Below, piece after piece: positions 1 through 64,000 of a DNA stretch of 64,000 nucleotides. Origin of the DNA: Chloroflexus aggregans DSM 9485 (lineage in GTDB: Bacteria; Chloroflexota; Chloroflexia; Chloroflexales; Chloroflexaceae); contig NC_011831.1 of assembly GCF_000021945.1 (NCBI RefSeq), forward strand, positions 558,001 to 622,000. Direction: 5' to 3'. Position 1 is the first letter of the stretch. Each line of letters opens with the position of its first letter. The position numbers and the translations under genes are program-made. The notes beneath the pieces are model-generated. The model had not been told where the DNA came from. It made no database searches and saw only the letters and a program-made list of their open reading frames with translations.

Positions 1-310
1 GTTCATCATGCAATCTGGCTAGTTCTATGTTGCGATTGATCTTCCTTTCCCAATACTCACGGTTTGTCTTGGGCAGTTTTCTCTTACAGTAAGGACAACC
101 ATGCCAAAAACAGCCGTCAATAAATATAGCAATACGCTGGTTCAAAAAAGCAACATCGGGTTTGCCCACTATATTGTCGGCGTTCTTTTTCCATCCCTTC
201 AACCCTAGTCCTGCAAGCATGGCCCATAGACGTTTTTCGAGTCTTGTGCCTTTGCCTTTAACGGCTTGCATAGTTTTATGGCGATCTTGAGGGCTGAGGT
301 TGTCGCTCAT
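1..310 (-). CDS. vsr: Vsr-type very-short-patch-repair endonuclease (partial, 3' end outside window)
   Basis: Translating the minus strand from the ATG at 310 gives about 103 residues of a Vsr-family nickase, which cuts next to T:G mismatches left by deamination of 5-methylcytosine. The start MSDNLSPQDRHKTMQAVKGK, the segment on G-K-P-D-V-A-F-L and the block F-I-D-G-C-F-W-H-G-C-P-Y-C are hallmark Vsr features, including the catalytic Asp and zinc-binding Cys/His. The start is set by a 4-bp ATGA overlap with the stop of the cytosine methyltransferase upstream, which implies translational coupling. The gene runs off the left edge, so its C-terminus and any restriction endonuclease beyond it cannot be seen. 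Confidence 0.9.
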   Translation of the reverse strand, partial: MSDNLSPQDRHKTMQAVKGKGTRLEKRLWAMLAGLGLKGWKKNADNIVGKPDVAFLNQRIAIFIDGCFWHGCPYCKRKLPKTNREYWERKINRNIELARLHDE

Positions 311-1485
311 TTGTCAAACAAAAACATCTGCGCTGTAGGCAACTGCCACCGATATAGTGGCCTACCGTTTTCGGCCAAAGGGTTTAAAACATGCTCAGCA
401 ATCCAGGATATAACTGGAACGCAAACTGCGTCGCCGAATCCTGTGAGAGCTTGTACGCCGTTTACGGTGATAGGATATTCATCAGGTACGCCTTGCAAAC
501 GTGCGTATTCTCTCGGCGTCATAGCGCGCATTCGTATAGAACCTTTCCCCGCCCTTATCAAAAACTGCTTGCCGCTGCCGCCTATGGCAGTACGTAGACA
601 ACCAGACAAATCGTCGTCTCTCACTTCTGCGCGTTGCTGACCATCGCGCCGTCTGCGAAAGAAAGTTCGGTATGCAAACTGCTGGCCTTGCGCCAGTTGT
701 TCAACTCTCTGGCGATGGGTTTCTTTCATCATAGCCAAGTGACGCTTCACCTCAGCGTCGGGCCACCAGCGGTCATCAGAGTCTTCTAATGTTTCAACTA
801 TCTCGGACAAACCGGAGGTTCTAAGAGGAGGAGGCTCTGGTATTTCATTATAAAACCATCGTAAATCTTCGTTGGCAATTATATTCTTTTTGAGTTGGTC
901 GGGGAGTAAAGATTTCGGGCGCGTTAGTATTAGTTCGATGGTGGTGTAACTGACCGGCAGTCTAGTCCCAACAAGGAATATCCGCAGCCTACTTTGTGGC
1001 GTAAAGCGCAAAGCATCAACTGCAAACACATCGCATGCATAGCCCAGTTCATTGAGAGCCTGAACGGTTATTCTGAAATCCATTCCTTTATTTGAGTACA
1101 ACCAGCCTGGTACATTTTCAACAAGAACAAGCGGCGGCGCAGAGTCTCCTTGTTGTTTTAGTATTTTTATGAATCCCCAAAATGCACTCGAATGATTGCC
1201 GTTTATCATTCCATGCATGTTTCCGGCCAGCGAAAGGTCAATGCAAGGGAAAGAACAAGTTGCCAGGGTTGTGAGGGGAACCACAGTGGGGTCAATGTCA
1301 AAAATGTCGGCTGTCACATAATGAGCTTCTGCGTCGGGGAAAAACGCTTTGTACATCTCGAATTTCTTTTTAGAGATGTCGTTAGCGAAAATGACTTTCC
1401 AACCATAGGATTGTAGGCCCATCCTGACCAGGCCTATGCCTGCGAAATATTCGGCTACTGTAAGAGGAAAACTGGAATATTCCAC
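307..1485 (-). CDS. dcm: DNA (cytosine-5-)-methyltransferase of a type II restriction-modification system
   Basis: A 392-residue C5-cytosine methyltransferase with the expected motif order: motif I (F-A-G-I-G, residues 14-18), motif IV with the catalytic Pro80-Cys81, motif VI (E-N-V-P), motif VIII (Q-S-R-L-R), and C-terminal motifs IX/X (R-E-Y-A-R-L-Q-G and G-F-G-D-A-V). It methylates cytosine using SAM; the target site cannot be read from sequence. It overlaps the downstream vsr by 4 bp, the usual Dcm-Vsr pairing. No cognate endonuclease is visible in the window. It reads away from a candidate attI site at 1581-1595, so it may be an integron cassette. dcm is used here as a family name, not as a claim of CCWGG specificity. 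Confidence 0.92.
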   Translation of the reverse strand: MEYSSFPLTVAEYFAGIGLVRMGLQSYGWKVIFANDISKKKFEMYKAFFPDAEAHYVTADIFDIDPTVVPLTTLATCSFPCIDLSLAGNMHGMINGNHSSAFWGFIKILKQQGDSAPPLVLVENVPGWLYSNKGMDFRITVQALNELGYACDVFAVDALRFTPQSRLRIFLVGTRLPVSYTTIELILTRPKSLLPDQLKKNIIANEDLRWFYNEIPEPPPLRTSGLSEIVETLEDSDDRWWPDAEVKRHLAMMKETHRQRVEQLAQGQQFAYRTFFRRRRDGQQRAEVRDDDLSGCLRTAIGGSGKQFLIRAGKGSIRMRAMTPREYARLQGVPDEYPITVNGVQALTGFGDAVCVPVISWIAEHVLNPLAENGRPLYRWQLPTAQMFLFDK

Positions 1486-1580
1486 TTTTTCAATCCTATC
1501 TATAGAACGTTTGCTCTATGAACATTATATCCCACTTTTAGGACAAATCAAGAACGACCATGGATTGGGATTGTTGAAGG

Positions 1581-1595
1581 GTTAGGCGGCCCAAC
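1581..1595 (-). other. candidate attI / cassette junction upstream of the first integrase pseudogene
   Basis: The plus strand has GTTAGGC directly followed by GGCCCAAC. On the minus strand this reads GTTGGGC then CGCCTAAC, the two seven-base core types of integron recombination (GTTRRRY and RYYYAAC) placed back to back. It lies about 110 bp before the first possible integrase start, where an attI site is expected, and the genes to its left read away from it. The rest of 1486-1703 shows no gene. Confidence 0.45.
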
Positions 1596-2184
1596 TAGCG
1601 GTTATACGGACATCCGCCTCATTCCTTTTCGATTACCCCCTTCCGCCTACTCCCCCAAACCGTTTGGGATTGTAGACAGAATGAGTTACAATCCGGTGAA
1701 TGCATGATATCCCCCCCGCCCAACAGTCAATCCACGATGGAACAACAACCCCCACGCAACCTCCTCGACCGGGTCTCCGACGCCATCCGCCTTACGCATG
1801 ACGCCTACCGCACCGAACAAACCGCCAAAGACCGGATCAAACACTTCATCCTCTTTCACCACAAACGCCACCCCAACGACATGGGCGCCCCCGAAATCCA
1901 GGCCTTCATTACCCACCTCGCCGTCGAAAAAAAACGTCTCCGCCTCCACCCAGAATCAAGCCCTCTCCGCCATCCTCTTCCTCTACCGCCACGTCCTCCA
2001 GATGGAAATGGACGTCCCCGCCGACATCATCCGCGCCGAAAAATCCAAAACCCTGCCCACGGTCCTCACCCACGCCAAAGCCCTTGCCGTCATCGGCCGG
2101 ATGAGCGGCGTCACCCAACGCATGGCAAACATCCTCTCCGGAAGCGGACTGCGCCTGATGGAATGCCTCCGCCTGCGCGTCAAA

Positions 2185-2212
2185 GCTCGCCCTGAGCCTG
2201 TCGAAGGGACAG
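2185..2212. repeat. small repeat inserted in integrase pseudogene 1
   Basis: A short element with the core CTGAGCCTGTCGAAGG sits inside the integrase coding sequence, between L-R-L-R-V-K and the continuation G-N-R-H-I-I-V-R-D-G in another frame. It has a strongly repeat-like, partly palindromic character (CCCTGAGCC...), and such cores are found dispersed in other bacterial genomes. Here it breaks the reading frame. Confidence 0.5.
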
Positions 2213-2535
2213 AGCCTTCGGCAACCGCCACATCATTGTCCGCGACGGCAACGGCGAAGACGACCGCGTCACCATCCTCCCCGACTCCCTCATCCCCCAC
2301 CTCCGGCGTCACATCCAGACCGTTCAGCGCATCCACCAAACCGACCGCGGCGACGGGTTCGGCGAAGTCTCCCCCCCTCCCCTACGCCCTCGCCCGCAAA
2401 TACCCTCATACCTCCCGCGAACTCATTTGGCAATACCTCTTCCCCGCAAGCGGCCTCTCCAAAGACCCGCAAACCGGCAAGATCATGCGCCACCACCTCG
2501 ACCCCTCCCTCCTCCAAAAAGCCATCCGCACCGCC

Positions 2536-2594
2536 GCCCAACGGCTGGCGCATCAGTCGCCGCGCAGCGGGTCGGCTGGAAACGCTTGTTAGGC
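2536..2594 (-). repeat. attC site (cassette of the PD-(D/E)XK gene)
   Basis: In minus-strand sense the site opens with GCCTAAC and ends with GTTGGGC, both fitting the integron cores RYYYAAC and GTTRRRY exactly. Between them lie imperfectly complementary arms (AGCGTTTCCAGCCGAC against GCGCCAGCCG). The TAA stop of the upstream minus-strand gene lies inside the first core, as is common for integron cassettes. The other end abuts the truncated integrase pseudogene. Confidence 0.75.
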
Positions 2595-3476
2595 GGCGTA
2601 TACTTGCTTGGCTCTTGCAATGAACCACTTCACAAAACCATCAAACGTCGCCGGACGGATGACGCTCCTCACGTCAATCAAATGAAGGTAACCGAATCGG
2701 GAGAAGTAGATTCCCACGTGTGTTATTGCCGGCTTGGGAATGAGACCATCGACGCCTGCAATTTCGTGCAGAACAAAGTAGCCCATCAGCTGGTTAAAAT
2801 AGTCCCGCTCTAACCTGAGATACTTTGTGGTCTTAATATCGATAATCGCGTCGTCAATCACCAAATCGGCGTCCGCTCCCCCAACAAGCCGAGAGGCTTC
2901 GCCAAAGGTTGGATTCAGGAGGCAAAAACGAGATGCCTTAAATAATCGTGGCTCAACGAGGGAGATGAGTTGCCGTAAGTCATCCACATCTTCTTTGGAG
3001 ACATTGCCTAGATTCTTGTCTACAACTCCTGCCCTGTAAATAGGGTCGAGTTGGGCAAGGCGAAGTGAACTCTCTATGAGTCGGTCGGTTATCTGCCCCA
3101 AAGAAAGATACTCCGCATAATCGGCTTTGGCCTGTTCAATAATCCATTGGGCCTTTTCCGTCAGTGAGACGTAAGAGTTACCATCGGCGGCAGGGAGAAG
3201 CACCTCGATAGTCCATTGGTCATTTTCCGTCGGTGAGCCCTTCGAGCGCAGAGCATCTAGCACATGCTCGGCAATCCATCGCCAGGTAACAGCATCTGGA
3301 TTGAGCCACTTCAAGTAAAAACGCAACAGGTAGTCGAATGCCGTTCCAATCAGGGCGTAACGATTCGAAAGAGGAGGAGCAAGAATCTGCCGTGTTTCCA
3401 CCATTTCAGGCATTACGAACTCTTGGCGGAATCGTTGTTTAACATCTCGGTTCTGTAGGAATGATGTAAGACTCAT
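2589..3476 (-). CDS. PD-(D/E)XK nuclease-like protein (cassette gene)
   Basis: A 295-residue protein. The region around residues 198-216 (G-G-A-D-A-D-L-V-I-D-D, then I-I-D-I-K-T-T-K) fits the PD-(D/E)XK nuclease core: an acidic residue at 202/204 followed by D-I-K at 213-215. The segment after it (Y-F-N-Q-L-M-G-Y) also resembles this fold. The rest is mainly helical with no membrane segment. Its stop codon is supplied by the attC site at 2536-2594. It could be an orphan restriction or defence nuclease, but the target is unknown and the assignment rests on a short motif. Confidence 0.6.
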   Translation of the reverse strand: MSLTSFLQNRDVKQRFRQEFVMPEMVETRQILAPPLSNRYALIGTAFDYLLRFYLKWLNPDAVTWRWIAEHVLDALRSKGSPTENDQWTIEVLLPAADGNSYVSLTEKAQWIIEQAKADYAEYLSLGQITDRLIESSLRLAQLDPIYRAGVVDKNLGNVSKEDVDDLRQLISLVEPRLFKASRFCLLNPTFGEASRLVGGADADLVIDDAIIDIKTTKYLRLERDYFNQLMGYFVLHEIAGVDGLIPKPAITHVGIYFSRFGYLHLIDVRSVIRPATFDGFVKWFIARAKQVYAA

Positions 3477-3504
3477 CGCTTCTCCGATACACCTGGCTTA
3501 CGTC

Positions 3505-3598
3505 GCATAACGGCCTGCGCTTCACCGGCGCCGCGAAGTCTTGCTCTGAGCGAAGCGAAGAGGCAGCCGAGTGGCGTCAGGTGCAAGTGCGTGTGATC
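3505..3598 (-). repeat. degenerate attC-like site
   Basis: GCATAACGGCCTGCGCTTCACC at one end pairs imperfectly with GGTGCAAGTGCGTGTGATC at the other, with an extended loop. The GTTRRRY-type core at the plus-strand left end is good in reverse sense (GTTATGC); the opposite core is degraded (GTGTGATC). The arms are close to those of the attC site at 8580-8641. Confidence 0.5.
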
Positions 3599-4141
3599 CC
3601 GCCTTTTACTTGTTGTTAACCCTTGTTCGCCATTGCATTATAACACATTTGTACGCCAAACAACCGTAGCACCTTCGCTTTCAGACCATTACCAAGATAT
3701 GTCACACAAACCGTTTTGTAGGAGCAAGCAGTTTTGCTTGATAATGCATGCATGATTACGCTACGGTTCTTACCGTGACCAAAAAGGCCTTTTGAAAAGG
3801 AAAACTTTGCTGATCTTGCCAGTAAAAAAGTTCTGCCGCGTAAATCATTTTTTGGCCTATTCTGAAACAGAGCATGGCGGGAAAGGTGTGCCAACGTGGT
3901 AGATATTGGCCCACGTGTACATCGGCTAAGCACGTACATTGAACGTAAGACCAATTATTCCACCACAGACGTCGGGTTAGACAAACGCTCCTTTGCTTAC
4001 CTTCCATTCTTGACAGGCTTTCCAGTCACTTTTCCACTTGAAATGCAGGGACAAACCAACACTCGCGTAGATAAGCGCACGAATTATCGCCGTATAGACC
4101 AGTCTTTTCATTAACTTTGCTACTCCCTGTTGGGGAAGGCG
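3599..4141. other. cassette-like segment without a convincing gene
   Basis: This 540-bp stretch lies between two attC-like sites, so it has the layout of one cassette. The open frames present (72-112 codons on both strands) show no motif I recognise and overlap one another. It is either a cassette with an unrecognised or decayed gene, or a non-coding cassette. Confidence 0.4.
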
Positions 4142-4205
4142 GGCTAACGAGACGCCGCTCAGCCGCGCTGTCGAAGGCGGCGTCGGCTGGAGCGGCGGGT
4201 TGGAC
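4142..4205 (-). repeat. attC site (cassette of the membrane protein)
   Basis: In minus-strand sense it starts GTCCAAC and ends GTTAGCC, with complementary arms (CCGCCGCTCCAGCCGAC against GGCTGAGCGGCG) around a short variable centre. It lies directly downstream of the gene at 4239-5946, in the position expected for a cassette attC. Confidence 0.72.
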
Positions 4206-4238
4206 GCATACTGCTTGTATTGCGGCATAATGCCTTTG

Positions 4239-5946
4239 TCATCTCAACTCATATACGTACTGTCCATCCAATTCAATTCTGAAGCGTAGCCCCATAGACT
4301 CTATTGCACTATGAACCCTCGCGTAGTTCTGATATCGTGTCGAATCCACAATGACCCATCTCACACCTAGTTCTCTCAGTAATGATACACTTTGAGTATC
4401 GGGAAAGACACTTAGTATTGGTTCGATATGTCGAAACTGGGGTGTAGAATATGCAGCAAAGAACCCACCAATGAAAGGTTTCCTATGCACGAGAGTAAAG
4501 AATGTGTGTTCAGCCCTTGTTACCAGCTCAAATGGGAACTGTGCAACCCCTCCTTCACCACTCTGATCGGCTAACCAGATATCCACTGATCGTCCCCGAA
4601 CTTCAGAAAGCATTTGAGGACCTTGAAAAAAGTCCACTAGAACCAGCAAAGCGATACCACTAAATATCAGCCACTTGGCAGAGCGACTTCTTAGCATCTC
4701 GATGAGCCAAGCAGCACCTATGCCGGCCAGTAAGCTCATGAACATGATAACGAAAACTCCATACCGCATCCAAACACGCATGTTAGAATAGAAAGGAAGT
4801 TTAAAAAGGAAATAGCCTGGTAAAGGAATAAATGTTTGCTCATAGGGATGCCATTTTTGGAGGAAATTCGGAACATTGATGATTACAGAACGTCCTCCAA
4901 TATGTAGATCAGTACCGAGTGCAAGCACAAAAGCTGTCAAAGAAACGATGGACCATAATTTGACATTTTCACGGTGTGATTTTGAAGCAAGCGAGAAAAC
5001 GGAGAGGATTAAGGTAACTGTGCCGATATACAGGGTGTTCTCAATCCATAGCCGTCGATCAAAGTGTCTATCGACCCACTCTCCCCAAAGGAAGTGTCTA
5101 GGGGAAGGGAGTATAAAGTCGAGAGGGCTTGCTGACCATATGCGGACTTCTTCGAAAGACCTCTGAGGAAGATTATCTTGAACGCTCAGCCACAGGTATG
5201 GTAGTATTGGTATGAGAACAAAAGGCAAAAAGATGACCCCAGACCCAACAATCTTAATCCAAAATCTGCCAGATTTAATTAAAGATAGGCGGGATAGGAA
5301 TACATACCCCGCAATATAAAAATATTGACAATACCATCGTGTACATAAGGTAGTACTGTGATGTCAACCCAATGAGACCTAGAAAGCAAGCTGTTGTTAA
5401 AACATTCTTCCACGACCAAGGCGGATTTCTGAGCAACTTATCAAGCCCCATAAAGAAGAAGGGAAACCACTGAGTTCCCATCAGATTCAAGTGACCAAGC
5501 ATATGACATAATCGATATGGTGCAAATGCAAAGATCATTCCTGCAATGACTCCAGCAAATATATTCTTGGTTACCCTTTGTACCCACAGATACATTCCTA
5601 GTCCGGATAGTACGAATGAGGCCAAGATTGAAAAGTTGTATCCCAAAACAGGACCTCCGACCATACTGACAGGTATCGCAATCAATACCATTGCTGGGGT
5701 CATTTCGTTGTAAGCAAGATTCCAACCTTCAGGATAGTTAAGTATCGGCACTGTCAAAGGATTCTCAAGTGCATACAATGACTTCTGAATCCATCCAATT
5801 AACCATACAAAATAGAAATTATCCCCTACCCAACCTATCACGGAATCGCCTATTCGCAAGATAAGAGGCCAAGTCATCAGGATGGTCACTCCTAAGAAGA
5901 AAAGCAACACAGCTGCATCGTAACACCACCGCATTCGTGATGTCAT
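4239..5946 (-). pseudogene. polytopic membrane protein, glycosyltransferase-like, with a single frameshift
   Basis: Two minus-strand frames join into one protein of about 568 residues. The N-terminal half starts MTSRMRWCYDAAVLLFFLGV and has several hydrophobic helices and the segment W-P-L-I-L-R-I-G-D. The C-terminal half continues with more membrane helices and a soluble tail. The frames meet at a run of four C on the plus strand (5307-5310); removing one base restores a continuous reading (L-Y-C-G-Y-V-F-L-S-R). This layout resembles GT-C-type membrane glycosyltransferases or YfhO-like proteins, but no diagnostic motif was found. The break may be a recent mutation or a sequencing error. Base composition is more A+T-rich than the core genes, which fits a captured cassette. 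Confidence 0.6.
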
Positions 5947-6020
5947 AGTTTTACCAACCTTTCGGATTAGTAACAGAGATTATCAGGAGAATTCAGCTAC
6001 CAGTTTGCGCCCCGTAACGC

Positions 6021-6027
6021 GCCCAAC
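6021..6027 (-). other. candidate attI core upstream of integrase pseudogene 2
   Basis: The minus strand reads GTTGGGC here, about 155 bp before the integrase start and about 75 bp before the start of the membrane-protein gene, which reads away from it. This mirrors the arrangement at 1581-1595. The rest of 5947-6181 shows no gene. Confidence 0.4.
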
Positions 6028-6181
6028 TGTGGACTTAACCAACACACGCCTGATAACAGGCCATAGACAGAAAGGGCGACTTTTTGCTCTAATGGCAGAG
6101 AGCTTCTGCCTAAACCGCAAAAACATCACCCTTCCACGTGTGACCGCATTGTGCGGCAAATCTTCAGCAACGTCAAGTGCT

Positions 6182-7030
6182 ATGGCCAAAAAGTTACTGG
6201 ATCAGGCTCGCGAGATTCTGAGAGCAAAGCATTATTCCTATCGCACCGAGCAATCCTACGTAGACTGGATGCGCCGCTTTATTCTCTTCCACAACAAGCG
6301 CCACCCCAAAGATATGGGCGCTGCTGAAATCCAGGCCTTCCTCCTCTACCTCGCCAACGACCGCAACACCTCCGCCTCCACCCAAAACCAGGCCCTTTCT
6401 GCCCTCCTCGTCCTCTATCGCCATGTTCTCGATCAGGAAGTGGTGCCCATCAACGCTCTGCGTGCCAAGCCATCCAGGTACCTCCCCACCGTCCTCTCCA
6501 AGGACGAGGTCAGCCACCTTCTGGATCAACTGACAGGTATACATGCTCTCTTGGCCCAACTTCTCGATAACAGTGGTATGTGCCTGGCCGAAGGATGGCG
6601 TTTACGTGTCACAGACATCGGCTTCGAGGAGCATCACCTCCTCGTTTGTGATGGCAAAGGGGACAAGGACCGGGTAACTCTCCTGCCTACCATACTCCAA
6701 TGCCGAACGAGCGTGGGGCTGGCAGTATGTCTTCCCATCCCACCGCATGTCCGCTAAGCCGGGAACCGGTATTCGTCACCGCCATCATCTGGACCCCAGC
6801 AGCCAGCAGAAAGCCATCCGCCAGACCGCCAAAGCCATCGGTCTCGCCAAACCGGTGGGTCCCCATACCCTGCGCCATTGCTTCGCCACCCACCTGCTGG
6901 AAGCCGGTTATGACTTCTGCACGATGCGAGAACTCCTGAGTCACCAAGACGTCAAGACCACTATGATTTACCCCACATCATGCAGCGGGGAACCTTGGGC
7001 GTGCGCGGCCCCCTGAACGGTGGTGCATGA
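6182..7030 (+). pseudogene. intI: integron integrase pseudogene 2 (near full length, inactivated)
   Basis: The start M-A-K-K-L-L-D-Q-A-R-E-I-L-R with H-Y-S-Y-R-T-E-Q-S-Y is a typical integron integrase N-terminus. The later parts carry V-F-P-S-H...H-R-H-H (the integron-specific segment), [12 protein letters not shown] (box II) and T-T-M-I-Y with the catalytic Tyr. The tail [15 protein letters not shown], in a shifted frame, matches the characteristic IntI end. Three lesions are visible: box I reads S-G-M-C-L-A-E-G with Cys in place of the catalytic Arg; about 30 residues are deleted and the frame shifts near 6690-6710; one more frameshift lies near 6970. It is clearly dead but clearly an integron integrase, not XerC or XerD. 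Confidence 0.88.
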
Positions 7031-7212
7031 ACTCGTTTACGCACCACGTACTACCCCAGAACCCATTGCTTAGAGAGCCGAGCAATCATGGATGAAGACC
7101 GGCTGTATGGCCGTCACATCGGATCGGCTCGTTCCATGCTACGCAATGTGGCTCTCAATTGCTTGCGCCGACTCAGCCTGCTGACATCCCAAACGTCCGG
7201 CGGTTCGTAGCA

Positions 7213-7274
7213 GCGCAACGAAACAGCTCAGCCGTGCCACCAAAGGCGGCGTCGACAGGAACAGCTTGTGATGC
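7213..7274 (-). repeat. degenerate attC-like site
   Basis: The plus strand has GCGCAACGAAACAGCTCAGCC ... GGCGGCGTCGACAGG, ending CTTGTGATGC. The central arms match the attC at 4142-4205 (CTCAGCCG..., GGCGGCGTCG.C.GG.), but both terminal cores have decayed. Confidence 0.45.
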
Positions 7275-7332
7275 CGCAGTGCGCGGGCTGGAGCAAGACC
7301 TCGCCTCTCTCAGAAGCCCCGGCTTTTACTGA

Positions 7333-7392
7333 CCTTCCCGCGCCACGCCAAGCAAGGACATCGCGGGCAAGGCTGCACTGCCCACCAGCCAG
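7333..7392. repeat. 60-bp repeat, copy A (copy B at 10903-10962)
   Basis: Begins CCTTCCCGCGCCACGCCAAG and matches copy B at most positions (GCAAGGACATC.C.GGCAAGG follows in both). Both copies lie to the right of an attC-like site and near a shared GGCTGGAGCAAGACC motif, so a non-coding cassette segment was probably duplicated. Confidence 0.6.
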
Positions 7393-7674
7393 CCCGCCCT
7401 AGGGACAGGAAAACTTGCCCAGGATCGGGAGCCCCACGCCCGGCAAGCCACCTTGCCAAGCCAGCGGACTTTGCCCTCCGCGCCCCAGGCCTAGCAGACC
7501 ACGCCAGAGCCGGTGACCGGCTCAATAGCAGTCGCGGGCGGTGACGGCGGGCAAGGCGCCGCGGCCGTCACGTCCAGGGCCCACAAGCCACCTGCCCAGG
7601 GGGCCCCCACACCAGGCAATGCCAACCACCAGGCTAGGCACGCATGTTTTCTTGTCAACGTTCCATCCATCTGC

Positions 7675-7753
7675 GGCTAACGGCCTGCCGTTCAGCCACC
7701 CGCTTCGCTCACTCCGCAGCGCGGAACGTGTCGGCCGCAGCGGCGAGTTAGCC
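7675..7753 (-). repeat. attC site (cassette of the CPBP protease)
   Basis: Minus-strand ends GGCTAAC and GTTAGCC, with arms TCGCCGCTGCGGCCGAC and GTGGCTGAACGGCAGG. It overlaps the 3' end of the CPBP-protease gene. Confidence 0.7.
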
Positions 7754-8557
7754 CGCACAGTCTCTTTCCCGACGCGATAGATTTGCACCACCGACGATCA
7801 CGACCAGAACAAGTGCTACAACAACTTCCAAGAGAGCCAGCGTGATAATGGACACGCCACTTATCACTACGCTAAATGTGTTCAATGCGATGTGAAACAG
7901 TGTTACCAGCAAAAGACTGCCGTTTGTGCTATTGTAAAGCCACGTGTAGATAAAAGATCCTGCCACCGTGCTGATAAACCAGGGGAGAAAAGGATATTCT
8001 GATATTGGATTACCTTTCCAGAAGAAAAGCGGCAGGTGCCATAATCCCCACAACATACCGACGATGAAGGTAGCGACCACAGCAGTATATCGTTTCTGCA
8101 AGTGTGGTCGTGCAAAGCCACGCCAGCCAACTTCTTCCCACGGATTGGCAAACAAAGACATCAAGAAAGTAGCTAGGGCTAGAGAAAATACGTCACCTTG
8201 AGGCGTTGGCTGTGTTGCAGAAAGACCGAAGAATGTCGTCACCCCCTGTGCCACAAGGAGCAGAGCGAAAGGACCCACCAATCCGACAAGGTACCATACC
8301 AGGCCTACCCGCCATTGGATAAGCGCCTTGAGCAAATTCCCAACTTGCTCCTTACCATACGCTATCTGCGTCACAATAACGGCTGCCAGGGCAGGACCCA
8401 CAGCAGAGCAGATGAGAAGAAACTGGAAAGAGGGATTGATAAACGGTGCAATGCCGTGTGACCCTATGACTGTAGGTATCCAGCCCAGCCACGAGATACC
8501 GAACGCCAGAATGTAGAACCAAACAACGAGATGTTTGCTCATCTTCTCACCAGACAT
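7748..8557 (-). CDS. CPBP-family intramembrane glutamic endopeptidase (CAAX protease-like)
   Basis: A 269-residue membrane protein with about seven hydrophobic helices. The family signature is present: P-W-E-E-V-G-W-R-G-F (the EExxxR motif) followed by a second motif L-W-H-L-P-L-F-F carrying the conserved His. Members cleave or process peptides in the membrane; in bacteria they are often linked to bacteriocin immunity or peptide maturation. The final residues run into the attC site at 7675-7753, so the tail L-S-R-R-E-R-D-C-A-G is probably recruited from the recombination site. It is transcribed leftwards like the other cassette genes. Confidence 0.85.
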   Translation of the reverse strand: MSGEKMSKHLVVWFYILAFGISWLGWIPTVIGSHGIAPFINPSFQFLLICSAVGPALAAVIVTQIAYGKEQVGNLLKALIQWRVGLVWYLVGLVGPFALLLVAQGVTTFFGLSATQPTPQGDVFSLALATFLMSLFANPWEEVGWRGFARPHLQKRYTAVVATFIVGMLWGLWHLPLFFWKGNPISEYPFLPWFISTVAGSFIYTWLYNSTNGSLLLVTLFHIALNTFSVVISGVSIITLALLEVVVALVLVVIVGGANLSRRERDCAG

Positions 8558-8579
8558 TTATCCCTGTGGTGAACGTGCG

Positions 8580-8641
8580 GGCTAACGACGTGCGCTTCAC
8601 CTGCACCGCGGAGCGGCGTCCGGTGCAAGCGCGGGTTGGGC
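8580..8641 (-). repeat. attC site (cassette of the MBL-fold hydrolase)
   Basis: Minus-strand ends GCCCAAC and GTTAGCC. The arms CGCGCTTGCACCGGACGCCG and CGGTGCAGGTGAAGCGCACG are strongly complementary with a one-sided bulge pattern, as in attC sites. It lies directly downstream of the gene at 8664-9269. Confidence 0.8.
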
Positions 8642-8663
8642 ATCGTGGTCAAAGGACACAATC

Positions 8664-9269
8664 TCATCGTCGAATTTCGTCGAGTAACCTTATCGGGCCA
8701 TGGGCAGGATACACACGGATAGCGCCCTTTTCTCGAAGGAGGCTCCAACTCGCCAGAGCGACAGGATTGTCATAGGCATAGGCTTCTGGCGGAAGATCCC
8801 CCGTGAAAACTGAACCATCGTCGAGGAGAAGCGAGACGCAATGTTCAGTGTGACCAGGTGTATGCAGGATTTCTCCAGCAATCCCAATCTGACCAAGGAT
8901 CTGACGACTTTGTTCGAATGAGATGACGACGTTGCCATGCTGCGTAATGTCAACGTAGTTGTCGGCCGGCTTCGTCCAGGTTTTCATGATCGGGATAGCG
9001 TCCACCTGCACATCGAGCACGAGGAGATGAACACCTTCTTGCTTTAATTCCTCGGCAAGTCCCGCATGGTCGATATGATAGTGCGTGGCAAGCGCGTAAC
9101 GAATTTCACGGAGGGGTATTCCCATCTTCTTGAGATTTGCCTTCATGATACCGAGGGTTCCTGGCCAACCGATGTCAACAAGCAAACGAGAATTACCTGC
9201 ACTGATAACCCAGTAATTGGTTGAGCGGTAACCAACGTTGACAATAGTTAGGGCTGGTACGTTATCCAT
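8664..9269 (-). CDS. MBL-fold metallo-hydrolase
   Basis: A 201-residue metallo-beta-lactamase-fold protein. The zinc-binding motif T-H-Y-H-I-D-H-A-G follows the first beta sheet, with the later ligands in H-T-P-G-H-T-E-H, V-F-T-G-D and Y-P-A-H-G. The length suits a single-domain hydrolase of the glyoxalase II/quorum-lactonase superfamily. It lacks the features of true beta-lactamases, and no substrate can be assigned. It is a leftward-reading cassette gene between attC sites at 8580-8641 and 9285-9354. Confidence 0.85.
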   Translation of the reverse strand: MDNVPALTIVNVGYRSTNYWVISAGNSRLLVDIGWPGTLGIMKANLKKMGIPLREIRYALATHYHIDHAGLAEELKQEGVHLLVLDVQVDAIPIMKTWTKPADNYVDITQHGNVVISFEQSRQILGQIGIAGEILHTPGHTEHCVSLLLDDGSVFTGDLPPEAYAYDNPVALASWSLLREKGAIRVYPAHGPIRLLDEIRR

Positions 9270-9284
9270 AGTTCGCTAAATGCT

Positions 9285-9354
9285 CCTTAACGAGTCGTGC
9301 TTGAGCTGCAGACCGAACGAAAGGAGGCCTGTCGGCTCAAAGCGAAGGTTGGGC
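9285..9354 (-). repeat. attC site (cassette of the DUF4177-like remnant)
   Basis: Minus-strand ends GCCCAAC and GTTAAGG. The arms CTTCGCTTTGAGCCGACAGG and CAGCTCAAGCACGACTCG are complementary around a loop. Confidence 0.7.
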
Positions 9355-9510
9355 TGCACCACGGGAAGTCACGTTTTACCGGCGGTCCTCTCCTTCACCT
9401 GTGTCGCCATAGTTAAGGCAAGTGTGTTCGCCAAGCCCCTGGCAGCGTTTACACGTAAAGATGGGCATTTTTCTTATGCCTACGATATTGGCCGTCTAAA
9501 GGTTACAGGT

Positions 9511-9657
9511 TCAAACAATAAAGGCCAAGCATCCAGGTTCGACCACGACGCCAATAGTATCCACCCTGTAGAATTCCCACCCTTGAGCGGCATATTCGTT
9601 GGCAATGGTCTGCAAATAGTACGCAGCCTCATTGCCAACAAACTCTGCCTGCTTTGC
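9511..9657 (-). pseudogene. remnant of a small DUF4177-like protein
   Basis: A 48-residue minus-strand open stretch without its own start codon contains Y-Y-L-Q-T-I-A-N-E-Y-A-A-Q-G-W-E-F-Y-R-V-D. The pattern of a short helix, then G-W-E and a beta strand, is typical of DUF4177-type small proteins. It is preceded by a stop (9658-9660) at the edge of the next attC site and ends at a stop with frame-shifted continuation, so the gene looks truncated at both ends. Confidence 0.45.
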
Positions 9658-9720
9658 TTACACCGGCAGCGAGCCGAGCGCAGCGCGGCGAAGCCTGTCG
9701 GGTAGATGCGCGTGTTGGGC
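9633..9720 (-). repeat. attC-like site (cassette of the HNH endonuclease)
   Basis: In minus-strand sense it starts GCCCAAC and ends near GTTGGCA. Inner arms (TCTACCCGACAGGCTTCGCC against GGCTCGCTGCCGGTGTAAG) pair imperfectly. It lies 12 bp downstream of the HNH gene stop. Confidence 0.6.
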
Positions 9721-9732
9721 AGCCGCTGATGT

Positions 9733-10353
9733 TCATTCAATTTTATCTCTCTTCTCAAGATTGTGTCTTGCACAGAGCAGTTGGATATTTTCTGCCTTTA
9801 GCGAAGTTCCACCTTTTGAATATGGAATAATGTGGTCATAATGAAGCTCGTCCGTTGCACTACAGATAACACACCTGCCGCCATCTCTTTTCCATACCTC
9901 AACTTTGACAGACGTTGGAATGACTCTTCTGCGTACGATGGTTTCAGTTTGACCATTGTCGGAAGTACTTTCCTCAACAGCAATCAGCTTGAATTTAAAG
10001 ACTTTCCGTTGACCATCAAATTCTCGCCAGAAGTCAACTAACTCAAAAACGCCATTGTAGGACCAAATGACTGGACGTATTTTCTCGTAAACTCTCACTT
10101 TTTCTGGCGGCCGAAGTCCTTTTTTGTAATCTTGGGCCGCTTTGTGAAACTTGCCATTCTCAGTTAACGTGCCTGTTGGATTGAACTCGCGTTGATCAAC
10201 AGATTTCGGGTCGAGAATTTCTGCGCATCTTTGAACATCGTGCCCTTCATAAACCAAAGTAGAGCCATCATCTTCAAGGCGATCACGGTATGGAGCATTA
10301 TGGCTTACAGAAATCAAGATCACAGAGTAGCCATTGCCAAGCTGATAGTTCAT
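9733..10353 (-). CDS. HNH endonuclease, possibly with an SRA/YDG-like N-terminal domain
   Basis: A 206-residue protein. The C-terminal 60 residues are an HNH nuclease domain: C-V-I-C, then H-Y-D-H-I-I-P-Y-S-K-G-G-T, then N-I-Q-L-L-C-A-R-H-N. The N-terminal part (S-H-N-A-P-Y-R-D-R-L-E-D-D-G and L-V-Y-E-G-H-D-V) resembles the SRA/YDG-type module that reads modified cytosine in McrA-like enzymes; this is family memory and was not tested. If right, it would be a modification-dependent nuclease, notable in an array that also holds a C5-cytosine methyltransferase. It starts 14 bp after the small membrane-protein gene upstream and may share a cassette with it. Confidence 0.75.
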   Translation of the reverse strand: MNYQLGNGYSVILISVSHNAPYRDRLEDDGSTLVYEGHDVQRCAEILDPKSVDQREFNPTGTLTENGKFHKAAQDYKKGLRPPEKVRVYEKIRPVIWSYNGVFELVDFWREFDGQRKVFKFKLIAVEESTSDNGQTETIVRRRVIPTSVKVEVWKRDGGRCVICSATDELHYDHIIPYSKGGTSLKAENIQLLCARHNLEKRDKIE

Positions 10354-10367
10354 CCCCTTTTGGAGAT

Positions 10368-10673
10368 TTACTCCCTCTCGCTAGCACATTTCAATATACC
10401 TGTAAGCAAAGGTAATAGCAGGAAACGCAGAGTATCCAACATGCCCAGGAATAATTCTCGCCCGTTCCATTGCCCAAAAGGCCGCCACAACGCTATCGCA
10501 GCAACCACTACTATAGCTATATCTACCCAGCCTGGTTGGGCTAACAACGCCCGTCCGGTAAAACTTCGAGGGACAAGAATGTAGTATGGCTCAACGTGCA
10601 ATACAAGAAAAGAAAGCAAGCGCGCGCCAACAATGAGCAGCAAAATGAAAATGACCTTTTTCTTCAACGACAT
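10368..10673 (-). CDS. small membrane protein, unknown function
   Basis: A 101-residue protein starting M-S-L-K-K-K-V-I-F-I with two to three hydrophobic helices (residues about 8-26, 48-63 and 78-93). No motif recognised. No attC is visible between it and the HNH gene 14 bp downstream, so the two may form one two-gene cassette. Confidence 0.55.
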   Translation of the reverse strand: MSLKKKVIFILLLIVGARLLSFLVLHVEPYYILVPRSFTGRALLAQPGWVDIAIVVVAAIALWRPFGQWNGRELFLGMLDTLRFLLLPLLTGILKCASERE

Positions 10674-10695
10674 ACTTTGGCTCCTTACAAGAGCA

Positions 10696-10763
10696 GGCTA
10701 ACGGCCTGCACTTCAGGCGCTGCGGAGCGAAGTGGAGTAGCCGCCTGCAAGCGCCTGTTAGCC
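10696..10763 (-). repeat. attC site
   Basis: Minus-strand ends GGCTAAC and GTTAGCC. The arms AGGCGCTTGCAGGCGGCT and AGCGCCTGAAGTGCAGGCCG are strongly complementary. The segment to its right (10764-11013) has no recognisable gene and contains the second copy of the 60-bp repeat. Confidence 0.75.
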
Positions 10764-10902
10764 GCAACCCACAGGCTGGAGCAAGACCCCACCGCCCAGA
10801 GTGGCCCAACCCTTCACCGCTGGCAAAACACTACATCCTCCACATTTGACGCCTTTATAGCACATCGCTAGGCATCATGCAACGGTCAAAACGCCCCGCC
10901 AA

Positions 10903-10962
10903 CCTTCCCGCGCCACACCAGGCAAGGACATCACAGGCAAGGCCGCACTGCCTACCGGCCGG
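10903..10962. repeat. 60-bp repeat, copy B (copy A at 7333-7392)
   Basis: CCTTCCCGCGCCACACCAGG followed by GCAAGGACATCACAGGCAAGG, nearly identical to copy A in the same orientation. Confidence 0.6.
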
Positions 10963-11013
10963 TCATGCCTAACGCCAGTGGCACGCTCAAGAGCCATCGT
11001 GAGGAGTGTCGGC

Positions 11014-11080
11014 GGCTAACAGCCTAGTCAGGAGTGCGAGCGGAGTGCGCGTCCGCTGCAAGGGGAGGTAGCAGGTCTAC
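11014..11080 (-). repeat. degenerate attC-like site downstream of the acetyltransferase
   Basis: GGCTAAC at the plus-strand left edge gives a GTTAGCC core on the minus strand. The opposite core cannot be recognised. It sits 26 bp past the acetyltransferase stop, where an attC is expected. Confidence 0.4.
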
Positions 11081-11105
11081 GAACCAACCTATGGAATCTG
11101 GTTGC

Positions 11106-11660
11106 TCAGGATGGTACTCTGACAACGACCTTTTCACCTGTACGCCACTCTGCAGAAAGTGGTGCATTCGGATCAAGCGACGGTGTTTTCGGAAGACGGA
11201 GAATCATCACCTGTTCTTCGGCAGGAGTTGGCAACACGTCTGTTTCGGTTCTGATAAACAACGGACCACGCCAAAGCTCCCACCCAAGTCGCTCATAAAA
11301 CACAACACTGGATGGAGAAAGTGCGGCCAATTCATAGTCCCCAATCTCATCAACAATGCGTTTCATGATGGTTGTTGCAAAACCCCGATTGCGATAGGCG
11401 GGGTCGGTAGCCACTGCTTCGATGTACGCGGTGCGCAAAAGAGGGCCGCTCCCAACTTGCAAATAGCGGGTCACCCAGAGTGCATGACTGACAAGATGGC
11501 CTTTATGGTAAGCAAGAACATGCGTTGCGCCAACAAACGTGTCGAACAGTGGTTCTAAGTCGTCCTCGTAGGCGCGGTTGCAGAGTGCAATGATGGTTTT
11601 CCGATCCGCATCTGACAAGTGTGCGCTTGGAACTACCTGGATAGTTAGCCGGGTATTCAT
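11106..11660 (-). CDS. GNAT acetyltransferase resembling aminoglycoside 2'-N-acetyltransferases
   Basis: A 184-residue GNAT-fold protein. The acetyl-CoA loop is A-Y-R-N-R-G-F-A-T, a variant of R/Q-x-x-G-x-G/A. Several segments parallel AAC(2')-I enzymes: A-Y-E-D-D near the start, V-G-A-T-H-V-L-A-Y, T-A-Y-I-E-A-V-A, A-A-L-S-P-S-S-V-V-F-Y-E-R-L-G-W-E-L-W-R-G-P, and a C-terminal A-E-W-R-T-G-E-K. AAC(2') enzymes acetylate the 2'-amino group of aminoglycosides. The likeness is from recall and the true substrate is open. The gene lies at the right end of the cassette region, in the same leftward orientation. Confidence 0.7.
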   Translation of the reverse strand: MNTRLTIQVVPSAHLSDADRKTIIALCNRAYEDDLEPLFDTFVGATHVLAYHKGHLVSHALWVTRYLQVGSGPLLRTAYIEAVATDPAYRNRGFATTIMKRIVDEIGDYELAALSPSSVVFYERLGWELWRGPLFIRTETDVLPTPAEEQVMILRLPKTPSLDPNAPLSAEWRTGEKVVVRVPS

Positions 11661-11756
11661 ACGCTTGCTGTTTCTCGTTTACGATACCGATGCCTGTCCA
11701 ACGGTTAGTTTCAGCAAAAGACCCCGTCCGTCCGTTTGCGCGCAATGTTCGGTGTG

Positions 11757-11981
11757 CTATAAACGGTCAAGAATGAATTCGATCATTCGCGCTACGATGG
11801 CAAACATTCCGAAAAGAGTAAGGAGTACAATGAAAACGTTCCAAACGAGATCGAAACCTGTTGGTTTGATGAACTCTGTAGTTTCGATGATCCCTGATGT
11901 ACAGTGATCAACGTTGCGAACCAAGTAGTCTCTTTCAACAAATCCTGATTCAACCACGCATTCATTATCGTGCAACCGCAT
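11757..11981 (-). CDS. small protein with one transmembrane helix, unknown
   Basis: From the ATG at 11981 this gives 74 residues starting M-R-L-H-D-N-E-C-V-V, with a hydrophobic segment F-D-L-V-W-N-V-F-I-V-L-L-T-L-F-G near the C-terminus. No family recognised. The first codons lie at the border of the 119-bp repeat array, and a copy of this gene's beginning recurs inside the array near 14357-14397, so the gene or its 5' end has taken part in the array's evolution. Confidence 0.4.
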   Translation of the reverse strand: MRLHDNECVVESGFVERDYLVRNVDHCTSGIIETTEFIKPTGFDLVWNVFIVLLTLFGMFAIVARMIEFILDRL

Positions 11982-11984
11982 AGT

Positions 11985-14900
11985 TTGCATCGGGGCACGG
12001 CACGCCGTGTCGGGGCGACGCGGCGCGTCGCCCCGACGTATCAATGATGCCACGCACGTGATGGGGTATGAACCCGAAATACAACCGTACATACGGACGG
12101 GTTTGCGTCGGGGCACGGCGACGCCGTGTCGGGGCGACGCGCTGCGTCGCCCCTACGTCATCATCAATGACGCCACGCCCGTGATGGGTCATAACCCCGC
12201 AAGACAACCGCACATACGGACCGATTTGCATCGGGGCACGGCACGCCGTGTCGGGGCGACGCACTGCGTCGCCCCTACGTCATTATCAATGATGCCACGC
12301 ACGTGATGGGGTATGAACCCGAAATACAACCGTATATACGGACGGATTTGCGTCGGGGCACGGCGACGCCGTGTCGGGGCGACGCGCCGCGTCGCCCCTA
12401 CGTATCAATGATGTCACGCACGTGATGGGGTATAACCTCGAAATGCAACCGCACATACGGACCGATTTGCATCGGGGCACGGCGGCACCGTGTAGGGGCG
12501 ACGCGGCGCGTCGCCCCTACGTATCAATGATGTCACGCACGTAATGGGGTATAACCTCGAAATGCAACCGCACATACGGACCGATTTGCATCGGGGCACG
12601 GCACGCCGTGTCGGGGCGACGCGCCGCGTCGCCCCTACGTATCAATGATGTCACGCACGTAATGGGGTATAACCTCGAAATGCAACCGCACATACGGACC
12701 GATTTGCATCGGGGCACGGCGGCACCGTGTCGGGGCGACGCACCGCGTCACCCCTACGTATCAATGATGCCACGCACGTGATGGGGTATGAACCCGAAAT
12801 ACAACCGTACATACGGACCGATTTGCATCGGGGCACGGCACGCCGTGTCGGGGCGACGCACTGCGTCGCCCCTACGTCATTATCAATGATGCCACACACG
12901 TGATGGGGTATGAACCCGAAATACAACCGTACATACGGACGGATTTGCGTCGGGGCACGGCGACGCCGTGTCGGGGCGACGCACTGCGTCACCCCTACGT
13001 ATCAATGATGTCACGCACGTGATGGGGTATAACCTCGAAATGCAACCGCACATACGGACCGATTTGCATCGGGGCACGGCGACGCCGTGTCGGGGCGACG
13101 CGCCGCGTCGACCCCACGTCATCATCAATGACACCATGTATGTGATCGGGCATGACCCCGAAATACAACCGTACATACGGACAGATTTGCATCGGGGCAC
13201 GGCACGCCGTGTCGGGGCGACGCGCCGCGTCGCCCCTACGTCATTATCAATGATGCCACGCACGTGATGGGGTATGAACCCGAAATACAACCGTATATAC
13301 GGACGGATTTGCGTCGGGGCACGGCGACGCCGTGTCGGGGCGACGCACTGCGTCACCCCTACGTATCAATGATGTCACGCACGTGATGGGGTATAACCTC
13401 GAAATGCAACCGCACATACGGACCGATTTGCATCGGGGCACGGCGACGCCGTGTCGGGGCGACGCGCCGCGTCGACCCCACGTCATCATCAATGACACCA
13501 TGTATGTGATCGGGCATGACCCCGAAATACAACCGTACATACGGACAGATTTGCATCGGGGCACGGCACGCCGTGTCGGGGCGACGCGCCGCGTCGCCCC
13601 TACGTCATTATCAATGATGCCACGCACGTGATGGGGTATGACCACGCAAGACAACCGTACATACGGACGGGTTTGCGTCGGGGCACGGCGACGCCGTGTC
13701 GGGGCGACGCGCTGCGTCACCCCGACGTATCAATGATGTCACGCACGTGATGGGGTATGACCACGCAAGACAACCGTACATACGGACGGGTTTGCGTCGG
13801 GGCACGGCGACGCCGTGTCGGGGCGACGCGCCGCGTCACCCCTACGTATCAATGATGTCACGCACGTGATGGGGTATGAACCCGAAATACAACCGTACAT
13901 ACGGACCGATTTGCGTCGGGGCACGGCGACGCCGTGTCGGGGCGACGCGCTGCGTCACCCCGACGTATCAATGATGTCACGCACGTGATGGGGTATGAAC
14001 CCGAAATACAACCGTATATACGGACGGATTTGCGTCGGGGCACGGCGACGCCGTGTCGGGGCGACGCGCCGCGTCGCCCCTACGTATCAATGATGCCACG
14101 CACGTGATGGGGTATGAACCCGAAATACAACCGTACATACGGACGGATTTGCGTCGGGGCACGGCGACGCCGTGTCGGGGCGACGCGCTGCGTCACCCCG
14201 ACGTATCAATGATGTCACGCACGTGATGGGGTATGAACCCGAAATACAACTGTATATACGGACGGATTTGCGTCGGGGCACGGCGACGCCGTGTCGGGGC
14301 GACGCGCCGCGTCGCCCCTACGTCATTATCAATGATGCCACACACGTGATGGGGCATGACCACGCATTCATCATCGTGCAACCGCATATTTTGTGTCGGG
14401 GCACGGCACGCCGTGTCGGGGCGACGCGCCGCGTCGCCCCTACGTCATTATCAATGATGCCACGCACGTGATGGGGTATAACCTCGAAATGCAACCGCAC
14501 ATACGGACCGATTTGCATCGGGGCACGGCGACGCCGTGTCGGGGCGACGCGCCGCGTCGCCCCTACGTATCAATGATGCCACGCACGTGATGGGGTATGA
14601 ACCCGAAATACAACCGTACATACGGACGGATTTGCGTCGGGGCACGGCGACGCCGTGTCGGGGCGACGCGCCGCGTCGCCCCTACGTATCAATGATGCCA
14701 CGCACGTGATGGGGTATGAACCCGAAATACAACCGTACATACGGACGGATTTGCGTCGGGGCACGGCGACGCCGTGTCGGGGCGACGCGCTGCGTCGCCC
14801 CTACGTATCAATGATGTCACGCACGTGATGGGGTATGAACCCGAAATACAACCGTATATACGGACGGATTTGCGTCAGGTCACGGCGACGCCGTGTCGGA

Positions 14901-15325
14901 GCGACGCACTGCGTCGCCCCTACGTCATTATCAATGATGCCACGCACGTGATGGGGTATAACCTCGAAATGCAACCGCACATACGGACGATTTGCGTCGG
15001 GGCACGGCGACGCCGTGTCGGGGCGACGCGCCGCGTCGCCCCTACGTCATTATCAATGATGCCACACACGTGATGGGGTATGAACCCGAAATACAACCGT
15101 ACATACGGACGGGTTTGCGTCGGGGCACGGCGACGCCGTGTCGGGGCGACGCACCGCGTCGACCCCACGTATCAATGATGTCACGCACGTAATGGGGTAT
15201 AACCTCGAAATGCAACCGCACATACGGACCGATTTGCATCGGGGCACGGCGGCACCGTGTAGGGGCGACGCACCGCGTCACCCCTACGTATCAATGATGT
15301 CACGCACGTGATGGGGTATGACCAC
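11985..15325. repeat. tandem array of about 28 units of 118-122 bp
   Basis: Units share the order GGGGCACGGC(G)ACGCCGTG, then GGGGCGACGCG.CGCGTCGCCCC, then a CACGTGATGGGGTAT segment, then ACATACGGAC.GATTTGC. The first two parts are near-perfect hairpins. Unit length changes by an optional G (CGGCACGCC or CGGCGACGCC) and by three extra bases (CGTATCAATG or CGTCATTATCAATG). Counting the ATACGGA motif gives 27 units, plus one variant unit near 14341-14400. On the minus strand, many units read M-P-D-H-I-H-G-V-I-D-D or close variants, followed by V-G-A-T-R-R-V-A-P-T. These peptides look like the HUH motif and following region of REP-associated tyrosine transposases. Open frames of 60-157 codons within the array are products of the repetition, not genes. 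Confidence 0.95.
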
Positions 15326-15406
15326 GCAAGAAGCTGAGCAGAAATTTGGTAACAGTTTGGTCATAGTGAACATTAACAAAATGTCATACCACCCACCACA
15401 ATCACC

Positions 15407-18055
15407 TTAGCCATCTTCCCGATCACGGCTCAAACGGTACTTGAGGTCGTAATTGACAATAAACTCACGTTCCTCATCGGTAAAGCCGTAGTGCTGCGCC
15501 AGCAAGCAGTCGATGCGATCAAGAAGAGGTTTGGCGCGAGCAACATCAACATTGATCTCCCTCGTCTGAATGGTCGCTCCTCGACGCAGGCGAGTCGTTT
15601 GATGGGCTGCATAGGTCGCCAGTAATGCCTGTTCTAGTTCAATATATGGACGAACATCAATCGCGGATATGTCAAACACCGGTAGTTCTAACACTTCGCG
15701 TGAAACTACGTCCATACAATTAGAATTGACAATCCAATACCAATAAAAAAGTTGGCTATTCAATAACGCCATGACTACCGGACGAAGGTGGGCAGGCACT
15801 ACAATCGGTTTGTAGTGTGACGATAGTTTTTCCAGCAATGCTTTGCGCCAGTATCGCCCGCCGGAATGATAGTAAATAGCAACGCCGTCTTTTGCCACAA
15901 AATCTTTTAGCTTTTTACGGTGTGAATGCATCTTTTCGAGCAGTGTTACCTCAATCGGCGAGCCAACTTTAGGCACAGGATTTGCGTGGGTGGGAATACC
16001 CGGCCAATGACAGTATATAATCTTGTCAAACAAGTAGGGCCGGTCGCTGTGTTTGCCGCTGAACCAACGGTAGTAGGATGTGGTGTAGACGGTTGGTTCA
16101 GTTTCAGCGCGCTTGAGCAGGGTAATCGTGAGGTTCATATCAACCCCGGCAAAGAGCTTACCGGGTCTGACCGCGTAATGGCTGTGCCACTGTGTGTAAT
16201 GACGATAGATATGTTGTAATGATCGCATACGTTCAGTTGAGATCGATGCGATCGGTACAATCATCCCAAACCTTCCTTGCTTAGATAATAGATGTAATGC
16301 TCGTTCGATGATAAACGCATACACATTTCCCGTATCTTCAGTCTGATAATTGACAATACGGTAGATATGCTTCACGTTACTGTAGGCAAGATACGGTGGA
16401 TTACCGACAATCACATCAAAACCACCACGATTGAGCATTGGATACCATACACTACACCAGTGAAACGGTTGGGTATTGTAGTCTCCGTTTGGTCGAACCC
16501 ATAGCAACCCTGCCTGTTGCAAGGCCCGATCAAGATGCGCATTGATTGCTTCTAGCCGGTGACGGATCCGACAGCGTAGTAGGTGACGACCGGCGTGATC
16601 AAGATCGCAGCGGAGCTGCGCCGCACGATAGCTATCCAATTCGCGTTGGACATCCTGAATCTCGGCGAGCAGTTGTGCGTGACCCGGCACAACCCGATCA
16701 CTAATCTCTGCCGGTTGGGCAAACCCAACCAGTGCATTCCCGGTCTGAATGTTGAAATCGATATCCGGTAATGATGCGAGATGTTGGGCATGATCGAGAT
16801 CGGCGATCATGCGCAGCCAGAGGCGTAATTTGCAGATTTCAACTGCCTCGGCCATCAGATCAACGCCGTACAGATTGCGCAGGATAATGCTCTTGGTCAT
16901 GAAGGATGCACGGTTCGCGTGCCCGTCCGCTTCTGCCAACACCTCTCGCAACGGCAGCCCGGCAGTCTGCTTCTGCGCAACCAGTTCCTCCATCCGGTTG
17001 AGAACTGCCGCATAGATCGGTTGCAGAATCCGCAGCGCCGCGAAGAGAAACGCGCCCGAACCGACGGTGGGATCGAGCACACTGAGCGGTAACCGTCCGT
17101 AAGCCGGATCGCCGGCCAAGACGGTGTAAAGCCTATACACCTGCGGTGCCGTGAGCAGCGGTATCAGATCGGTGATGAGTGCTTCGAGGTTAAGGTTCGC
17201 CGTGACCGCATCGTTGATCGTCGCAATCTGGCCCGCTTCCGCCGCGGCCACAATTGTCGCGACCTGTGTTCGTCGCATGATGTGCTCACGGGGCGTTTCG
17301 GTAGGCAATGGCTCCGCCTGCCGCATTGCCGGGTATATGTATTTGCCAATGTTTTGCGCGATGTTGAGCGGTGCAAGCGATAACCCGGCTTTGTCAAACA
17401 AAACCGGAATGATCGTTGAGCGGCAAATGTAACCAGAAATATCATCACGTGTGTAGTACGCACCCGTCTGTTTTTGATTAATGTACTTTTCTAAGATGTA
17501 TCCCATAATATCGGGATCGATCTCACGCTTATCGGTACCGGATCGGCGATGTACACACCAACGCCACGTATCAAAAAAGGCAAAGAGTTGGGCAAAGGCG
17601 TGATCGGGAATATCCAGCGCTGCGCCATACCGTTCCTCAAGAGGATGCGGGACGAACAGGCTACTGTTGAAATAGGGGACATCGCCGAGAAGTTGGTTAA
17701 CCGCCGGGTCGCGTTGCTTGGGTTCACAACTCAAACCCTGAAAAAAAAGGGTTTGCAACACATCACGATAGTAGCGATGAGGTCCTCGATGCGTTGTACT
17801 CCATTCGAGCCGTTCACGTAGATAATCGGTGTTGTTATTCAAAAAACCTTTTTGCTGAATAAAATAGATGAACATCAATCGATTGATCAGCACAGAAGCG
17901 TACCAATTCCGATCATGTTCCGCCGGAATACCACGTATACTTGTCTGAAACGCTTCACGCTGCTGTTGGAATTCTTCGTAGAAATGTTTGGTCACCCGTT
18001 CAGTATCAACATACTGAGTTGATGGTGGTGTGAAACGAGACATCTCAAACTGCAT
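15407..18055 (-). CDS. adenine-specific DNA methyltransferase / type IIG restriction-modification enzyme (Eco57I-like)
   Basis: An 882-residue protein. The N-terminal part (F-Y-E-E-F through L-M-F-I-Y-F-I-Q-Q-K-G-F-L) matches the helical region preceding the methylase core in type IIG and Eco57I-type enzymes. The N6-adenine methylase motifs follow: motif I D-P-T-V-G-S-G-A-F-L, G-V-D-L, and the catalytic motif IV N-P-P-Y within F-D-V-I-V-G-N-P-P-Y-L. A C-terminal region (L-L-N-S-Q-L-F-Y-W-Y-W) is like target-recognition domains. No clear PD-(D/E)XK nuclease motif was found at the N-terminus, so it may be methylation-only or need a partner. It follows the repeat array by 80 bp and reads toward it; hypF lies 59 bp upstream. 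Confidence 0.82.
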   Translation of the reverse strand: MQFEMSRFTPPSTQYVDTERVTKHFYEEFQQQREAFQTSIRGIPAEHDRNWYASVLINRLMFIYFIQQKGFLNNNTDYLRERLEWSTTHRGPHRYYRDVLQTLFFQGLSCEPKQRDPAVNQLLGDVPYFNSSLFVPHPLEERYGAALDIPDHAFAQLFAFFDTWRWCVHRRSGTDKREIDPDIMGYILEKYINQKQTGAYYTRDDISGYICRSTIIPVLFDKAGLSLAPLNIAQNIGKYIYPAMRQAEPLPTETPREHIMRRTQVATIVAAAEAGQIATINDAVTANLNLEALITDLIPLLTAPQVYRLYTVLAGDPAYGRLPLSVLDPTVGSGAFLFAALRILQPIYAAVLNRMEELVAQKQTAGLPLREVLAEADGHANRASFMTKSIILRNLYGVDLMAEAVEICKLRLWLRMIADLDHAQHLASLPDIDFNIQTGNALVGFAQPAEISDRVVPGHAQLLAEIQDVQRELDSYRAAQLRCDLDHAGRHLLRCRIRHRLEAINAHLDRALQQAGLLWVRPNGDYNTQPFHWCSVWYPMLNRGGFDVIVGNPPYLAYSNVKHIYRIVNYQTEDTGNVYAFIIERALHLLSKQGRFGMIVPIASISTERMRSLQHIYRHYTQWHSHYAVRPGKLFAGVDMNLTITLLKRAETEPTVYTTSYYRWFSGKHSDRPYLFDKIIYCHWPGIPTHANPVPKVGSPIEVTLLEKMHSHRKKLKDFVAKDGVAIYYHSGGRYWRKALLEKLSSHYKPIVVPAHLRPVVMALLNSQLFYWYWIVNSNCMDVVSREVLELPVFDISAIDVRPYIELEQALLATYAAHQTTRLRRGATIQTREINVDVARAKPLLDRIDCLLAQHYGFTDEEREFIVNYDLKYRLSRDREDG

Positions 18056-18114
18056 ACCACAATACTTGCGGTTACCCTACCGATTTTTGCCCGCTACCAT
18101 CGCTGCAATTGGCA

Positions 18115-20451
18115 CTATTGCCGCTCGCCGACCTGCGCACCGGCCACCGCCACCTGACCCAGCGCCAACCCACCATCGTTTGGCGGGGCAAGCCGTGGGA
18201 TCAATACGGTAAACCCATCGGCTTGCAGCGCACCGGCCAGCGTCTCCAGCAGCAGCACATTTTGAAAGACTCCACCACTGAGCGCAACGATGGTCAGGCC
18301 ACGCTCCTCACGGACACGCCGGCAAGCAGCCAAGAGCGCCCGAGCCACACCGTGATGCACCCGGCCCGCGATTGCTGCCGGTGCAACCCCGGCCCGCAGA
18401 TCATCAACCAGCGCCGCCAGCAATGCCAATCCGTCGAGCGTGAACGGCCCGCCGGCAGTGGCTGGCTCACGCAGCGGCATGGGATAGGGCGGCTGCTGCG
18501 GATCGGCAATCTGCTCGAAGCGAATGGCCAGCTCGCCTTCGTAACGGGCAATCTGGCCCATTCCGGTTAGTGCGGCGGCGGCATCGAACAGCCGGCCAAG
18601 ACTTGAGGTGCGTGGACTATTGAGGTTCCGTTCAATCATCCGGGCCAGTACCTGCCATGCTGACTGATCGAGCTGTTGGGTAAACGGCAATGCCAGCCGC
18701 CAGAAATCAGGGCCGTAGAGCTGAGCTAGCGCCGCCGCCGCCACCCGCCACGGCTGGCGCACTGCCTGCTCGCCGCCGGGTAGAATCAGATGACCCAGAT
18801 GACCTACTCGCTCGTAAGAAGCACACGTCGCTACCAGCACTTCACCGCCCCACACCGTCCCATCAGGCCCGTAGCCGCTGCCATCGGCGGCTACCCCGAT
18901 CACCGGTCCGGGATGGCCATATTCGGCCAACACTGCCGCAATGTGGGCATGGTGGTGCTGTACACCGATCTTGCGCTCGATCGGCATTGCCAGCGCAGCT
19001 TGGGTAGCCAGATAGCCGGGATGCAGGTCATACGCGACGACTTCCGGCGTGATGTCAAACAGCCGTTGAAAATGGGCAATCCCCTCGTGAAATGAGCGCA
19101 ATGTCGGCAGATTTTCTAGATCACCGATGTGATGACTGAGAAATACTTCGCGACCACGACCAAGGGCAAACGTGTTTTTGAGATGGCCGCCACAGGCAAG
19201 GATCGGGCATGGCAACTCAGCAGCCAGGGTAATCGGAGCCGGGGCATACCCGCGTGACCGCCGGATCAGGAGCGGTCCACCGACAGCAACACTGGCTACA
19301 CTATCATCGCAGCGCATATGGATGGGACGGTTGTGGGTGAGAAAGGCATCGGCAATCGGCCCTAGCCGTTGCTGCGCATCATCGTCGTGGTAGGCAATCG
19401 GCTCATCACTCAGATTACCGCTCGTCAGCACAATCACCGCTTCTCGTGTTGGCCCGACGACGGCGGCATATTCGGCCAATAGCAGGTGGTGAAGTGGCGT
19501 ATACGGTAGCATGACGCCTAGCGTCCGCATTCCCGGCGCCACCGACGGCGCAACCGGTGCATCAGAGCGCCGCGGCATCAGCACAATCGGGTGAGCCGGA
19601 CCGGTCAGCAATGTTTGTGCAACCGGATCGATCACACACAGTCGAGCAGCGACGGTGAGATCGCGGGTCATCAAGGCCAATGGCCGCGCTTCGCGCTGCT
19701 TGCGTTGACGCAACCGACGCACCGCCGCTTCATCATCGGCGGCGCAGGCGAGATGGTAGCCGCCAAGCCCCTTCACCGCTACGATCTGCCCTTGCGCCAG
19801 CGCTACCGCCGCAGCGCGCAACGGATCGGGTTCGGCCAACACACCATCGGCAGTCAGCCATTGCAACTGCGGACCGCACACCGGGCAAGCCGTCGGCTGG
19901 GCATGAAAACGGCGATCGCGCGGATCTTCGTACTCGGCTCGACACCGTTCGCAGAGCACAAAGCTGCGCATCGTGGTATTGGCGCGGTCGTAGGGCACAT
20001 CGAGCACAATCGTAAAGCGGGGGCCACAGTTGGTGCAGTTGGTAAAGGCATAACGATAGCGCCGGTCGGCGGGATCGGTGATCTCGCGCAGGCAATCAGC
20101 ACAGGTAGCAGTATCCGGTGCGATCAACGTGCGACGTTGGGCCTGTGCTTGACTGGCCGCAATCACAAACGCGCGCTCACCGACCAACGCCAACGGTTCG
20201 ATACTCACCTGCTCGATGCGGGCTAGTGGCGGCGATTCGCGTTGCAGTGCAGTCACAAACTCGTGCAGGGCACGCTCCTCACCCTCGATCTCTATCGTCA
20301 CCCCGTAACTATCATTACGGACAAAACCGGCCAACTGCCACCGTTCGGCCAACCCAAACACAAAGGGCCGAAAACCAACACCCTGTACAATGCCCCGCAC
20401 GTATATCCGCCAGCGCCGCTGCTGGGGGTTGGTTATCGTTTGTTCTGTCAT
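18115..20451 (-). CDS. hypF: carbamoyltransferase HypF (hydrogenase CN ligand synthesis)
   Basis: A 778-residue HypF that carbamoylates the C-terminal Cys of HypE, starting synthesis of the cyanide ligands of the NiFe centre. Domains in order: an acylphosphatase domain (V-Q-G-V-G-F-R-P-F), two zinc fingers (C-A-D-C...C-T-N-C-G and C-E-R-C...C-P-V-C), a YrdC-like domain (V-A-V-K-G-L-G-G-Y-H-L-A-C), and a Kae1/TobZ-like carbamoyltransferase domain (V-Q-H-H-H-A-H-I-A and G-V-A-A-D-G-S-G-Y-G, then L-S-G-G-V-F-Q-N). Length is normal. It is divergent from the rest of the hydrogenase operon across a 339-bp spacer. Confidence 0.96.
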   Translation of the reverse strand: MTEQTITNPQQRRWRIYVRGIVQGVGFRPFVFGLAERWQLAGFVRNDSYGVTIEIEGEERALHEFVTALQRESPPLARIEQVSIEPLALVGERAFVIAASQAQAQRRTLIAPDTATCADCLREITDPADRRYRYAFTNCTNCGPRFTIVLDVPYDRANTTMRSFVLCERCRAEYEDPRDRRFHAQPTACPVCGPQLQWLTADGVLAEPDPLRAAAVALAQGQIVAVKGLGGYHLACAADDEAAVRRLRQRKQREARPLALMTRDLTVAARLCVIDPVAQTLLTGPAHPIVLMPRRSDAPVAPSVAPGMRTLGVMLPYTPLHHLLLAEYAAVVGPTREAVIVLTSGNLSDEPIAYHDDDAQQRLGPIADAFLTHNRPIHMRCDDSVASVAVGGPLLIRRSRGYAPAPITLAAELPCPILACGGHLKNTFALGRGREVFLSHHIGDLENLPTLRSFHEGIAHFQRLFDITPEVVAYDLHPGYLATQAALAMPIERKIGVQHHHAHIAAVLAEYGHPGPVIGVAADGSGYGPDGTVWGGEVLVATCASYERVGHLGHLILPGGEQAVRQPWRVAAAALAQLYGPDFWRLALPFTQQLDQSAWQVLARMIERNLNSPRTSSLGRLFDAAAALTGMGQIARYEGELAIRFEQIADPQQPPYPMPLREPATAGGPFTLDGLALLAALVDDLRAGVAPAAIAGRVHHGVARALLAACRRVREERGLTIVALSGGVFQNVLLLETLAGALQADGFTVLIPRLAPPNDGGLALGQVAVAGAQVGERQ

Positions 20452-20790
20452 CGGTATGTTTAGTTAAAACGCAAGCAACAACTGCCAGCCGTCTTGCCAC
20501 CTCGCCGGCTGCCGTTGTAATCCCAACATTTTAATGCAACGTCACTTGCGCTATCACTGTAGCACGCATCCCCATTTTGCACAAGATAATCCCGAACGCT
20601 TGCACCTCTATCACAACCAAGGGTTATGAAGTTATCACTTGACGTTAATGATTCGCGACCGCTATAATTCGTACCAACAATCACGTTTTACGCATCACCA
20701 CCGGCCAGGCCGCCACAATTCAGGTTTTTGCTCGCCGCAGTGTGTTTGTGAATTTGGTTTCGCTACTGTCACCCTTGCATGAGGAACGTA
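20452..20790. promoter_or_regulatory. divergent spacer between hypF and the hydrogenase operon
   Basis: No gene. On the plus strand a promoter-like pair TTGACG (20639-20644) and TATAAT (20663-20668), spaced 18 bp, sits about 120 bp before the DUF1641 gene. A GAGG ribosome-binding site precedes its ATG at 20791. A weaker minus-strand pair for hypF (TTGTGC, 17 bp, TACAGT) is possible near 20550-20585. Confidence 0.55.
20639..20668 (+). promoter_or_regulatory. sigma70-type promoter for the DUF1641-hyp-hup operon
   Basis: TTGACG and TATAAT with an 18-bp spacer, the best promoter match in front of the hydrogenase operon. Confidence 0.6.
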
Positions 20791-21654
20791 ATGAGCAGCA
20801 ATGGCGCCACCACGTATGCCGACCGTCCGCTGAACGCCGCCGCGTTACTCGACCGGCTCAACGAACCGCAGACGGCTGCCGCGTTACACCGCTTGCTTGA
20901 TCACGCTGAATTGCTAGCCTTTTCCGCCGGCGCAGTTGATAGCCTGTTGCAACGCGGTGAAGTGATCGCTGATAATGTAGCAGCCAGCGTGCAAGAACTG
21001 CGCACGGCACTGCCGGCGGAGAGCGGTGAATTGGCTGGCCAATTGGTGCGGCTGGCGCGCACGCTGCCACAGTTGACCGATACGGTTGAGCAACTGGCCA
21101 CGCTCACCGGCCAACCGGCCTTTCAACGCTTGCTCGTCACCCTCAGCAAACCACAAACGCTCGCAGCCCTTGAACGGTTACTCGATCAGAGTGAATTGCT
21201 TGCGTTCCTCGTCAGCGCACTCGATCACCTGCTCGCCCGCGGTGATGAACTGACCGAAAATATCCGCAGTTCAGTCGAGGAGATGCGAACTGTGATGACG
21301 GCCCAATCACTCACACCGGATCAGTTGATCGATGCTGTAGTTAAGTTCTTGCCTTACTTCCCGCGTCTTGTAGCCGTTGCGCCAAACTTCATCAGGGTGA
21401 TTGAGAAGATTGAGCCGTTTATCGCTTCCGAAGAATTCGATGCGCTGCTCGACTCCGGCGTTTTTCATCCCGATACCGTCCAACTGGTCGGCGAAGCCGG
21501 CGATGCCTTCGTCGCCAGCCGCGAAGCGCTGCGCCAGTCGCCCAAGCCGGTTGGTCTGTTTGGCCTGCTCCGCTCACTGCGCGATCCCGATGTGCAGCGC
21601 GCCGCCGGCCTGATTGTCGAATTTGGCCGCCGGTTCGGTAGTTCGTTGCAGTAA
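20791..21654 (+). CDS. DUF1641 family protein, first gene of the hydrogenase operon
   Basis: A 287-residue soluble, helix-rich protein. Residues 15-80 and 115-175 are two similar copies of a segment reading L-L-D-(H/Q)-(A/S)-E-L-L-A-F with L-(L/A)-(Q/R)-R-G-(E/D), suggesting internal duplication. The C-terminal part, G-L-F-G-L-L-R-S-L-R-D-P-D-V-Q-R-A, is the recognisable DUF1641 segment. The ATG at 20791 follows a GAGG site and is preferred to one 12 bp upstream. DUF1641 proteins are often found with redox enzymes, but their function is unknown. The 200 bp after it hold repeats rather than a gene. Confidence 0.75.
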   Translation: MSSNGATTYADRPLNAAALLDRLNEPQTAAALHRLLDHAELLAFSAGAVDSLLQRGEVIADNVAASVQELRTALPAESGELAGQLVRLARTLPQLTDTVEQLATLTGQPAFQRLLVTLSKPQTLAALERLLDQSELLAFLVSALDHLLARGDELTENIRSSVEEMRTVMTAQSLTPDQLIDAVVKFLPYFPRLVAVAPNFIRVIEKIEPFIASEEFDALLDSGVFHPDTVQLVGEAGDAFVASREALRQSPKPVGLFGLLRSLRDPDVQRAAGLIVEFGRRFGSSLQ

Positions 21655-21854
21655 AGGAGCGTCAAGACGCTAGGGAATGCAAACACCAAGACGCTAAGAC
21701 GCAAAGGGTTTAAGAGTACTGCTATGCTTCAGCCAAAACCCAAAAAAATCTCTGCGATCTTCGCGCCTTTGCGTTAAACCCTTTGCACCTTTGCTTGCTC
21801 TGTGTCTTTACGTTAACCGTTTTTGTTCACTCTGCGCCTGTACGCTCAAACCCT
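21655..21854. repeat. dispersed TTTGCGTTA-type repeat block before hypA
   Basis: The spacer contains an inverted pair: ACGCAAAGGGTTTAA, then TTTGCGTTAAACCCTTTGC about 65 bp later. Pyrimidine-strand words such as CGCCTTTGCGTTA and ACCTTTGC also fill the blocks after hypE (33377-33890). Confidence 0.6.
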
Positions 21855-22199
21855 ATGCACGAATTATCGATTGCGCACAACATCGTCAATATCGCCAGTG
21901 CTGCCGCTGCCGAAGCCGGCACCGAAGAGATCAGCGCTGTCTATTTGCGGATTGGCGCACTGGCTGGCGTAGTCGCCGATGCGCTCCGGTTTAGTTTTGC
22001 GATTGCCGCTGAAGGTACGCCGCTGGCGAACGCCGAATTGATTATTGAAGAGGTGCCGGTGACGGTCTTTTGCCCCACCTGCAACACCGAAGTCACGCTT
22101 CCCAACCCTCGCCTCTTCCGCTGCCCACACTGTGGCCGGCCATGCGGTCAGATTATTCATGGGCGTGAATTGGAACTAGTCGCATTGGAGACACCATGA
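21855..22199 (+). CDS. hypA: hydrogenase nickel-insertion protein HypA
   Basis: A 114-residue HypA. Starting at the ATG at 21855 gives the conserved N-terminus M-H-E-L-S-I-A, whose His2 binds nickel. The zinc site is C73-P-T-C76 and C90-P-H-C93. It delivers Ni to the large subunit with HypB. A longer in-frame start upstream would put extra residues before the conserved M-H-E and is rejected. The stop overlaps the hypB start (ATGA). Confidence 0.95.
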   Translation: MHELSIAHNIVNIASAAAAEAGTEEISAVYLRIGALAGVVADALRFSFAIAAEGTPLANAELIIEEVPVTVFCPTCNTEVTLPNPRLFRCPHCGRPCGQIIHGRELELVALETP

Positions 22200-22888
22200 G
22201 CTACGAAGCCAAACGGTTAATCGAGATTCGGCAAGGTGTATTGAGCAAGAACGACCAACTCGCCGCCGAGTTGCGTCGCCGTTTTCACGCGGCCGGTACG
22301 TTCGTCGTCAACCTGCTCTCCAGCCCCGGCGCCGGTAAAACGAGTTTACTCGAAGCCACGATGCGCGCACTACTGACCGAATACCGGGTCGCAGCACTCG
22401 TCGGTGATCTTGCCACCGACAACGATGCCCGCCGGTTGGCGCGCAGTGGTGGCTTGGTCCGCCAGATTCAAACCGGCGATATGTGCCATCTTGAGGCCGA
22501 TATTGTGGCCCGCCATCTCGAAGGTTGGGATTTGAACGAGATTGATCTCCTGTTTATCGAGAATGTCGGTAATCTGGTCTGCCCGTCTGGATACGACCTC
22601 GGCGAGGCCGCACGGGTTGTGTTGTTGTCAACGACTGAGGGCGAGGATAAGCCACTCAAATATCCGTCGACCTTCGCAACCGCCGATGCCGTCTTGCTGA
22701 CCAAGATGGATCTCGCCGAGCCGGTAGGTTTTGATCGCACCGCCGCTGAAGAGAATATTCGCGCCGTTAACCCGCAGGCCCCGATTATTGCGACCTCAGC
22801 TCGCCGTGCCGACGGTTTGGACGAGTGGATCGGGTGGCTACGTGACCGAATGCGTAACCGAACACGGTTTGAGGGTGATGAAAGATAG
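22196..22888 (+). CDS. hypB: hydrogenase nickel-incorporation GTPase HypB
   Basis: A 230-residue SIMIBI-class GTPase. The P-loop S-P-G-A-G-K-T-S is at residues 43-50, followed by G-D-L-A-T-D-N-D-A, E-N-V-G-N-L-V-C-P and the guanine motif T-K-M-D. It lacks the His-rich nickel-storage N-terminus seen in some HypB proteins. It overlaps hypA by 4 bp. Confidence 0.95.
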   Translation: MSYEAKRLIEIRQGVLSKNDQLAAELRRRFHAAGTFVVNLLSSPGAGKTSLLEATMRALLTEYRVAALVGDLATDNDARRLARSGGLVRQIQTGDMCHLEADIVARHLEGWDLNEIDLLFIENVGNLVCPSGYDLGEAARVVLLSTTEGEDKPLKYPSTFATADAVLLTKMDLAEPVGFDRTAAEENIRAVNPQAPIIATSARRADGLDEWIGWLRDRMRNRTRFEGDER

Positions 22889-22983
22889 GTATGCATCTTG
22901 AGAAGACGACGTGACTCAGACCCAGAGTAGGAGCATGGTGGCCCGATAAACCACAAGCTATTGCAGTAAGGAGGCGAAACTCG

Positions 22984-23955
22984 ATGGCAACATTGCTCTG
23001 GCTACAGGGTGGCGCCTGTAGCGGCAACACGATGTCGTTCCTCAACGCCGAGGAACCCAGTGCCTGCGATCTCGTGACCGATTTCGGCATCGAGATTCTC
23101 TGGCACCCTTCATTGGGCATGGAGTTGGGCGAAAACGCGAAGCGGATTTTCTACGACTGCGCCAGCGGTGCTCGCCCACTCGACATCTTTGTCTTTGAAG
23201 GAACGGTCATTCAAGCGCCGAATGGCACCGGACGCTTCAACATGTTTGCCGACCGCCCAATGCAAGAATGGGTGCGCGAGTTGGCTGCGCAGGCCAGCAT
23301 TGTGGTCGCAATCGGCGATTGCGCCTGCTGGGGCGGCATCCCGGCAATGGCTCCCAACCCCAGCCAATCGACCGGCCTGCAATTCCACAAACGCGAACTT
23401 GGTGGTTTTCTCGGACCAAACTGGCGCTCGAAGGCCGGCTTGCCGGTGATCAATATTCCCGGCTGCCCGGCCCACCCCGACTGGGTGACGCAGATTCTGG
23501 TCGCCGTCGCCGGTGGCCGCGCCGGTGACATTGCGCTCGATGACTTGCAGCGTCCGCAGACCTTCTTCACCAGCTTCACCCAAACCGGCTGCACCCGCGT
23601 GCAGTTCTTTGAGTACAAGCAGTCCACCCTTGAATTTGGGCAGGGGACCCGCACCGGCTGCCTGTTCTACGAGTTTGGCTGCCGCGGCCCGATGACCCGC
23701 TCGCCCTGCAACCGCATCCTCTGGAATCGGCAGTCGTCGAAGACCCGCGCCGGTATGCCCTGCACCGGCTGCACCGAGCCAGAGTTTCCGTTCTTTGATC
23801 TCGCTCCCGGTACCGTCTTCAAGACGCAGAAGATTAGCGGCGCGATCCCGAAAGAAGTGCCAACCGGGACCGATCCGATCAGTTATATGGCGTTGGCGGC
23901 AGCGGCAAGAGTGGCAGCTCCGAAGTGGGCAAAAGAGGATATGTTTGTTGTATAA
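22984..23955 (+). CDS. hupS: [NiFe] uptake hydrogenase small subunit (cyanobacterial HupS type)
   Basis: A 323-residue small subunit that carries the iron-sulfur relay. The N-terminus M-A-T-L-L-W-L-Q-G-G-A-C-S-G-N-T-M is mature-type with no Tat signal peptide, as in cyanobacterial HupS (group 2a), so the enzyme should be cytoplasmic or on the inner face of the membrane. Cluster-binding segments include G-D-C-A-C-W-G-G, P-G-C-P-A-H-P-D-W, G-C-L-F-Y-E-F-G-C-R-G-P and P-C-T-G-C-T-E-P. The start follows an AAGGAGG site. hupL begins 18 bp after the stop. Confidence 0.95.
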   Translation: MATLLWLQGGACSGNTMSFLNAEEPSACDLVTDFGIEILWHPSLGMELGENAKRIFYDCASGARPLDIFVFEGTVIQAPNGTGRFNMFADRPMQEWVRELAAQASIVVAIGDCACWGGIPAMAPNPSQSTGLQFHKRELGGFLGPNWRSKAGLPVINIPGCPAHPDWVTQILVAVAGGRAGDIALDDLQRPQTFFTSFTQTGCTRVQFFEYKQSTLEFGQGTRTGCLFYEFGCRGPMTRSPCNRILWNRQSSKTRAGMPCTGCTEPEFPFFDLAPGTVFKTQKISGAIPKEVPTGTDPISYMALAAAARVAAPKWAKEDMFVV

Positions 23956-23973
23956 GCTAGGGAGAAGCTGGTA

Positions 23974-25611
23974 ATGGTCAATAGTATCGAGAATCAGGCA
24001 ACGATCACCGGGCGCGATCTCCGCATCAGCCCGCTTGGCCGCGTCGAGGGAGACCTCGACTTGCGGGTCACAATCCGCGATGGGGTTGTGACCAGCGCAT
24101 GGACTGAGGCCTCGATGTTTCGCGGCTTTGAGATCATTCTGAAGGGGAAGGATCCGCAGGCCGGCTTGATCGTTACGCCGCGTATTTGCGGCATCTGCGG
24201 CGGCAGCCACTTGACCAAAGCGGTCTATGCGCTCGATACGGCATGGCAAACCGAATTACCGCCCAATGCGACCCTAATTCGCAATATTGCGCAAGCTTGC
24301 GAGACGCTGCAAAGCATTCCGCGCTGGTTCTACGCTCTGTTTGCGATCGACCTAACCAACAAGAAGTACGCCCACCTGCCCGAATACGATGAGGCGGTGC
24401 GCCGGTTCGCCCCCTTTGTCGGCACGAGCTATGAGCACGGCGTGACTCTCTCGAATAAGCCGGTCGAGATTTACGCCATCTTCGGCGGCCAGTGGCCCCA
24501 CTCCAGCTTCATGATCCCCGGCGGCGTGATGTGCGCGCCGACGCTGGCTGATGTCACCCGAGCCATCGCCATCCTCGAATACTGGAAGGATGAATGGCTG
24601 GAGAAGAAGTGGCTCGGTTGCTCGGTCGATCGCTGGCTGCAGAACAAGAGCTGGGCCGATGTGATGGAGTGGATGAACGAGAACGAGCGCCACTACAACT
24701 CTGACTGCGGCTTCTTCATCCGTTTTGCGATGGCCGCTGGTCTTGACAAGTATGGCGCCGGTTGGAATAACTACATTGCCACCGGTACCTACTTCCACCC
24801 CGAACTGTACGCCCGCCCAACCATCGAGGGGAGAAATGCGGCGCTGATCGCGCGCTCCGGCGTGTATGTCAACGGCCAGTTCTACGATTTCGATCAGGCC
24901 AACGTGCGCGAAGACGTGACCCACTCGTTCTACGAGGGGAATCACGCGCTGCACCCGTTTGAGGGACGCACTGAGCCAATTGATCCGGCGATCGGACATC
25001 GACAAGGGAAGTACTCGTGGGCGAAAGCGCCACGCTATCTCATCCCCGGCGTTGGCAGTCAGCCGGTCGAGGCCGGCCCACTGGCCCGCCAAGTCATCGC
25101 CGGTCGGCCCGGCGCCGCCAATTGGCAAGACTACGACCCGCTCTTCCTCGATGCGGTGACGACGGTCGGGCCGAGTGTGCTGGTGCGCGTGATGGCCCGG
25201 ATGCACGAAGCGCCCAAGTATTACAAGCTGGTGCGCAAGTGGCTTGACCAGATCAATCTGCACGAGAAGTTTTATATCAAACCGAAGGAGCTGCCCGAAG
25301 GGCGTGGGTTTGGTTCGACCGAAGCCGCTCGCGGCAGCCTCTCGGACTGGATCGTGCTTAAGGATGGTAAGATCGAGAACTATCAGGTGGTGACGCCGAC
25401 GGCATGGAACATCGGGCCGCGCGATGGCCGCGATGTCAATGGGCCGATGGAGCAAGCCTTCCTCGGCGCGCCGATTGCCGATCCCAACGATCCGGTCGAA
25501 CTCGGCCATGTGGCGCGGAGCTACGACTCGTGCCTCGTCTGTACAGTGCATGCCTACGACGAAAAGACCGGCAAGGAGTTGGCGCGGTTCCGCATTGGTG
25601 AAGGCGCGTAG
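23974..25611 (+). CDS. hupL: [NiFe] uptake hydrogenase large subunit (HupL type)
   Basis: A 545-residue catalytic subunit that oxidises H2 at the NiFe(CN)2CO centre. The N-terminal cysteine pair is R-I-C72-G-I-C75-G-G. The C-terminal pair is in D-S-C520-L-V-C523-T-V-H526. Most NiFe hydrogenases have D-P-C in the latter motif; Ser replaces Pro here. Nineteen residues after His526 form the tail expected to be cut off by the maturation protease. The neighbours supply all maturation factors except HypF, which is divergent. Confidence 0.95.
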   Translation: MVNSIENQATITGRDLRISPLGRVEGDLDLRVTIRDGVVTSAWTEASMFRGFEIILKGKDPQAGLIVTPRICGICGGSHLTKAVYALDTAWQTELPPNATLIRNIAQACETLQSIPRWFYALFAIDLTNKKYAHLPEYDEAVRRFAPFVGTSYEHGVTLSNKPVEIYAIFGGQWPHSSFMIPGGVMCAPTLADVTRAIAILEYWKDEWLEKKWLGCSVDRWLQNKSWADVMEWMNENERHYNSDCGFFIRFAMAAGLDKYGAGWNNYIATGTYFHPELYARPTIEGRNAALIARSGVYVNGQFYDFDQANVREDVTHSFYEGNHALHPFEGRTEPIDPAIGHRQGKYSWAKAPRYLIPGVGSQPVEAGPLARQVIAGRPGAANWQDYDPLFLDAVTTVGPSVLVRVMARMHEAPKYYKLVRKWLDQINLHEKFYIKPKELPEGRGFGSTEAARGSLSDWIVLKDGKIENYQVVTPTAWNIGPRDGRDVNGPMEQAFLGAPIADPNDPVELGHVARSYDSCLVCTVHAYDEKTGKELARFRIGEGA

Positions 25612-25631
25612 CAGGGGCAAGCGCGCGAGGG

Positions 25632-25667
25632 CGTTTGCGCCGGTACACTTAGTCACCGGCGCAAACG
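25632..25667 (+). terminator. strong hairpin after hupL (attenuator or transcript-end candidate)
   Basis: A perfect 13-bp stem CGTTTGCGCCGGT / ACCGGCGCAAACG with a 10-nt loop, 20 bp after the hupL stop. There is no U-tract, so it may protect the hupSL transcript or cut down read-through into the accessory genes rather than end transcription fully. Confidence 0.55.
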
Positions 25668-25761
25668 TATCTACATTGCTCAGGCAGGAGAATATTCATT
25701 GGTGATCCCTGCGCGAAACGTGCAGTTTTTTTTGGTAGCTTCTTCACAGCGAGAACACTCT

Positions 25762-26283
25762 ATGGCGCGTGAACAATTGCTGATAATCGGGTGCGGCAAC
25801 CTGTTACGTGGTGACGACGCCGTTGGACCGATACTGGTGCGGCGCTTGCTCGAACTTGGCTTGCCGGACGGAGTTGGCGTAGCTGATGCCGGCACCAGCG
25901 GTATGGACGTTGCCTTTCGTATGCGCGGTCTCGATACGGTGATCCTCGTTGATGCAGCACGGACCGGAGCCAACCCCGGCACAATCTATGCGATACCGGG
26001 TTCGATTGTTGAACAATTACCGCCACTGAGTGGTATTAATCTGCATGCTTTTCGCTGGGATCACGCATTGGCTTTTGGACGATGGCTGCTCAAAGATGCG
26101 TACCCTCGTTCGGTACAGGTTTACCTCATCGAAGGGACTGATTTCACCATCGGCGCGCCGCTCAGTCCGGCTGTTGCCGCGCGAATGGAAGACTTAGCTC
26201 AACATTTGAGTCGCGACCCCTGGCAACCATATCCCGGTTATCGAACGATTACCGATCAAGGCGATGGCGAATTGGCTGCTTGA
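25762..26283 (+). CDS. hupD: hydrogenase maturation protease (HupD/HyaD family)
   Basis: A 173-residue endopeptidase that trims the C-terminus of the large subunit after Ni insertion. It has the family start I-I-G-C-G-N-L-L-R-G-D-D, whose Asp/Glu-type ligand position carries Asp, then the second ligand region D-A-G-T-S-G-M-D and a later His-containing region. I chose the ATG at 25762 (M-A-R-E-Q-L-L-I-I-G) because the family starts just before this beta strand. The next gene overlaps its end by 20 bp. Confidence 0.9.
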   Translation: MAREQLLIIGCGNLLRGDDAVGPILVRRLLELGLPDGVGVADAGTSGMDVAFRMRGLDTVILVDAARTGANPGTIYAIPGSIVEQLPPLSGINLHAFRWDHALAFGRWLLKDAYPRSVQVYLIEGTDFTIGAPLSPAVAARMEDLAQHLSRDPWQPYPGYRTITDQGDGELAA

Positions 26284-26575
26284 ACTTACCACCCATGGCT
26301 ACTTGCATATGCCGGCAGTGCTGGCCGAACGCTACTTTCCGTCCGGTGTCCTGGTAGCCTTCTTGCGTGATAACGAGATTTGGCTCGCGCCACTACGTGG
26401 ACCGGCAGCCGGTGGATTACTACTCAAGCAACGCAATGCCCGCGGTGATCGTAGTGTATTGCTGTCGGAGGTGTTACCACCACCTACGCCACCCGGTTAC
26501 CGACGGGCTGTGTGGGATGAAGAGCATGGTGTCTTACGCATTGCCCGTGATCCGACATTGGAGCATACGTCATGA
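26264..26575 (+). CDS. conserved small protein of the hydrogenase operon, unknown function
   Basis: A 103-residue protein starting M-A-N-W-L-L-E-L-T-T-H-G-Y. It has L-A-E-R-Y-F-P-S-G and G-P-A-A-G-G-L-L-L-K-Q-R-N-A-R-G-D-R-S-V-L, no cysteines suited to metal clusters, and no membrane helix. It overlaps the protease gene by 20 bp and the TPR gene by 4 bp, so it is almost certainly co-translated and part of hydrogenase biogenesis or function. No further assignment is possible. Confidence 0.7.
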   Translation: MANWLLELTTHGYLHMPAVLAERYFPSGVLVAFLRDNEIWLAPLRGPAAGGLLLKQRNARGDRSVLLSEVLPPPTPPGYRRAVWDEEHGVLRIARDPTLEHTS

Positions 26576-27789
26576 TTGCCGTTCGTCCGCAACCATTAGG
26601 TATCTTTGCACTGCCCGCCGGCTACCTTATCTTACCACCGAGCGATGCACGTACCGCCGCCCCGGCGCTCGCGGCACTGCTCCGCGGCGCGCGCCCCGAT
26701 GAGTGGCCACCAGAATGGAATTTTTACGCTCACGCACTAGACGGCGACATTCAAGCAGCCCTCGCTGCTTTACCGGCTTCGTCCGATCCGCTCACCCGCT
26801 ACAATCGCTATGTACTCGATGGTGCGCCGGCCGATGATCTGATCCTGAGCACCCTCTTAACCGGTGAGCTGGCCAGTTTACAAGGTGTCGCTGCCTTTAC
26901 GATGGGCCATCGCAGCGAGCCACCGCCACCGACAGGCACAACCGGTGAAGTGCGCGCACTCGTTTTAATTACCCATGCCGCTGCCGCTATTGAATGCAAC
27001 GACATCCTCGCTGCCGATCAAGCATTCGCCGATGCACTGGCCGCTGCCGTGAACGTATCGCCGGTGTTGGCCGGGTATATCGCTCTGAATCGTGCTGAAC
27101 TGGCAATCCAACACGGCGGTGAACTGTCCCTCATCACGCGCTGGCTGCAACAAGCTCTCAATCTGATCCCGGCGGAAAGCGGGGCTGAACAACGCGCTCG
27201 GGCGGCCCTCCAGTTGGGCCAACTGCTGCACGAACATGCCAATGGTCAGCGCGGCCCGCTTCAAGCCGCTGTGCGCTGTTATCAAGAAGCACTCCGTTTC
27301 TATCAGCGGGAAACATATCCGCTTGAGTTTGCGTTTATCCAAAACAATTTGGCCTTGGCCTATCTCGCTATGCCGATGACCGAAGCCAGCGACCGGTTGC
27401 GTGGTGCAATTGCGGTACAGGCGCTGCGCGCCGCACTCAGCATCTACGACCCTGACCGGCATCCTCGCGAGTGGGCCGGCGCACGTCTCAATTTGGCTAA
27501 TGCGCTGCAATACGTTCATTCGGCGCACCCGGCTGAGCATTTACTCGAAGCAGTGGCAATCTACGAAGACTTGTTGCAACGCCGTGACTCGGCTACCGAT
27601 CCGGCCGGCTATGCACGTATTCTGGCTAATCTCGGCAACGCCCTTGCTCATCTCGGTATCTTCGCCGAGGCGCGCGAGCGGTTGCGGCAGGCCGAGCACC
27701 TCTTTACCCAGATCGGTGATGAGTCGGCAATGATGACGGTACGTGAACTACTAGCGAATATCGATCAGTATGAGGCAGTGCAGCACTGA
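26572..27789 (+). CDS. TPR-repeat protein of the hydrogenase operon
   Basis: A 405-residue protein. Residues about 125-400 are helical repeats of TPR type, for example A-I-E-C-N-D-I-L-A-A-D-Q-A-F-A-D-A-L, A-V-R-C-Y-Q-E-A-L-R-F-Y and I-L-A-N-L-G-N-A-L-A-H-L-G-I-F-A-E-A-R-E-R. The N-terminal 120 residues have no recognised domain. It starts inside the end of the 103-aa gene (ATGA). A scaffold or assembly role for the hydrogenase is inferred from position only. Confidence 0.75.
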   Translation: MIAVRPQPLGIFALPAGYLILPPSDARTAAPALAALLRGARPDEWPPEWNFYAHALDGDIQAALAALPASSDPLTRYNRYVLDGAPADDLILSTLLTGELASLQGVAAFTMGHRSEPPPPTGTTGEVRALVLITHAAAAIECNDILAADQAFADALAAAVNVSPVLAGYIALNRAELAIQHGGELSLITRWLQQALNLIPAESGAEQRARAALQLGQLLHEHANGQRGPLQAAVRCYQEALRFYQRETYPLEFAFIQNNLALAYLAMPMTEASDRLRGAIAVQALRAALSIYDPDRHPREWAGARLNLANALQYVHSAHPAEHLLEAVAIYEDLLQRRDSATDPAGYARILANLGNALAHLGIFAEARERLRQAEHLFTQIGDESAMMTVRELLANIDQYEAVQH

Positions 27790-27867
27790 GCTAATCCGTT
27801 GCCGAAGCGCTGTTGTGCAATCGTATGCAGCATCTGCTCAGGTCGGTTGTCGGTCGGAAAGCGAACG

Positions 27868-28227
27868 ATGGAAGCGTATCAGCGTCAACAATTTGATCTG
27901 TTACTGATGATGGCAGTGGAACGATTCGTTGAACGGATCGTTGAACGTTGCGCCGGCGCCGAAACGGCGTTAGATCGACTCCGTACCAACCCTCAAGGCG
28001 AGGGAATCTGGCTTGACCGTTTTGTGACGGCAGTGTTCCAGGATTTTTTGCTTGACAATCCCGCCGGCGCGTGTTTTGTGTTGCAAGCCCTGAGTAGCCG
28101 TTCGCTGCCGGCATTACCGGCCGGGAAGATCGCCGAAACGTTGCAAACGATGGCGCGGCAAGCCTTCGCCGAGGTGTTAGTGCTCCGTAGCGAAGAGGCG
28201 CTTGAACAAATGACCGGCTACGGCTAG
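27868..28227 (+). CDS. 119-aa helical protein of the hydrogenase operon, unknown function
   Basis: From the ATG at 27868 (after GGAAAG) it reads M-E-A-Y-Q-R-Q-Q-F-D-L-L-L. It is mostly alpha-helical, with F-V-E-R-I-V-E-R near the start, and has no family motif I recognise. A longer reading upstream is possible but has no ribosome-binding site. It stands between the TPR gene and the NifU/Rieske gene on the same strand. Confidence 0.6.
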   Translation: MEAYQRQQFDLLLMMAVERFVERIVERCAGAETALDRLRTNPQGEGIWLDRFVTAVFQDFLLDNPAGACFVLQALSSRSLPALPAGKIAETLQTMARQAFAEVLVLRSEEALEQMTGYG

Positions 28228-28291
28228 GGCCCAATCGGAGATGACTACCTGACCATCACACCGTTATGACTCAATACCATGCGAGGACAGC

Positions 28292-29152
28292 ATGACTCAA
28301 ACTGTACCCGACGATACCGGTTTGCTCGAACAAGCCGCCGCTCGCGTTGACGCAGCGGTAGCGGCAGCAAATAAACTCGAACCGACAGCTCAAACCGTCG
28401 CTACCGAACTCAAACACGCCATTGAGGCTTTTCACAAACTCGCCCTGAATACTATCGTGCGGCGATTGAAGCAAGACCCCCACGGCAAAGCAATCTTATT
28501 TGAGTTGGTTGAAGACCCCGCCGTGTACGCGCTCTTGCTGATGCACGGTATTGTGCGCGCCGACCCCGTCACCCGCGCCCGTCGCGTACTTGATAACGCA
28601 CGCCCGTATATGCAGTCGCACGGTGGAGACGCCGAATTGGTTGATGTGCGCGACGGCGTGGCTTACGTGCGCCTACACGGTTCGTGCAATGGTTGTTCGC
28701 TCTCAGCCTTTACCCTACGCAAACACGTCGAAGAGGCCCTGTTACGTGAAGTACCGGAAATGACCCGCCTTGAGGTAGTAACCGACCAGGCCACGCCCGC
28801 GATCCTCCGTGCGGAAGCACAAGAAATGCCTGCCGTCGAAAAAGGTTGGGTACGTGGCCCTGCCGTCACCGAGGTTCCGCCCGGTCAGATGGTGAGTATC
28901 ACAACCGAACGTGGCAGTGTCCTCATTGTCAATTTTGCCAACCGACTTAGCGCCTATCGCAACGCCTGTGCGCACCAAGGCCGCCCGCTCAACGATGGAA
29001 TACTTGATCCAATTACCGGTACGCTCACCTGTCGGTGGCATGGCTTCTGTTTCGATCTGCAAAGCGGAGAATGCCTGACTGCACCGCAAGCGCAGCTTGA
29101 ACCATTCCCCTTACGAGTAGTTGACGGCATCATTTGGGTACGACCGCAATGA
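28292..29152 (+). CDS. NifU C-terminal (NFU) domain fused to a Rieske [2Fe-2S] domain
   Basis: A 286-residue fusion. Residues about 85-165 form an NFU domain (Y-M-Q-S-H-G-G-D-A-E-L-V and the cluster motif C-N-G-C-S-L-S-A-F-T-L). Residues about 190-286 form a Rieske domain with ligands C-A-H-Q-G and C-R-W-H-G. It probably assembles or carries Fe-S clusters and could pass electrons from the hydrogenase to quinones. The stop overlaps the NHL gene start (ATGA). Confidence 0.88.
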   Translation: MTQTVPDDTGLLEQAAARVDAAVAAANKLEPTAQTVATELKHAIEAFHKLALNTIVRRLKQDPHGKAILFELVEDPAVYALLLMHGIVRADPVTRARRVLDNARPYMQSHGGDAELVDVRDGVAYVRLHGSCNGCSLSAFTLRKHVEEALLREVPEMTRLEVVTDQATPAILRAEAQEMPAVEKGWVRGPAVTEVPPGQMVSITTERGSVLIVNFANRLSAYRNACAHQGRPLNDGILDPITGTLTCRWHGFCFDLQSGECLTAPQAQLEPFPLRVVDGIIWVRPQ

Positions 29153-30255
29153 TGAACACAGCTTATCGCTGGTTAGGATCACCGGCTCCGGGAGGGTTAG
29201 TCCTACCGGCAGCCAACCCAACACCGTCCCATCTCTATGCCCCGCGCGGTGTTTATCTCGACGACGAGCGACTGATCGTGGCCGATTCAGGGAATCACCG
29301 TGTCTTAATCTGGCATGGATTTCCGGCGATTGACCATCAGCCTGCCGATCTGGTACTCGGTCAACCAGATTTCTTCCACGAAGGGCCGCGTGCTACCGGT
29401 CGCGGCCCTGATCATGGCTTTCAGCTCCCTACCGGAATAACAGTGGCCGAAGGCCGCCTCTACCTTGCCGATGCGTGGCATCATCGTGTATTATGTTGGC
29501 ATCGCATCCCCGATCGATCCGGCACACCACCCGATAGTGTGATCGGGCAAGATTCGCTACTTGACATCGAGCCAAATCGTGGCGGTACGGTTGGGCCGCA
29601 CACTCTCTACTGGCCGTATGGTGTAGCCTGGATCAATGGCTGGTTTTATATTGCCGATACCGGCAATCGACGGGTGTTAGGGTGGCGTGGTCTTCCCAGC
29701 GATAGACAACCGCCTGATGTGATACTCGGTCAGCCTGATGCCTACAGCAACGCCGAGAATCGTGGTGGCCCACCGACGGCAAATAGTTTTCGTTGGCCAC
29801 ACGCCATTGCCGGCGATGGCGAGACGTTGTACGTAGCCGATGCCGGTAACCATCGGGTATTGGGATGGACACCGCCACCGGAAAGCGATCGACCTGCCGA
29901 TCTCGTGTTAGGACAACACACCATGCATAGCGCATTTGAACAACCACATGTGCCACAAGGGGCCTATCGGCTACGCTTTCCCTACGCCGTTGCCTGCAAC
30001 AGCCATCGGTTATTTGTGGCCGATACGGCCAACAACCGGATTCTCGGCTGGCGACCACCGCCGCGTGTTGGCGCCGGCATCCCGGCGCAGACGGTCTACG
30101 GCCAGTACAATTTCGACGACAGTGGCGAGAATCGCTGGCAAGCTGTCGCTGCCAATACATGTTGCTGGCCTTACGGTCTCTGGCTGCATCGGCACTGGCT
30201 GGTCGTTGCCGACTCCGGTAACAATCGCGTCCTCATTTGGCATACTGAAAACTGA
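29149..30255 (+). CDS. NHL-repeat beta-propeller protein of the hydrogenase operon
   Basis: A 368-residue protein with about six NHL repeats, each with a core such as L-I-V-A-D-S-G-N-H-R-V-L-I-W or L-Y-V-A-D-A-G-N-H-R-V-L-G-W, and recurring L-V-L-G-Q-(P/H). This gives a six-bladed propeller. No signal peptide is evident, so it should be cytoplasmic like HupSL. It may be a docking platform; that is inferred from its place next to the Rieske fusion. Confidence 0.85.
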   Translation: MMNTAYRWLGSPAPGGLVLPAANPTPSHLYAPRGVYLDDERLIVADSGNHRVLIWHGFPAIDHQPADLVLGQPDFFHEGPRATGRGPDHGFQLPTGITVAEGRLYLADAWHHRVLCWHRIPDRSGTPPDSVIGQDSLLDIEPNRGGTVGPHTLYWPYGVAWINGWFYIADTGNRRVLGWRGLPSDRQPPDVILGQPDAYSNAENRGGPPTANSFRWPHAIAGDGETLYVADAGNHRVLGWTPPPESDRPADLVLGQHTMHSAFEQPHVPQGAYRLRFPYAVACNSHRLFVADTANNRILGWRPPPRVGAGIPAQTVYGQYNFDDSGENRWQAVAANTCCWPYGLWLHRHWLVVADSGNNRVLIWHTEN

Positions 30256-30314
30256 ACCAGCACCATTGAAGGCACCCTTCGCGGCCATGCGTTTATATCA
30301 GAAAGGAAACGTGT

Positions 30315-30581
30315 ATGTGCCTTGGCATCCCCGGTCGTATCATCGAAATCTACGATAACGGCATTACCCGAATGGGCAAGGTCGATTTCAACGGGATTGT
30401 CAAAGAAGTTTGTCTCGCCTACTTACCCGATTTGCAAGTCGGCGATTATACGATAGTGCATGTTGGTTTTGCCATTACTCGCCTCGATGAAGAATCGGCG
30501 CGCGAAACATTAGCTCTCTTCCAATCGCTTGGTGTTCTTGAAGAGGAACTCAATCCTGACGAATCACACGAAACCGCATAA
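30315..30581 (+). CDS. hypC: hydrogenase assembly chaperone HypC
   Basis: An 88-residue HypC/HupF-family protein. The N-terminus M-C-L-G-I-P-G-R has the conserved Cys2 used to carry the Fe(CN)2CO unit with HypD. The later D-Y-T-I-V-H-V-G-F-A-I segment is also typical. It is followed by hypD. Confidence 0.95.
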   Translation: MCLGIPGRIIEIYDNGITRMGKVDFNGIVKEVCLAYLPDLQVGDYTIVHVGFAITRLDEESARETLALFQSLGVLEEELNPDESHETA

Positions 30582-30649
30582 CCAAAGATTCAACGTAAAG
30601 ATTGTCAACACCGTTGCGATAACTATCCGCGTAGCAGGGAGAACAAACC

Positions 30650-31765
30650 ATGAAATATCTTGACGAATTTCGTGACCCAGCGCTGGCCCGCCGCCTCTTC
30701 GAGCAAATCCGACGCATCACCACACGTCACTGGGCAATTATGGAAGTCTGCGGCGGCCAGACCCATTCGATCATTCGCAACGGAATCGATCAGTTACTGC
30801 CACCCGAGATCGAGCTTATCCACGGCCCCGGCTGCCCAGTCTGCGTTACTCCACTCGAAATCATCGACAAGGCGCTGGCCATTGCCGCCCTCCCCGAAGT
30901 GATCTTCTGCTCATTTGGCGACATGCTGCGCGTGCCAGGTAGCCGCAAAGACCTCTTCCGCGTCAAGAGCGAAGGTGGTGACGTGCGCGTCGTCTATTCC
31001 CCGCTCGACGCAGTAAAGCTGGCCCAACAACACCCCGACCGCCAAGTCGTCTTTTTTGCCATCGGCTTCGAGACTACTGCACCCGCCAACGCCATGGCGG
31101 TCTATCAGGCAGCCAGACTCGGCCTCAAGAACTTTTCGATGTTGGTCTCACACGTCCTGGTACCACCGGCAATCAGTGCGATTATGGAGTCGCCGAACAA
31201 CCGCGTCCAAGGCTTTCTAGCCGCTGGTCATGTCTGCAGCGTCATGGGCATCGAAGAATATCGCTCGCTCGTCGAAACATATCGTGTCCCCATTGTGGTT
31301 ACCGGTTTTGAGCCACTCGACGTACTCGAAGGCATTCGTCGCGCCATTCTCCAACTCGAGCAAGGCCGTGCCGAACTAGACAACGCCTACGAACGCGCCG
31401 TTCGCCCGGAAGGCAACGTCGCCGCCAAACAAATGCTTGCCGATGTCTTCACCGTCACCGACCGCACTTGGCGTGGAATTGGGCGCATCCCGCGCAGCGG
31501 TTGGCGGCTCAGTGACCGCTACGCCGAATTCGATGCCGAATTCCGATTCAACGTCCACGACATCCAAACGAGCGAGTCGCCGCTATGTCGGAGTGGTGAA
31601 GTGCTGCAAGGATTGCTCAAACCAAACCAATGCCCGGCCTTCGGTAAAGAATGCACACCGCGGACGCCACTTGGCGCAACGATGGTATCAAGCGAGGGAG
31701 CATGCGCAGCGTATTATCAGTATGGCCGATTCGTGCCAACCAGCACGATTGGTGTAGCATCGTAA
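30650..31765 (+). CDS. hypD: hydrogenase maturation protein HypD
   Basis: A 371-residue HypD that with HypC builds the Fe(CN)2CO unit. Conserved blocks: [30 protein letters not shown] and the C-terminal cysteines around C-P-A-F-G-K-E-C that hold the [4Fe-4S] cluster. A 561-bp repeat block separates it from hypE. Confidence 0.96.
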
Positions 31766-31778
31766 CACCTTCGCGCCC

Positions 31779-32303
31779 TCCGTGCCGCTGCGCCCTTTGC
31801 CTTTGCGTTCGTTGCCCTTCGTGGGGGCACGGCACCGCCGTGCCCCTACAGGTGGCGCTTGTTGCGGCAGCCCCCTCTGCGCCTTTGCGCCCTTTGCCTT
31901 TGCGTTCGTTGCCCTTCGTGGGGGCACGGCACCGCCGTGCCCCTACAGGTGGCACTTGTTGCGGCAGCCCCCTCCGCGCCTTTGCGCCCTTTGCCTTTGC
32001 GTTCGTTGCCCTTCGTGGGGGCACGGCACCGCCGTGCCCCTACAGGTGGCGCTTGTTGCGGCAGCCCCCTCCGCGCCTTTGCGCCCTTTGCCTTTGCGTT
32101 CGTTGCCCTTCGTGGGGGCACGGCACCGCCGTGCCCCTACAGGTGGCGCTTGTTGCGGCAGCCCCCTCCGCGCCTTTGCGCCCTTTGCCTTTGCGTTCGT
32201 TGCCCTTCGTGGGGGCACGGCACCGCCGTGCCCCTACAGGTGGCACTTGTTGCGGCAGCCCCCTCCGCGCCTTTGCGCCCTTTGCCTTTGCGTTACACGT
32301 TAT
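31779..32303. repeat. 97-bp tandem repeats between hypD and hypE
   Basis: Five full units plus a partial one. Each has a run of CCTTTGCG-type words, then the hairpin GGGGGCACGGC / GCCGTGCCCC, then CTACAGGTGGC.CTTGTTGCGGC. The long open frames across it on both strands (Arg/Ala/Gly/Pro-rich) result from a unit length of 97 that cycles the frames. They are not genes. Confidence 0.92.
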
Positions 32304-32326
32304 TGCATTAACAGGGATCACAAGCT

Positions 32327-33376
32327 ATGACAGTAGATTTCAGCAACTGGGTCTGTCCAACGCCACTCCGCGACTATCCGGCCATCGTGATGGGGCATGG
32401 TGCAGGTGGCAAACTATCTACAGAACTGATCACTCACCTCTTCCTACCCGCCTTCGGCGGCCCCCATGGCCCACTCGCCGATGCAGCCCTCATCGATGTC
32501 GGTGGTGCCCGCTTAGCCATCTCCACCGACAGCTTTGTCGTCCGACCACTCTTCTTCCCCGGCGGCAACATCGGCGAACTCGCCATCAACGGCACCATCA
32601 ACGACATCGCAATGATGGGCGCCCAACCTATCGCCCTCACCGCCAGTTTCATCCTCGAAGAAGGCATGCCACTCGCACAACTCGGCCTGATTGCCGAGAG
32701 TATGGGTCGTGCCGCCCATAACGCCGGCGTCATCCTCATTGCCGGTGACACCAAAGTCGTCGACCGCGGTCACGGCGACGGAGTCTACATTACCACCACC
32801 GGTTTTGGTCTTGTGCCGGCAGGTATCACAATCGGCCCAGAACACGCTCGCCCCGGTGACGCGATCATCGTTAGTGGACCGATTGGTCTCCACGGGATCG
32901 CAATTCTCAGCGTGCGCGAAGGTATCGAATTCGGCGCACCGGTCACCTCTGATACTGCCGCCCTTCACGGTCTGGTTAGCACCATGCTTGCCAGTGGGTC
33001 GCGCATCCACACGCTCCGTGACCCAACCCGTGGTGGAGTTGCCGCCGCGCTCAACGAAATCGCTGCGACCGCTCAGATCGGCATCGAAATCATCGAACGC
33101 GACATCCCCATCCCGCCCGCCGTTCAAGCCGCTTGTGAACTCCTCGGTATGGACCCACTCCATATCGCTAACGAAGGGAAACTGATCGTCTTCGTTGAGC
33201 GTGACGACGCCGAGCGTTTATTGGCAGCTATGCGGACCCACCCACTAGGGCGCGATGCCGCGCTAATCGGCTATGCTACCATCGACCATCCCGGCGTGGT
33301 CGTTGCACGCACCGGGATCGGCGGTATGCGTGTGGTTGATACCCTGGTCGGTGAACAACTGCCGCGCATTTGCTAA
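32327..33376 (+). CDS. hypE: hydrogenase maturation protein HypE
   Basis: A 349-residue AIR-synthase-like enzyme that dehydrates the thiocarbamate on its C-terminal Cys to thiocyanate, the CN donor. The end P-R-I-C carries the acceptor Cys as the last residue. Typical blocks: V-M-G-H-G-A-G-G-K, N-I-G-E-L-A-I-N-G-T-I-N-D-I-A-M-M-G, G-D-T-K-V-V and L-R-D-P-T-R-G-G. Although preceded by 561 bp of repeats, it is in the same orientation as hypCD. Confidence 0.96.
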   Translation: MTVDFSNWVCPTPLRDYPAIVMGHGAGGKLSTELITHLFLPAFGGPHGPLADAALIDVGGARLAISTDSFVVRPLFFPGGNIGELAINGTINDIAMMGAQPIALTASFILEEGMPLAQLGLIAESMGRAAHNAGVILIAGDTKVVDRGHGDGVYITTTGFGLVPAGITIGPEHARPGDAIIVSGPIGLHGIAILSVREGIEFGAPVTSDTAALHGLVSTMLASGSRIHTLRDPTRGGVAAALNEIAATAQIGIEIIERDIPIPPAVQAACELLGMDPLHIANEGKLIVFVERDDAERLLAAMRTHPLGRDAALIGYATIDHPGVVVARTGIGGMRVVDTLVGEQLPRIC

Positions 33377-33880
33377 CCGATAACGATGCTGTAACGCAAA
33401 GGCGCGGAGGATCAGGGTGCCTTTGCGTTACCGTCTTTGCCCTTCGTGGGGGCACGGCGGTGCCGTGCCCCACGTGCGTTAACCCCCTCCGCGCCTTTGC
33501 ACCCTTTGCACCCTTTGCGCCTTTGCGTTAGTGTCCTTTGCGTTAGCGGCCTTTTGCCCTTCGTGGGGGCACGGCATGCCGTGCTCCTACGTGCGTTAAC
33601 CCCCTCCGCGCCTCTGCGACCTTTGCGCCTCTGCGACCTTTGCGCCTCTGCGACCTTTGCGCCTCTGCGACCTTTGCGCCTCTGCGACCTTTGCGTTACC
33701 GTCTTTGCCCTTCGTGGGGGCACGGCGTGCCGTGCCCCTACGTGCGTTAACCCCTCGGTGCCTCTGCGCCCTCCGCGCCTTCGCGCCCTTTGCGTCTTTG
33801 CGTTTACCATCCTCTGCGCCCTTCGCGCCCTTTGCGTCTTTGCGTTACCGTCCTTTGCGTTACCGCTTGCACACCTTTTT
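33377..33880. repeat. mosaic repeat block between hypE and leuS
   Basis: Copies of the hairpin word GTGGGGGCACGGC...GCCGTGCCCC alternate with CGCCTTTGCGTTA-type tracts. It includes five exact copies of the 17-mer CGCCTCTGCGACCTTTG at 33609-33693. No gene is supported; the open frames are Arg/Leu-rich artefacts. Confidence 0.9.
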
Positions 33881-33883
33881 TGC

Positions 33884-33889
33884 TATAAT
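33884..33889 (+). promoter_or_regulatory. -10 element for the leuS leader
   Basis: TATAAT at 33884-33889 with a weak -35 (TTACCG at 33860-33865, 18-bp spacer). It would give a leader of about 130 nt before leuS. Confidence 0.5.
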
Positions 33890-33925
33890 GCAGCTAGAAC
33901 ACAACGCCCTAAAGTCGCCAGAAAG

Positions 33926-34012
33926 GAGGTGAGCGCATGACCGATCCTGACCTTGATGATCTTTGGTCCCACCATAATAGTTCCTATTCGCATCTCTGCA
34001 TGCTCACCTCTA
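33926..34012 (+). promoter_or_regulatory. RNA hairpin able to cover the leader ribosome-binding site
   Basis: GAGGTGAGCGCATG near 33927-33939 is complementary, apart from two bases, to CATGCTCACCTC near 34000-34012. In the folded form both the Shine-Dalgarno sequence and the leader start codon are paired. Confidence 0.5.
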
Positions 34013-34032
34013 AGAGGTTAATAATCGTATGA
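33937..34032 (+). CDS. leader peptide upstream of leuS
   Basis: A 31-codon ORF with a strong AAGGAGGTGAGCGC ribosome-binding site. Its TGA overlaps the leuS ATG (ATGA), and five of its 31 codons are Leu (6, 9, 20, 23, 28). Its ribosome-binding region can pair with CATGCTCACCTC at about 34000-34012. Translational coupling to leuS is likely; leucine-dependent control is a guess. Confidence 0.6.
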   Translation: MTDPDLDDLWSHHNSSYSHLCMLTSKRLIIV

Positions 34033-37028
34033 GTGACGTAAAAACCGATAAAAATCACATCGAACGTTACGATCCCGCAGCCATTGAAGCGAAGTGGCAA
34101 GCGAAGTGGGCTGCCGACCAGATCTACCGCACCCCACCGATCGATCCGGCTAAACCGAAGTATTACGTACTTGATTTTTACCCCTATCCCAGCGGTGATG
34201 GGCTAAGTGTGGGACACTGTCGCAACTATGTACCCACCGATGTCGTCGCCCGCTACTACCGCATGCGCGGCTACAACGTCCTCCATCCAATGGGATGGGA
34301 CGCCTTCGGTTTGCCGACCGAAAATGCAGCCATCAAGACCAAAACTAATCCAGCCGTACTCACCCGCCGTTACAGCGCCAATTACAAGCGCCAGATGAAC
34401 ATGCTTGGCCTGAGCTACGACTGGGATCGCGAAATTACCTCGTCTGAACCCGATTATTACCACTGGACGCAGTGGATCTTCTTACGCCTGTACCAGTCGT
34501 GGTATGACCGCCGTGTTGACAAAGCCCGCCCAATTAGCGAGCTGGAAGCGGAATTGGCCGAGTACGGCACCAGCCGGCTTGACTTACCATTAACCGAGCC
34601 ACCAGTTACTGCCGAAGATTGGCGCAATGCTACGCCGCTCCAGCGCCAAGAGATCCTGCGTCGTTTTCGCCTCGCCTATCGTGGCGAAGCCGTCGTAAAC
34701 TGGGACCCGGTTGACAAAACGGTACTGGCTAACGAAGAGGTGTTGCCCGATGGCACCGCATGGCGAAGCGGTGCGAAGGTCGAACGCCGTGTTCTCAAGC
34801 AGTGGTTCTTCCGCATTACAGCCTACGCCGACCGACTCGACCGCGACCTGGATACGGTCGATTGGCCGTCTAAAATCGTTACCATGCAGCGCAACTGGAT
34901 CGGACGCTCGCGTGGTGCTGAAGTGATCTTCCACACCGAGGGCGGCGATCCGATTATCGTCTTCACCACTCGTCCCGATACGTTATGGGGCGCTACCTTT
35001 ATGGTGCTCTCGCCGGAGCACCCACTGGTGGCAAAGGTAACGACCGAAGCACAGCGCGCACAGGTTGAGGCGTATGTCGAACAAGCGCGCCAACGTCCCA
35101 CCACCACTGCTGTCGCCGAGGAGAAGGAAAAGACCGGCGTCTGGACGGGGGGCTACGCGATTAACCCGGTTAACGGCGCTCGCATTCCAATCTGGATCGC
35201 CGACTATGTACTGATGGGCTACGGCACCGGCGCAATTATGGCCGTGCCTGCTCACGATGAGCGTGACTTCGCGTTTGCGCTGAAGTACAACCTACCGATC
35301 ATTCCGGTCATCACCCGCCCCGACAACGCATCTCGCTCGCTGCTCCGCACCGAGACAATCGCTGCCGATACCGCCGATGTACTCCGTGCCGCCGGTTTTA
35401 CCGTTACCGCCCAAGACGACGGCAACCTGTTGGTCGAGCTATCCGGTGATCGAGCGCACGAGTATGCGACTATCGTGCAACCGCGTTTGTGTAACGGCTG
35501 GACAGAGGTGGCCGGCTCAGGTTGGCTGTTCATCTTCCCTGATGCGGTGATTGAGCTAGATTCGACCGCTGCCGACGAGCAGATTACAGCACGCCTCCGT
35601 GCTGCTACCGGTAACGTTACCCTCCCATCGGCGATGGCGTATCTGCACAGTATCCCGGCGTATCGCGACATCATCTACCACGATGAACTGGGGACACCAA
35701 TTCACTCCGGCCCGATCAACGGCATTGCTGCCGAGGAGGCCATCGAACGCACGATCACCTATCTCGAACAGCAAGGTATTGGTAAGGGACGAACGAATTA
35801 TAAAATGCGCGACTGGCTGATCAGCCGCCAGCGCTACTGGGGTACACCAATCCCGATTATCCACCGTGAGGACGGATTAGAGATTGCGCTCAGTGATGAC
35901 GAACTACCGCTGACGCTACCTAACGTCGAGAGTTACGAACCGACGGCAACCGGCGAGTCGCCACTGGCCCTGATCGACGATTGGGTGAATGTGACACTGC
36001 CTGATGGCAGCCGTGGCCGACGCGAGACCGATACGATGGGAACGTTTGCCTGTTCATCGTGGTACTTCCTGCGCTTCGCCGATAACCACAATGACAAAGC
36101 ACTCGCCAGCCCAGAGGCACTCGACTACTGGCTGCCGGTCGATATGTACGTCGGTGGAGCCGAACACGCCGTCATGCACCTACTCTACGCCCGTTTCTGG
36201 ACGAAGGTGCTTTACGATCTGGGCGTCGTTAAGTTCTTTGAACCGTTCACTTGCCTGCGCAATCAAGGTCTGATCCTGGCCCCGGCGCGTGAAGTTAACG
36301 GCCAGATCATTATCGAGAAGATGTCGAAGTCGAAGGGCAATGTCATCACACCCGACGAGGTAGTGGCCGAACACGGCGCCGATGCGTTACGCGGCTACGA
36401 GGCCTTTATCTCCGACTTCGAGCTATCAGTGCCTTGGAATACCGATGGCGTACCCGGCGTCAAGCGCTGGCTTGACCGCGTGTGGCGAATCGTGCTATAT
36501 CCCACCGCCGAGCGTGGTCAGAGCACCACACCAATGAGTGAGCGTCAGTTGCGACGAATAGCCCACCAGACCATTCAGCGCGTCGAACATGACATCCTGA
36601 ACTTTAAGTTCAATACGATGGTCGCCGCACTGATGGAGTTTACCAATGCACTCTACCGTGCTCGCGATGCCGGCCTGGCCGGTACACCGGCATGGCAAGA
36701 AGCCATCGAGCTGCTCTTGTTGCTGATGGCGCCGATCACGCCCCACATCGCCGAAGAGTTGTGGGCACGGCTCGGCAAGCCGTACAGCATCCACCAACAG
36801 CGCTGGCCGGTCGCCGATCCCGCCATCGCTGCCGAAGAAGAGGTTGAAATCGTCATCCAGGTGAACGGCAAGGTGCGTGGAAAACTGACCGTACCGGTTG
36901 AGATTGACGAAGCACAGTTGCGTGAGCTAGCGTTGAACAACGAACGGGTACAGCAATTTATCAATGGCAAACAAATCCGAAGTGTGATTGTGGTACCCGG
37001 ACGGTTAGTGAACGTGGTAGTGGGGTAA
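34029..37028 (+). CDS. leuS: leucyl-tRNA synthetase
   Basis: A 999-residue class I synthetase charging tRNA-Leu. The HIGH-type motif appears as Y-P-Y-P-S-G-D-G-L-S-V-G-H, and KMSKS is at residues 764-768. The CP1 editing domain lies between, with T-R-P-D-T-L-W-G-A-T and M-A-V-P-A-H-D-E-R-D. It is longer than the usual 800-880 residues; extra sequence lies in the first half (around residues 155-200) and near 420-520. The start overlaps the stop of the leader ORF. Confidence 0.97.
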   Translation: MSDVKTDKNHIERYDPAAIEAKWQAKWAADQIYRTPPIDPAKPKYYVLDFYPYPSGDGLSVGHCRNYVPTDVVARYYRMRGYNVLHPMGWDAFGLPTENAAIKTKTNPAVLTRRYSANYKRQMNMLGLSYDWDREITSSEPDYYHWTQWIFLRLYQSWYDRRVDKARPISELEAELAEYGTSRLDLPLTEPPVTAEDWRNATPLQRQEILRRFRLAYRGEAVVNWDPVDKTVLANEEVLPDGTAWRSGAKVERRVLKQWFFRITAYADRLDRDLDTVDWPSKIVTMQRNWIGRSRGAEVIFHTEGGDPIIVFTTRPDTLWGATFMVLSPEHPLVAKVTTEAQRAQVEAYVEQARQRPTTTAVAEEKEKTGVWTGGYAINPVNGARIPIWIADYVLMGYGTGAIMAVPAHDERDFAFALKYNLPIIPVITRPDNASRSLLRTETIAADTADVLRAAGFTVTAQDDGNLLVELSGDRAHEYATIVQPRLCNGWTEVAGSGWLFIFPDAVIELDSTAADEQITARLRAATGNVTLPSAMAYLHSIPAYRDIIYHDELGTPIHSGPINGIAAEEAIERTITYLEQQGIGKGRTNYKMRDWLISRQRYWGTPIPIIHREDGLEIALSDDELPLTLPNVESYEPTATGESPLALIDDWVNVTLPDGSRGRRETDTMGTFACSSWYFLRFADNHNDKALASPEALDYWLPVDMYVGGAEHAVMHLLYARFWTKVLYDLGVVKFFEPFTCLRNQGLILAPAREVNGQIIIEKMSKSKGNVITPDEVVAEHGADALRGYEAFISDFELSVPWNTDGVPGVKRWLDRVWRIVLYPTAERGQSTTPMSERQLRRIAHQTIQRVEHDILNFKFNTMVAALMEFTNALYRARDAGLAGTPAWQEAIELLLLLMAPITPHIAEELWARLGKPYSIHQQRWPVADPAIAAEEEVEIVIQVNGKVRGKLTVPVEIDEAQLRELALNNERVQQFINGKQIRSVIVVPGRLVNVVVG

Positions 37029-37104
37029 TACGTAATACGTCTGACGGCGGTACTGGGAATGGAGTAACGTCGCTGGAACAACCTTACCTATACGCAATGA
37101 ACCT

Positions 37105-37141
37105 GCTCTGGTTGCGGCAACTTTCTGCCGTATTCCAGAGC
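37105..37141 (+). terminator. hairpin after leuS
   Basis: GCTCTGG pairs with CCAGAGC, with an inner GCGGCA / TGCCG stem. It is followed by an A-rich rather than U-rich tract on the plus strand. Confidence 0.4.
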
Positions 37142-37233
37142 AAATAATGCCTGGATTCATGGCTCGCGCCAACCGCAATCTTACCCGTCACGAAGTTCAT
37201 GAATGTCGCTGATGATAACCATATCAACGTACT

Positions 37234-37662
37234 ATGCGTATCCCACCAATCCTAACCCATCGCCTCCTTCGCGCTTATCTCGTGATTGCCCTCGGTGCAG
37301 TGCTCTTTGCACTCCGTCGGATCTACCTCCCGACCTTCTTTGAACTGCAAGGGGTCATGTTCGACATCGCAGTGCCATCAGCGCTCAATAGTTGCTATAA
37401 CCGACCCGCCCTCAACACTTGCAGCGATGCGGTGATTGTGGTGCTCACCGTTTTTGGGGTTGTAGCCGCAGTTGGCTGGGGTAATCTCGCGATGACGGTC
37501 TTTGCCCTCATTCTGGCCATTCCTCCCCTCGCCCTCTACTTCGCTCTCAGTCCGATCTGGCCGCCACTGATCGCGCTCGCCTTCATTCCGATTGCGCTTG
37601 AACTCGGTTTGTGGTTTCTCTTCCCGCGCCAACCCAATCAATCGTCTGAAGATGAGTCTTGA
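37234..37662 (+). CDS. small polytopic membrane protein, unknown
   Basis: 142 residues with about four hydrophobic helices (residues about 14-30, 65-80, 84-103, 108-128) and a charged tail S-S-E-D-E-S. The first loop has two Cys. No family is recognised. It is convergent with the Calx-beta protein gene 89 bp away. Confidence 0.6.
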   Translation: MRIPPILTHRLLRAYLVIALGAVLFALRRIYLPTFFELQGVMFDIAVPSALNSCYNRPALNTCSDAVIVVLTVFGVVAAVGWGNLAMTVFALILAIPPLALYFALSPIWPPLIALAFIPIALELGLWFLFPRQPNQSSEDES

Positions 37663-37750
37663 ATGCGCCATCGCAATGTTCTCTCGCCTAGATCTACACC
37701 AACTTTTTTCGCGCGATGTTGCAGACGTGGTGACCACACAAGCGCTCGAT

Positions 37751-39199
37751 TTACATCGCATCATCATCGATAATCGTCAACGTCTGCTCACCCTGATCGG
37801 CAACCAGCTTACCCCCACTGATGCCGGTAAGTCGAAACACGATAGTCTCATCCTTTTCAGCAATCCTGTCGCCGATGACTTCAATCACAACCGTGCGCGT
37901 TGTACCGGCCGGCGACCCACCAGGGAACACAAGGTTACCGGTTATACCGTCTGGCACCCGATAATCACTATCCGGTGATGCAGGGTTGATCGGACCGGGT
38001 TCGATAACATACGTTACCGTCACCTCTTTATCAATCGCTTCGCGTAATTCGACGACCACTGCGCAGCTAGTAATCTCCGGTGGATGACCCTCCATCAGCG
38101 GCTCGATCACCTGTACCGCTACCAGGTTTGTTCGTGTTAATGTCGCGGTTACCGTCGGCTGCACCGGCAACGTTGGCGTGGCTGTCAGTTCGGCATCTGG
38201 AGTGGCCGTCGGCTCGACCATCGCTATCGGCGTGGCCGTCGGCTCAACCGTCGCCGTCGGTTGGATCGGTCTTGTCGGCGTGATTATCGACGTCACTGTT
38301 GGTTCCACCGTCGCCGTCGGTTGTGCGAGCGGCGTCACTGTTGGTTTCGCCGTCGCCGTCGGTGTGGCTGTTGGTTCCATTGTCGCCGGCGGTTGGACCG
38401 GCGCCGTCGGCGTGACCATCGGCTGGATACTTGGCGTCACCAGCGGTTCAACCGGTGCCGAAGTTTCGATTGTGGCGAGTGTAACCGTCAATGGCAATTC
38501 CACACGTGGCGTTGCTGCCGGTTCGGAACGTGGCGTGGCCGTCGGTTCTACCGTCGCCGTCGGGGTCGCCGTCGGTTCTACCGTCGCCGTTGGTTGCGTG
38601 AGCGGCGTTACCGATGGTACTCTCGTCGTCGTTGGTTCAATGCCAGGCTTTTCCGGCGGCATTGGCGTCGGCACATTGATCGGCGCTGGAGTTGGCGCGA
38701 ACGTTGGGAACGGTATGGGTGTAGCACGAGAAGTCGCTGTCGTCGGCGTCGGTGAAGCAGATGGTTCAATAGGAGAGGAGACTACCGTTGTCGTCGGTGA
38801 TGGCTGTGGTACGGTTGGAGTGACAGTTGGCTGTGGTGGGATGACTACTATCAATACTGGTGTTGCGCGACTAACTTGATCAACGGTGAGTTTCTGTATG
38901 CGATTCGCAATCTCGGTTGCCGCCAAATTTGGAAAATCGGTAGCTATTTGGGCGAAACTGAGATTAGTTGGGAACGGTTGGTATGAAAAACGTGTTACGA
39001 ATGTATCAGCATCGCCTGCGCGTTCAGCCCAAGCCAGTGTAAACGGCTTATCAACCGGCGTAAGGAGCCAAAAGATTGTTTGAATGACACATAACACCGG
39101 CAATAACGCTAATCCGATTGCCAGTCCTATCGTCTGGAATAAATAGGTACGTCTTTTTGAGATGTTGCCTAACAACTGCACAGCTTTATTCCTCAACAC
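37751..39199 (-). CDS. membrane-anchored Pro/Thr-rich protein with a C-terminal Calx-beta domain
   Basis: A 482-residue protein. One membrane helix (residues about 18-45) is followed by a short region, then about 220 residues of low-complexity P-T-A-T-V-E-P-T-A-T-P-type repeats, probably an extended surface stalk. Residues about 360-482 form a Calx-beta-like domain ending L-T-I-I-D-D-D. Such proteins face the outside of the cell. Its start overlaps the end of the upstream sensor gene by 14 bp, so the two are co-transcribed. It may sense or anchor at the surface. Confidence 0.75.
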   Translation of the reverse strand: MLRNKAVQLLGNISKRRTYLFQTIGLAIGLALLPVLCVIQTIFWLLTPVDKPFTLAWAERAGDADTFVTRFSYQPFPTNLSFAQIATDFPNLAATEIANRIQKLTVDQVSRATPVLIVVIPPQPTVTPTVPQPSPTTTVVSSPIEPSASPTPTTATSRATPIPFPTFAPTPAPINVPTPMPPEKPGIEPTTTRVPSVTPLTQPTATVEPTATPTATVEPTATPRSEPAATPRVELPLTVTLATIETSAPVEPLVTPSIQPMVTPTAPVQPPATMEPTATPTATAKPTVTPLAQPTATVEPTVTSIITPTRPIQPTATVEPTATPIAMVEPTATPDAELTATPTLPVQPTVTATLTRTNLVAVQVIEPLMEGHPPEITSCAVVVELREAIDKEVTVTYVIEPGPINPASPDSDYRVPDGITGNLVFPGGSPAGTTRTVVIEVIGDRIAEKDETIVFRLTGISGGKLVADQGEQTLTIIDDDAM

Positions 39200-41891
39200 G
39201 ACGTAAACAAATAGTAAAAGCGTTACCTTGGCCGGAAATACTCCTTACACTGATCGATCCACCTTGTAACTCGAGCAAGCGACGGGCAATGGGTAATCCC
39301 AACCATCCACCACGTTGAGACGAGTTATCATGTGTTCGCTGAAATTGGGTAAACAGCCGACCAACTATATCGGTTGGGATAGCGGGACCGGTATCACTTA
39401 TCGAAAGCCAAATATCATTACCCTCTGCACCGGCACTGATCAGTATGCGCCCTTGGGTTACATAGCGCCGTGCATTATCCAACACCTGATAGAGCGCATG
39501 CTGTAACAATTCACGATCGGCCATCACCATCGGTAAATCAAGTGGCAGCGCCAGCGTTATTTGTACACCACGTTCGGTAAACACTGTGCGCAACGGGCTG
39601 ATAGTTGTCTCTACGAGTTGCGCTAACTCCGTTGCTTGCAGATGCACTTTTACTTGACCGGCTTCAAGCTGAGCTAACAGCGCCATGTTGTTGACTAGAT
39701 TAATTATGTCGAGCAAACGTTGTCGTACATTCCCCAACGCGCGACGCTGCTCGGTGTCAAACTGATGGCTTGTGCTCTGCAAGAGATCAAAGTAATCGCG
39801 CACGTCTGTCAACAAAAAACGCAACTCTTGCGCAACGGTAGCGATCACGTCGGTCTTAGCTCGATCAAGTTGAACCGCATTTGTACTGTCGTGAAGGACC
39901 ATTACCTCACCGACGACGTCACCATTTGACTGTCGCATCGGTGTCTTTCTCACCGTCAGAAAACGTTTCCCCACTACAATTACACGATCGGCACGACCAA
40001 ATAGTTCAGAATGAGAAACCCTGATCTCCGGCGGTAGATCGCGCAATAACAGCTCACCGTGTACCGGGACAATCGGTTGCAAGAGCCGTTCAGCGGCAGT
40101 ATTCAGCAAGATAATCCGCCCATCTGCATCGCTTACGATCACCCCATCGTCTATCGCGGCAAGGATTGCCTGCTGCCGTTCAGACTCGTGCTGCGCCAAT
40201 TCATACTCAATCGCGTTTACCAATGTTACCGCTGTCATATCGGCAATTGCCTGTATATGTGGCAGCACCGAAGCAGATACCCCCTGCTCTGTGTGCGCAA
40301 ATATCAACATTCCGACCATTTGCCGATCACGACGCAGTGGTACGGTCGATAACCCAACAATACCATGCTCGGCGCAAACCGCCTCGATGGTAGCAGTTAA
40401 CCGATCTTCTTGCGGTGGCAATGCCGTCCACCGGTAACGAGTCAGTGTCGCATAGGGCAACGGCGCAGCGGGTCGCAGCCGAAAACTCCAACCGGCCGGC
40501 CCTGGGAGCAACGCCATCGCTTCGATCCCAGGCACGAGATCGACAGCACTGGTGGTGGCAATCTGCAAGACCGCCTCAACCCGTCGTTCTTGGTTGAGCT
40601 GGCGACTCGTTTCGTACAAACGCAACAGAATAGCGGTTATCTGGTTAAACGCCAGCGCCAGTCGCCCCAGCTCATTTTCGTCACGCACACTGCTACGCTG
40701 GGCAAAATCTCCTGCACTCACCGCATCGGCTACGGCAACCAACTCGTCGATGGGATGGGTGATTCGACGTGCTACTCCATATCCAACCAACACCGACGTT
40801 ACGACCAATACCACTGTGATCCCTACCACTACGTTCCGACTACCGGTCCATACACTGAGTAGCACGTCGCGTGATAAGCCAGCGGCAAAGTAACCGTACT
40901 GTGACCCCCGAATCAGGAACGGTGCATAAACAAGCTGATATTCTTGCTCATCCAACCTGACGGTGGTGAGGAGTGAACAGGATAACAACGTCATCGGTTG
41001 TACGGCTGTCGCGGTCTCGCCACTTAGCAGCCCGATGTCAAGGCAATTACCTTGCTCGTTCATCGCTACAAGTGTTTCTATCTGAGCCGGTTTCAGCCGT
41101 AACGCCGGTTGCGTATTCGTCGGAGTCGTTGTTACCAGTACAGCACCATCATTAGCGAGGATCGCGATGACATCTGCCTGACTCCGTGCTTGCAGGGTCA
41201 TAAGTATATGATCGAGGCGCTGGGCAATGAAAACGCCGCCAAGTAACCGCGCAGTCTCACCTTCCCCAGCACGAGTGTAGACAGGGGCAACGGTAAAAAA
41301 ATGCACGACATCACGACCGTCTGGTCGGCGGAAGGCGATCAACCCACTGTATGGCGCACCAAGCACATTATTTGCCCCGCTCGGTGTCTGCTCGGCGCGC
41401 AACACCTCTTCGATCGATAGCAAACCGGCTACATTTGTGCTGGCATACTGTACCGGTTCTCCACTAGTTGGCGACCGTTCCCAATCGAGTAACGTTGTGC
41501 CCGTCTCGTCGAAAATAATCAATCGATCAAGCGAGACATTTTCATTGATCTGCCCCAACATCCAGAGACCACGTACTGCGGCTGCCAGTCCCTCCGCATC
41601 GCACAGGGTCATCGCCTCGACAACGGACGGCGTACCGGTATCTGCGTTAGCAGCGGTGTACACAATCTGACCGAGGTAGGCAATACTACTAATTTCACGC
41701 AATGCCAGCTCCTCGGCAAGCCGACGTGCGACCTGACCGAGCTGATTGTTAAAACGTTCCTGCCAGCTACCCGCGACCAATGTAATGGCAATCCCCGAAC
41801 CGACCAGTAAGACCAAAACGATCAGCGCCAGATAGGGCAGAATGATCGTGTATTGAATACGTGAACGGAGAATGTGAATAACGTGGCGCAC
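39186..41891 (-). CDS. sensor protein of histidine-kinase architecture lacking the phospho-acceptor His
   Basis: A 901-residue membrane protein. Two membrane helices (about 15-38 and 345-370) flank a large extracellular sensor. A HAMP domain (R-R-I-T-H-P-I-D-E-L) follows, then a GAF-like region, a PAS domain (I-L-A-A-I-D-D-G-V-I-V-S-D-A-D-G-R) and a kinase module. The dimerisation helix reads V-A-Q688-E-L-R-F-L-L where kinases have S-H-E-L-R-x-P-L, so Gln replaces His. The ATPase part keeps the N-box (L-D-N-A-R) but has a weak G1 box (D-T-G-P-A-I-P). It is probably not a self-phosphorylating kinase. Confidence 0.85.
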   Translation of the reverse strand: MRHVIHILRSRIQYTIILPYLALIVLVLLVGSGIAITLVAGSWQERFNNQLGQVARRLAEELALREISSIAYLGQIVYTAANADTGTPSVVEAMTLCDAEGLAAAVRGLWMLGQINENVSLDRLIIFDETGTTLLDWERSPTSGEPVQYASTNVAGLLSIEEVLRAEQTPSGANNVLGAPYSGLIAFRRPDGRDVVHFFTVAPVYTRAGEGETARLLGGVFIAQRLDHILMTLQARSQADVIAILANDGAVLVTTTPTNTQPALRLKPAQIETLVAMNEQGNCLDIGLLSGETATAVQPMTLLSCSLLTTVRLDEQEYQLVYAPFLIRGSQYGYFAAGLSRDVLLSVWTGSRNVVVGITVVLVVTSVLVGYGVARRITHPIDELVAVADAVSAGDFAQRSSVRDENELGRLALAFNQITAILLRLYETSRQLNQERRVEAVLQIATTSAVDLVPGIEAMALLPGPAGWSFRLRPAAPLPYATLTRYRWTALPPQEDRLTATIEAVCAEHGIVGLSTVPLRRDRQMVGMLIFAHTEQGVSASVLPHIQAIADMTAVTLVNAIEYELAQHESERQQAILAAIDDGVIVSDADGRIILLNTAAERLLQPIVPVHGELLLRDLPPEIRVSHSELFGRADRVIVVGKRFLTVRKTPMRQSNGDVVGEVMVLHDSTNAVQLDRAKTDVIATVAQELRFLLTDVRDYFDLLQSTSHQFDTEQRRALGNVRQRLLDIINLVNNMALLAQLEAGQVKVHLQATELAQLVETTISPLRTVFTERGVQITLALPLDLPMVMADRELLQHALYQVLDNARRYVTQGRILISAGAEGNDIWLSISDTGPAIPTDIVGRLFTQFQRTHDNSSQRGGWLGLPIARRLLELQGGSISVRSISGQGNAFTICLRRVEE

Positions 41892-41955
41892 AACGAACTC
41901 CCGACGTCAGTATCACGCACGAAGATACATAGCATAGAGACGTTCGCCACTTTGG

Positions 41956-44145
41956 TCAATCGCCATCACCGGCTACCGGCAAGGCAAAGGCAAACGTACT
42001 GCCGGCTCCTTCGCGGCTACGTAACCAGATGTGACCACGGTGTGCTTCAACCGCTAACTTGCAGAACGTCAGACCAAGGCCGGTGCCACGTCCCTTCTGC
42101 TGCTGCACCTGACCAAATTTCTCGAATATCCGTGCGTGGTATTGAGGAGGAATACCGGGACCTTGGTCGGCCACCCAGTATATCAGCCATCTCCCTGCCG
42201 GTAATGACGGTAACGGCATCGGCAGGTCTGGATGAGAACCACCGAGTGTATCGGTGTCCAACTCGATCTGACGGGCGCCGATCGTTATGATGCCATTTTC
42301 GGGCGAGAACTTAATAGCATTGTCGATCAGATTCTGCAAGACCCGAACGATCTTTTCGCGGTCAGCTTCGAATAGCGGCAATCCGACCGCAAGATCCTGC
42401 GCCAACTGCACTTTTCGTTGTTGGGCATAGACTTGCAAGCGTTCAATAGCTTCATCAACCACAGCATACGGCGAGAGTGGTTCAATGTTCAGGATCATTC
42501 GCCCCTGCTCCATCTTGCTGATGTCGAGCAGCGTGTTGATCATCTCGAGCATCGCCTGGCTTCCCTGATAGGCGATGTTCAACATCTCTTGTTGCTGTGG
42601 CGAAATCGGCCCGCCCAAACCACGCTGCACCATCATGATACCGTTCATAATTGCCGTTAGCGGGGCGCGCAGATCGTGAATGAGCATACCGGTGTAATCT
42701 TCGCGCAGCCGGGCGAGTTCGCGCTCCTTGTCAATGTTCTCGAACAGGGCAAGACGACCTATCTGCATACCGTGAGTATCGAGCACCGGCAAGATGGAAT
42801 GGCGCAGGTAGCGGGCCGGTCCTTCAGTTAGTTCGATCTCGAACACTCGATGCGATTCCCCATCATTCAACCATGCCGGTTCTTCAACCACCTGGGCTCG
42901 CTCCATCAACTCGGCAATCAAGTCATCGAGCCGCAGCCCGATTAACGCTTCGCGGGAACGGTGAAAGAGCCGCGCCGCTACGACATTACTCGCTACCACC
43001 ACACCACGCATATCGGCCATTAAGATACCATCATTGGTCGAATTCACAATGGCCTCAAAGCGATCGCGCACAGTACTCACCTGTTGAAACAGGTGGGCGT
43101 TCTCAATCGCGATACCAATAGTCGCTGCCATCCGGGTGAGGCGGAGCGCCTCTTCTTCGGTAAAACGGCCGGTTCGTTTATTGAGTAACTCAATTGCTCC
43201 AATCGTGCGACCCTTGACCACAATCGGCACGCAGAGGATTGAATGGACGTTATAGCCGATCCCCTCACTCACGTTCCGATAGAATCGCGGATCACGCTCA
43301 GGATCATGCACAATCGCATACTGCTGTGTACGCACGACATCGCCGACAATCCCTACGCCCGGTGGCACACGTTGGCCGATCAGTTTCTCTTGCCCACCTG
43401 CTAAGGTGATGACAAAGACCATATCTCCGGTTTCTTCATCAAGCATCAGCAACGAACCGGCCTCCACTCGAAAGAACTGATTGATCTTTTCCATCACCAG
43501 ATGGTAAATATCGCGCGGATCGAGCATCGAATTAACAGCGGCAGCAATATCGTTCAACGTCATCAATTCGGCGTTACGATATTCTGCTTCTTCAATGGTG
43601 CGAAACGCGGTAATCGCCGCTGCCAATTGACTGGCCATGAGGCGAATGTTCGATATTTCTTGATCGTCAAAATGGCGTGGCTGCTCAATAGAAGCAACTA
43701 CTAATGCGCCGATCACTCGGTCCTGTGCCACCAGCGGAACAATGAGGAGTGAGCGCACCTGCGCTTCGGTCAACATCGTCAGTATCTGCAACGACGTTGG
43801 CGAGCGGTATCGCTCGCGTGGCAACTCGGTAATATCGTGGATCTGATACGCCTGTCGTTGCTGCAAGGCGCGTTGCATGATCGGTAAATCGCTCATTGGG
43901 ATGGGCGGGGGGAACGAGATACGAGGAGGAAAGGTGCTTACCAATGAGATCGATTCGCCCCCGGCATCGAGCAACAACACACCACAGAGCGCAACGCCTA
44001 ACCCCTGCACAAATTCGTTCAGTGCCAGCAATAACAGTTCATCAAGGGTAGCTGCCGTCTCGATTGCAGTGGAAATGCGCAGTAGCCCTTGCGTGTTCGG
44101 CTCAGATTGTCTTGAAGAGGACACTGGATCACTCATAGTCGTCAC
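41956..44145 (-). CDS. GAF-GAF-PAS soluble sensor histidine kinase
   Basis: A 729-residue protein. Two GAF domains (about 20-185 and 190-355) and a PAS domain (about 365-490) precede a canonical kinase core: H-box M-L-I-H-D-L-R-A-P-L-T, N-box L-I-D-N-A-I-K-F, G1 D-Q-G-P-G-I-P and G2 G-R-G-T-G-L-G-L. No membrane helix. It is the only protein of the cluster with an intact kinase core and may be the output partner of the two degenerate sensors. It overlaps the upstream gene by 4 bp. No response regulator is adjacent. Confidence 0.88.
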   Translation of the reverse strand: MTTMSDPVSSSRQSEPNTQGLLRISTAIETAATLDELLLLALNEFVQGLGVALCGVLLLDAGGESISLVSTFPPRISFPPPIPMSDLPIMQRALQQRQAYQIHDITELPRERYRSPTSLQILTMLTEAQVRSLLIVPLVAQDRVIGALVVASIEQPRHFDDQEISNIRLMASQLAAAITAFRTIEEAEYRNAELMTLNDIAAAVNSMLDPRDIYHLVMEKINQFFRVEAGSLLMLDEETGDMVFVITLAGGQEKLIGQRVPPGVGIVGDVVRTQQYAIVHDPERDPRFYRNVSEGIGYNVHSILCVPIVVKGRTIGAIELLNKRTGRFTEEEALRLTRMAATIGIAIENAHLFQQVSTVRDRFEAIVNSTNDGILMADMRGVVVASNVVAARLFHRSREALIGLRLDDLIAELMERAQVVEEPAWLNDGESHRVFEIELTEGPARYLRHSILPVLDTHGMQIGRLALFENIDKERELARLREDYTGMLIHDLRAPLTAIMNGIMMVQRGLGGPISPQQQEMLNIAYQGSQAMLEMINTLLDISKMEQGRMILNIEPLSPYAVVDEAIERLQVYAQQRKVQLAQDLAVGLPLFEADREKIVRVLQNLIDNAIKFSPENGIITIGARQIELDTDTLGGSHPDLPMPLPSLPAGRWLIYWVADQGPGIPPQYHARIFEKFGQVQQQKGRGTGLGLTFCKLAVEAHRGHIWLRSREGAGSTFAFALPVAGDGD

Positions 44146-46196
44146 GACGAACTTACCAATCGATACACCGGTGCTGGATCATCTTCGTTGGATAAGCTAA
44201 CCGGTACCAATGGATCAAGGGTAAACTGATGAACATTGGTCATCTTGAGTACCGAATCACCAACTATAATCTCATCATTCCGTGCTAGTTGGCACAATCG
44301 GCGTGCCTTGCGCATCGCGGTTCCCGACCACACCAGCGTAGCGGTTTGATCATCTTCAATGACCCCCACGGCAAGCTGGCCGGTGGTCACACCACCGGCA
44401 ATTGTGACATCGACGCCCAATTCCTGCTGCCACCGGAGACGCAGGCGGGTCACTGCGGCCTGAATTTGTTGCGCTGCCTGCAAAGCACGTGTGGCATCAT
44501 CGAAGCGTGGTTGTGGAAAGCCAAACGTTGCACAGAAGCTGCGCTCATCAAGAATAATGTAGGCGCCCTGCAACTGATGTACGATTGCCCGACACTCTCT
44601 GTGGAATGGACCGGTAATATACTCAATCAGTTGATGTACGGTCATATCAGTAAGACGCTCAATCCCACGGAGACAACCATACACCAACGTGGCCGTCATG
44701 ACCTGCGGCTGTAGGGCTTGCATCAAACGAGATCGATTGCCCATCAACTCGCGAATAGTGTCGGGCGCGAGGTATCCACCGAGCAACCGACGTGCCCGTA
44801 CTATTTCAGCCGGTTCGACAATTCCCTCGTAGCGGTGGTGTACCATCACTGATACAGCATACGCTGCTAATGCCGCGACCAGTGCCAAAGAACGTCGGCT
44901 GTAACGATACGGCATCGGGTCGGCCAACGTTAGTACGCCCAATGGACGATCCCCATGGAATAGCGGCATCGCCAGTGCCGAACGCATCAACTCCAATCCC
45001 GGCGTCGGGATCCAGCGCGTATCGCGTTCGATGTCGTCGATGATGACACCCCGCTGCGTCCGTAATACCCAACCGGCCAACCCATGCTTAAGGATCGGGG
45101 CAGCAGCTACATTGAGTGGCAGAATATTACCCTCATTTAAGGTAATCCTCGCCCGTATGACGTTGGCTTCAGGATCGATGAGCAGAAAGGTACCGTGACT
45201 CGACTCTGTCACTTCAGCCGCAATCCGCAGCAACTCCGTTAATGCACGTTCCAGATTAGGTTGTTCGATGACGCTCGAGATCACCTGCTCGAAGGCATCT
45301 AAGCGGCGTTGTTCCCGCGTACACCACTGCCGATACGTCACCGCCTGAAGTTGGACGGCCAGGAGGGTTGCTGCCTGCGTAACGAACTGCTCCTGATCGT
45401 CATTCAGACGCACATCTGTACCGGCGATCATGAGGCACAAAACTCCAAGTGGCGCCTGTTGTACCCACAACGGCCAGCTCATGACCGTTAACGATTGCGG
45501 AGAAGTTGTCGCCAGTAAGCTGCGCATCTGCACACTCGAAAAACGTGCCACACGACGCTCACGCAATGCCCGACCAAGCGCACTCCCATCCTTATCAAAG
45601 GTGACCGTTCGGTTTACACTAGCGATCCCCCAACCGGACGTAGGGATCAACATCCCTCGCTCGGCATCGTGTAAGAGCAAAACCGCTCCCTGCACGGCCA
45701 AATGTTCAGATAGACACTCGGCTACAACGGTAACTATTGTATCGCGGTCGGTCAGTTCACCAAGGCGCCGTGCCAGCATCGCCAGCGTTGATGAGCGCGG
45801 GACCGCAGCAATTGCATCGGAGACCGTTTGTCGTAGCGAGACTAGCGGATCGTTATCGGTTAACGGTGGCAAATCCGCCTGTAACACTGTGGTCGCATGG
45901 CGACGTATTTCGCTCAGCGCATAGCGCAAACTCATCCATGCTGCCGCCGCCAAAGCTATTCCGATCACACCGCCAAAAAGTAAAGCGACGAGCAAGGTTA
46001 CGGTCGGCGTTTCGGGGAGTTGGCGATTGACGATGGTGATCAGAGCGTACAGCAATAAACCGAGCGAAATACCGCCAGGTATGGTTAGGGCAAGGATGCG
46101 ACGAATATTACTACGTGGTAGATACACAGCGACTCCGCGACGGTAATAGTCTTTTTCTGTTACTCTATGAACGATCGAGTGTCCGCAGAGTTGCAT
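44142..46196 (-). CDS. membrane GAF protein with a degenerate nucleotide-cyclase-like C-terminus
   Basis: A 684-residue protein with two membrane helices near residues 30-85, then two GAF domains (about 130-280 and 300-455) and a C-terminal class III cyclase fold. The first metal-binding Asp of the cyclase (F-x-D-I-R-G-F in active enzymes) is Cys in V-Y-G-C-L-R-G-I. The second metal region reads D-E-R-S-F-C-A-T-F-G. The substrate-site Asn is Arg in T-A-M-R-K-A-R-R-L. Activity is not expected, so a regulatory or ligand-binding role is more likely. It is first in the operon and overlaps the kinase gene by 4 bp. Confidence 0.82.
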   Translation of the reverse strand: MQLCGHSIVHRVTEKDYYRRGVAVYLPRSNIRRILALTIPGGISLGLLLYALITIVNRQLPETPTVTLLVALLFGGVIGIALAAAAWMSLRYALSEIRRHATTVLQADLPPLTDNDPLVSLRQTVSDAIAAVPRSSTLAMLARRLGELTDRDTIVTVVAECLSEHLAVQGAVLLLHDAERGMLIPTSGWGIASVNRTVTFDKDGSALGRALRERRVARFSSVQMRSLLATTSPQSLTVMSWPLWVQQAPLGVLCLMIAGTDVRLNDDQEQFVTQAATLLAVQLQAVTYRQWCTREQRRLDAFEQVISSVIEQPNLERALTELLRIAAEVTESSHGTFLLIDPEANVIRARITLNEGNILPLNVAAAPILKHGLAGWVLRTQRGVIIDDIERDTRWIPTPGLELMRSALAMPLFHGDRPLGVLTLADPMPYRYSRRSLALVAALAAYAVSVMVHHRYEGIVEPAEIVRARRLLGGYLAPDTIRELMGNRSRLMQALQPQVMTATLVYGCLRGIERLTDMTVHQLIEYITGPFHRECRAIVHQLQGAYIILDERSFCATFGFPQPRFDDATRALQAAQQIQAAVTRLRLRWQQELGVDVTIAGGVTTGQLAVGVIEDDQTATLVWSGTAMRKARRLCQLARNDEIIVGDSVLKMTNVHQFTLDPLVPVSLSNEDDPAPVYRLVSSS

Positions 46197-46247
46197 CTAT
46201 TTTACCAAAAAAGATGACCGGTACACGATACGTGACCGGTCATACCT

Positions 46248-46323
46248 TGGAGCGGGAGACGGGATTCGAACCCGCGACCTACACCTTGGCAAGGTGTCGC
46301 TCTACCAACTGAGCCACTCCCGC
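46248..46323 (-). tRNA. tRNA-Gly (GCC)
   Basis: Minus-strand cloverleaf: acceptor GCGGGAG / CTCCCGC, anticodon loop with GCC between CACCTT and AAGGTG, T-loop GGTTCGAATCC, encoded CCA end. 76 nt. Confidence 0.97.
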
Positions 46324-46465
46324 ACACCACGCCAGTATTATACACAACTCACCCGATTTGTCGAGTCGCCGTCAGTGTCTTACCCTACTCCATAGTAATA
46401 GTTTTCGTATCTCCATCTCGTATCATATCCGTAGGCCAGATCGTACTGTCGTGTTTAGACCGCCT

Positions 46466-47302
46466 ATGGCTATACTGCTTATCCTTGATTTTTCAGGGAC
46501 GCTGAGCATCGCTGCGGTGCAGTTTGGAACACCGGAATACCTCGCTCGCGCATTACAGGAATCCGGTTTGGCAGCGCTTGGAGTTGACGAGACGGTCTAT
46601 TGGCGAGAGATTGTTACACCAACGTGGGAAGAAGGAAGTACCAGCACTGTTGGGTTAACCAACTTGATCGCCCGCCGGGTATGTGCGATCGGCGGTGCTC
46701 CAGAACCAGCCTATCAAGCTGCACAACGCTTTACCCAGATGTATATGGCTGCTTCGGCGATCGATCCGGCATGGCAGTCACTGTTCGATGCTGTGCGCTC
46801 TATCCCTACCGTCATCCCGTTGATCGCAACCGATCATTACGCAGAAGCTACCCTCCAGATCACTACCCAGCTCACCGCGCTGGGATGGCAAGCAGCGTCG
46901 CTTCGCGTGCGACGTGGTCATTGCCGGGCTATCGCCCAATACAAAGCTACCCGACCGTATGCCATCGTACCGGGAACATTGTTCAATCACCGCTATACCG
47001 CGTTGATCGCCAACTCTGCCGATCTTGGCGTGATCAAAGCTACACCACGATTCTGGCAATGGGTGCGTATGGCGCTAGGCGTGCAGCCACTGCGAATTGT
47101 ACTGGTTGATGATTTTGGGGCAAGCGAGAATCTGGCCGACTTTTACGCCAATCCAGAGCGGGTGACACATCGCCGCCAGCAAACCGTTGCCGCTCTCCAA
47201 CGAGTCTTTGCCGCATCGATACAGACAGTGCAGTTCGTTCTCGACCATCCGCTTGACCGCACAGTCACCGAAGTGACCGAATTGATACGGCGGTACCAGT
47301 AG
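46466..47302 (+). CDS. HAD-like hydrolase family protein
   Basis: 278 residues from the ATG at 46466. The N-terminus L-I-L-D-F-S-G-T-L-S fits HAD motif I, with Phe between Asp and Ser where D-x-D is usual, so the second catalytic Asp is absent. Later V-L-V-D-D-F-G-A-S-E fits the acidic motif IV. It is a divergent member and phosphatase activity is uncertain. A longer upstream reading adds only an unlikely N-terminus. It is convergent with groL across a strong hairpin. Confidence 0.6.
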   Translation: MAILLILDFSGTLSIAAVQFGTPEYLARALQESGLAALGVDETVYWREIVTPTWEEGSTSTVGLTNLIARRVCAIGGAPEPAYQAAQRFTQMYMAASAIDPAWQSLFDAVRSIPTVIPLIATDHYAEATLQITTQLTALGWQAASLRVRRGHCRAIAQYKATRPYAIVPGTLFNHRYTALIANSADLGVIKATPRFWQWVRMALGVQPLRIVLVDDFGASENLADFYANPERVTHRRQQTVAALQRVFAASIQTVQFVLDHPLDRTVTEVTELIRRYQ

Positions 47303-47327
47303 CCTCGCTTGCGCTAAACAACACAAA

Positions 47328-47356
47328 ACGGGGACGAGCGCGAGCCTCGTCCCCGT
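47328..47356. terminator. bidirectional hairpin between the HAD gene and groL
   Basis: ACGGGGACGAG pairs perfectly with CTCGTCCCCGT across a 7-nt loop, preceded by ACAAA on the plus strand. It lies between convergent genes and can serve both. Confidence 0.7.
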
Positions 47357-47377
47357 ACCATTGCCGATCAGTCCGAA

Positions 47378-49018
<1,641 letters not shown>

Positions 49019-49080
49019 AGGATCTATAATCCTCCACTGATTTCAATCGGTTGTAAGCCTGAGAATAGCGTGACGCGCAG

Positions 49081-49383
49081 TTACTCCTGAACGATACCCA
49101 AGATGTCCTTCTCCGACAAGATCAGGTACTCGACATCGTCGAGCTTGAACTCGGTACCGCTGTACTTGGCAAAGATCACGCGGTCACCAACCTTGACGCT
49201 CATCGGGATCAGCTTGCCATTGTCATCGCGGCGCCCCTCACCAACAGCCAAGACCGTACCTTCCATCGGGCGCTCTTTGCTGGCCGTGTCAGGCAGAAAA
49301 ATACCGGTTTTGGTCTTCTCTTCACGCTCAACCGGCTTGACCACCACGCGGTCGCCAAGAGGTCGGATGCGGAAATCCGCCAT
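49081..49383 (-). CDS. groS: co-chaperonin GroES (10 kDa)
   Basis: 100 residues from the ATG at 49383 ([15 protein letters not shown]). It has the mobile loop ([10 protein letters not shown]) and the C-terminal [12 protein letters not shown] longer reading through the promoter region is rejected. It forms an operon with groL under CIRCE control. Confidence 0.97.
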
Positions 49384-49437
49384 AGTTGCTATCCTCCGTT
49401 CGGTATACAATCCAACGGTTTGCGAAGTTTCCAATGA

Positions 49438-49464
49438 TTAGCACTGTTAACTCAAGAGTGCTAA
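49438..49464. promoter_or_regulatory. CIRCE element 1 (HrcA operator), one mismatch
   Basis: TTAGCACTG - 9 nt - GAGTGCTAA, where the consensus is TTAGCACTC-N9-GAGTGCTAA. It lies between the -10 element and groES. Confidence 0.93.
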
Positions 49465-49474
49465 CCCGTTGGTA

Positions 49475-49503
49475 ATAGTACACAAGATTGGGCTGTTTGT
49501 CAA
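49475..49503 (-). promoter_or_regulatory. groESL promoter
   Basis: On the minus strand TTGACA - 17 bp - TACTAT, a near-consensus sigma70-type promoter, flanked on both sides by CIRCE elements. Confidence 0.88.
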
Positions 49504-49510
49504 GTAAGTT

Positions 49511-49537
49511 TTAGCACTCGTCGAAACTGAGTGCTAA
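49511..49537. promoter_or_regulatory. CIRCE element 2 (HrcA operator), perfect
   Basis: TTAGCACTC - 9 nt - GAGTGCTAA, exact consensus, placed upstream of the -35 element. Confidence 0.95.
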
Positions 49538-49575
49538 AGCATGCGGTTCAACCACCGGTTGTGCAACCGTTCGCG

Positions 49576-50799
49576 TCACCCACCACCTTCTGCAACCGCC
49601 AATGCCACACTACCCACCCCTAACAACCCAACCAGACACCACAGCATGCCTTCGTAGCCAACACTACCGATGAGCACCCCTGCCCCAACCGGGGCAACAG
49701 TACGGGCAACGGTCATGAAGGCATTTTGCCAGCCGCTGATCACACCGTAGTTGGTCGCCCCATACTGCTCGGCAAGCAATGCCGCTCGCATGATCGTTTG
49801 GGTGCCGGCGCCGGCGCTGAAGAGGGCTGTGTACAAGAAGGCTGCGCCTGGCCAATGAGAGATGAGCATGATGATCAGCCCTCCGATCTGCATAAGAAAG
49901 AGTCCAAGTGTAACCAACCGACGTGATCGGCGCTCGCCGATGGGTGCGATCAGCAGCCGGCCGGCAAGTGACATGATTCCGTGCAAGCCGGCAATTGTCG
50001 AGGCTACGTCCAAACTCATTCCGCGCACGAGCAACAATGGAATGAGATGAACTGTCATCGCAACGGTGGCAAAACTACTGATAGCAAATGCGATGCTGAG
50101 CAACCAGAACCGTCGTTCCTGTAGCGCATCGCGCGGACGGAACGACGGTTCGATAACAGTGACCTGTCCGTGTGCGCTCTGATCACCATCTGGGGCCAAA
50201 CCAAGATCGGCCGGCGAACGACGTACCAACAGCGCGTGTGGCAGAATGGTGAGCGCCAAAATGGCTGCCAGTACCCACAATGCTGACCGCCACCCCATCT
50301 GCTCCACCAACCGGCCGGTCAGCGGGATGAAGAGCACACCGGCCCACGCCCCGAAAAAGGTTAAGACTTGCAGAGCTTTTCCCCGTTTGCGGCGAAACCA
50401 AGTCGCTACAATCGCAAACGCCGGTTCGTAAAGCACGGTTGCACTCACTACGCCGATCCCGGCCATAACCAGATAGAGCTGGAGCGGATTCGTCACACGT
50501 GACCACAAAAGCAGCAACCCACACCCGCCAAGTGACCCCATTGTCATCAGGCTACGTGCGCCGTAGCGGTCGAGCCACCAACCGACTATCGGTGCAGCAA
50601 TGCCGTTAGCGAGAAGTGCGACGGTAAAGCCGGTGGCAATCGTCACCAATTCAACCCCGAAGTCGAGTGCCATCGGCAGGATGAAGACACTGTAGGCGTA
50701 GTACAGAATGCCCTACGAGATCACCTCGGTGATCGATACCGCTACCAGCATTATCCAGCCGTAATAGATACGCCTGTAAAACCGGCTCTTCAACAACAT
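49576..50799 (-). pseudogene. MFS transporter gene interrupted by an in-frame amber codon
   Basis: The full frame from the ATG at 50799 would give a 407-residue, 12-helix MFS transporter. Codon 29 (50713-50715) is TAG in the context E-V-I-S-stop-G-I-L-Y-Y, where MFS relatives have Trp, so a single TGG to TAG change fits. The rest of the gene is intact; an ATG at 50673 could still give a 365-residue product lacking most of the first helix. It overlaps the flavoprotein gene by 10 bp and follows arsR, so arsenic-linked efflux is possible. Amber suppression or a sequencing error cannot be excluded. Confidence 0.75.
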
Positions 50800-52118
50800 G
50801 ATCTGTTCGTCACGTTCAGTGGGATCGTCGTCGAAAATAAGGCTGGAATGGTTGAACAGCATCCCGTCTCAGTTCCGGTCGGGCCGCTACAAACACCGGT
50901 CGCAGGCAATTCCAGCTCAACTCGACGGGCCGCTTCCCAATCTCCACAAAGTGCTGCCGTTACCGAACGTGCCTGTTCGTAGCCGGTTGGGAGTAGAAAT
51001 GTGGGAGCGCGACCATAGCTCTTCATCCCGATAATGTAGAAGTCGGGTTCAGGATGGCTTAATTCATCAACACCGTGTGGCCGCACCGTCCCACAACTGT
51101 GCAGATTCGGATCGATCAGCGGTGCCAGGGCCGTCGGTGCTTCGACCACCGGATCGAGCGCTAGACGCAGTTCGCGCAACGGTGCGAGATCGGGACGAAA
51201 ACCGGTACACACGACAATTTCATCAACAGGAGGTAGCGTTCGGGTGCCGTCGGAGACAACCAATCCGGTATCGGTCATCGCTACTTGCGCGGTCTGCCAG
51301 CCGGTCACTACCTTAACCCGCCCCGAATCAACCAGATTGCGTACCTGCATCCCAAGTTGACCACGGGCAGCTAAAGCATCAGCCTCGCCACCGCCGAAGA
51401 TGCGTTCAAACTGAGCGGCTTCCCGACGTATCACCCACCATACTGCGGTCTGCGGCGCAACTTCACCCAAGCGTACCAGATCGAGCAGCGTGTTGAAGGC
51501 TGAGTGTCCGCTACCGGCAACGAGGACTCGTCGGTTGGCGTAACGCGCCCGATCACGACCTGAGACGTCAGGAATGCCGTAGAAAATATGGGCCGCAGCA
51601 TTGCGTTCACCAAGCGCCGGTACACCACCGGCACCGAGCGGATTGGGTGAACGGTATGTCCCTGAAGCATCGATGACGGCGCGTGCCAATAGTGATGTCT
51701 CCTCTCCCGTATCATCAACCAGCGTCAGTTGAAACGGTATCCCTTTCCGATCAAGCCCACGTTGACGATCATGACCAAGCCGATTCACGGCTACTACTTT
51801 GCGACGGTAGTGGATGTGTGGTGCCAACGCCGGCAAGGAGGCTAGTGGCATAAGATACCGCTCGACCAACTCAGCACCGGTTGGAAATTCATCATCCATC
51901 GGTGCTTGCCAGCCGGCAGACTGTAGCAAGCGGTAAGCCGCCTGATCGAAGCAATACCGCCACGGCGTAAACATTTGGACATGACCCCAACGCAATACGG
52001 AAGCTCCGGCTCGTTCACCCGCTTCGATAACCACAAACGATTCGCCACGTTCAGCGAGATGGGCCGCAGCCGCCAACCCAACCGGGCCGGCACCGATAAT
52101 CGCAATTGGTAGTGACAT
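50790..52118 (-). CDS. flavin-dependent oxidoreductase of the arsR operon (ArsO-like)
   Basis: 442 residues. The N-terminal dinucleotide fold I-A-I-I-G-A-G-P-V-G-L-A-A binds FAD. A second Rossmann motif, V-L-V-A-G-S-G-H-S-A, fits NAD(P)H. The C-terminus is rich in Cys (G-C-C-S and R-S-C-C), which could bind As(III) or be a redox pair. Similar flavoproteins occur in ars operons, where roles in thiol-arsenic chemistry have been proposed; the exact reaction is unknown. The end overlaps the MFS gene start by 10 bp. Confidence 0.75.
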   Translation of the reverse strand: MSLPIAIIGAGPVGLAAAAHLAERGESFVVIEAGERAGASVLRWGHVQMFTPWRYCFDQAAYRLLQSAGWQAPMDDEFPTGAELVERYLMPLASLPALAPHIHYRRKVVAVNRLGHDRQRGLDRKGIPFQLTLVDDTGEETSLLARAVIDASGTYRSPNPLGAGGVPALGERNAAAHIFYGIPDVSGRDRARYANRRVLVAGSGHSAFNTLLDLVRLGEVAPQTAVWWVIRREAAQFERIFGGGEADALAARGQLGMQVRNLVDSGRVKVVTGWQTAQVAMTDTGLVVSDGTRTLPPVDEIVVCTGFRPDLAPLRELRLALDPVVEAPTALAPLIDPNLHSCGTVRPHGVDELSHPEPDFYIIGMKSYGRAPTFLLPTGYEQARSVTAALCGDWEAARRVELELPATGVCSGPTGTETGCCSTIPALFSTTIPLNVTNRSCC

Positions 52119-52179
52119 TGTTTGCGCTTCCTTTCCATTTTGACGCGATACGTTGCTTTATTACACATCTCGTGTTATT

Positions 52180-52207
52180 TTATTGATATATTGACATACA
52201 TCAATAA
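52180..52207. promoter_or_regulatory. candidate ArsR operator before the flavoprotein gene
   Basis: An inverted repeat TTATTGAT - 12 nt - ATCAATAA, with an inner TTGACATACATCAA that resembles the arsR-upstream palindrome at 52660-52679. Confidence 0.5.
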
Positions 52208-52248
52208 AACACCGAACTAAAAAGCTGCTGTTCGTTGCTTGTCAGCAG

Positions 52249-52620
52249 CTACCCGTCTAGATGGGTAAAAAACTGATCGATCAGCCGCTTCACCGTTGCC
52301 AACACCTCACGACGTACTGCGTAGTACACCCACTGCCCCCGCCGTTCCCGCTCGATCAGGCCACCATCGCGCAATAAACGGAGGTGATGCGATACGGTCG
52401 GCTGTTTCACCGGTAAGGATGCTTCTAGATCGCATACACACACGTGCCCACCGTGACGAGCCAACAGCGCTAACAAGCGTAGCCGGATCGGATGCGCTAG
52501 CAATGCTAGAGCGTCGGCTAGCTGTGTCGCCTCGGCATCGGTTAACGGAACATCGGTAATCGGTGTACAACAACGTGATTCATCAGTCGTGTCGGTGTTT
52601 GCTACCGTGTAAGGTTTCAC
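52249..52620 (-). CDS. arsR: ArsR-family metalloregulator
   Basis: A 123-residue winged-helix repressor. The metal site V-C-V-C-D-L-E is the classic As(III)-sensing motif in helix alpha3. The DNA-reading helix follows as V-K-Q-P-T-V-S-H-H-L-R-L-L. An extra Cys pair (S-R-C-C-T-P) is near the N-terminus. It should repress its own operon until As(III) binds. Confidence 0.93.
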   Translation of the reverse strand: MKPYTVANTDTTDESRCCTPITDVPLTDAEATQLADALALLAHPIRLRLLALLARHGGHVCVCDLEASLPVKQPTVSHHLRLLRDGGLIERERRGQWVYYAVRREVLATVKRLIDQFFTHLDG

Positions 52621-52647
52621 TACTGCTCCTTCCTTCTGATTGTCAGT

Positions 52648-52679
52648 ATGATAGACGATATATTGACAATTGTCAATAT
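52648..52679 (-). promoter_or_regulatory. arsR promoter overlapping a perfect 20-bp palindromic operator
   Basis: On the minus strand TTGACA - 17 bp - TATCAT. The -35 lies inside ATATTGACAATTGTCAATAT (52660-52679), a perfect palindrome well suited to a dimeric ArsR. Confidence 0.82.
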
Positions 52680-52730
52680 GTAGCTTCCCTGTAACGAACA
52701 GCAGAAGGAACCGTGTCGATCCCTTCTGCC

Positions 52731-52767
52731 CTACGAAAAACCTTTGTGTCGAATGACGCTTACGACG
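52731..52767. repeat. 37-bp direct repeat, copy 1 (copy 2 at 52808-52844)
   Basis: CTACGAAAAACCTTTGTGTC... is repeated with one mismatch 77 bp further on. Copy 2 reaches the end of the frameshifted gene at 52837-53276. Confidence 0.85.
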
Positions 52768-52836
52768 CCGAATGGCCTCGAGGAGCCGTGTATTACGTTC
52801 CGTGTACCTACGAAAAACCTTTGTGTCGAACGACGC

Positions 52837-53276
52837 TTACGACGGTTTGATTTGATTCTGATCACCGGTGACGATCACACTTCCACTTACATGACCACCT
52901 ATCGCGACCGAACGGTTGCCGGCAGCGATATTGGTGTTCCCGACTCCGCTCGCTGCGTTCACTTCGGCCCACAGTCGGGCTACATCGGCGAGCAGATCCG
53001 CATCATCGGCGAGGAGCTTACGTAATTGCAGGCGAAATGCACCCTGCGCGTCAGCATCATCAGGGTTTTTACCAACTCCTGCACTGCCTCCTGTGCTGCC
53101 GGTTTGCTGTCCATCTTCGACCATATCCGCCCCCATAAAGTCTTGATCTTCTCCCCGGCTACACCGGCCGCGATTTTGCCCACTTCCCAGGCAGCCTGTT
53201 CACCCGCTTTAACGAGATACGGTAGCACCGGTGCTAAGACTGGTACTATCTGCTGAGCTAAGGTTTGAGGATCCAT
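52837..53276 (-). CDS. small protein split by a frameshift (A5 run), unknown function
   Basis: Two overlapping minus-strand frames join into about 146 residues: M-D-P-Q-T-L-A-Q-Q-I-V-P-V-L, a helical part with A-G-E-Q-A-A-W-E-V-G-K, then after the shift N-P-D-D-A-D-A-Q and a C-terminal beta-rich tail (N-T-N-I-A-A-G-N-R-S-V-A-I-G-G-H-V-S-G-S-V-I-V-T-G-D). The join is at G-T-A-A-A-A-A-C-C-C near 53066-53072, where slipping back one base on the A run gives the continuous protein. It may be a programmed -1 shift, a recent mutation or a sequencing error. No signal peptide or membrane helix. Function unknown. Confidence 0.55.
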
Positions 53277-53654
53277 CGCTCTACATTGCTCCTCTCTGGT
53301 TTGATATTGGCTCGCCGTGTATGTTTAGCGACGATTGTAACATACCTGTTGTATCAATGTCCGCTCACCAAGGGCACACGGATGATGACGGATATGACGG
53401 ATCAACACGGATCACGATCTGTGGGCATCCGTCCCATCCGTCCTAATCCGTGTCCGCTTACCCAGAGCACACGAATGATGACATTATGCCACCATAATCT
53501 TTATGTAAAAACTTTCTCGCATTCTTCAACACATTTGGACTGGTGCGCTTTATGGAATGTTAACATCCACTTAACCAACTACAATCTATAAGAGGCGTAT
53601 AATATAGAGCGGTCAGGTGACGTTCCTGTTTCTGTCACAACCTTCAACAACGGC
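53277..53654. promoter_or_regulatory. intergenic region before the PstS-like gene
   Basis: No gene. It holds two copies of TGTCCGCT.ACC.A.GGCACACG.ATGATGA (about 53358-53390 and 53453-53482) and, close to the gene, a Pho-box-like repeat and a TATAAT. Confidence 0.55.
53560..53603 (+). promoter_or_regulatory. Pho-box-like direct repeat and -10 element
   Basis: TTAACA (53560-53565) - 5 nt - TTAACC (53571-53576) matches the 11-bp-spaced TTAACA repeat bound by PhoP in Bacillus-type Pho boxes. TATAAT follows at 53598-53603. No good -35 is present, as expected for an activator-dependent promoter. Confidence 0.5.
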
Positions 53655-54740
53655 ATGATGATCGCTCGACACATTATCTCGCTGAGCCTCGTAGCGCTGT
53701 TGCTGACCGCGTGCGTGGGTAGTTCTCCTACCGAACCCTCACCCACACCGGTGCCCTTACCGGCTACGTCGCCGCCTTCGCCAACGGCGACTCTTTTATT
53801 GCCTGAAGTCGATTTCTCATCATTAAGTGGTGAAATAAAGATTGATGGCTCAAGTACGGTCTTTCCAATCACCGAACGGGTTGCACTTGCATTTAACGAA
53901 CTTTCACCCCAAGTAACAATTCGGCTTGGTGTCAGTGGAACCGGGGGTGGTTTCTCGCGTTTCTGCGCCGGCGAGACGGATATTTCCAACGCCTCACGTC
54001 CGATCAAACAGAGCGAGATGGAAACCTGTACTGCCAACGGTATCACCTTTGTCGAGTTGCCGGTTGCTTTCGATGGTCTTTCTGTGGTTGTTCATCCGCA
54101 AAACGATTGGGTGCAATGCCTCACAGTGGCTGAGTTGAAACGAATGTGGTCGCCTGAGGCAGAGACGGTGATTACGCGGTGGAATCAGATACGCGCCGAT
54201 TGGCCTGACGCACCATTACATCTGTACGGCGCCGGCACCGATTCGGGAACCTACGATTACTTCACGTCGGCTATTGTCGGTCAAGAGGGTATTAGTCGTC
54301 GCGACTATACAGCCAGCGAAGACGATTACCTTCTCGCCCAAGATGTTGCTGGCGACCAGTTTGGGTTGGGCTTTTTTGGTTACGCCTATTATGCCGAATA
54401 TGCCGACCGATTGCGTGCAGTGGCGATAGACAACGGAAACGGTTGCGTCGCCCCATCGATTGAGACCATTAGTAACGGTCAATATCAACCGCTGGCCCGT
54501 CCGATCTTTATTTATGTTCGGGCCGATCGGTTAGCACGGGCGGAAGTACGTACATTTGTCGACCTGTATTTGCAAAATGGTTCGTTGTTTGCTTCTCAGG
54601 CGTTATACGTTCCCTTACCAAGCACTGCCTATGAATTAGCACTACGCCGCGTCGAACGACGACGGACCGGCTCCATCTTTTCTGGTGGCTCTCAAGTAGG
54701 GCTTTCAATTGAACAATTGTTACAACTTGAGGATCGTTAG
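53655..54740 (+). CDS. PstS-like phosphate-binding lipoprotein
   Basis: 361 residues with a lipoprotein signal (L-L-L-T-A-C20), a Pro/Thr-rich linker, then a type II periplasmic binding fold. Phosphate-binding family segments: I-D-G-S-S-T-V-F-P-I-T-E, G-V-S-G-T-G-G-G-F-S-R-F and I-S-N-A-S-R-P. It may bind phosphate or a related anion outside the membrane. No pstCAB genes follow; a histidine kinase follows 2 bp later, suggesting a sensory rather than transport role. Confidence 0.85.
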   Translation: MMIARHIISLSLVALLLTACVGSSPTEPSPTPVPLPATSPPSPTATLLLPEVDFSSLSGEIKIDGSSTVFPITERVALAFNELSPQVTIRLGVSGTGGGFSRFCAGETDISNASRPIKQSEMETCTANGITFVELPVAFDGLSVVVHPQNDWVQCLTVAELKRMWSPEAETVITRWNQIRADWPDAPLHLYGAGTDSGTYDYFTSAIVGQEGISRRDYTASEDDYLLAQDVAGDQFGLGFFGYAYYAEYADRLRAVAIDNGNGCVAPSIETISNGQYQPLARPIFIYVRADRLARAEVRTFVDLYLQNGSLFASQALYVPLPSTAYELALRRVERRRTGSIFSGGSQVGLSIEQLLQLEDR

Positions 54741-54742
54741 CC

Positions 54743-56407
54743 ATGCGGTTTCCCATTCGTCTCAAATTACTAGGTGCATTAGCCATTGACCTCGTCTTGA
54801 TGATGGTCTTAGGCTACTTTGCTACGCACCAAATGGCAACGATGAATGAACGTGCCGTCTTTATCGAGCGCCATACCATTCCTTCACTCGATACGGTTGG
54901 TGATATGGTAGCAGCGATCAATCGTTACCGCACCCGCCAGCTCGAGTTCTTGATTTATACCAACCATGGCGACCGCGAGCGGTTGCTGGAGCACATGCAT
55001 GCTCTCGAGTACGAGATGGCCACTTATTTTACCACCTATCGCCCTTTGATTAGCTCTGCCCGCGAGCAAGAGCACTTGGCGGCAGTCGAAGCAGCATGGC
55101 ACGAGGTCGTGCAGGCCAACCACGGGCGATTTATTCCGGCAGTACGCTTGGTGAGTGACGGTAGCGTTCAACCGTTCTATTCGCGGATGAACCCGTTCTA
55201 CGAAAAGCTCGATCAGGCGATGACTGCATTGGTACAGGAGAATAAACAACAGGCCCGCGCCTCACTCGATGTGGTTGCCGCTAGTTACGAAGCTGCCCGT
55301 ACCTTTATCTTGTTCGATACCGTGATGGCAATCATCATCTCGGCTGTGATCGGGCTGTTTCTTTCAGCGCGGATTGCCCGCCGGTTACAACGACTAGCAC
55401 AGGCGGCTAATCGAGTTGCTGCCGGTAATTTCGTCGGTGCGATTAATGAGCGTATCCGCGATGAAATCGGTGATCTGGCACAAGCGTTCGATCAGATGTT
55501 GGCAAGTCTGCGCTCCCAACGTGCTGAATTGGAAGAACGTAACTGTGCCTTGCAAGATAGCCTTGCCCGTCAAGAACAGTTGATGGCGGAGGTGATCCGC
55601 GGAAAACAGGCAGAAGCTGAAGCTGAACGAGCACGTGCAGCGGCTGAGGCAGCCAGCCAAGCCAAGAGTGCATTCCTTGCGACTATGAGCCACGAGCTAC
55701 GCACACCATTGAATGCGATCCTCGGGTATGCTCAATTACTCCATATCCAAAAGGTTGTCCCCGACAGTCATCAGCCATACCTCGAACGCATTCTAACTTC
55801 TGGCCGTCATCTGTTGTCACTTATTAGTAACGTGCTCGATTTCGCCCGTATCGAACAAGGTGCGCTCGATCTTGATTATCGACCGGTGGAGGTGGCAGCT
55901 CTGGTTGAAGAGGTTGTGTCAATGACGTTGCCTTTGGCTCAACGTCATCACAATCGAATAGAAACTGATTGCCCACCCGAGATCGGCGTCATCGAAACCG
56001 ATGGCCGCCGATTACGGCAAGTGTTGATTAATCTGTTGAGTAATGCCGCAAAGTTTACCGAAGACGGTCTTATCCGGCTCGAAGTAACCGCCATCCAGCA
56101 CAACGGTCGAGACGGTCTGCGTTTTGCCGTCCATGATACCGGGATCGGTATTCCGCCCGACAAACAACACAAACTCTTCCAGCCCTTTAGCCAAGTTGAC
56201 GATTCGGTCACCCGCCGCTATGAAGGTACCGGCCTCGGCTTGGCCCTCAGCAAGCAGATCGTCGAAGCCCTCGGTGGCACCATTACCGTGCAGAGTACGG
56301 TGGGTGTTGGCTCGACCTTTTCCGTCTGGATCCCGGTAGTTCCGGTGCCAACATCTTCGCGCGCATCGTTCTTAACTCCAATGCAACTCGCAGGAGATGT
56401 CGCATGA
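54743..56407 (+). CDS. membrane sensor histidine kinase paired with the PstS-like protein
   Basis: 554 residues. Two membrane helices (about 9-28 and 185-210) flank a helical extracytoplasmic domain like 4HB_MCP. HAMP, a coiled coil and a HisKA/HATPase_c core follow: M-S-H317-E-L-R-T-P-L-N, N-box L-S-N-A-A-K-F, G1 D-T-G-I-G-I-P and G2 G-T-G-L-G-L-A-L. The gene starts 2 bp after the PstS-like stop and ends with a 4-bp overlap with the receiver gene. Confidence 0.9.
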
Positions 56408-56778
56408 GCTTTATCTTAATCGTCGACGATAACTTCGATAATCGCCATATTCTCGGCCAAATGCTCAGTTTCAGCGGATTTCCCGTTGAGATGGCAGCAA
56501 ATGCACTCACAGCAATCAACATCGCTCGCCAACGGCGTCCTAGTCTCATCTTAATGGATTTGTCGATGCCCGGACTCGATGGATGGACGGCCACCGAATA
56601 CGTTAAAAACGACCCCGATCTCCGCGATATTCCGGTGGTCGCCGTCAGTGGTCACGTCACCCGCAATGACATTGAGCGAGCTAAACGTGCCGGATGTGTA
56701 GAGTTTTTAGCCAAACCGATTGATTATGACCAGCTCGTGACCATTGCCCGTCGCTACGTCCAACATAACTCAACATAA
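56404..56778 (+). CDS. single-domain response regulator (receiver only)
   Basis: A 124-residue CheY-like receiver. The phospho-acceptor is Asp52 in L-I-L-M-D-L-S-M-P-G-L-D. The acidic pair is I-V-D-D-N, and the switch Lys is in L-A-K-P-I-D. No DNA-binding domain, so output must pass through a partner. Confidence 0.93.
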   Translation: MSFILIVDDNFDNRHILGQMLSFSGFPVEMAANALTAINIARQRRPSLILMDLSMPGLDGWTATEYVKNDPDLRDIPVVAVSGHVTRNDIERAKRAGCVEFLAKPIDYDQLVTIARRYVQHNST

Positions 56779-56991
56779 CCGACCAAAGTCGGAATGTACA
56801 GACGCGACGAGACGACCTCGGCGCGTTCTCGTTTGGATAAATCTGAGGTACCATACCATTAGAGCGGTGGATCGTTCCCGTTTTTGCTCCATTGCACGCA
56901 TAAAAGCGGTTCCTTACTTCGCGGTACAACGACTGCTCACACGCCCTTCGCGCTTACGTGCTTAGCAGTGCTAAGCCTAGAAGATGGTGGT

Positions 56992-57837
56992 ATGGACCCT
57001 AACCTGCTTCCGCTCATTACCTGCCCGCACCACCCTACCGTCACCTTAACGGTCGAGCAAATCGAGCATGCGAACGATGGCACTATCGAACGCGGTTATC
57101 TGCGCTGTCCACACTGTACGAGAAGGTATCCGATCACTGAGGGGATTCTTGACGTGCTCGGTACTCAATGGCCCACAAGTATCGCGCAGTTGGTAAACGA
57201 ATTGCCACCGGCGGCATGGGCGTATGAACGAACGTGGCGACCTCTCGCCCTCAGCCTCCTCAGTGGAGAGCAATTTCCGCTTGAACGCGAGCTAAACCTG
57301 ATCACCGAATTGGCCGGTGTCGAGCGTGGTGGCCTGATAATCGATGTGGGATGTAGTAATGGTCTGTATGCCCGAGCCTTGGCCCACGCTTGCCGTCACC
57401 ACGGCGCAAATGGGTTTGTCGTCGGGATCGATCTTAGTCGCCCGATGTTACGCGAAGCCCGCATACGTGCCCGCGCGCAAAAGCTGAACATCAGCTTCAT
57501 TCGTGCCAGTGCCCAAGCCTTACCGTTTGCCGATAGCTCGGCCAACGTGTTGGTGATGGGCGGCTCCCTCAACGAAATCGGCGACATCGCGGCTGCCTTG
57601 GCCGAATGGCGCCGCTTGATAACCCCTGATGGTCGTGGCGTGCTCATGAGTCTGGCTGCAGCCCCTACATCCGGTGGGCGCTTGCTCCAGTCACTGCTCA
57701 GTACCGGTGGCCTCCAATTCCCCACTATCACCGAACTTAACCGGGCTTTCGCCGACGCCGGCCTCTACGTGCGTGATCAATGGCAATACGGGATTGTGGT
57801 ATTTAGTGTCGTGCAGGTATTTGACGAGATGGCCTAA
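56992..57837 (+). CDS. SAM-dependent methyltransferase with an N-terminal Trm112-like zinc domain
   Basis: 281 residues from the ATG at 56992. Residues 1-55 form a Trm112-like domain (I-T-C-P-H-H and Y-L-R-C-P-H-C with R-R-Y-P-I-T-E-G-I). Then a class I methyltransferase: motif I I-I-D-V-G-C-S-N-G-L-Y, motif II V-V-G-I-D-L-S and P-F-A-D-S-S-A-N-V. The resemblance is to UbiE/BioC-like small-molecule methylases. Substrate unknown. Confidence 0.85.
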   Translation: MDPNLLPLITCPHHPTVTLTVEQIEHANDGTIERGYLRCPHCTRRYPITEGILDVLGTQWPTSIAQLVNELPPAAWAYERTWRPLALSLLSGEQFPLERELNLITELAGVERGGLIIDVGCSNGLYARALAHACRHHGANGFVVGIDLSRPMLREARIRARAQKLNISFIRASAQALPFADSSANVLVMGGSLNEIGDIAAALAEWRRLITPDGRGVLMSLAAAPTSGGRLLQSLLSTGGLQFPTITELNRAFADAGLYVRDQWQYGIVVFSVVQVFDEMA

Positions 57838-57863
57838 TTGTGCTATATTCAGTCTTGCTGCGC

Positions 57864-57939
57864 GGTGCCTGTAGCTCAATGGCAGAGCGCCTGACTGTGG
57901 ATCAGGAAGTTGTGGGTTCGAGCCCCATCAGGCACCCCA
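57864..57939 (+). tRNA. tRNA-His (GTG)
   Basis: Acceptor GTGCCTG / CAGGCAC plus the extra G(-1) opposite C73, anticodon GTG, T-loop GGTTCGAGCCC, encoded CCA. 76 nt. Confidence 0.97.
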
Positions 57940-57944
57940 CAAAT

Positions 57945-57971
57945 AAAGCCGGGTAAATAGCCCGGCTTTTT
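57945..57971 (+). terminator. rho-independent terminator after tRNA-His
   Basis: AAGCCGGG - 7 nt - CCCGGCTT stem followed by TTTTT. Confidence 0.9.
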
Positions 57972-57983
57972 GTTCGTCATCCT

Positions 57984-58391
57984 ATGGCTAAGACATCGTT
58001 TCCCTTCGCCAACGGTCGCGTCGTTCTGATGGACTCGATCTCGTACATTGATGAGAACGACCGCAACGCATGTATCATCAGCGGTTCGCATGGTGGTGTT
58101 AGTTCGGCACGTTACGCACTTGCCATACCACCGGTTGGTGTCGTGTTTAACGATGCCGGAATTGGCAAAGATCACGCCGGTATTGCCGGCTTGCACCTCC
58201 TCGATACAGCGCACATCCCGGCGATGGCTGTCGCCCACACCTCAGCCCGAATTGGCGACGCGACCGATACGTGGCACTGCGGTATCATCAGTGCCGTGAA
58301 CCAGGCCGCCGCTGCTTGCGGCATTACGGTGGGTATGCACGTTCAAACTGCTGCCACCTATGTTCTGCAACGGCAAGACCGGTCTTCGTAG
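57984..58391 (+). CDS. conserved protein of unknown function
   Basis: 135 residues with the strong segments V-V-L-M-D-S-I-S-Y-I-D, V-F-N-D-A-G-I-G-K-D-H-A-G-I-A-G-L and A-R-I-G-D-A-T-D-T-W. The high Gly/Asp/His content and well-formed blocks suggest an enzyme or ligand-binding protein, but I do not recognise the family. It lies right after the tRNA-His terminator, with no evident partner. Confidence 0.65.
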   Translation: MAKTSFPFANGRVVLMDSISYIDENDRNACIISGSHGGVSSARYALAIPPVGVVFNDAGIGKDHAGIAGLHLLDTAHIPAMAVAHTSARIGDATDTWHCGIISAVNQAAAACGITVGMHVQTAATYVLQRQDRSS

Positions 58392-58768
58392 GCGAGAACG
58401 ATGCACTTACAAGCACTACACACCACTACCCATTTTCACCACCGACACGCCCGCCTCCAAACACGGCAACACCACGTGATCCCAAATTAGCCCGTCTCGC
58501 CATGTGTGAACGCGGTATTGCCCTCTTTGCCCGTGTGTCCGGCACAGACCCAAACGCTGATTGTAAGCTGCGCGACTATTGTAGATGCATTCGCTGCGCA
58601 AGGGTGATAACTCACACGATTGGCACGTTCCTGAGAGCAGATTATCGAACGGTGATCGTGCCCGGTCAGGTTGATAGAAACCGGATTCGGGTCCTACCGG
58701 CTTGACCCACGTCTACATGGTGTGGTACATTCATTTTGTGAACAATTTCACCAGAAAGAAAGCGAACG
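58392..58768. other. 377-bp intergenic stretch
   Basis: No supported gene or structured element. The open frames in it lack start signals or motifs. The promoter of the downstream NADH dehydrogenase should lie within its last 100 bp. Confidence 0.5.
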
Positions 58769-60097
58769 ATGCCTTCGCCCAACCAAACTGCCCCACAACC
58801 GGCAACCCGTCCACGGGTTGTCATCGTTGGCGCCGGATTCGGCGGATTAGCCGCCGCTCGTACCCTCGCCAATGCACCGGTTGAGGTCTTGCTTATCAAC
58901 CGCACCAACTATCACGGCTTCTGGCCGTTGCTTTACCAGGTTGCTACAGCGGGTCTTGAACCCGAATCAATTGCGTATCCGGTACGCGCCATCTTGCGCC
59001 GCTATCGCAACGCAAACTTTCTGCTCGCCGAAGTGCAAGGTGTCGACTTTACCCGCCGCTGTGTCCAGACCGATGTCGGCGAGATAAGCTACGATTACCT
59101 CATCCTGGCTGCGGGCAGCACGACTAACTTCTTTGGCAATAATCAGATTGCACGTTATGCGTTGGGCATGAAAGACCTTGACGAAGCACAACGCCTGCGC
59201 AATCACGTCCTCCTCTGCTGTGAGCGTGCCGCAGTCGAGAGTGACCCAACACGGCGTGCTGCGTTACTGACCTTTGCCGTTGTTGGTGGTGGGCCAACCG
59301 GGGTCGAGCTAGCCGGTGCTTTCATCGAGCTGATTCGACACGTCATTCGCCGCGATTATCCGATGCTCGATACCCGACAGGCCCGGGTCGTGCTGATCGA
59401 GGCAACCAACCATATCCTCGCTTCATTTCCTGAGTCGCTCCAACACGCGGCCCTACAACGCCTCCGGCAGATGGGTGTCGAGGTACGCCTCCAGACGCAA
59501 GTAGCCGACGCTCATCACGATGGCTTGACCTTCCGCGACGGCTCATTTTTGCCGGCTGCGACGGTCGTGTGGGCCACCGGCGTGCGCGGCGCACCTCTCG
59601 CCGATGCGCTCGGCGTGACGCTCGGTCGTGGTGCGCGTGTAGTCGTGACACCACACCTAACGCTACCGGCGGACGAGCGAGTTTTCGTAGTCGGCGATAT
59701 GGCGTATTTGGAAGGATACCGTCCGGGTGTTGCCTATCCAATGGTCGCACCGGTTGCGATCCAAATGGGTGAACAGGCCGCTCGTAATATTATCGCCCAG
59801 CTCAACCATCAACCGATGCTGCCGTTTCACTACATCGATAAAGGGCAGATGGCAACGATCGGACGCAGTGCAGCCGTGCTTGATGCCTTCGGTATCCGAT
59901 TGAGCGGTTGGTTAGCTTGGGTCGGCTGGCTGTTTGTGCATCTCATAGCACTGGTCGGCTTTCGTAATCGAGTCTTAGTATTGCTGAATTGGGCGTACAG
60001 CTACTTTACCTATGACCGTGGGGTGCGCCTCATTTTTGGAGTTGGCGCTGAAAGGCAGCCCGCTGTCGTCGAATATGATGAGGTCAATGACCATTAA
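58769..60097 (+). CDS. ndh: type II NADH:quinone dehydrogenase (NDH-2)
   Basis: 442 residues. FAD motif V-V-I-V-G-A-G-F-G-G-L-A-A and NADH motif F-A-V-V-G-G-G-P-T-G-V-E-L-A-G-A. V-F-V-V-G-D-M-A-Y near the second FAD contact. The C-terminal helix-rich part (W-V-G-W-L-F-V-H-L and N-W-A-Y-S-Y-F-T-Y-D-R-G) attaches the enzyme to the membrane. It oxidises NADH and reduces quinone without pumping protons. Confidence 0.95.
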   Translation: MPSPNQTAPQPATRPRVVIVGAGFGGLAAARTLANAPVEVLLINRTNYHGFWPLLYQVATAGLEPESIAYPVRAILRRYRNANFLLAEVQGVDFTRRCVQTDVGEISYDYLILAAGSTTNFFGNNQIARYALGMKDLDEAQRLRNHVLLCCERAAVESDPTRRAALLTFAVVGGGPTGVELAGAFIELIRHVIRRDYPMLDTRQARVVLIEATNHILASFPESLQHAALQRLRQMGVEVRLQTQVADAHHDGLTFRDGSFLPAATVVWATGVRGAPLADALGVTLGRGARVVVTPHLTLPADERVFVVGDMAYLEGYRPGVAYPMVAPVAIQMGEQAARNIIAQLNHQPMLPFHYIDKGQMATIGRSAAVLDAFGIRLSGWLAWVGWLFVHLIALVGFRNRVLVLLNWAYSYFTYDRGVRLIFGVGAERQPAVVEYDEVNDH

Positions 60098-60109
60098 TCA
60101 TCTTCCAGA

Positions 60110-60139
60110 CGAGGCGGGTTGAACACCCCCCTTGCCTCG
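60110..60139. terminator. weak hairpin between ndh and the DoxX-like gene
   Basis: CGAGGC / GCCTCG with an imperfect inner pairing, between convergent genes. Confidence 0.35.
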
Positions 60140-60144
60140 CAACC

Positions 60145-60627
60145 TTACCTATCATCACGCTTGCCCACCATAAAGACCGTGGTGGTATCGGATAGTTCAT
60201 CCCACGCCAACCGTCCCTCTTGGTTATCCAACATTAACAACACTGCCGTAATTAGATACGGTGGCATACCCGCGTTAAAATACGAACCTGCCGTAATATT
60301 TACCAGCAAAAACAGAGCCAACGCTGCACTCTGCCGCACCCCCTTACCGGTCAACATGCTTATCGCAACAATCACCTGCCCTATCGTCAAAATCCACGCA
60401 ATCGGGCGATAGAACGGTATCGCAAAATGACGAAGATACGCGGCACTAAAGCTGTTGGGATCGATCTCGGTCAATCGTTGCTCAAAATGCTCACGCATGA
60501 TCGGCGTGGTCATCCAACCACGTGTAATTTTATGGTAAGCTCCGTAGGCAAATGTCGCCCCAAACGCATAGCGCAACAATACAATACCAATCCGCGCCAC
60601 CCGTCGTAGTATAAGCGAGGGTTTCAT
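60145..60627 (-). CDS. DoxX-like membrane protein
   Basis: 160 residues with about four hydrophobic helices. The start of the first membrane unit (R-I-G-I-V-L-L-R-Y-A-F-G-A-T-F-A-Y-G-A-Y-H-K-I) resembles DoxX/DoxD-type proteins. No cysteine pairs. Function unknown. Confidence 0.6.
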   Translation of the reverse strand: MKPSLILRRVARIGIVLLRYAFGATFAYGAYHKITRGWMTTPIMREHFEQRLTEIDPNSFSAAYLRHFAIPFYRPIAWILTIGQVIVAISMLTGKGVRQSAALALFLLVNITAGSYFNAGMPPYLITAVLLMLDNQEGRLAWDELSDTTTVFMVGKRDDR

Positions 60628-60966
60628 CGTCAGTGCTCCTCTATCAATCGCTCACATAGAGATCGCCGTTGTCACCCGAGATGATGGCTCCCCATAGCAG
60701 TAGCCGTAACCTACTGTCGTGATTGACTGTTGTCTAAAGTATAACACTTTCTTACAAAAATTGTGTTTATATGTCATTAAAGGGTGCTGAGGGTCTGCCC
60801 GAATGAATGCCAGAAGCAGCCTACCTTGACCTGTCTCATTCCGCACACGCTGCCACAGTGTAGCTATCGTTGCCTTAATATTTGATGAGAAAACCGTCGC
60901 CCTTATCACACACTCCGGTATCATGTCAAGGGAATCACGAATTTGCGATGAGGTAATGAGGCGACT
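60628..60966. other. intergenic region, divergent promoters
   Basis: No gene seen in these 339 bp. A GAGGTAATGAGG ribosome-binding region precedes the YceI-like gene at its right end. Confidence 0.5.
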
Positions 60967-61749
60967 ATGACAATCCGACGTACCGTACTGATCCTTGGTG
61001 TAATCATCATCCTTGCGCTTGGCGGTTTAGCGATCTATGTGTTTCGTCCACCGGAAGCGGCAAGTGGTCCAATAGAGGCAGTACCGTTAGTTTTGCCAAC
61101 TGCCGTACCGACGGCCACCGCTCCCACAACAGAACCGGTTGCCACCCCACCTGCGGGCACAACCGACGCCTCACCCGCCGCAACGCCGACCACTCTCCCC
61201 AACCAAGCGGTATTACAGCTCTTTGCAATCGATCAAAATCGATCCGAAGCCCGCTTCTTAATCGACGAGGTATTGCGTGGGCGCCCGGTGACAGTGGTTG
61301 GCGTCACCAATCAAGTGGCCGGCCAGATCGCTCTCGATCCAAATGTACCAAGCGCAGCGCAAGTAGGGGTCATTCAGATTAATGCACGCACCTTAGCTAC
61401 CGATAACGAGTTTCGCAATCGGGCAATTAAAAATGCAATTCTGCGCACCAATCAGTTTGAATTCATCACATTTACTCCACGTACAATCAATGGCTTACCG
61501 GAGAGTGTTACCATCGGTGTGCCGTTTGAATTTACCATTGAAGGTGATTTAACTATCACCGATGTCACACGGCCGGTCACATTTACGGTGACGGTAACCC
61601 CGATGAGCCCTACCGAGATCAGCGGTCTCGCCCAGACAACGATACTCTACCGGGATTTCAACCTCACGATCCCCGACTCGCCATCGGTTGATACGGTTGC
61701 CGATGAAGTCCGGTTAGAGCTAGAGTTCGTTGCCACTCTGATCGGCTGA
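60967..61749 (+). CDS. membrane-anchored YceI-like domain protein
   Basis: 260 residues: a signal-anchor helix (7-28), a Pro/Thr/Ala linker to about residue 78, then a YceI-like lipocalin barrel. Recognisable parts: F-A-I-D-Q-N-R-S-E-A-R-F, I-Q-I-N-A-R-T-L-A-T-D-N-E-F-R-N and G-D-L-T-I-T-D-V-T-R-P-V. YceI proteins bind isoprenoid-like lipids. It is 66 bp upstream of a DsbA-like gene. Confidence 0.85.
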   Translation: MTIRRTVLILGVIIILALGGLAIYVFRPPEAASGPIEAVPLVLPTAVPTATAPTTEPVATPPAGTTDASPAATPTTLPNQAVLQLFAIDQNRSEARFLIDEVLRGRPVTVVGVTNQVAGQIALDPNVPSAAQVGVIQINARTLATDNEFRNRAIKNAILRTNQFEFITFTPRTINGLPESVTIGVPFEFTIEGDLTITDVTRPVTFTVTVTPMSPTEISGLAQTTILYRDFNLTIPDSPSVDTVADEVRLELEFVATLIG

Positions 61750-61778
61750 TTGACGGCTGATCGGGCAATCGCTATAAT
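61750..61778 (+). promoter_or_regulatory. promoter of the DsbA-like gene
   Basis: TTGACG - 17 bp - TATAAT, starting at the end of the YceI-like gene, 38 bp before the ATG. Confidence 0.8.
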
Positions 61779-61815
61779 GACGCGAGTTTTGGTAGCATAA
61801 GGTAAGGAGATTACC

Positions 61816-62514
61816 ATGAGTGTACAGAGCACCCGTGGCCGCCGCGTAAAGGCAGCACGAACCAACAATTTACTCTATCTGTATATTGCCGTCGGCGTTA
61901 TTGCAGTGATTGCTATCACTGCGTTGGTGGTATTGCTCACCCGTAATACTGCCGAGATTACAACACCTACCGCGCCGGTCGGGCGCACCGACGATGGGTT
62001 TTACTACAAGGGCAATCCCGATGCACCGGTAAAAGTGATTGCCTTTGAAGATTACCAGTGCCCTGGGTGTGCGTTCTTTACCCGTAATCTCGAACCGATC
62101 CTCGAACGCGATTATATCAATACCGGAAAAGTGCAGTTTATCTACCACGAACTGCCACTCACCAACATTCATCCCAACGCCCTACCGGCTGCCGAAGCGG
62201 CCCGTTGTGCCGGTGATCAAGGCAAGTTCTGGGAAATGCACGGCCAGCTCTTTGCGAACCAGAGTATCTGGTCGCAACTAAATTCACCGTTGAATACTTT
62301 TAGTGGTTACGCCGGCATTATCGGGATTGACCGCGCAGCGTTCGATTCGTGTATGCAGGCCGCTACTCACCGTGAAGCTATCTTGGCTGCTGCTCAATCG
62401 GCAGCCGAACTTGGCGTGCAGGCGACTCCATCGTTTAGCGTCAACGGTCAGATCGTTGACTCGAACCGTTTGTTTACTGCAATCGACGCAGCACTACGTG
62501 CAGCCGGTCGTTAA
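61816..62514 (+). CDS. DsbA-like thiol-disulfide oxidoreductase, membrane anchored
   Basis: 232 residues. A signal-anchor helix (about 18-40) is followed by a thioredoxin-fold DsbA/DSBA_Kunitz-like domain with active site C82-P-G-C85 in F-E-D-Y-Q-C-P-G-C. The cis-Pro segment is Q-A-T-P-S-F. It should act outside the membrane in disulfide formation. Confidence 0.92.
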   Translation: MSVQSTRGRRVKAARTNNLLYLYIAVGVIAVIAITALVVLLTRNTAEITTPTAPVGRTDDGFYYKGNPDAPVKVIAFEDYQCPGCAFFTRNLEPILERDYINTGKVQFIYHELPLTNIHPNALPAAEAARCAGDQGKFWEMHGQLFANQSIWSQLNSPLNTFSGYAGIIGIDRAAFDSCMQAATHREAILAAAQSAAELGVQATPSFSVNGQIVDSNRLFTAIDAALRAAGR

Positions 62515-62552
62515 CTAGAGACGTATGACCTGCGGGAGTGAAGCGAAGTATC

Positions 62553-62675
62553 GACTGCGGCAGTCCCCCTGCTGTCCTACATCCTACCAGTGTGGACTGC
62601 GGCAGTCCCCCTGCCGCCCAGCGTCCTGGCAGTGTGGCAGCCCGTCATATGGACTGCGGTAGTCCCACTGCCGCC
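62553..62675. repeat. three REP-like palindromic repeats
   Basis: GACTGCGGCAGTCCCCCTGC.G.. occurs at 62553, 62595 and 62652. Each copy holds the palindrome GGACTGC-G-GCAGTCC (one base changed in copy 3). They fill the space between the DsbA-like gene and the secD promoter. Confidence 0.8.
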
Positions 62676-62680
62676 AATAA

Positions 62681-62709
62681 TTGACGACCCGCCGTTTCCG
62701 GCTTATAAT
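62681..62709 (+). promoter_or_regulatory. secD promoter
   Basis: TTGACG - 17 bp - TATAAT. The -10 overlaps an in-frame ATG (62708), so this ATG would lie upstream of the transcript start. That argues for a downstream start codon. Confidence 0.82.
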
Positions 62710-62746
62710 GAGCCGGTTTTTCAACATCGTGAGGAGTGCTGTCGCC

Positions 62747-64000
62747 GTGCAAAACCGAAATCTGTCTGCACTCATTTTGATCATTGTTGTCTTGGGATTA
62801 GCTCTTGCCATCAACTTCGCCCCCAACAACAACTTTCTTGGCCGTGATGTCAGTGTCCGCCTTGGTCTCGACCTGCAAGGTGGGATTCAAGTCTTATTGC
62901 GTGCGGCCGATCCAAATGCCACCGCTGAACAGATCGCTACCGCTGCCGGTGTGATCGAGCAGCGTGTCAATGCACTCGGTGTCGGTGAAACGGTTGTCCA
63001 ACGCGCCGGCAACGACCGAATCATTGTCGAATTGCCCGGCGTCGCTAATCCCGAACAGGCGATTGAAACCTTACGCGGCACCGGACGACTAGAGTTCATC
63101 GACTCGCAAGGCCAATATCTGGCTGAGGGTACTATCGTCCGCACGTCAAACAGTCCTAATCCGCCGCAATTACTCGAAACCGATACCATAACCGACCCCA
63201 ACAGCCTTGGCCCGATCTATCAGAGTATTACCGATGGCGCCGACCTTGATACGGGAGCCGTCCAACCCACTTTCTCGCAAGGTGGCGCGCTTGGCAGCCG
63301 CCCCGCCGTCTCGTTTGCCTTCCGTGGCGCTTCGGCTCAGCGGCTGGCTTCGTTTACCGCCGCTAATGTTGGCAAACCAATGTGCATCGTCCTGGATAAT
63401 GTGGTGGTGAGCTGCCCGGTGATCAATGCAGCTCTGACCGATGGTTCAGGCGTGATCGAAGTGACGACCGAAGCCGAGCGTAATCAGATTTTTAATAAGT
63501 TAAAGTATGGTGCCTTGCCGGTACCGCTGGTGGTCGAGACGAGCCGTACCGTGACCGCTACACTCGGACAAGAGAGTGTATCTGCGAGTATTGTGGCCGG
63601 TATCATCGGGCTATCGGTGGTCGCAATCTTTATGATCCTCTTTTACCGCGGCCCTGGCCTGATTGCGACCATCGCTTTGCTGATCTACACGGCCATCAGT
63701 TTCGCTATTTACCGACTCATCCCGGTAACGCTCACCCTACCGGGTATTGCCGGCTTTATCCTCTCGATCGGTTTGGCCGTCGATGCCAATGTGCTGATCT
63801 TTGCGCGTCTGCGCGAAGAGTACCGCCGCGGTCGCGATATTCGCAATGCGCTTGAGTTGGCGTTTGTCGAATCTTGGCCGGCTATTCGCGACTCGAGCGT
63901 TTCAACATTGATCACCAGTATTGTGCTATTTATGTTCGGCAACAGCTTCGGTGTTAGCTTGATCAAGGGCTTTGCCCTAACCCTTGGGTTGGGTATTGTG
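62747..64000 (+). CDS. secD: protein translocase subunit SecD (partial, 3' end outside window)
   Basis: At least 418 residues. The N-terminal membrane helix (L-S-A-L-I-L-I-I-V-V-L-G-L) is followed by the SecD periplasmic domain start L-G-L-D-L-Q-G-G-I-Q and later membrane helices with G-L-A-V-D-A-N-V-L-I-F-A-R and a cytoplasmic R-E-E-Y-R-R-G. SecD with SecF aids export using the proton gradient. I chose GTG at 62747 because a GAGGAG site is 10 bp upstream and the promoter -10 overlaps the ATG at 62708. The gene runs off the right edge; secF is expected beyond. Confidence 0.95.
   Translation, partial: MQNRNLSALILIIVVLGLALAINFAPNNNFLGRDVSVRLGLDLQGGIQVLLRAADPNATAEQIATAAGVIEQRVNALGVGETVVQRAGNDRIIVELPGVANPEQAIETLRGTGRLEFIDSQGQYLAEGTIVRTSNSPNPPQLLETDTITDPNSLGPIYQSITDGADLDTGAVQPTFSQGGALGSRPAVSFAFRGASAQRLASFTAANVGKPMCIVLDNVVVSCPVINAALTDGSGVIEVTTEAERNQIFNKLKYGALPVPLVVETSRTVTATLGQESVSASIVAGIIGLSVVAIFMILFYRGPGLIATIALLIYTAISFAIYRLIPVTLTLPGIAGFILSIGLAVDANVLIFARLREEYRRGRDIRNALELAFVESWPAIRDSSVSTLITSIVLFMFGNSFGVSLIKGFALTLGLGIV

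Follow-up and report, generated by a model that had tools for sequence, protein, structure and literature searches.

The array and its surroundings

The window, a 64-kb stretch of DNA, covers positions 558,001-622,000 of a genome that consists of one contig with 4,684,931 bases. Among its minus-strand genes are one for a GNAT acetyltransferase (11,106-11,660) and one for an Eco57I-type methylase (15,407-18,055), and between these lies a tandem array that is downstream of the methylase gene, 83 bases from its stop codon on the right flank, and upstream of the GNAT gene on their common strand. Applied to the window, TRF placed this array at 11,984-15,323 with a period of 119, 27.8 copies and 89% matches, in agreement with the location, the roughly 28 copies, the period and the double hairpin reported in the preliminary description. 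Cutting the minus strand at a recurring CAAAT/CAAAC yielded 27 full units of 118-123 bp (119 bp in 14 units, 122 in six, 123 in five and 118 in two) plus partial ends. The minus strand is also the sense strand of the REP-associated transposase (RAYT, or TnpAREP) sequences discussed below.

By eye, the left end holds a partial terminal unit (QTMRLHDNECVV; 11953..11987, minus strand) whose likeness to the unit ends at TGCGTGGT, and in the right flank (15324..15406, no strand assigned) the likeness ends at TTGCGTGGT, which matches the same unit position. Because the likeness stops at an equal point on both sides, the array comprises nearly a whole number of units. TRF also reported periods of 364 and 483 bp, and units 14 and 17, 15 and 18, and 4 and 9 form identical pairs. 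Together, these periods and pairs indicate that blocks of units were duplicated by past recombination in the array. The consequences proposed in the preliminary description are less well founded than the origin: past recombination is visible (units 14/15 equal 17/18, and unit 4 equals unit 9), and recruitment of nucleoid proteins and stalling of replication are conjectural. Elsewhere in the window (31776-32294 and 33420-33859) there are other tandem repeats, with periods of 97 bp (5.4 copies), 117, 17 and 42 bp, and GGGGCACGGC hairpins are present in some of them; two repeat stretches from these regions, when tested, were not RAYT-derived.

RAYT genes of the genome and their match to the units

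A search of the genome with Y1_Tnp (PF01797) gave 21 matches at E<=1. A weak match at 4,026,124 (12.7 bits, below the cut-off) marks a complete 197-aa open reading frame, RAYT1, whose protein reads ...TAQIRPYVRLYDDEFVVMPNHIHGIIWIINDDVGATRRVAP.... When RAYT1 was searched against its own genome at E<=1, the 52 matches included itself, RAYT2 (67% identity), RAYT3 (45%) and a broken fourth copy. The open frames of RAYT1 and RAYT2 carry the HUH and Y-x-x-x-NP motifs by which RAYT/TnpAREP proteins are defined (PMC6006769), namely MPNHIHG and YIATNP in RAYT1 and MPNHVHG and YIIENP in RAYT2. Their sole NCBIfam match is NF047646 (REP-associated tyrosine transposase), with E 5.1e-19 (68.6 bits) for RAYT1 and E 9.1e-14 (51.6 bits) for RAYT2 against a cut-off of 80, and neither has a Pfam match at E 0.001. 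A RAYT profile (A1) matches the TnpArep structure PDB 4er8 with E 2.1e-05, over 33 positions. The preliminary description had called for a search of the genome for a full RAYT gene containing the matching segment, and RAYT1 and RAYT2 are such genes.

Searched against the array at E<=1, RAYT1 matches 14 places on the minus strand, and two on the plus strand that involve the hairpin part only. The best match joins residues 64-106 to a unit at 78% identity (E 1.2e-8) across both spacer and hairpin, which bears out the earlier idea that a transposase gene fragment was amplified together with its hairpin. Because the RAYT1 queries take in part of the linker, hairpin-encoded residues are counted in these unit identities. 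At the DNA level, unit 4 aligns to nucleotides 192 to 324 of the gene over its whole length except for the last 11 bases, and the alignments of units 7 and 14 begin at nucleotides 205 and 203. From these alignments, the unit can be described as RAYT codons ~65-92, the hairpin of the RAYT linker and a second hairpin. No parent gene of the array was found in the genome, and RAYT1 and RAYT2 resemble the spacers only moderately, which suggests that the source copy has been lost or has diverged.

Anatomy of the unit

Each unit begins with RAYT codons ~65-92, a segment that closes with the HUH motif, and continues with the RAYT-linker hairpin (encoding VGATRRVAPT) and a second, fused hairpin before codon 65 comes again. 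The spacer is therefore about 28 codons that end with the HUH motif and are followed by a GTAG-type REP, and the RAYT-derived segment measures 66-70 bp. When the orientation of the REP pair was looked at, the two fused palindromes each proved nearly symmetric; the second (B) reads as a 5'-truncated hairpin fused to the first (A). A GTAG foot is present in 20 of the 27 units. The 10-bp stem is perfect in 16, and seven of the remaining 11 fail by wobble only. These frequencies are compatible with use of the hairpins as a substrate and with non-use, and neither show nor exclude either.

The preliminary description read both MPDHIHG and VGATRRVAPT on the minus strand of many units. By eye, VGATRRVAPT or a near variant is indeed encoded by the hairpin in most units. 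The claim for MPDHIHG was overstated, as this reading occurs in two of the 27 units, unit 14 (13431..13553, minus strand) and unit 17 (13067..13189, minus strand), which are identical in sequence and reflect a segmental duplication within the array; unit 17 shows 78% identity to RAYT1 by tblastn. The other units carry decayed forms of the motif: IPHHVRG (10), IPHHVRD (8), IPHYVRD (3), IPHHVCG (2), MPHHVCG (1) and MTHHGRG (1). The RAYT codons DDE survive in unit 7 (14271..14393, minus strand), a variant that reads LHDDECVVMPHHVCGII and is the top scorer against RAYT2 among five spacers tested. They persist as DNE in the left partial unit and are lost from the other units.

Unit 22 (12470..12588, minus strand) consists of the spacer (RAYT codons ~65-92), a REP A stem of GTAGGGGCGACGC..GCGTCGCCCCTAC and the fused hairpin B, and is alone among the 27 units in having a two-footed REP A stem. 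Folding covered this unit only. As single-stranded DNA, it folds at -26.5 kcal/mol (z -2.28), and two of 200 shuffles folded equally well.

The array is non-coding

The lengths of 22 of the 27 units are not multiples of three, and units differ from one another by indels of 1 and 4 bp. Variable spacer columns, counted with unit 7 left out, number 10, 8 and 6 (of 22 each) by codon position and thus show no third-position excess. Given the frame-breaking lengths, the rarity of MPDHIHG and this lack of excess, we conclude that the array is non-coding now. A lack of codon bias between units had been named at the outset as a finding that would speak against the RAYT connection. That lack is indeed observed, and it speaks to the present non-coding state rather than to an absence of RAYT origin. 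The idea that the array encodes a repetitive protein draws on the only coding-like feature, the absence of stop codons in the RAYT frame in all 27 spacers, and on minus-strand open reading frames that reach 157 aa. We rejected it as almost certainly wrong because of the frame-breaking unit lengths, the indels and the distribution of variable spacer columns.

The spacer likeness to RAYT genes is not due to the hairpins

A hairpin that is shared between arrays and RAYT genes could by itself create an apparent relationship, such that the spacer would be unrelated DNA and the RAYT likeness would lie in the hairpin-encoded peptide only. Matches to the hairpin part in other arrays of the genome, including on the plus strand, are of the kind expected from this reading. 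We therefore consider controls in which the hairpin contributes little or nothing. A linker-free profile was made from 75 of 80 named RAYT loci (five without a recognisable HUH frame were dropped) and ends ahead of most of the linker. With this profile, the three minus frames of the array scored 17.7, 9.4 and 7.7 bits, whereas the best frame from 30 dinucleotide shuffles of array 1, read in six frames, scored 2.3. Six array places gave single domains that outscored every shuffle domain (at most 1.1 bits), with a top score of 9.9 bits and nearly all at model positions 67-89; the other array domains were weak. No plus frame of the array was among the best 60 rows of this search, and eight other repeat stretches scored below zero.

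Hairpin-free spacers behave similarly. The spacer of unit 7 scored 70 against RAYT2, compared with a maximum of 32 in 500 codon shuffles, and that of unit 14 scored 57 against RAYT1 (shuffle maximum 30). Unit 25 scored 46 against RAYT2 (shuffles 35) and 30 against RAYT1, which is below its shuffles (32), and RAYT3 gave no signal with hairpin-free spacers. When hairpins were masked in the DNA of 12 array stretches, a RAYT match was found only for the array in the window (array 1) and for one other (array 2), in both cases on the minus strand; against RAYT2, array 1 scored 51 (shuffle maximum 37) and array 2 scored 60 (maximum 35 in its own shuffles). The notion that all arrays of the genome are RAYT-derived is thereby rejected.

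The linker-free and hairpin-masked tests, together with the score of unit 7, lead us to reject chance or the hairpin alone as the source of the likeness; the latter has next to no probability. The likeness to the HUH region of RAYTs that had been noticed by inspection is thus no accident, and these data support the conclusion that the whole unit, beyond its hairpins, derives from a RAYT/TnpAREP gene.

A second RAYT-derived array and the hairpin family

Array 2 (L029:3490-4560, corresponding to C1:1149489-1150559) is built of units 114 and 176-179 bp long, which by eye read MPHHGRGIGWIV on the minus strand. Its spacer, tested as a long unit that still contains decayed hairpin sequence and compared with its own shuffles, scored 51 against RAYT1, barely above the shuffles (48), and 62 against RAYT2, clearly above them (35). 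Judged by its sequence, array 2 is RAYT-derived, as is array 1. In its terminal copy, a hairpin (REP) is followed by CAAATCCGTTCG, a hairpin-CAAATCCG joint that resembles the one in the window, where a REP runs into CAAATCCGTCCG. These similar joints of a REP to codon 65 suggest that the two arrays probably share a common founder.

There is also a precedent for repeats entering a RAYT gene near codon 65. At L105:4180-6300 (C1:2003180-2005300), a RAYT remnant is split between residues ~55 and 69 by 1.6 kb of a different tandem repeat, CCTGTCATTGCGAGCG, and this split point is near the start of the window unit. Other arrays adjoin RAYT genes. One of 26 copies of 57 bp (L107:2738-4213) ends ~8 bp past the RAYT3 stop codon, and one of a 160-bp type (L032:2470-4109) ends ~70 bp past that of RAYT1.

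Hairpin arrays are common among the genome stretches examined. The genome contains 31 exact copies of the hairpin, of which 16 are in array 1, five in array 2, nine in other arrays and one inside RAYT1. Thus, 15 of the 31 are outside the array in the window, and none is a dispersed single copy by this exact pattern, which decayed copies would escape. Single dispersed copies are not required for membership in a REP family because certain families of GTAG REPs occur mostly in clusters (PMC3733652). The exact two-footed pattern is found at 11 places, of which six are in arrays, one is in RAYT2, one is beside an array and three are clustered at 4.20 Mb. In another genome of the genus (G003), a hairpin with the same stem and a 2-base loop is present at 35 places over the chromosome, with two pairs within 260 bp.

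REPs within RAYT reading frames

The placement of a REP in frame between the HUH and Y motifs is described as unique to subclass 2.4 of tnpAREP, which has double-foot REPs (PMC6006769; Quentin et al. 2018), and this trait is present in both RAYT1 and RAYT2. Hairpins with stems of at least 8 bp were counted in 71 RAYT genes from many phyla, a set that results from the 80 named loci after removal of five without a recognisable HUH frame and four without a C-terminal anchor. There were 67 hairpins in 6,444 linker bases, where 0.7 would be expected from codon shuffling, versus eight in 35,541 other bases. At least one linker hairpin was found in 55 of the 71 genes. This estimate might be biased, as one of the search peptides came from the linker, and a second count therefore used a query without linker sequence. 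The resulting set of 19 genes, RAYT1 included (from 29 loci, with eight lacking a C-terminal anchor and two lacking an HUH frame dropped), had 16 hairpins in 2,217 linker bases, where codon shuffling predicts 1.0, versus one in 9,531 others, with linker hairpins in 13 of the 19 genes.

Some RAYT linkers carry repeats of another kind. Those in L162 (with APRQSNGLPQSD, for example), L133 and L172 contain peptide repeats in tandem and in frame, which suggests that repeats can grow within open RAYT frames. A RAYT-like open frame of 431 aa in L194 (G019:C3, ~5560-6797) has a long low-complexity linker of the GDGD/NDGD type past its HUH motif.

Distribution in relatives

By DNA comparison, the array was not found in the seven other genomes of the genus, and six of 30 other relatives match its DNA over at most 47 query bases each, at hairpins. 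A search of 251 genomes of the phylum with residues 58-106 of RAYT1 (E<=1e-4) gave matches in 30, its own included. The own genome gave 14 matches, 11 of them in the array, and no clustered matches were seen in the 250 other genomes, where the maximum was four per genome. Because this setting detects just 11 of the 27 units in the window, more decayed arrays might exist elsewhere. Of the seven other genus members, four have the right-flank gene and one has the left-flank GNAT gene, but none has both. An empty site was not found in these seven genomes and, because the two flank genes do not occur together in any one relative, could not have been read there.

Relationship to known repeat systems

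The array has the traits of a REP cluster, including palindromes of REP size with a GTAG foot, tandem reiteration together with flanking DNA, and family members elsewhere in the genome. Its GTAG-tagged palindromes resemble the GTAG-REP clusters reported from bacteria that include Chloroflexi (PMC3733652; Di Nocera et al. 2013), but the flanking DNA reiterated in the window is a segment of a REP-associated transposase gene. With tnpAREP subclass 2.4 (PMC6006769), the genes share an in-frame REP between the HUH and Y motifs of the GT[AG]G..C[TC]AC double-foot type, to which the hairpins of RAYT1 and RAYT2 are similar. In contrast, tandem amplification of the gene segment is a feature of the window, and the words 'tandem' and 'array' are absent from the main text of that paper. 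BIMEs likewise consist of REP units separated by linkers and often occur in consecutive tandem copies (PMC8266576). However, the unit in the window has two fused hairpins with no clear pair of a REP and an inverted REP, and its linker is transposase coding DNA. Finally, Rickettsia palindromic elements are also in-frame palindromes within genes (PMC3733652), whereas the cited source mentions no host gene segment repeated in tandem. Relative to what these sources describe, the new element is therefore a REP/BIME cluster with transposase coding DNA as its spacer; in-frame REPs in RAYT genes were already known (PMC6006769). Searching by title or abstract start found no report of RAYT-fragment arrays, which is no proof of their absence from the literature.

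Possible origins of the array

We consider it probable that the locus is a tandem cluster of the REP/BIME type, with a spacer formed by a RAYT segment that was once bracketed by REPs, that was amplified by REP-to-REP recombination or slippage, and that is now a non-coding remnant. The founder would have been a decayed RAYT copy, resembling those of subclass 2.4, that gained a second REP at about codon 65. The 66-70 bp segment would thereby have become flanked by two REPs, the internal one and the one at codon 65. Recombination between these REPs, or template switching at the hairpins, might then have produced the first tandem copy and with it the fused A/B hairpin, and unequal exchange could have expanded the array to ~28 copies. 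The result would be a selfish or neutral remnant, and any effect, such as a barrier downstream of the methylase gene or the supply of extra single-strand REP substrate to an intact RAYT, would be a by-product. The fused A/B joint is directly visible, and the bracketed founder and the agent are inferred; the founder was not seen as a single copy.

A RAYT protein may possibly have acted in the formation of the array. It might have cut the GTAG feet of adjacent REPs and generated a unit-long single-strand circle or rolling-circle product that inserted as a concatemer, with the phase of the array ends marking the circle joint. Several observations are compatible with this route, including the open RAYT1 and RAYT2 frames with both motifs, the GTAG foot in 20 of 27 units, the stop of the array at TGCGTGGT on both ends and the presence of the composite at two loci. 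Moreover, circular intermediates with REP units have been mentioned as a possible source of REP arrays (PMC3733652), and cleavage by E. coli TnpAREP is GTAG-dependent (PMC8266576). However, an equal end phase is expected of any whole number of units, the cited sources describe no RAYT that makes such concatemers, and the stretches examined hold many arrays that lack a RAYT spacer, so ordinary recombination suffices. We thus regard this route as rather unlikely. Retention of the array for a function, whether stabilisation or termination of transcripts from the upstream gene, binding of gyrase or nucleoid proteins, or a role as a RAYT decoy, seems improbable. Its place 83 bases behind the methylase stop and upstream of the same-strand GNAT gene would suit such roles, as would the better-than-shuffled folding of unit 22 (z -2.28), which is the sole two-footed unit. 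Against them stand the failure to find the array by DNA in the seven other genomes of the genus or a match cluster in 250 other genomes of the phylum, the 11 of 27 units without a perfect 10-bp stem (seven by wobble), and spacer columns that vary freely.

Implications

The spread of REPs and the part of RAYTs in it are still open, with the mechanisms of dissemination described as poorly understood and work on the pathway as in progress (PMC8266576). A spacer that can be traced to known codons provides a directional marker that reveals which REP end joined what, and ties REP clusters to intragenic REPs. The exact hairpin is found here only in arrays and in RAYT1, whereas a similar one is dispersed in a genome of the same genus, so that the two genomes set dispersal against local amplification in a way that can be tested. 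It is also tempting, though doubtful, to speculate that the REP-bracketed RAYT segment was a mobile composite, moved in trans by an intact RAYT, given that it occurs at 0.57 and 1.15 Mb with a near-equal joint of REP to codon 65; each copy would then have grown into an array. If so, intragenic REPs would enable a domesticated transposase gene to release pieces of its own sequence and multiply them.
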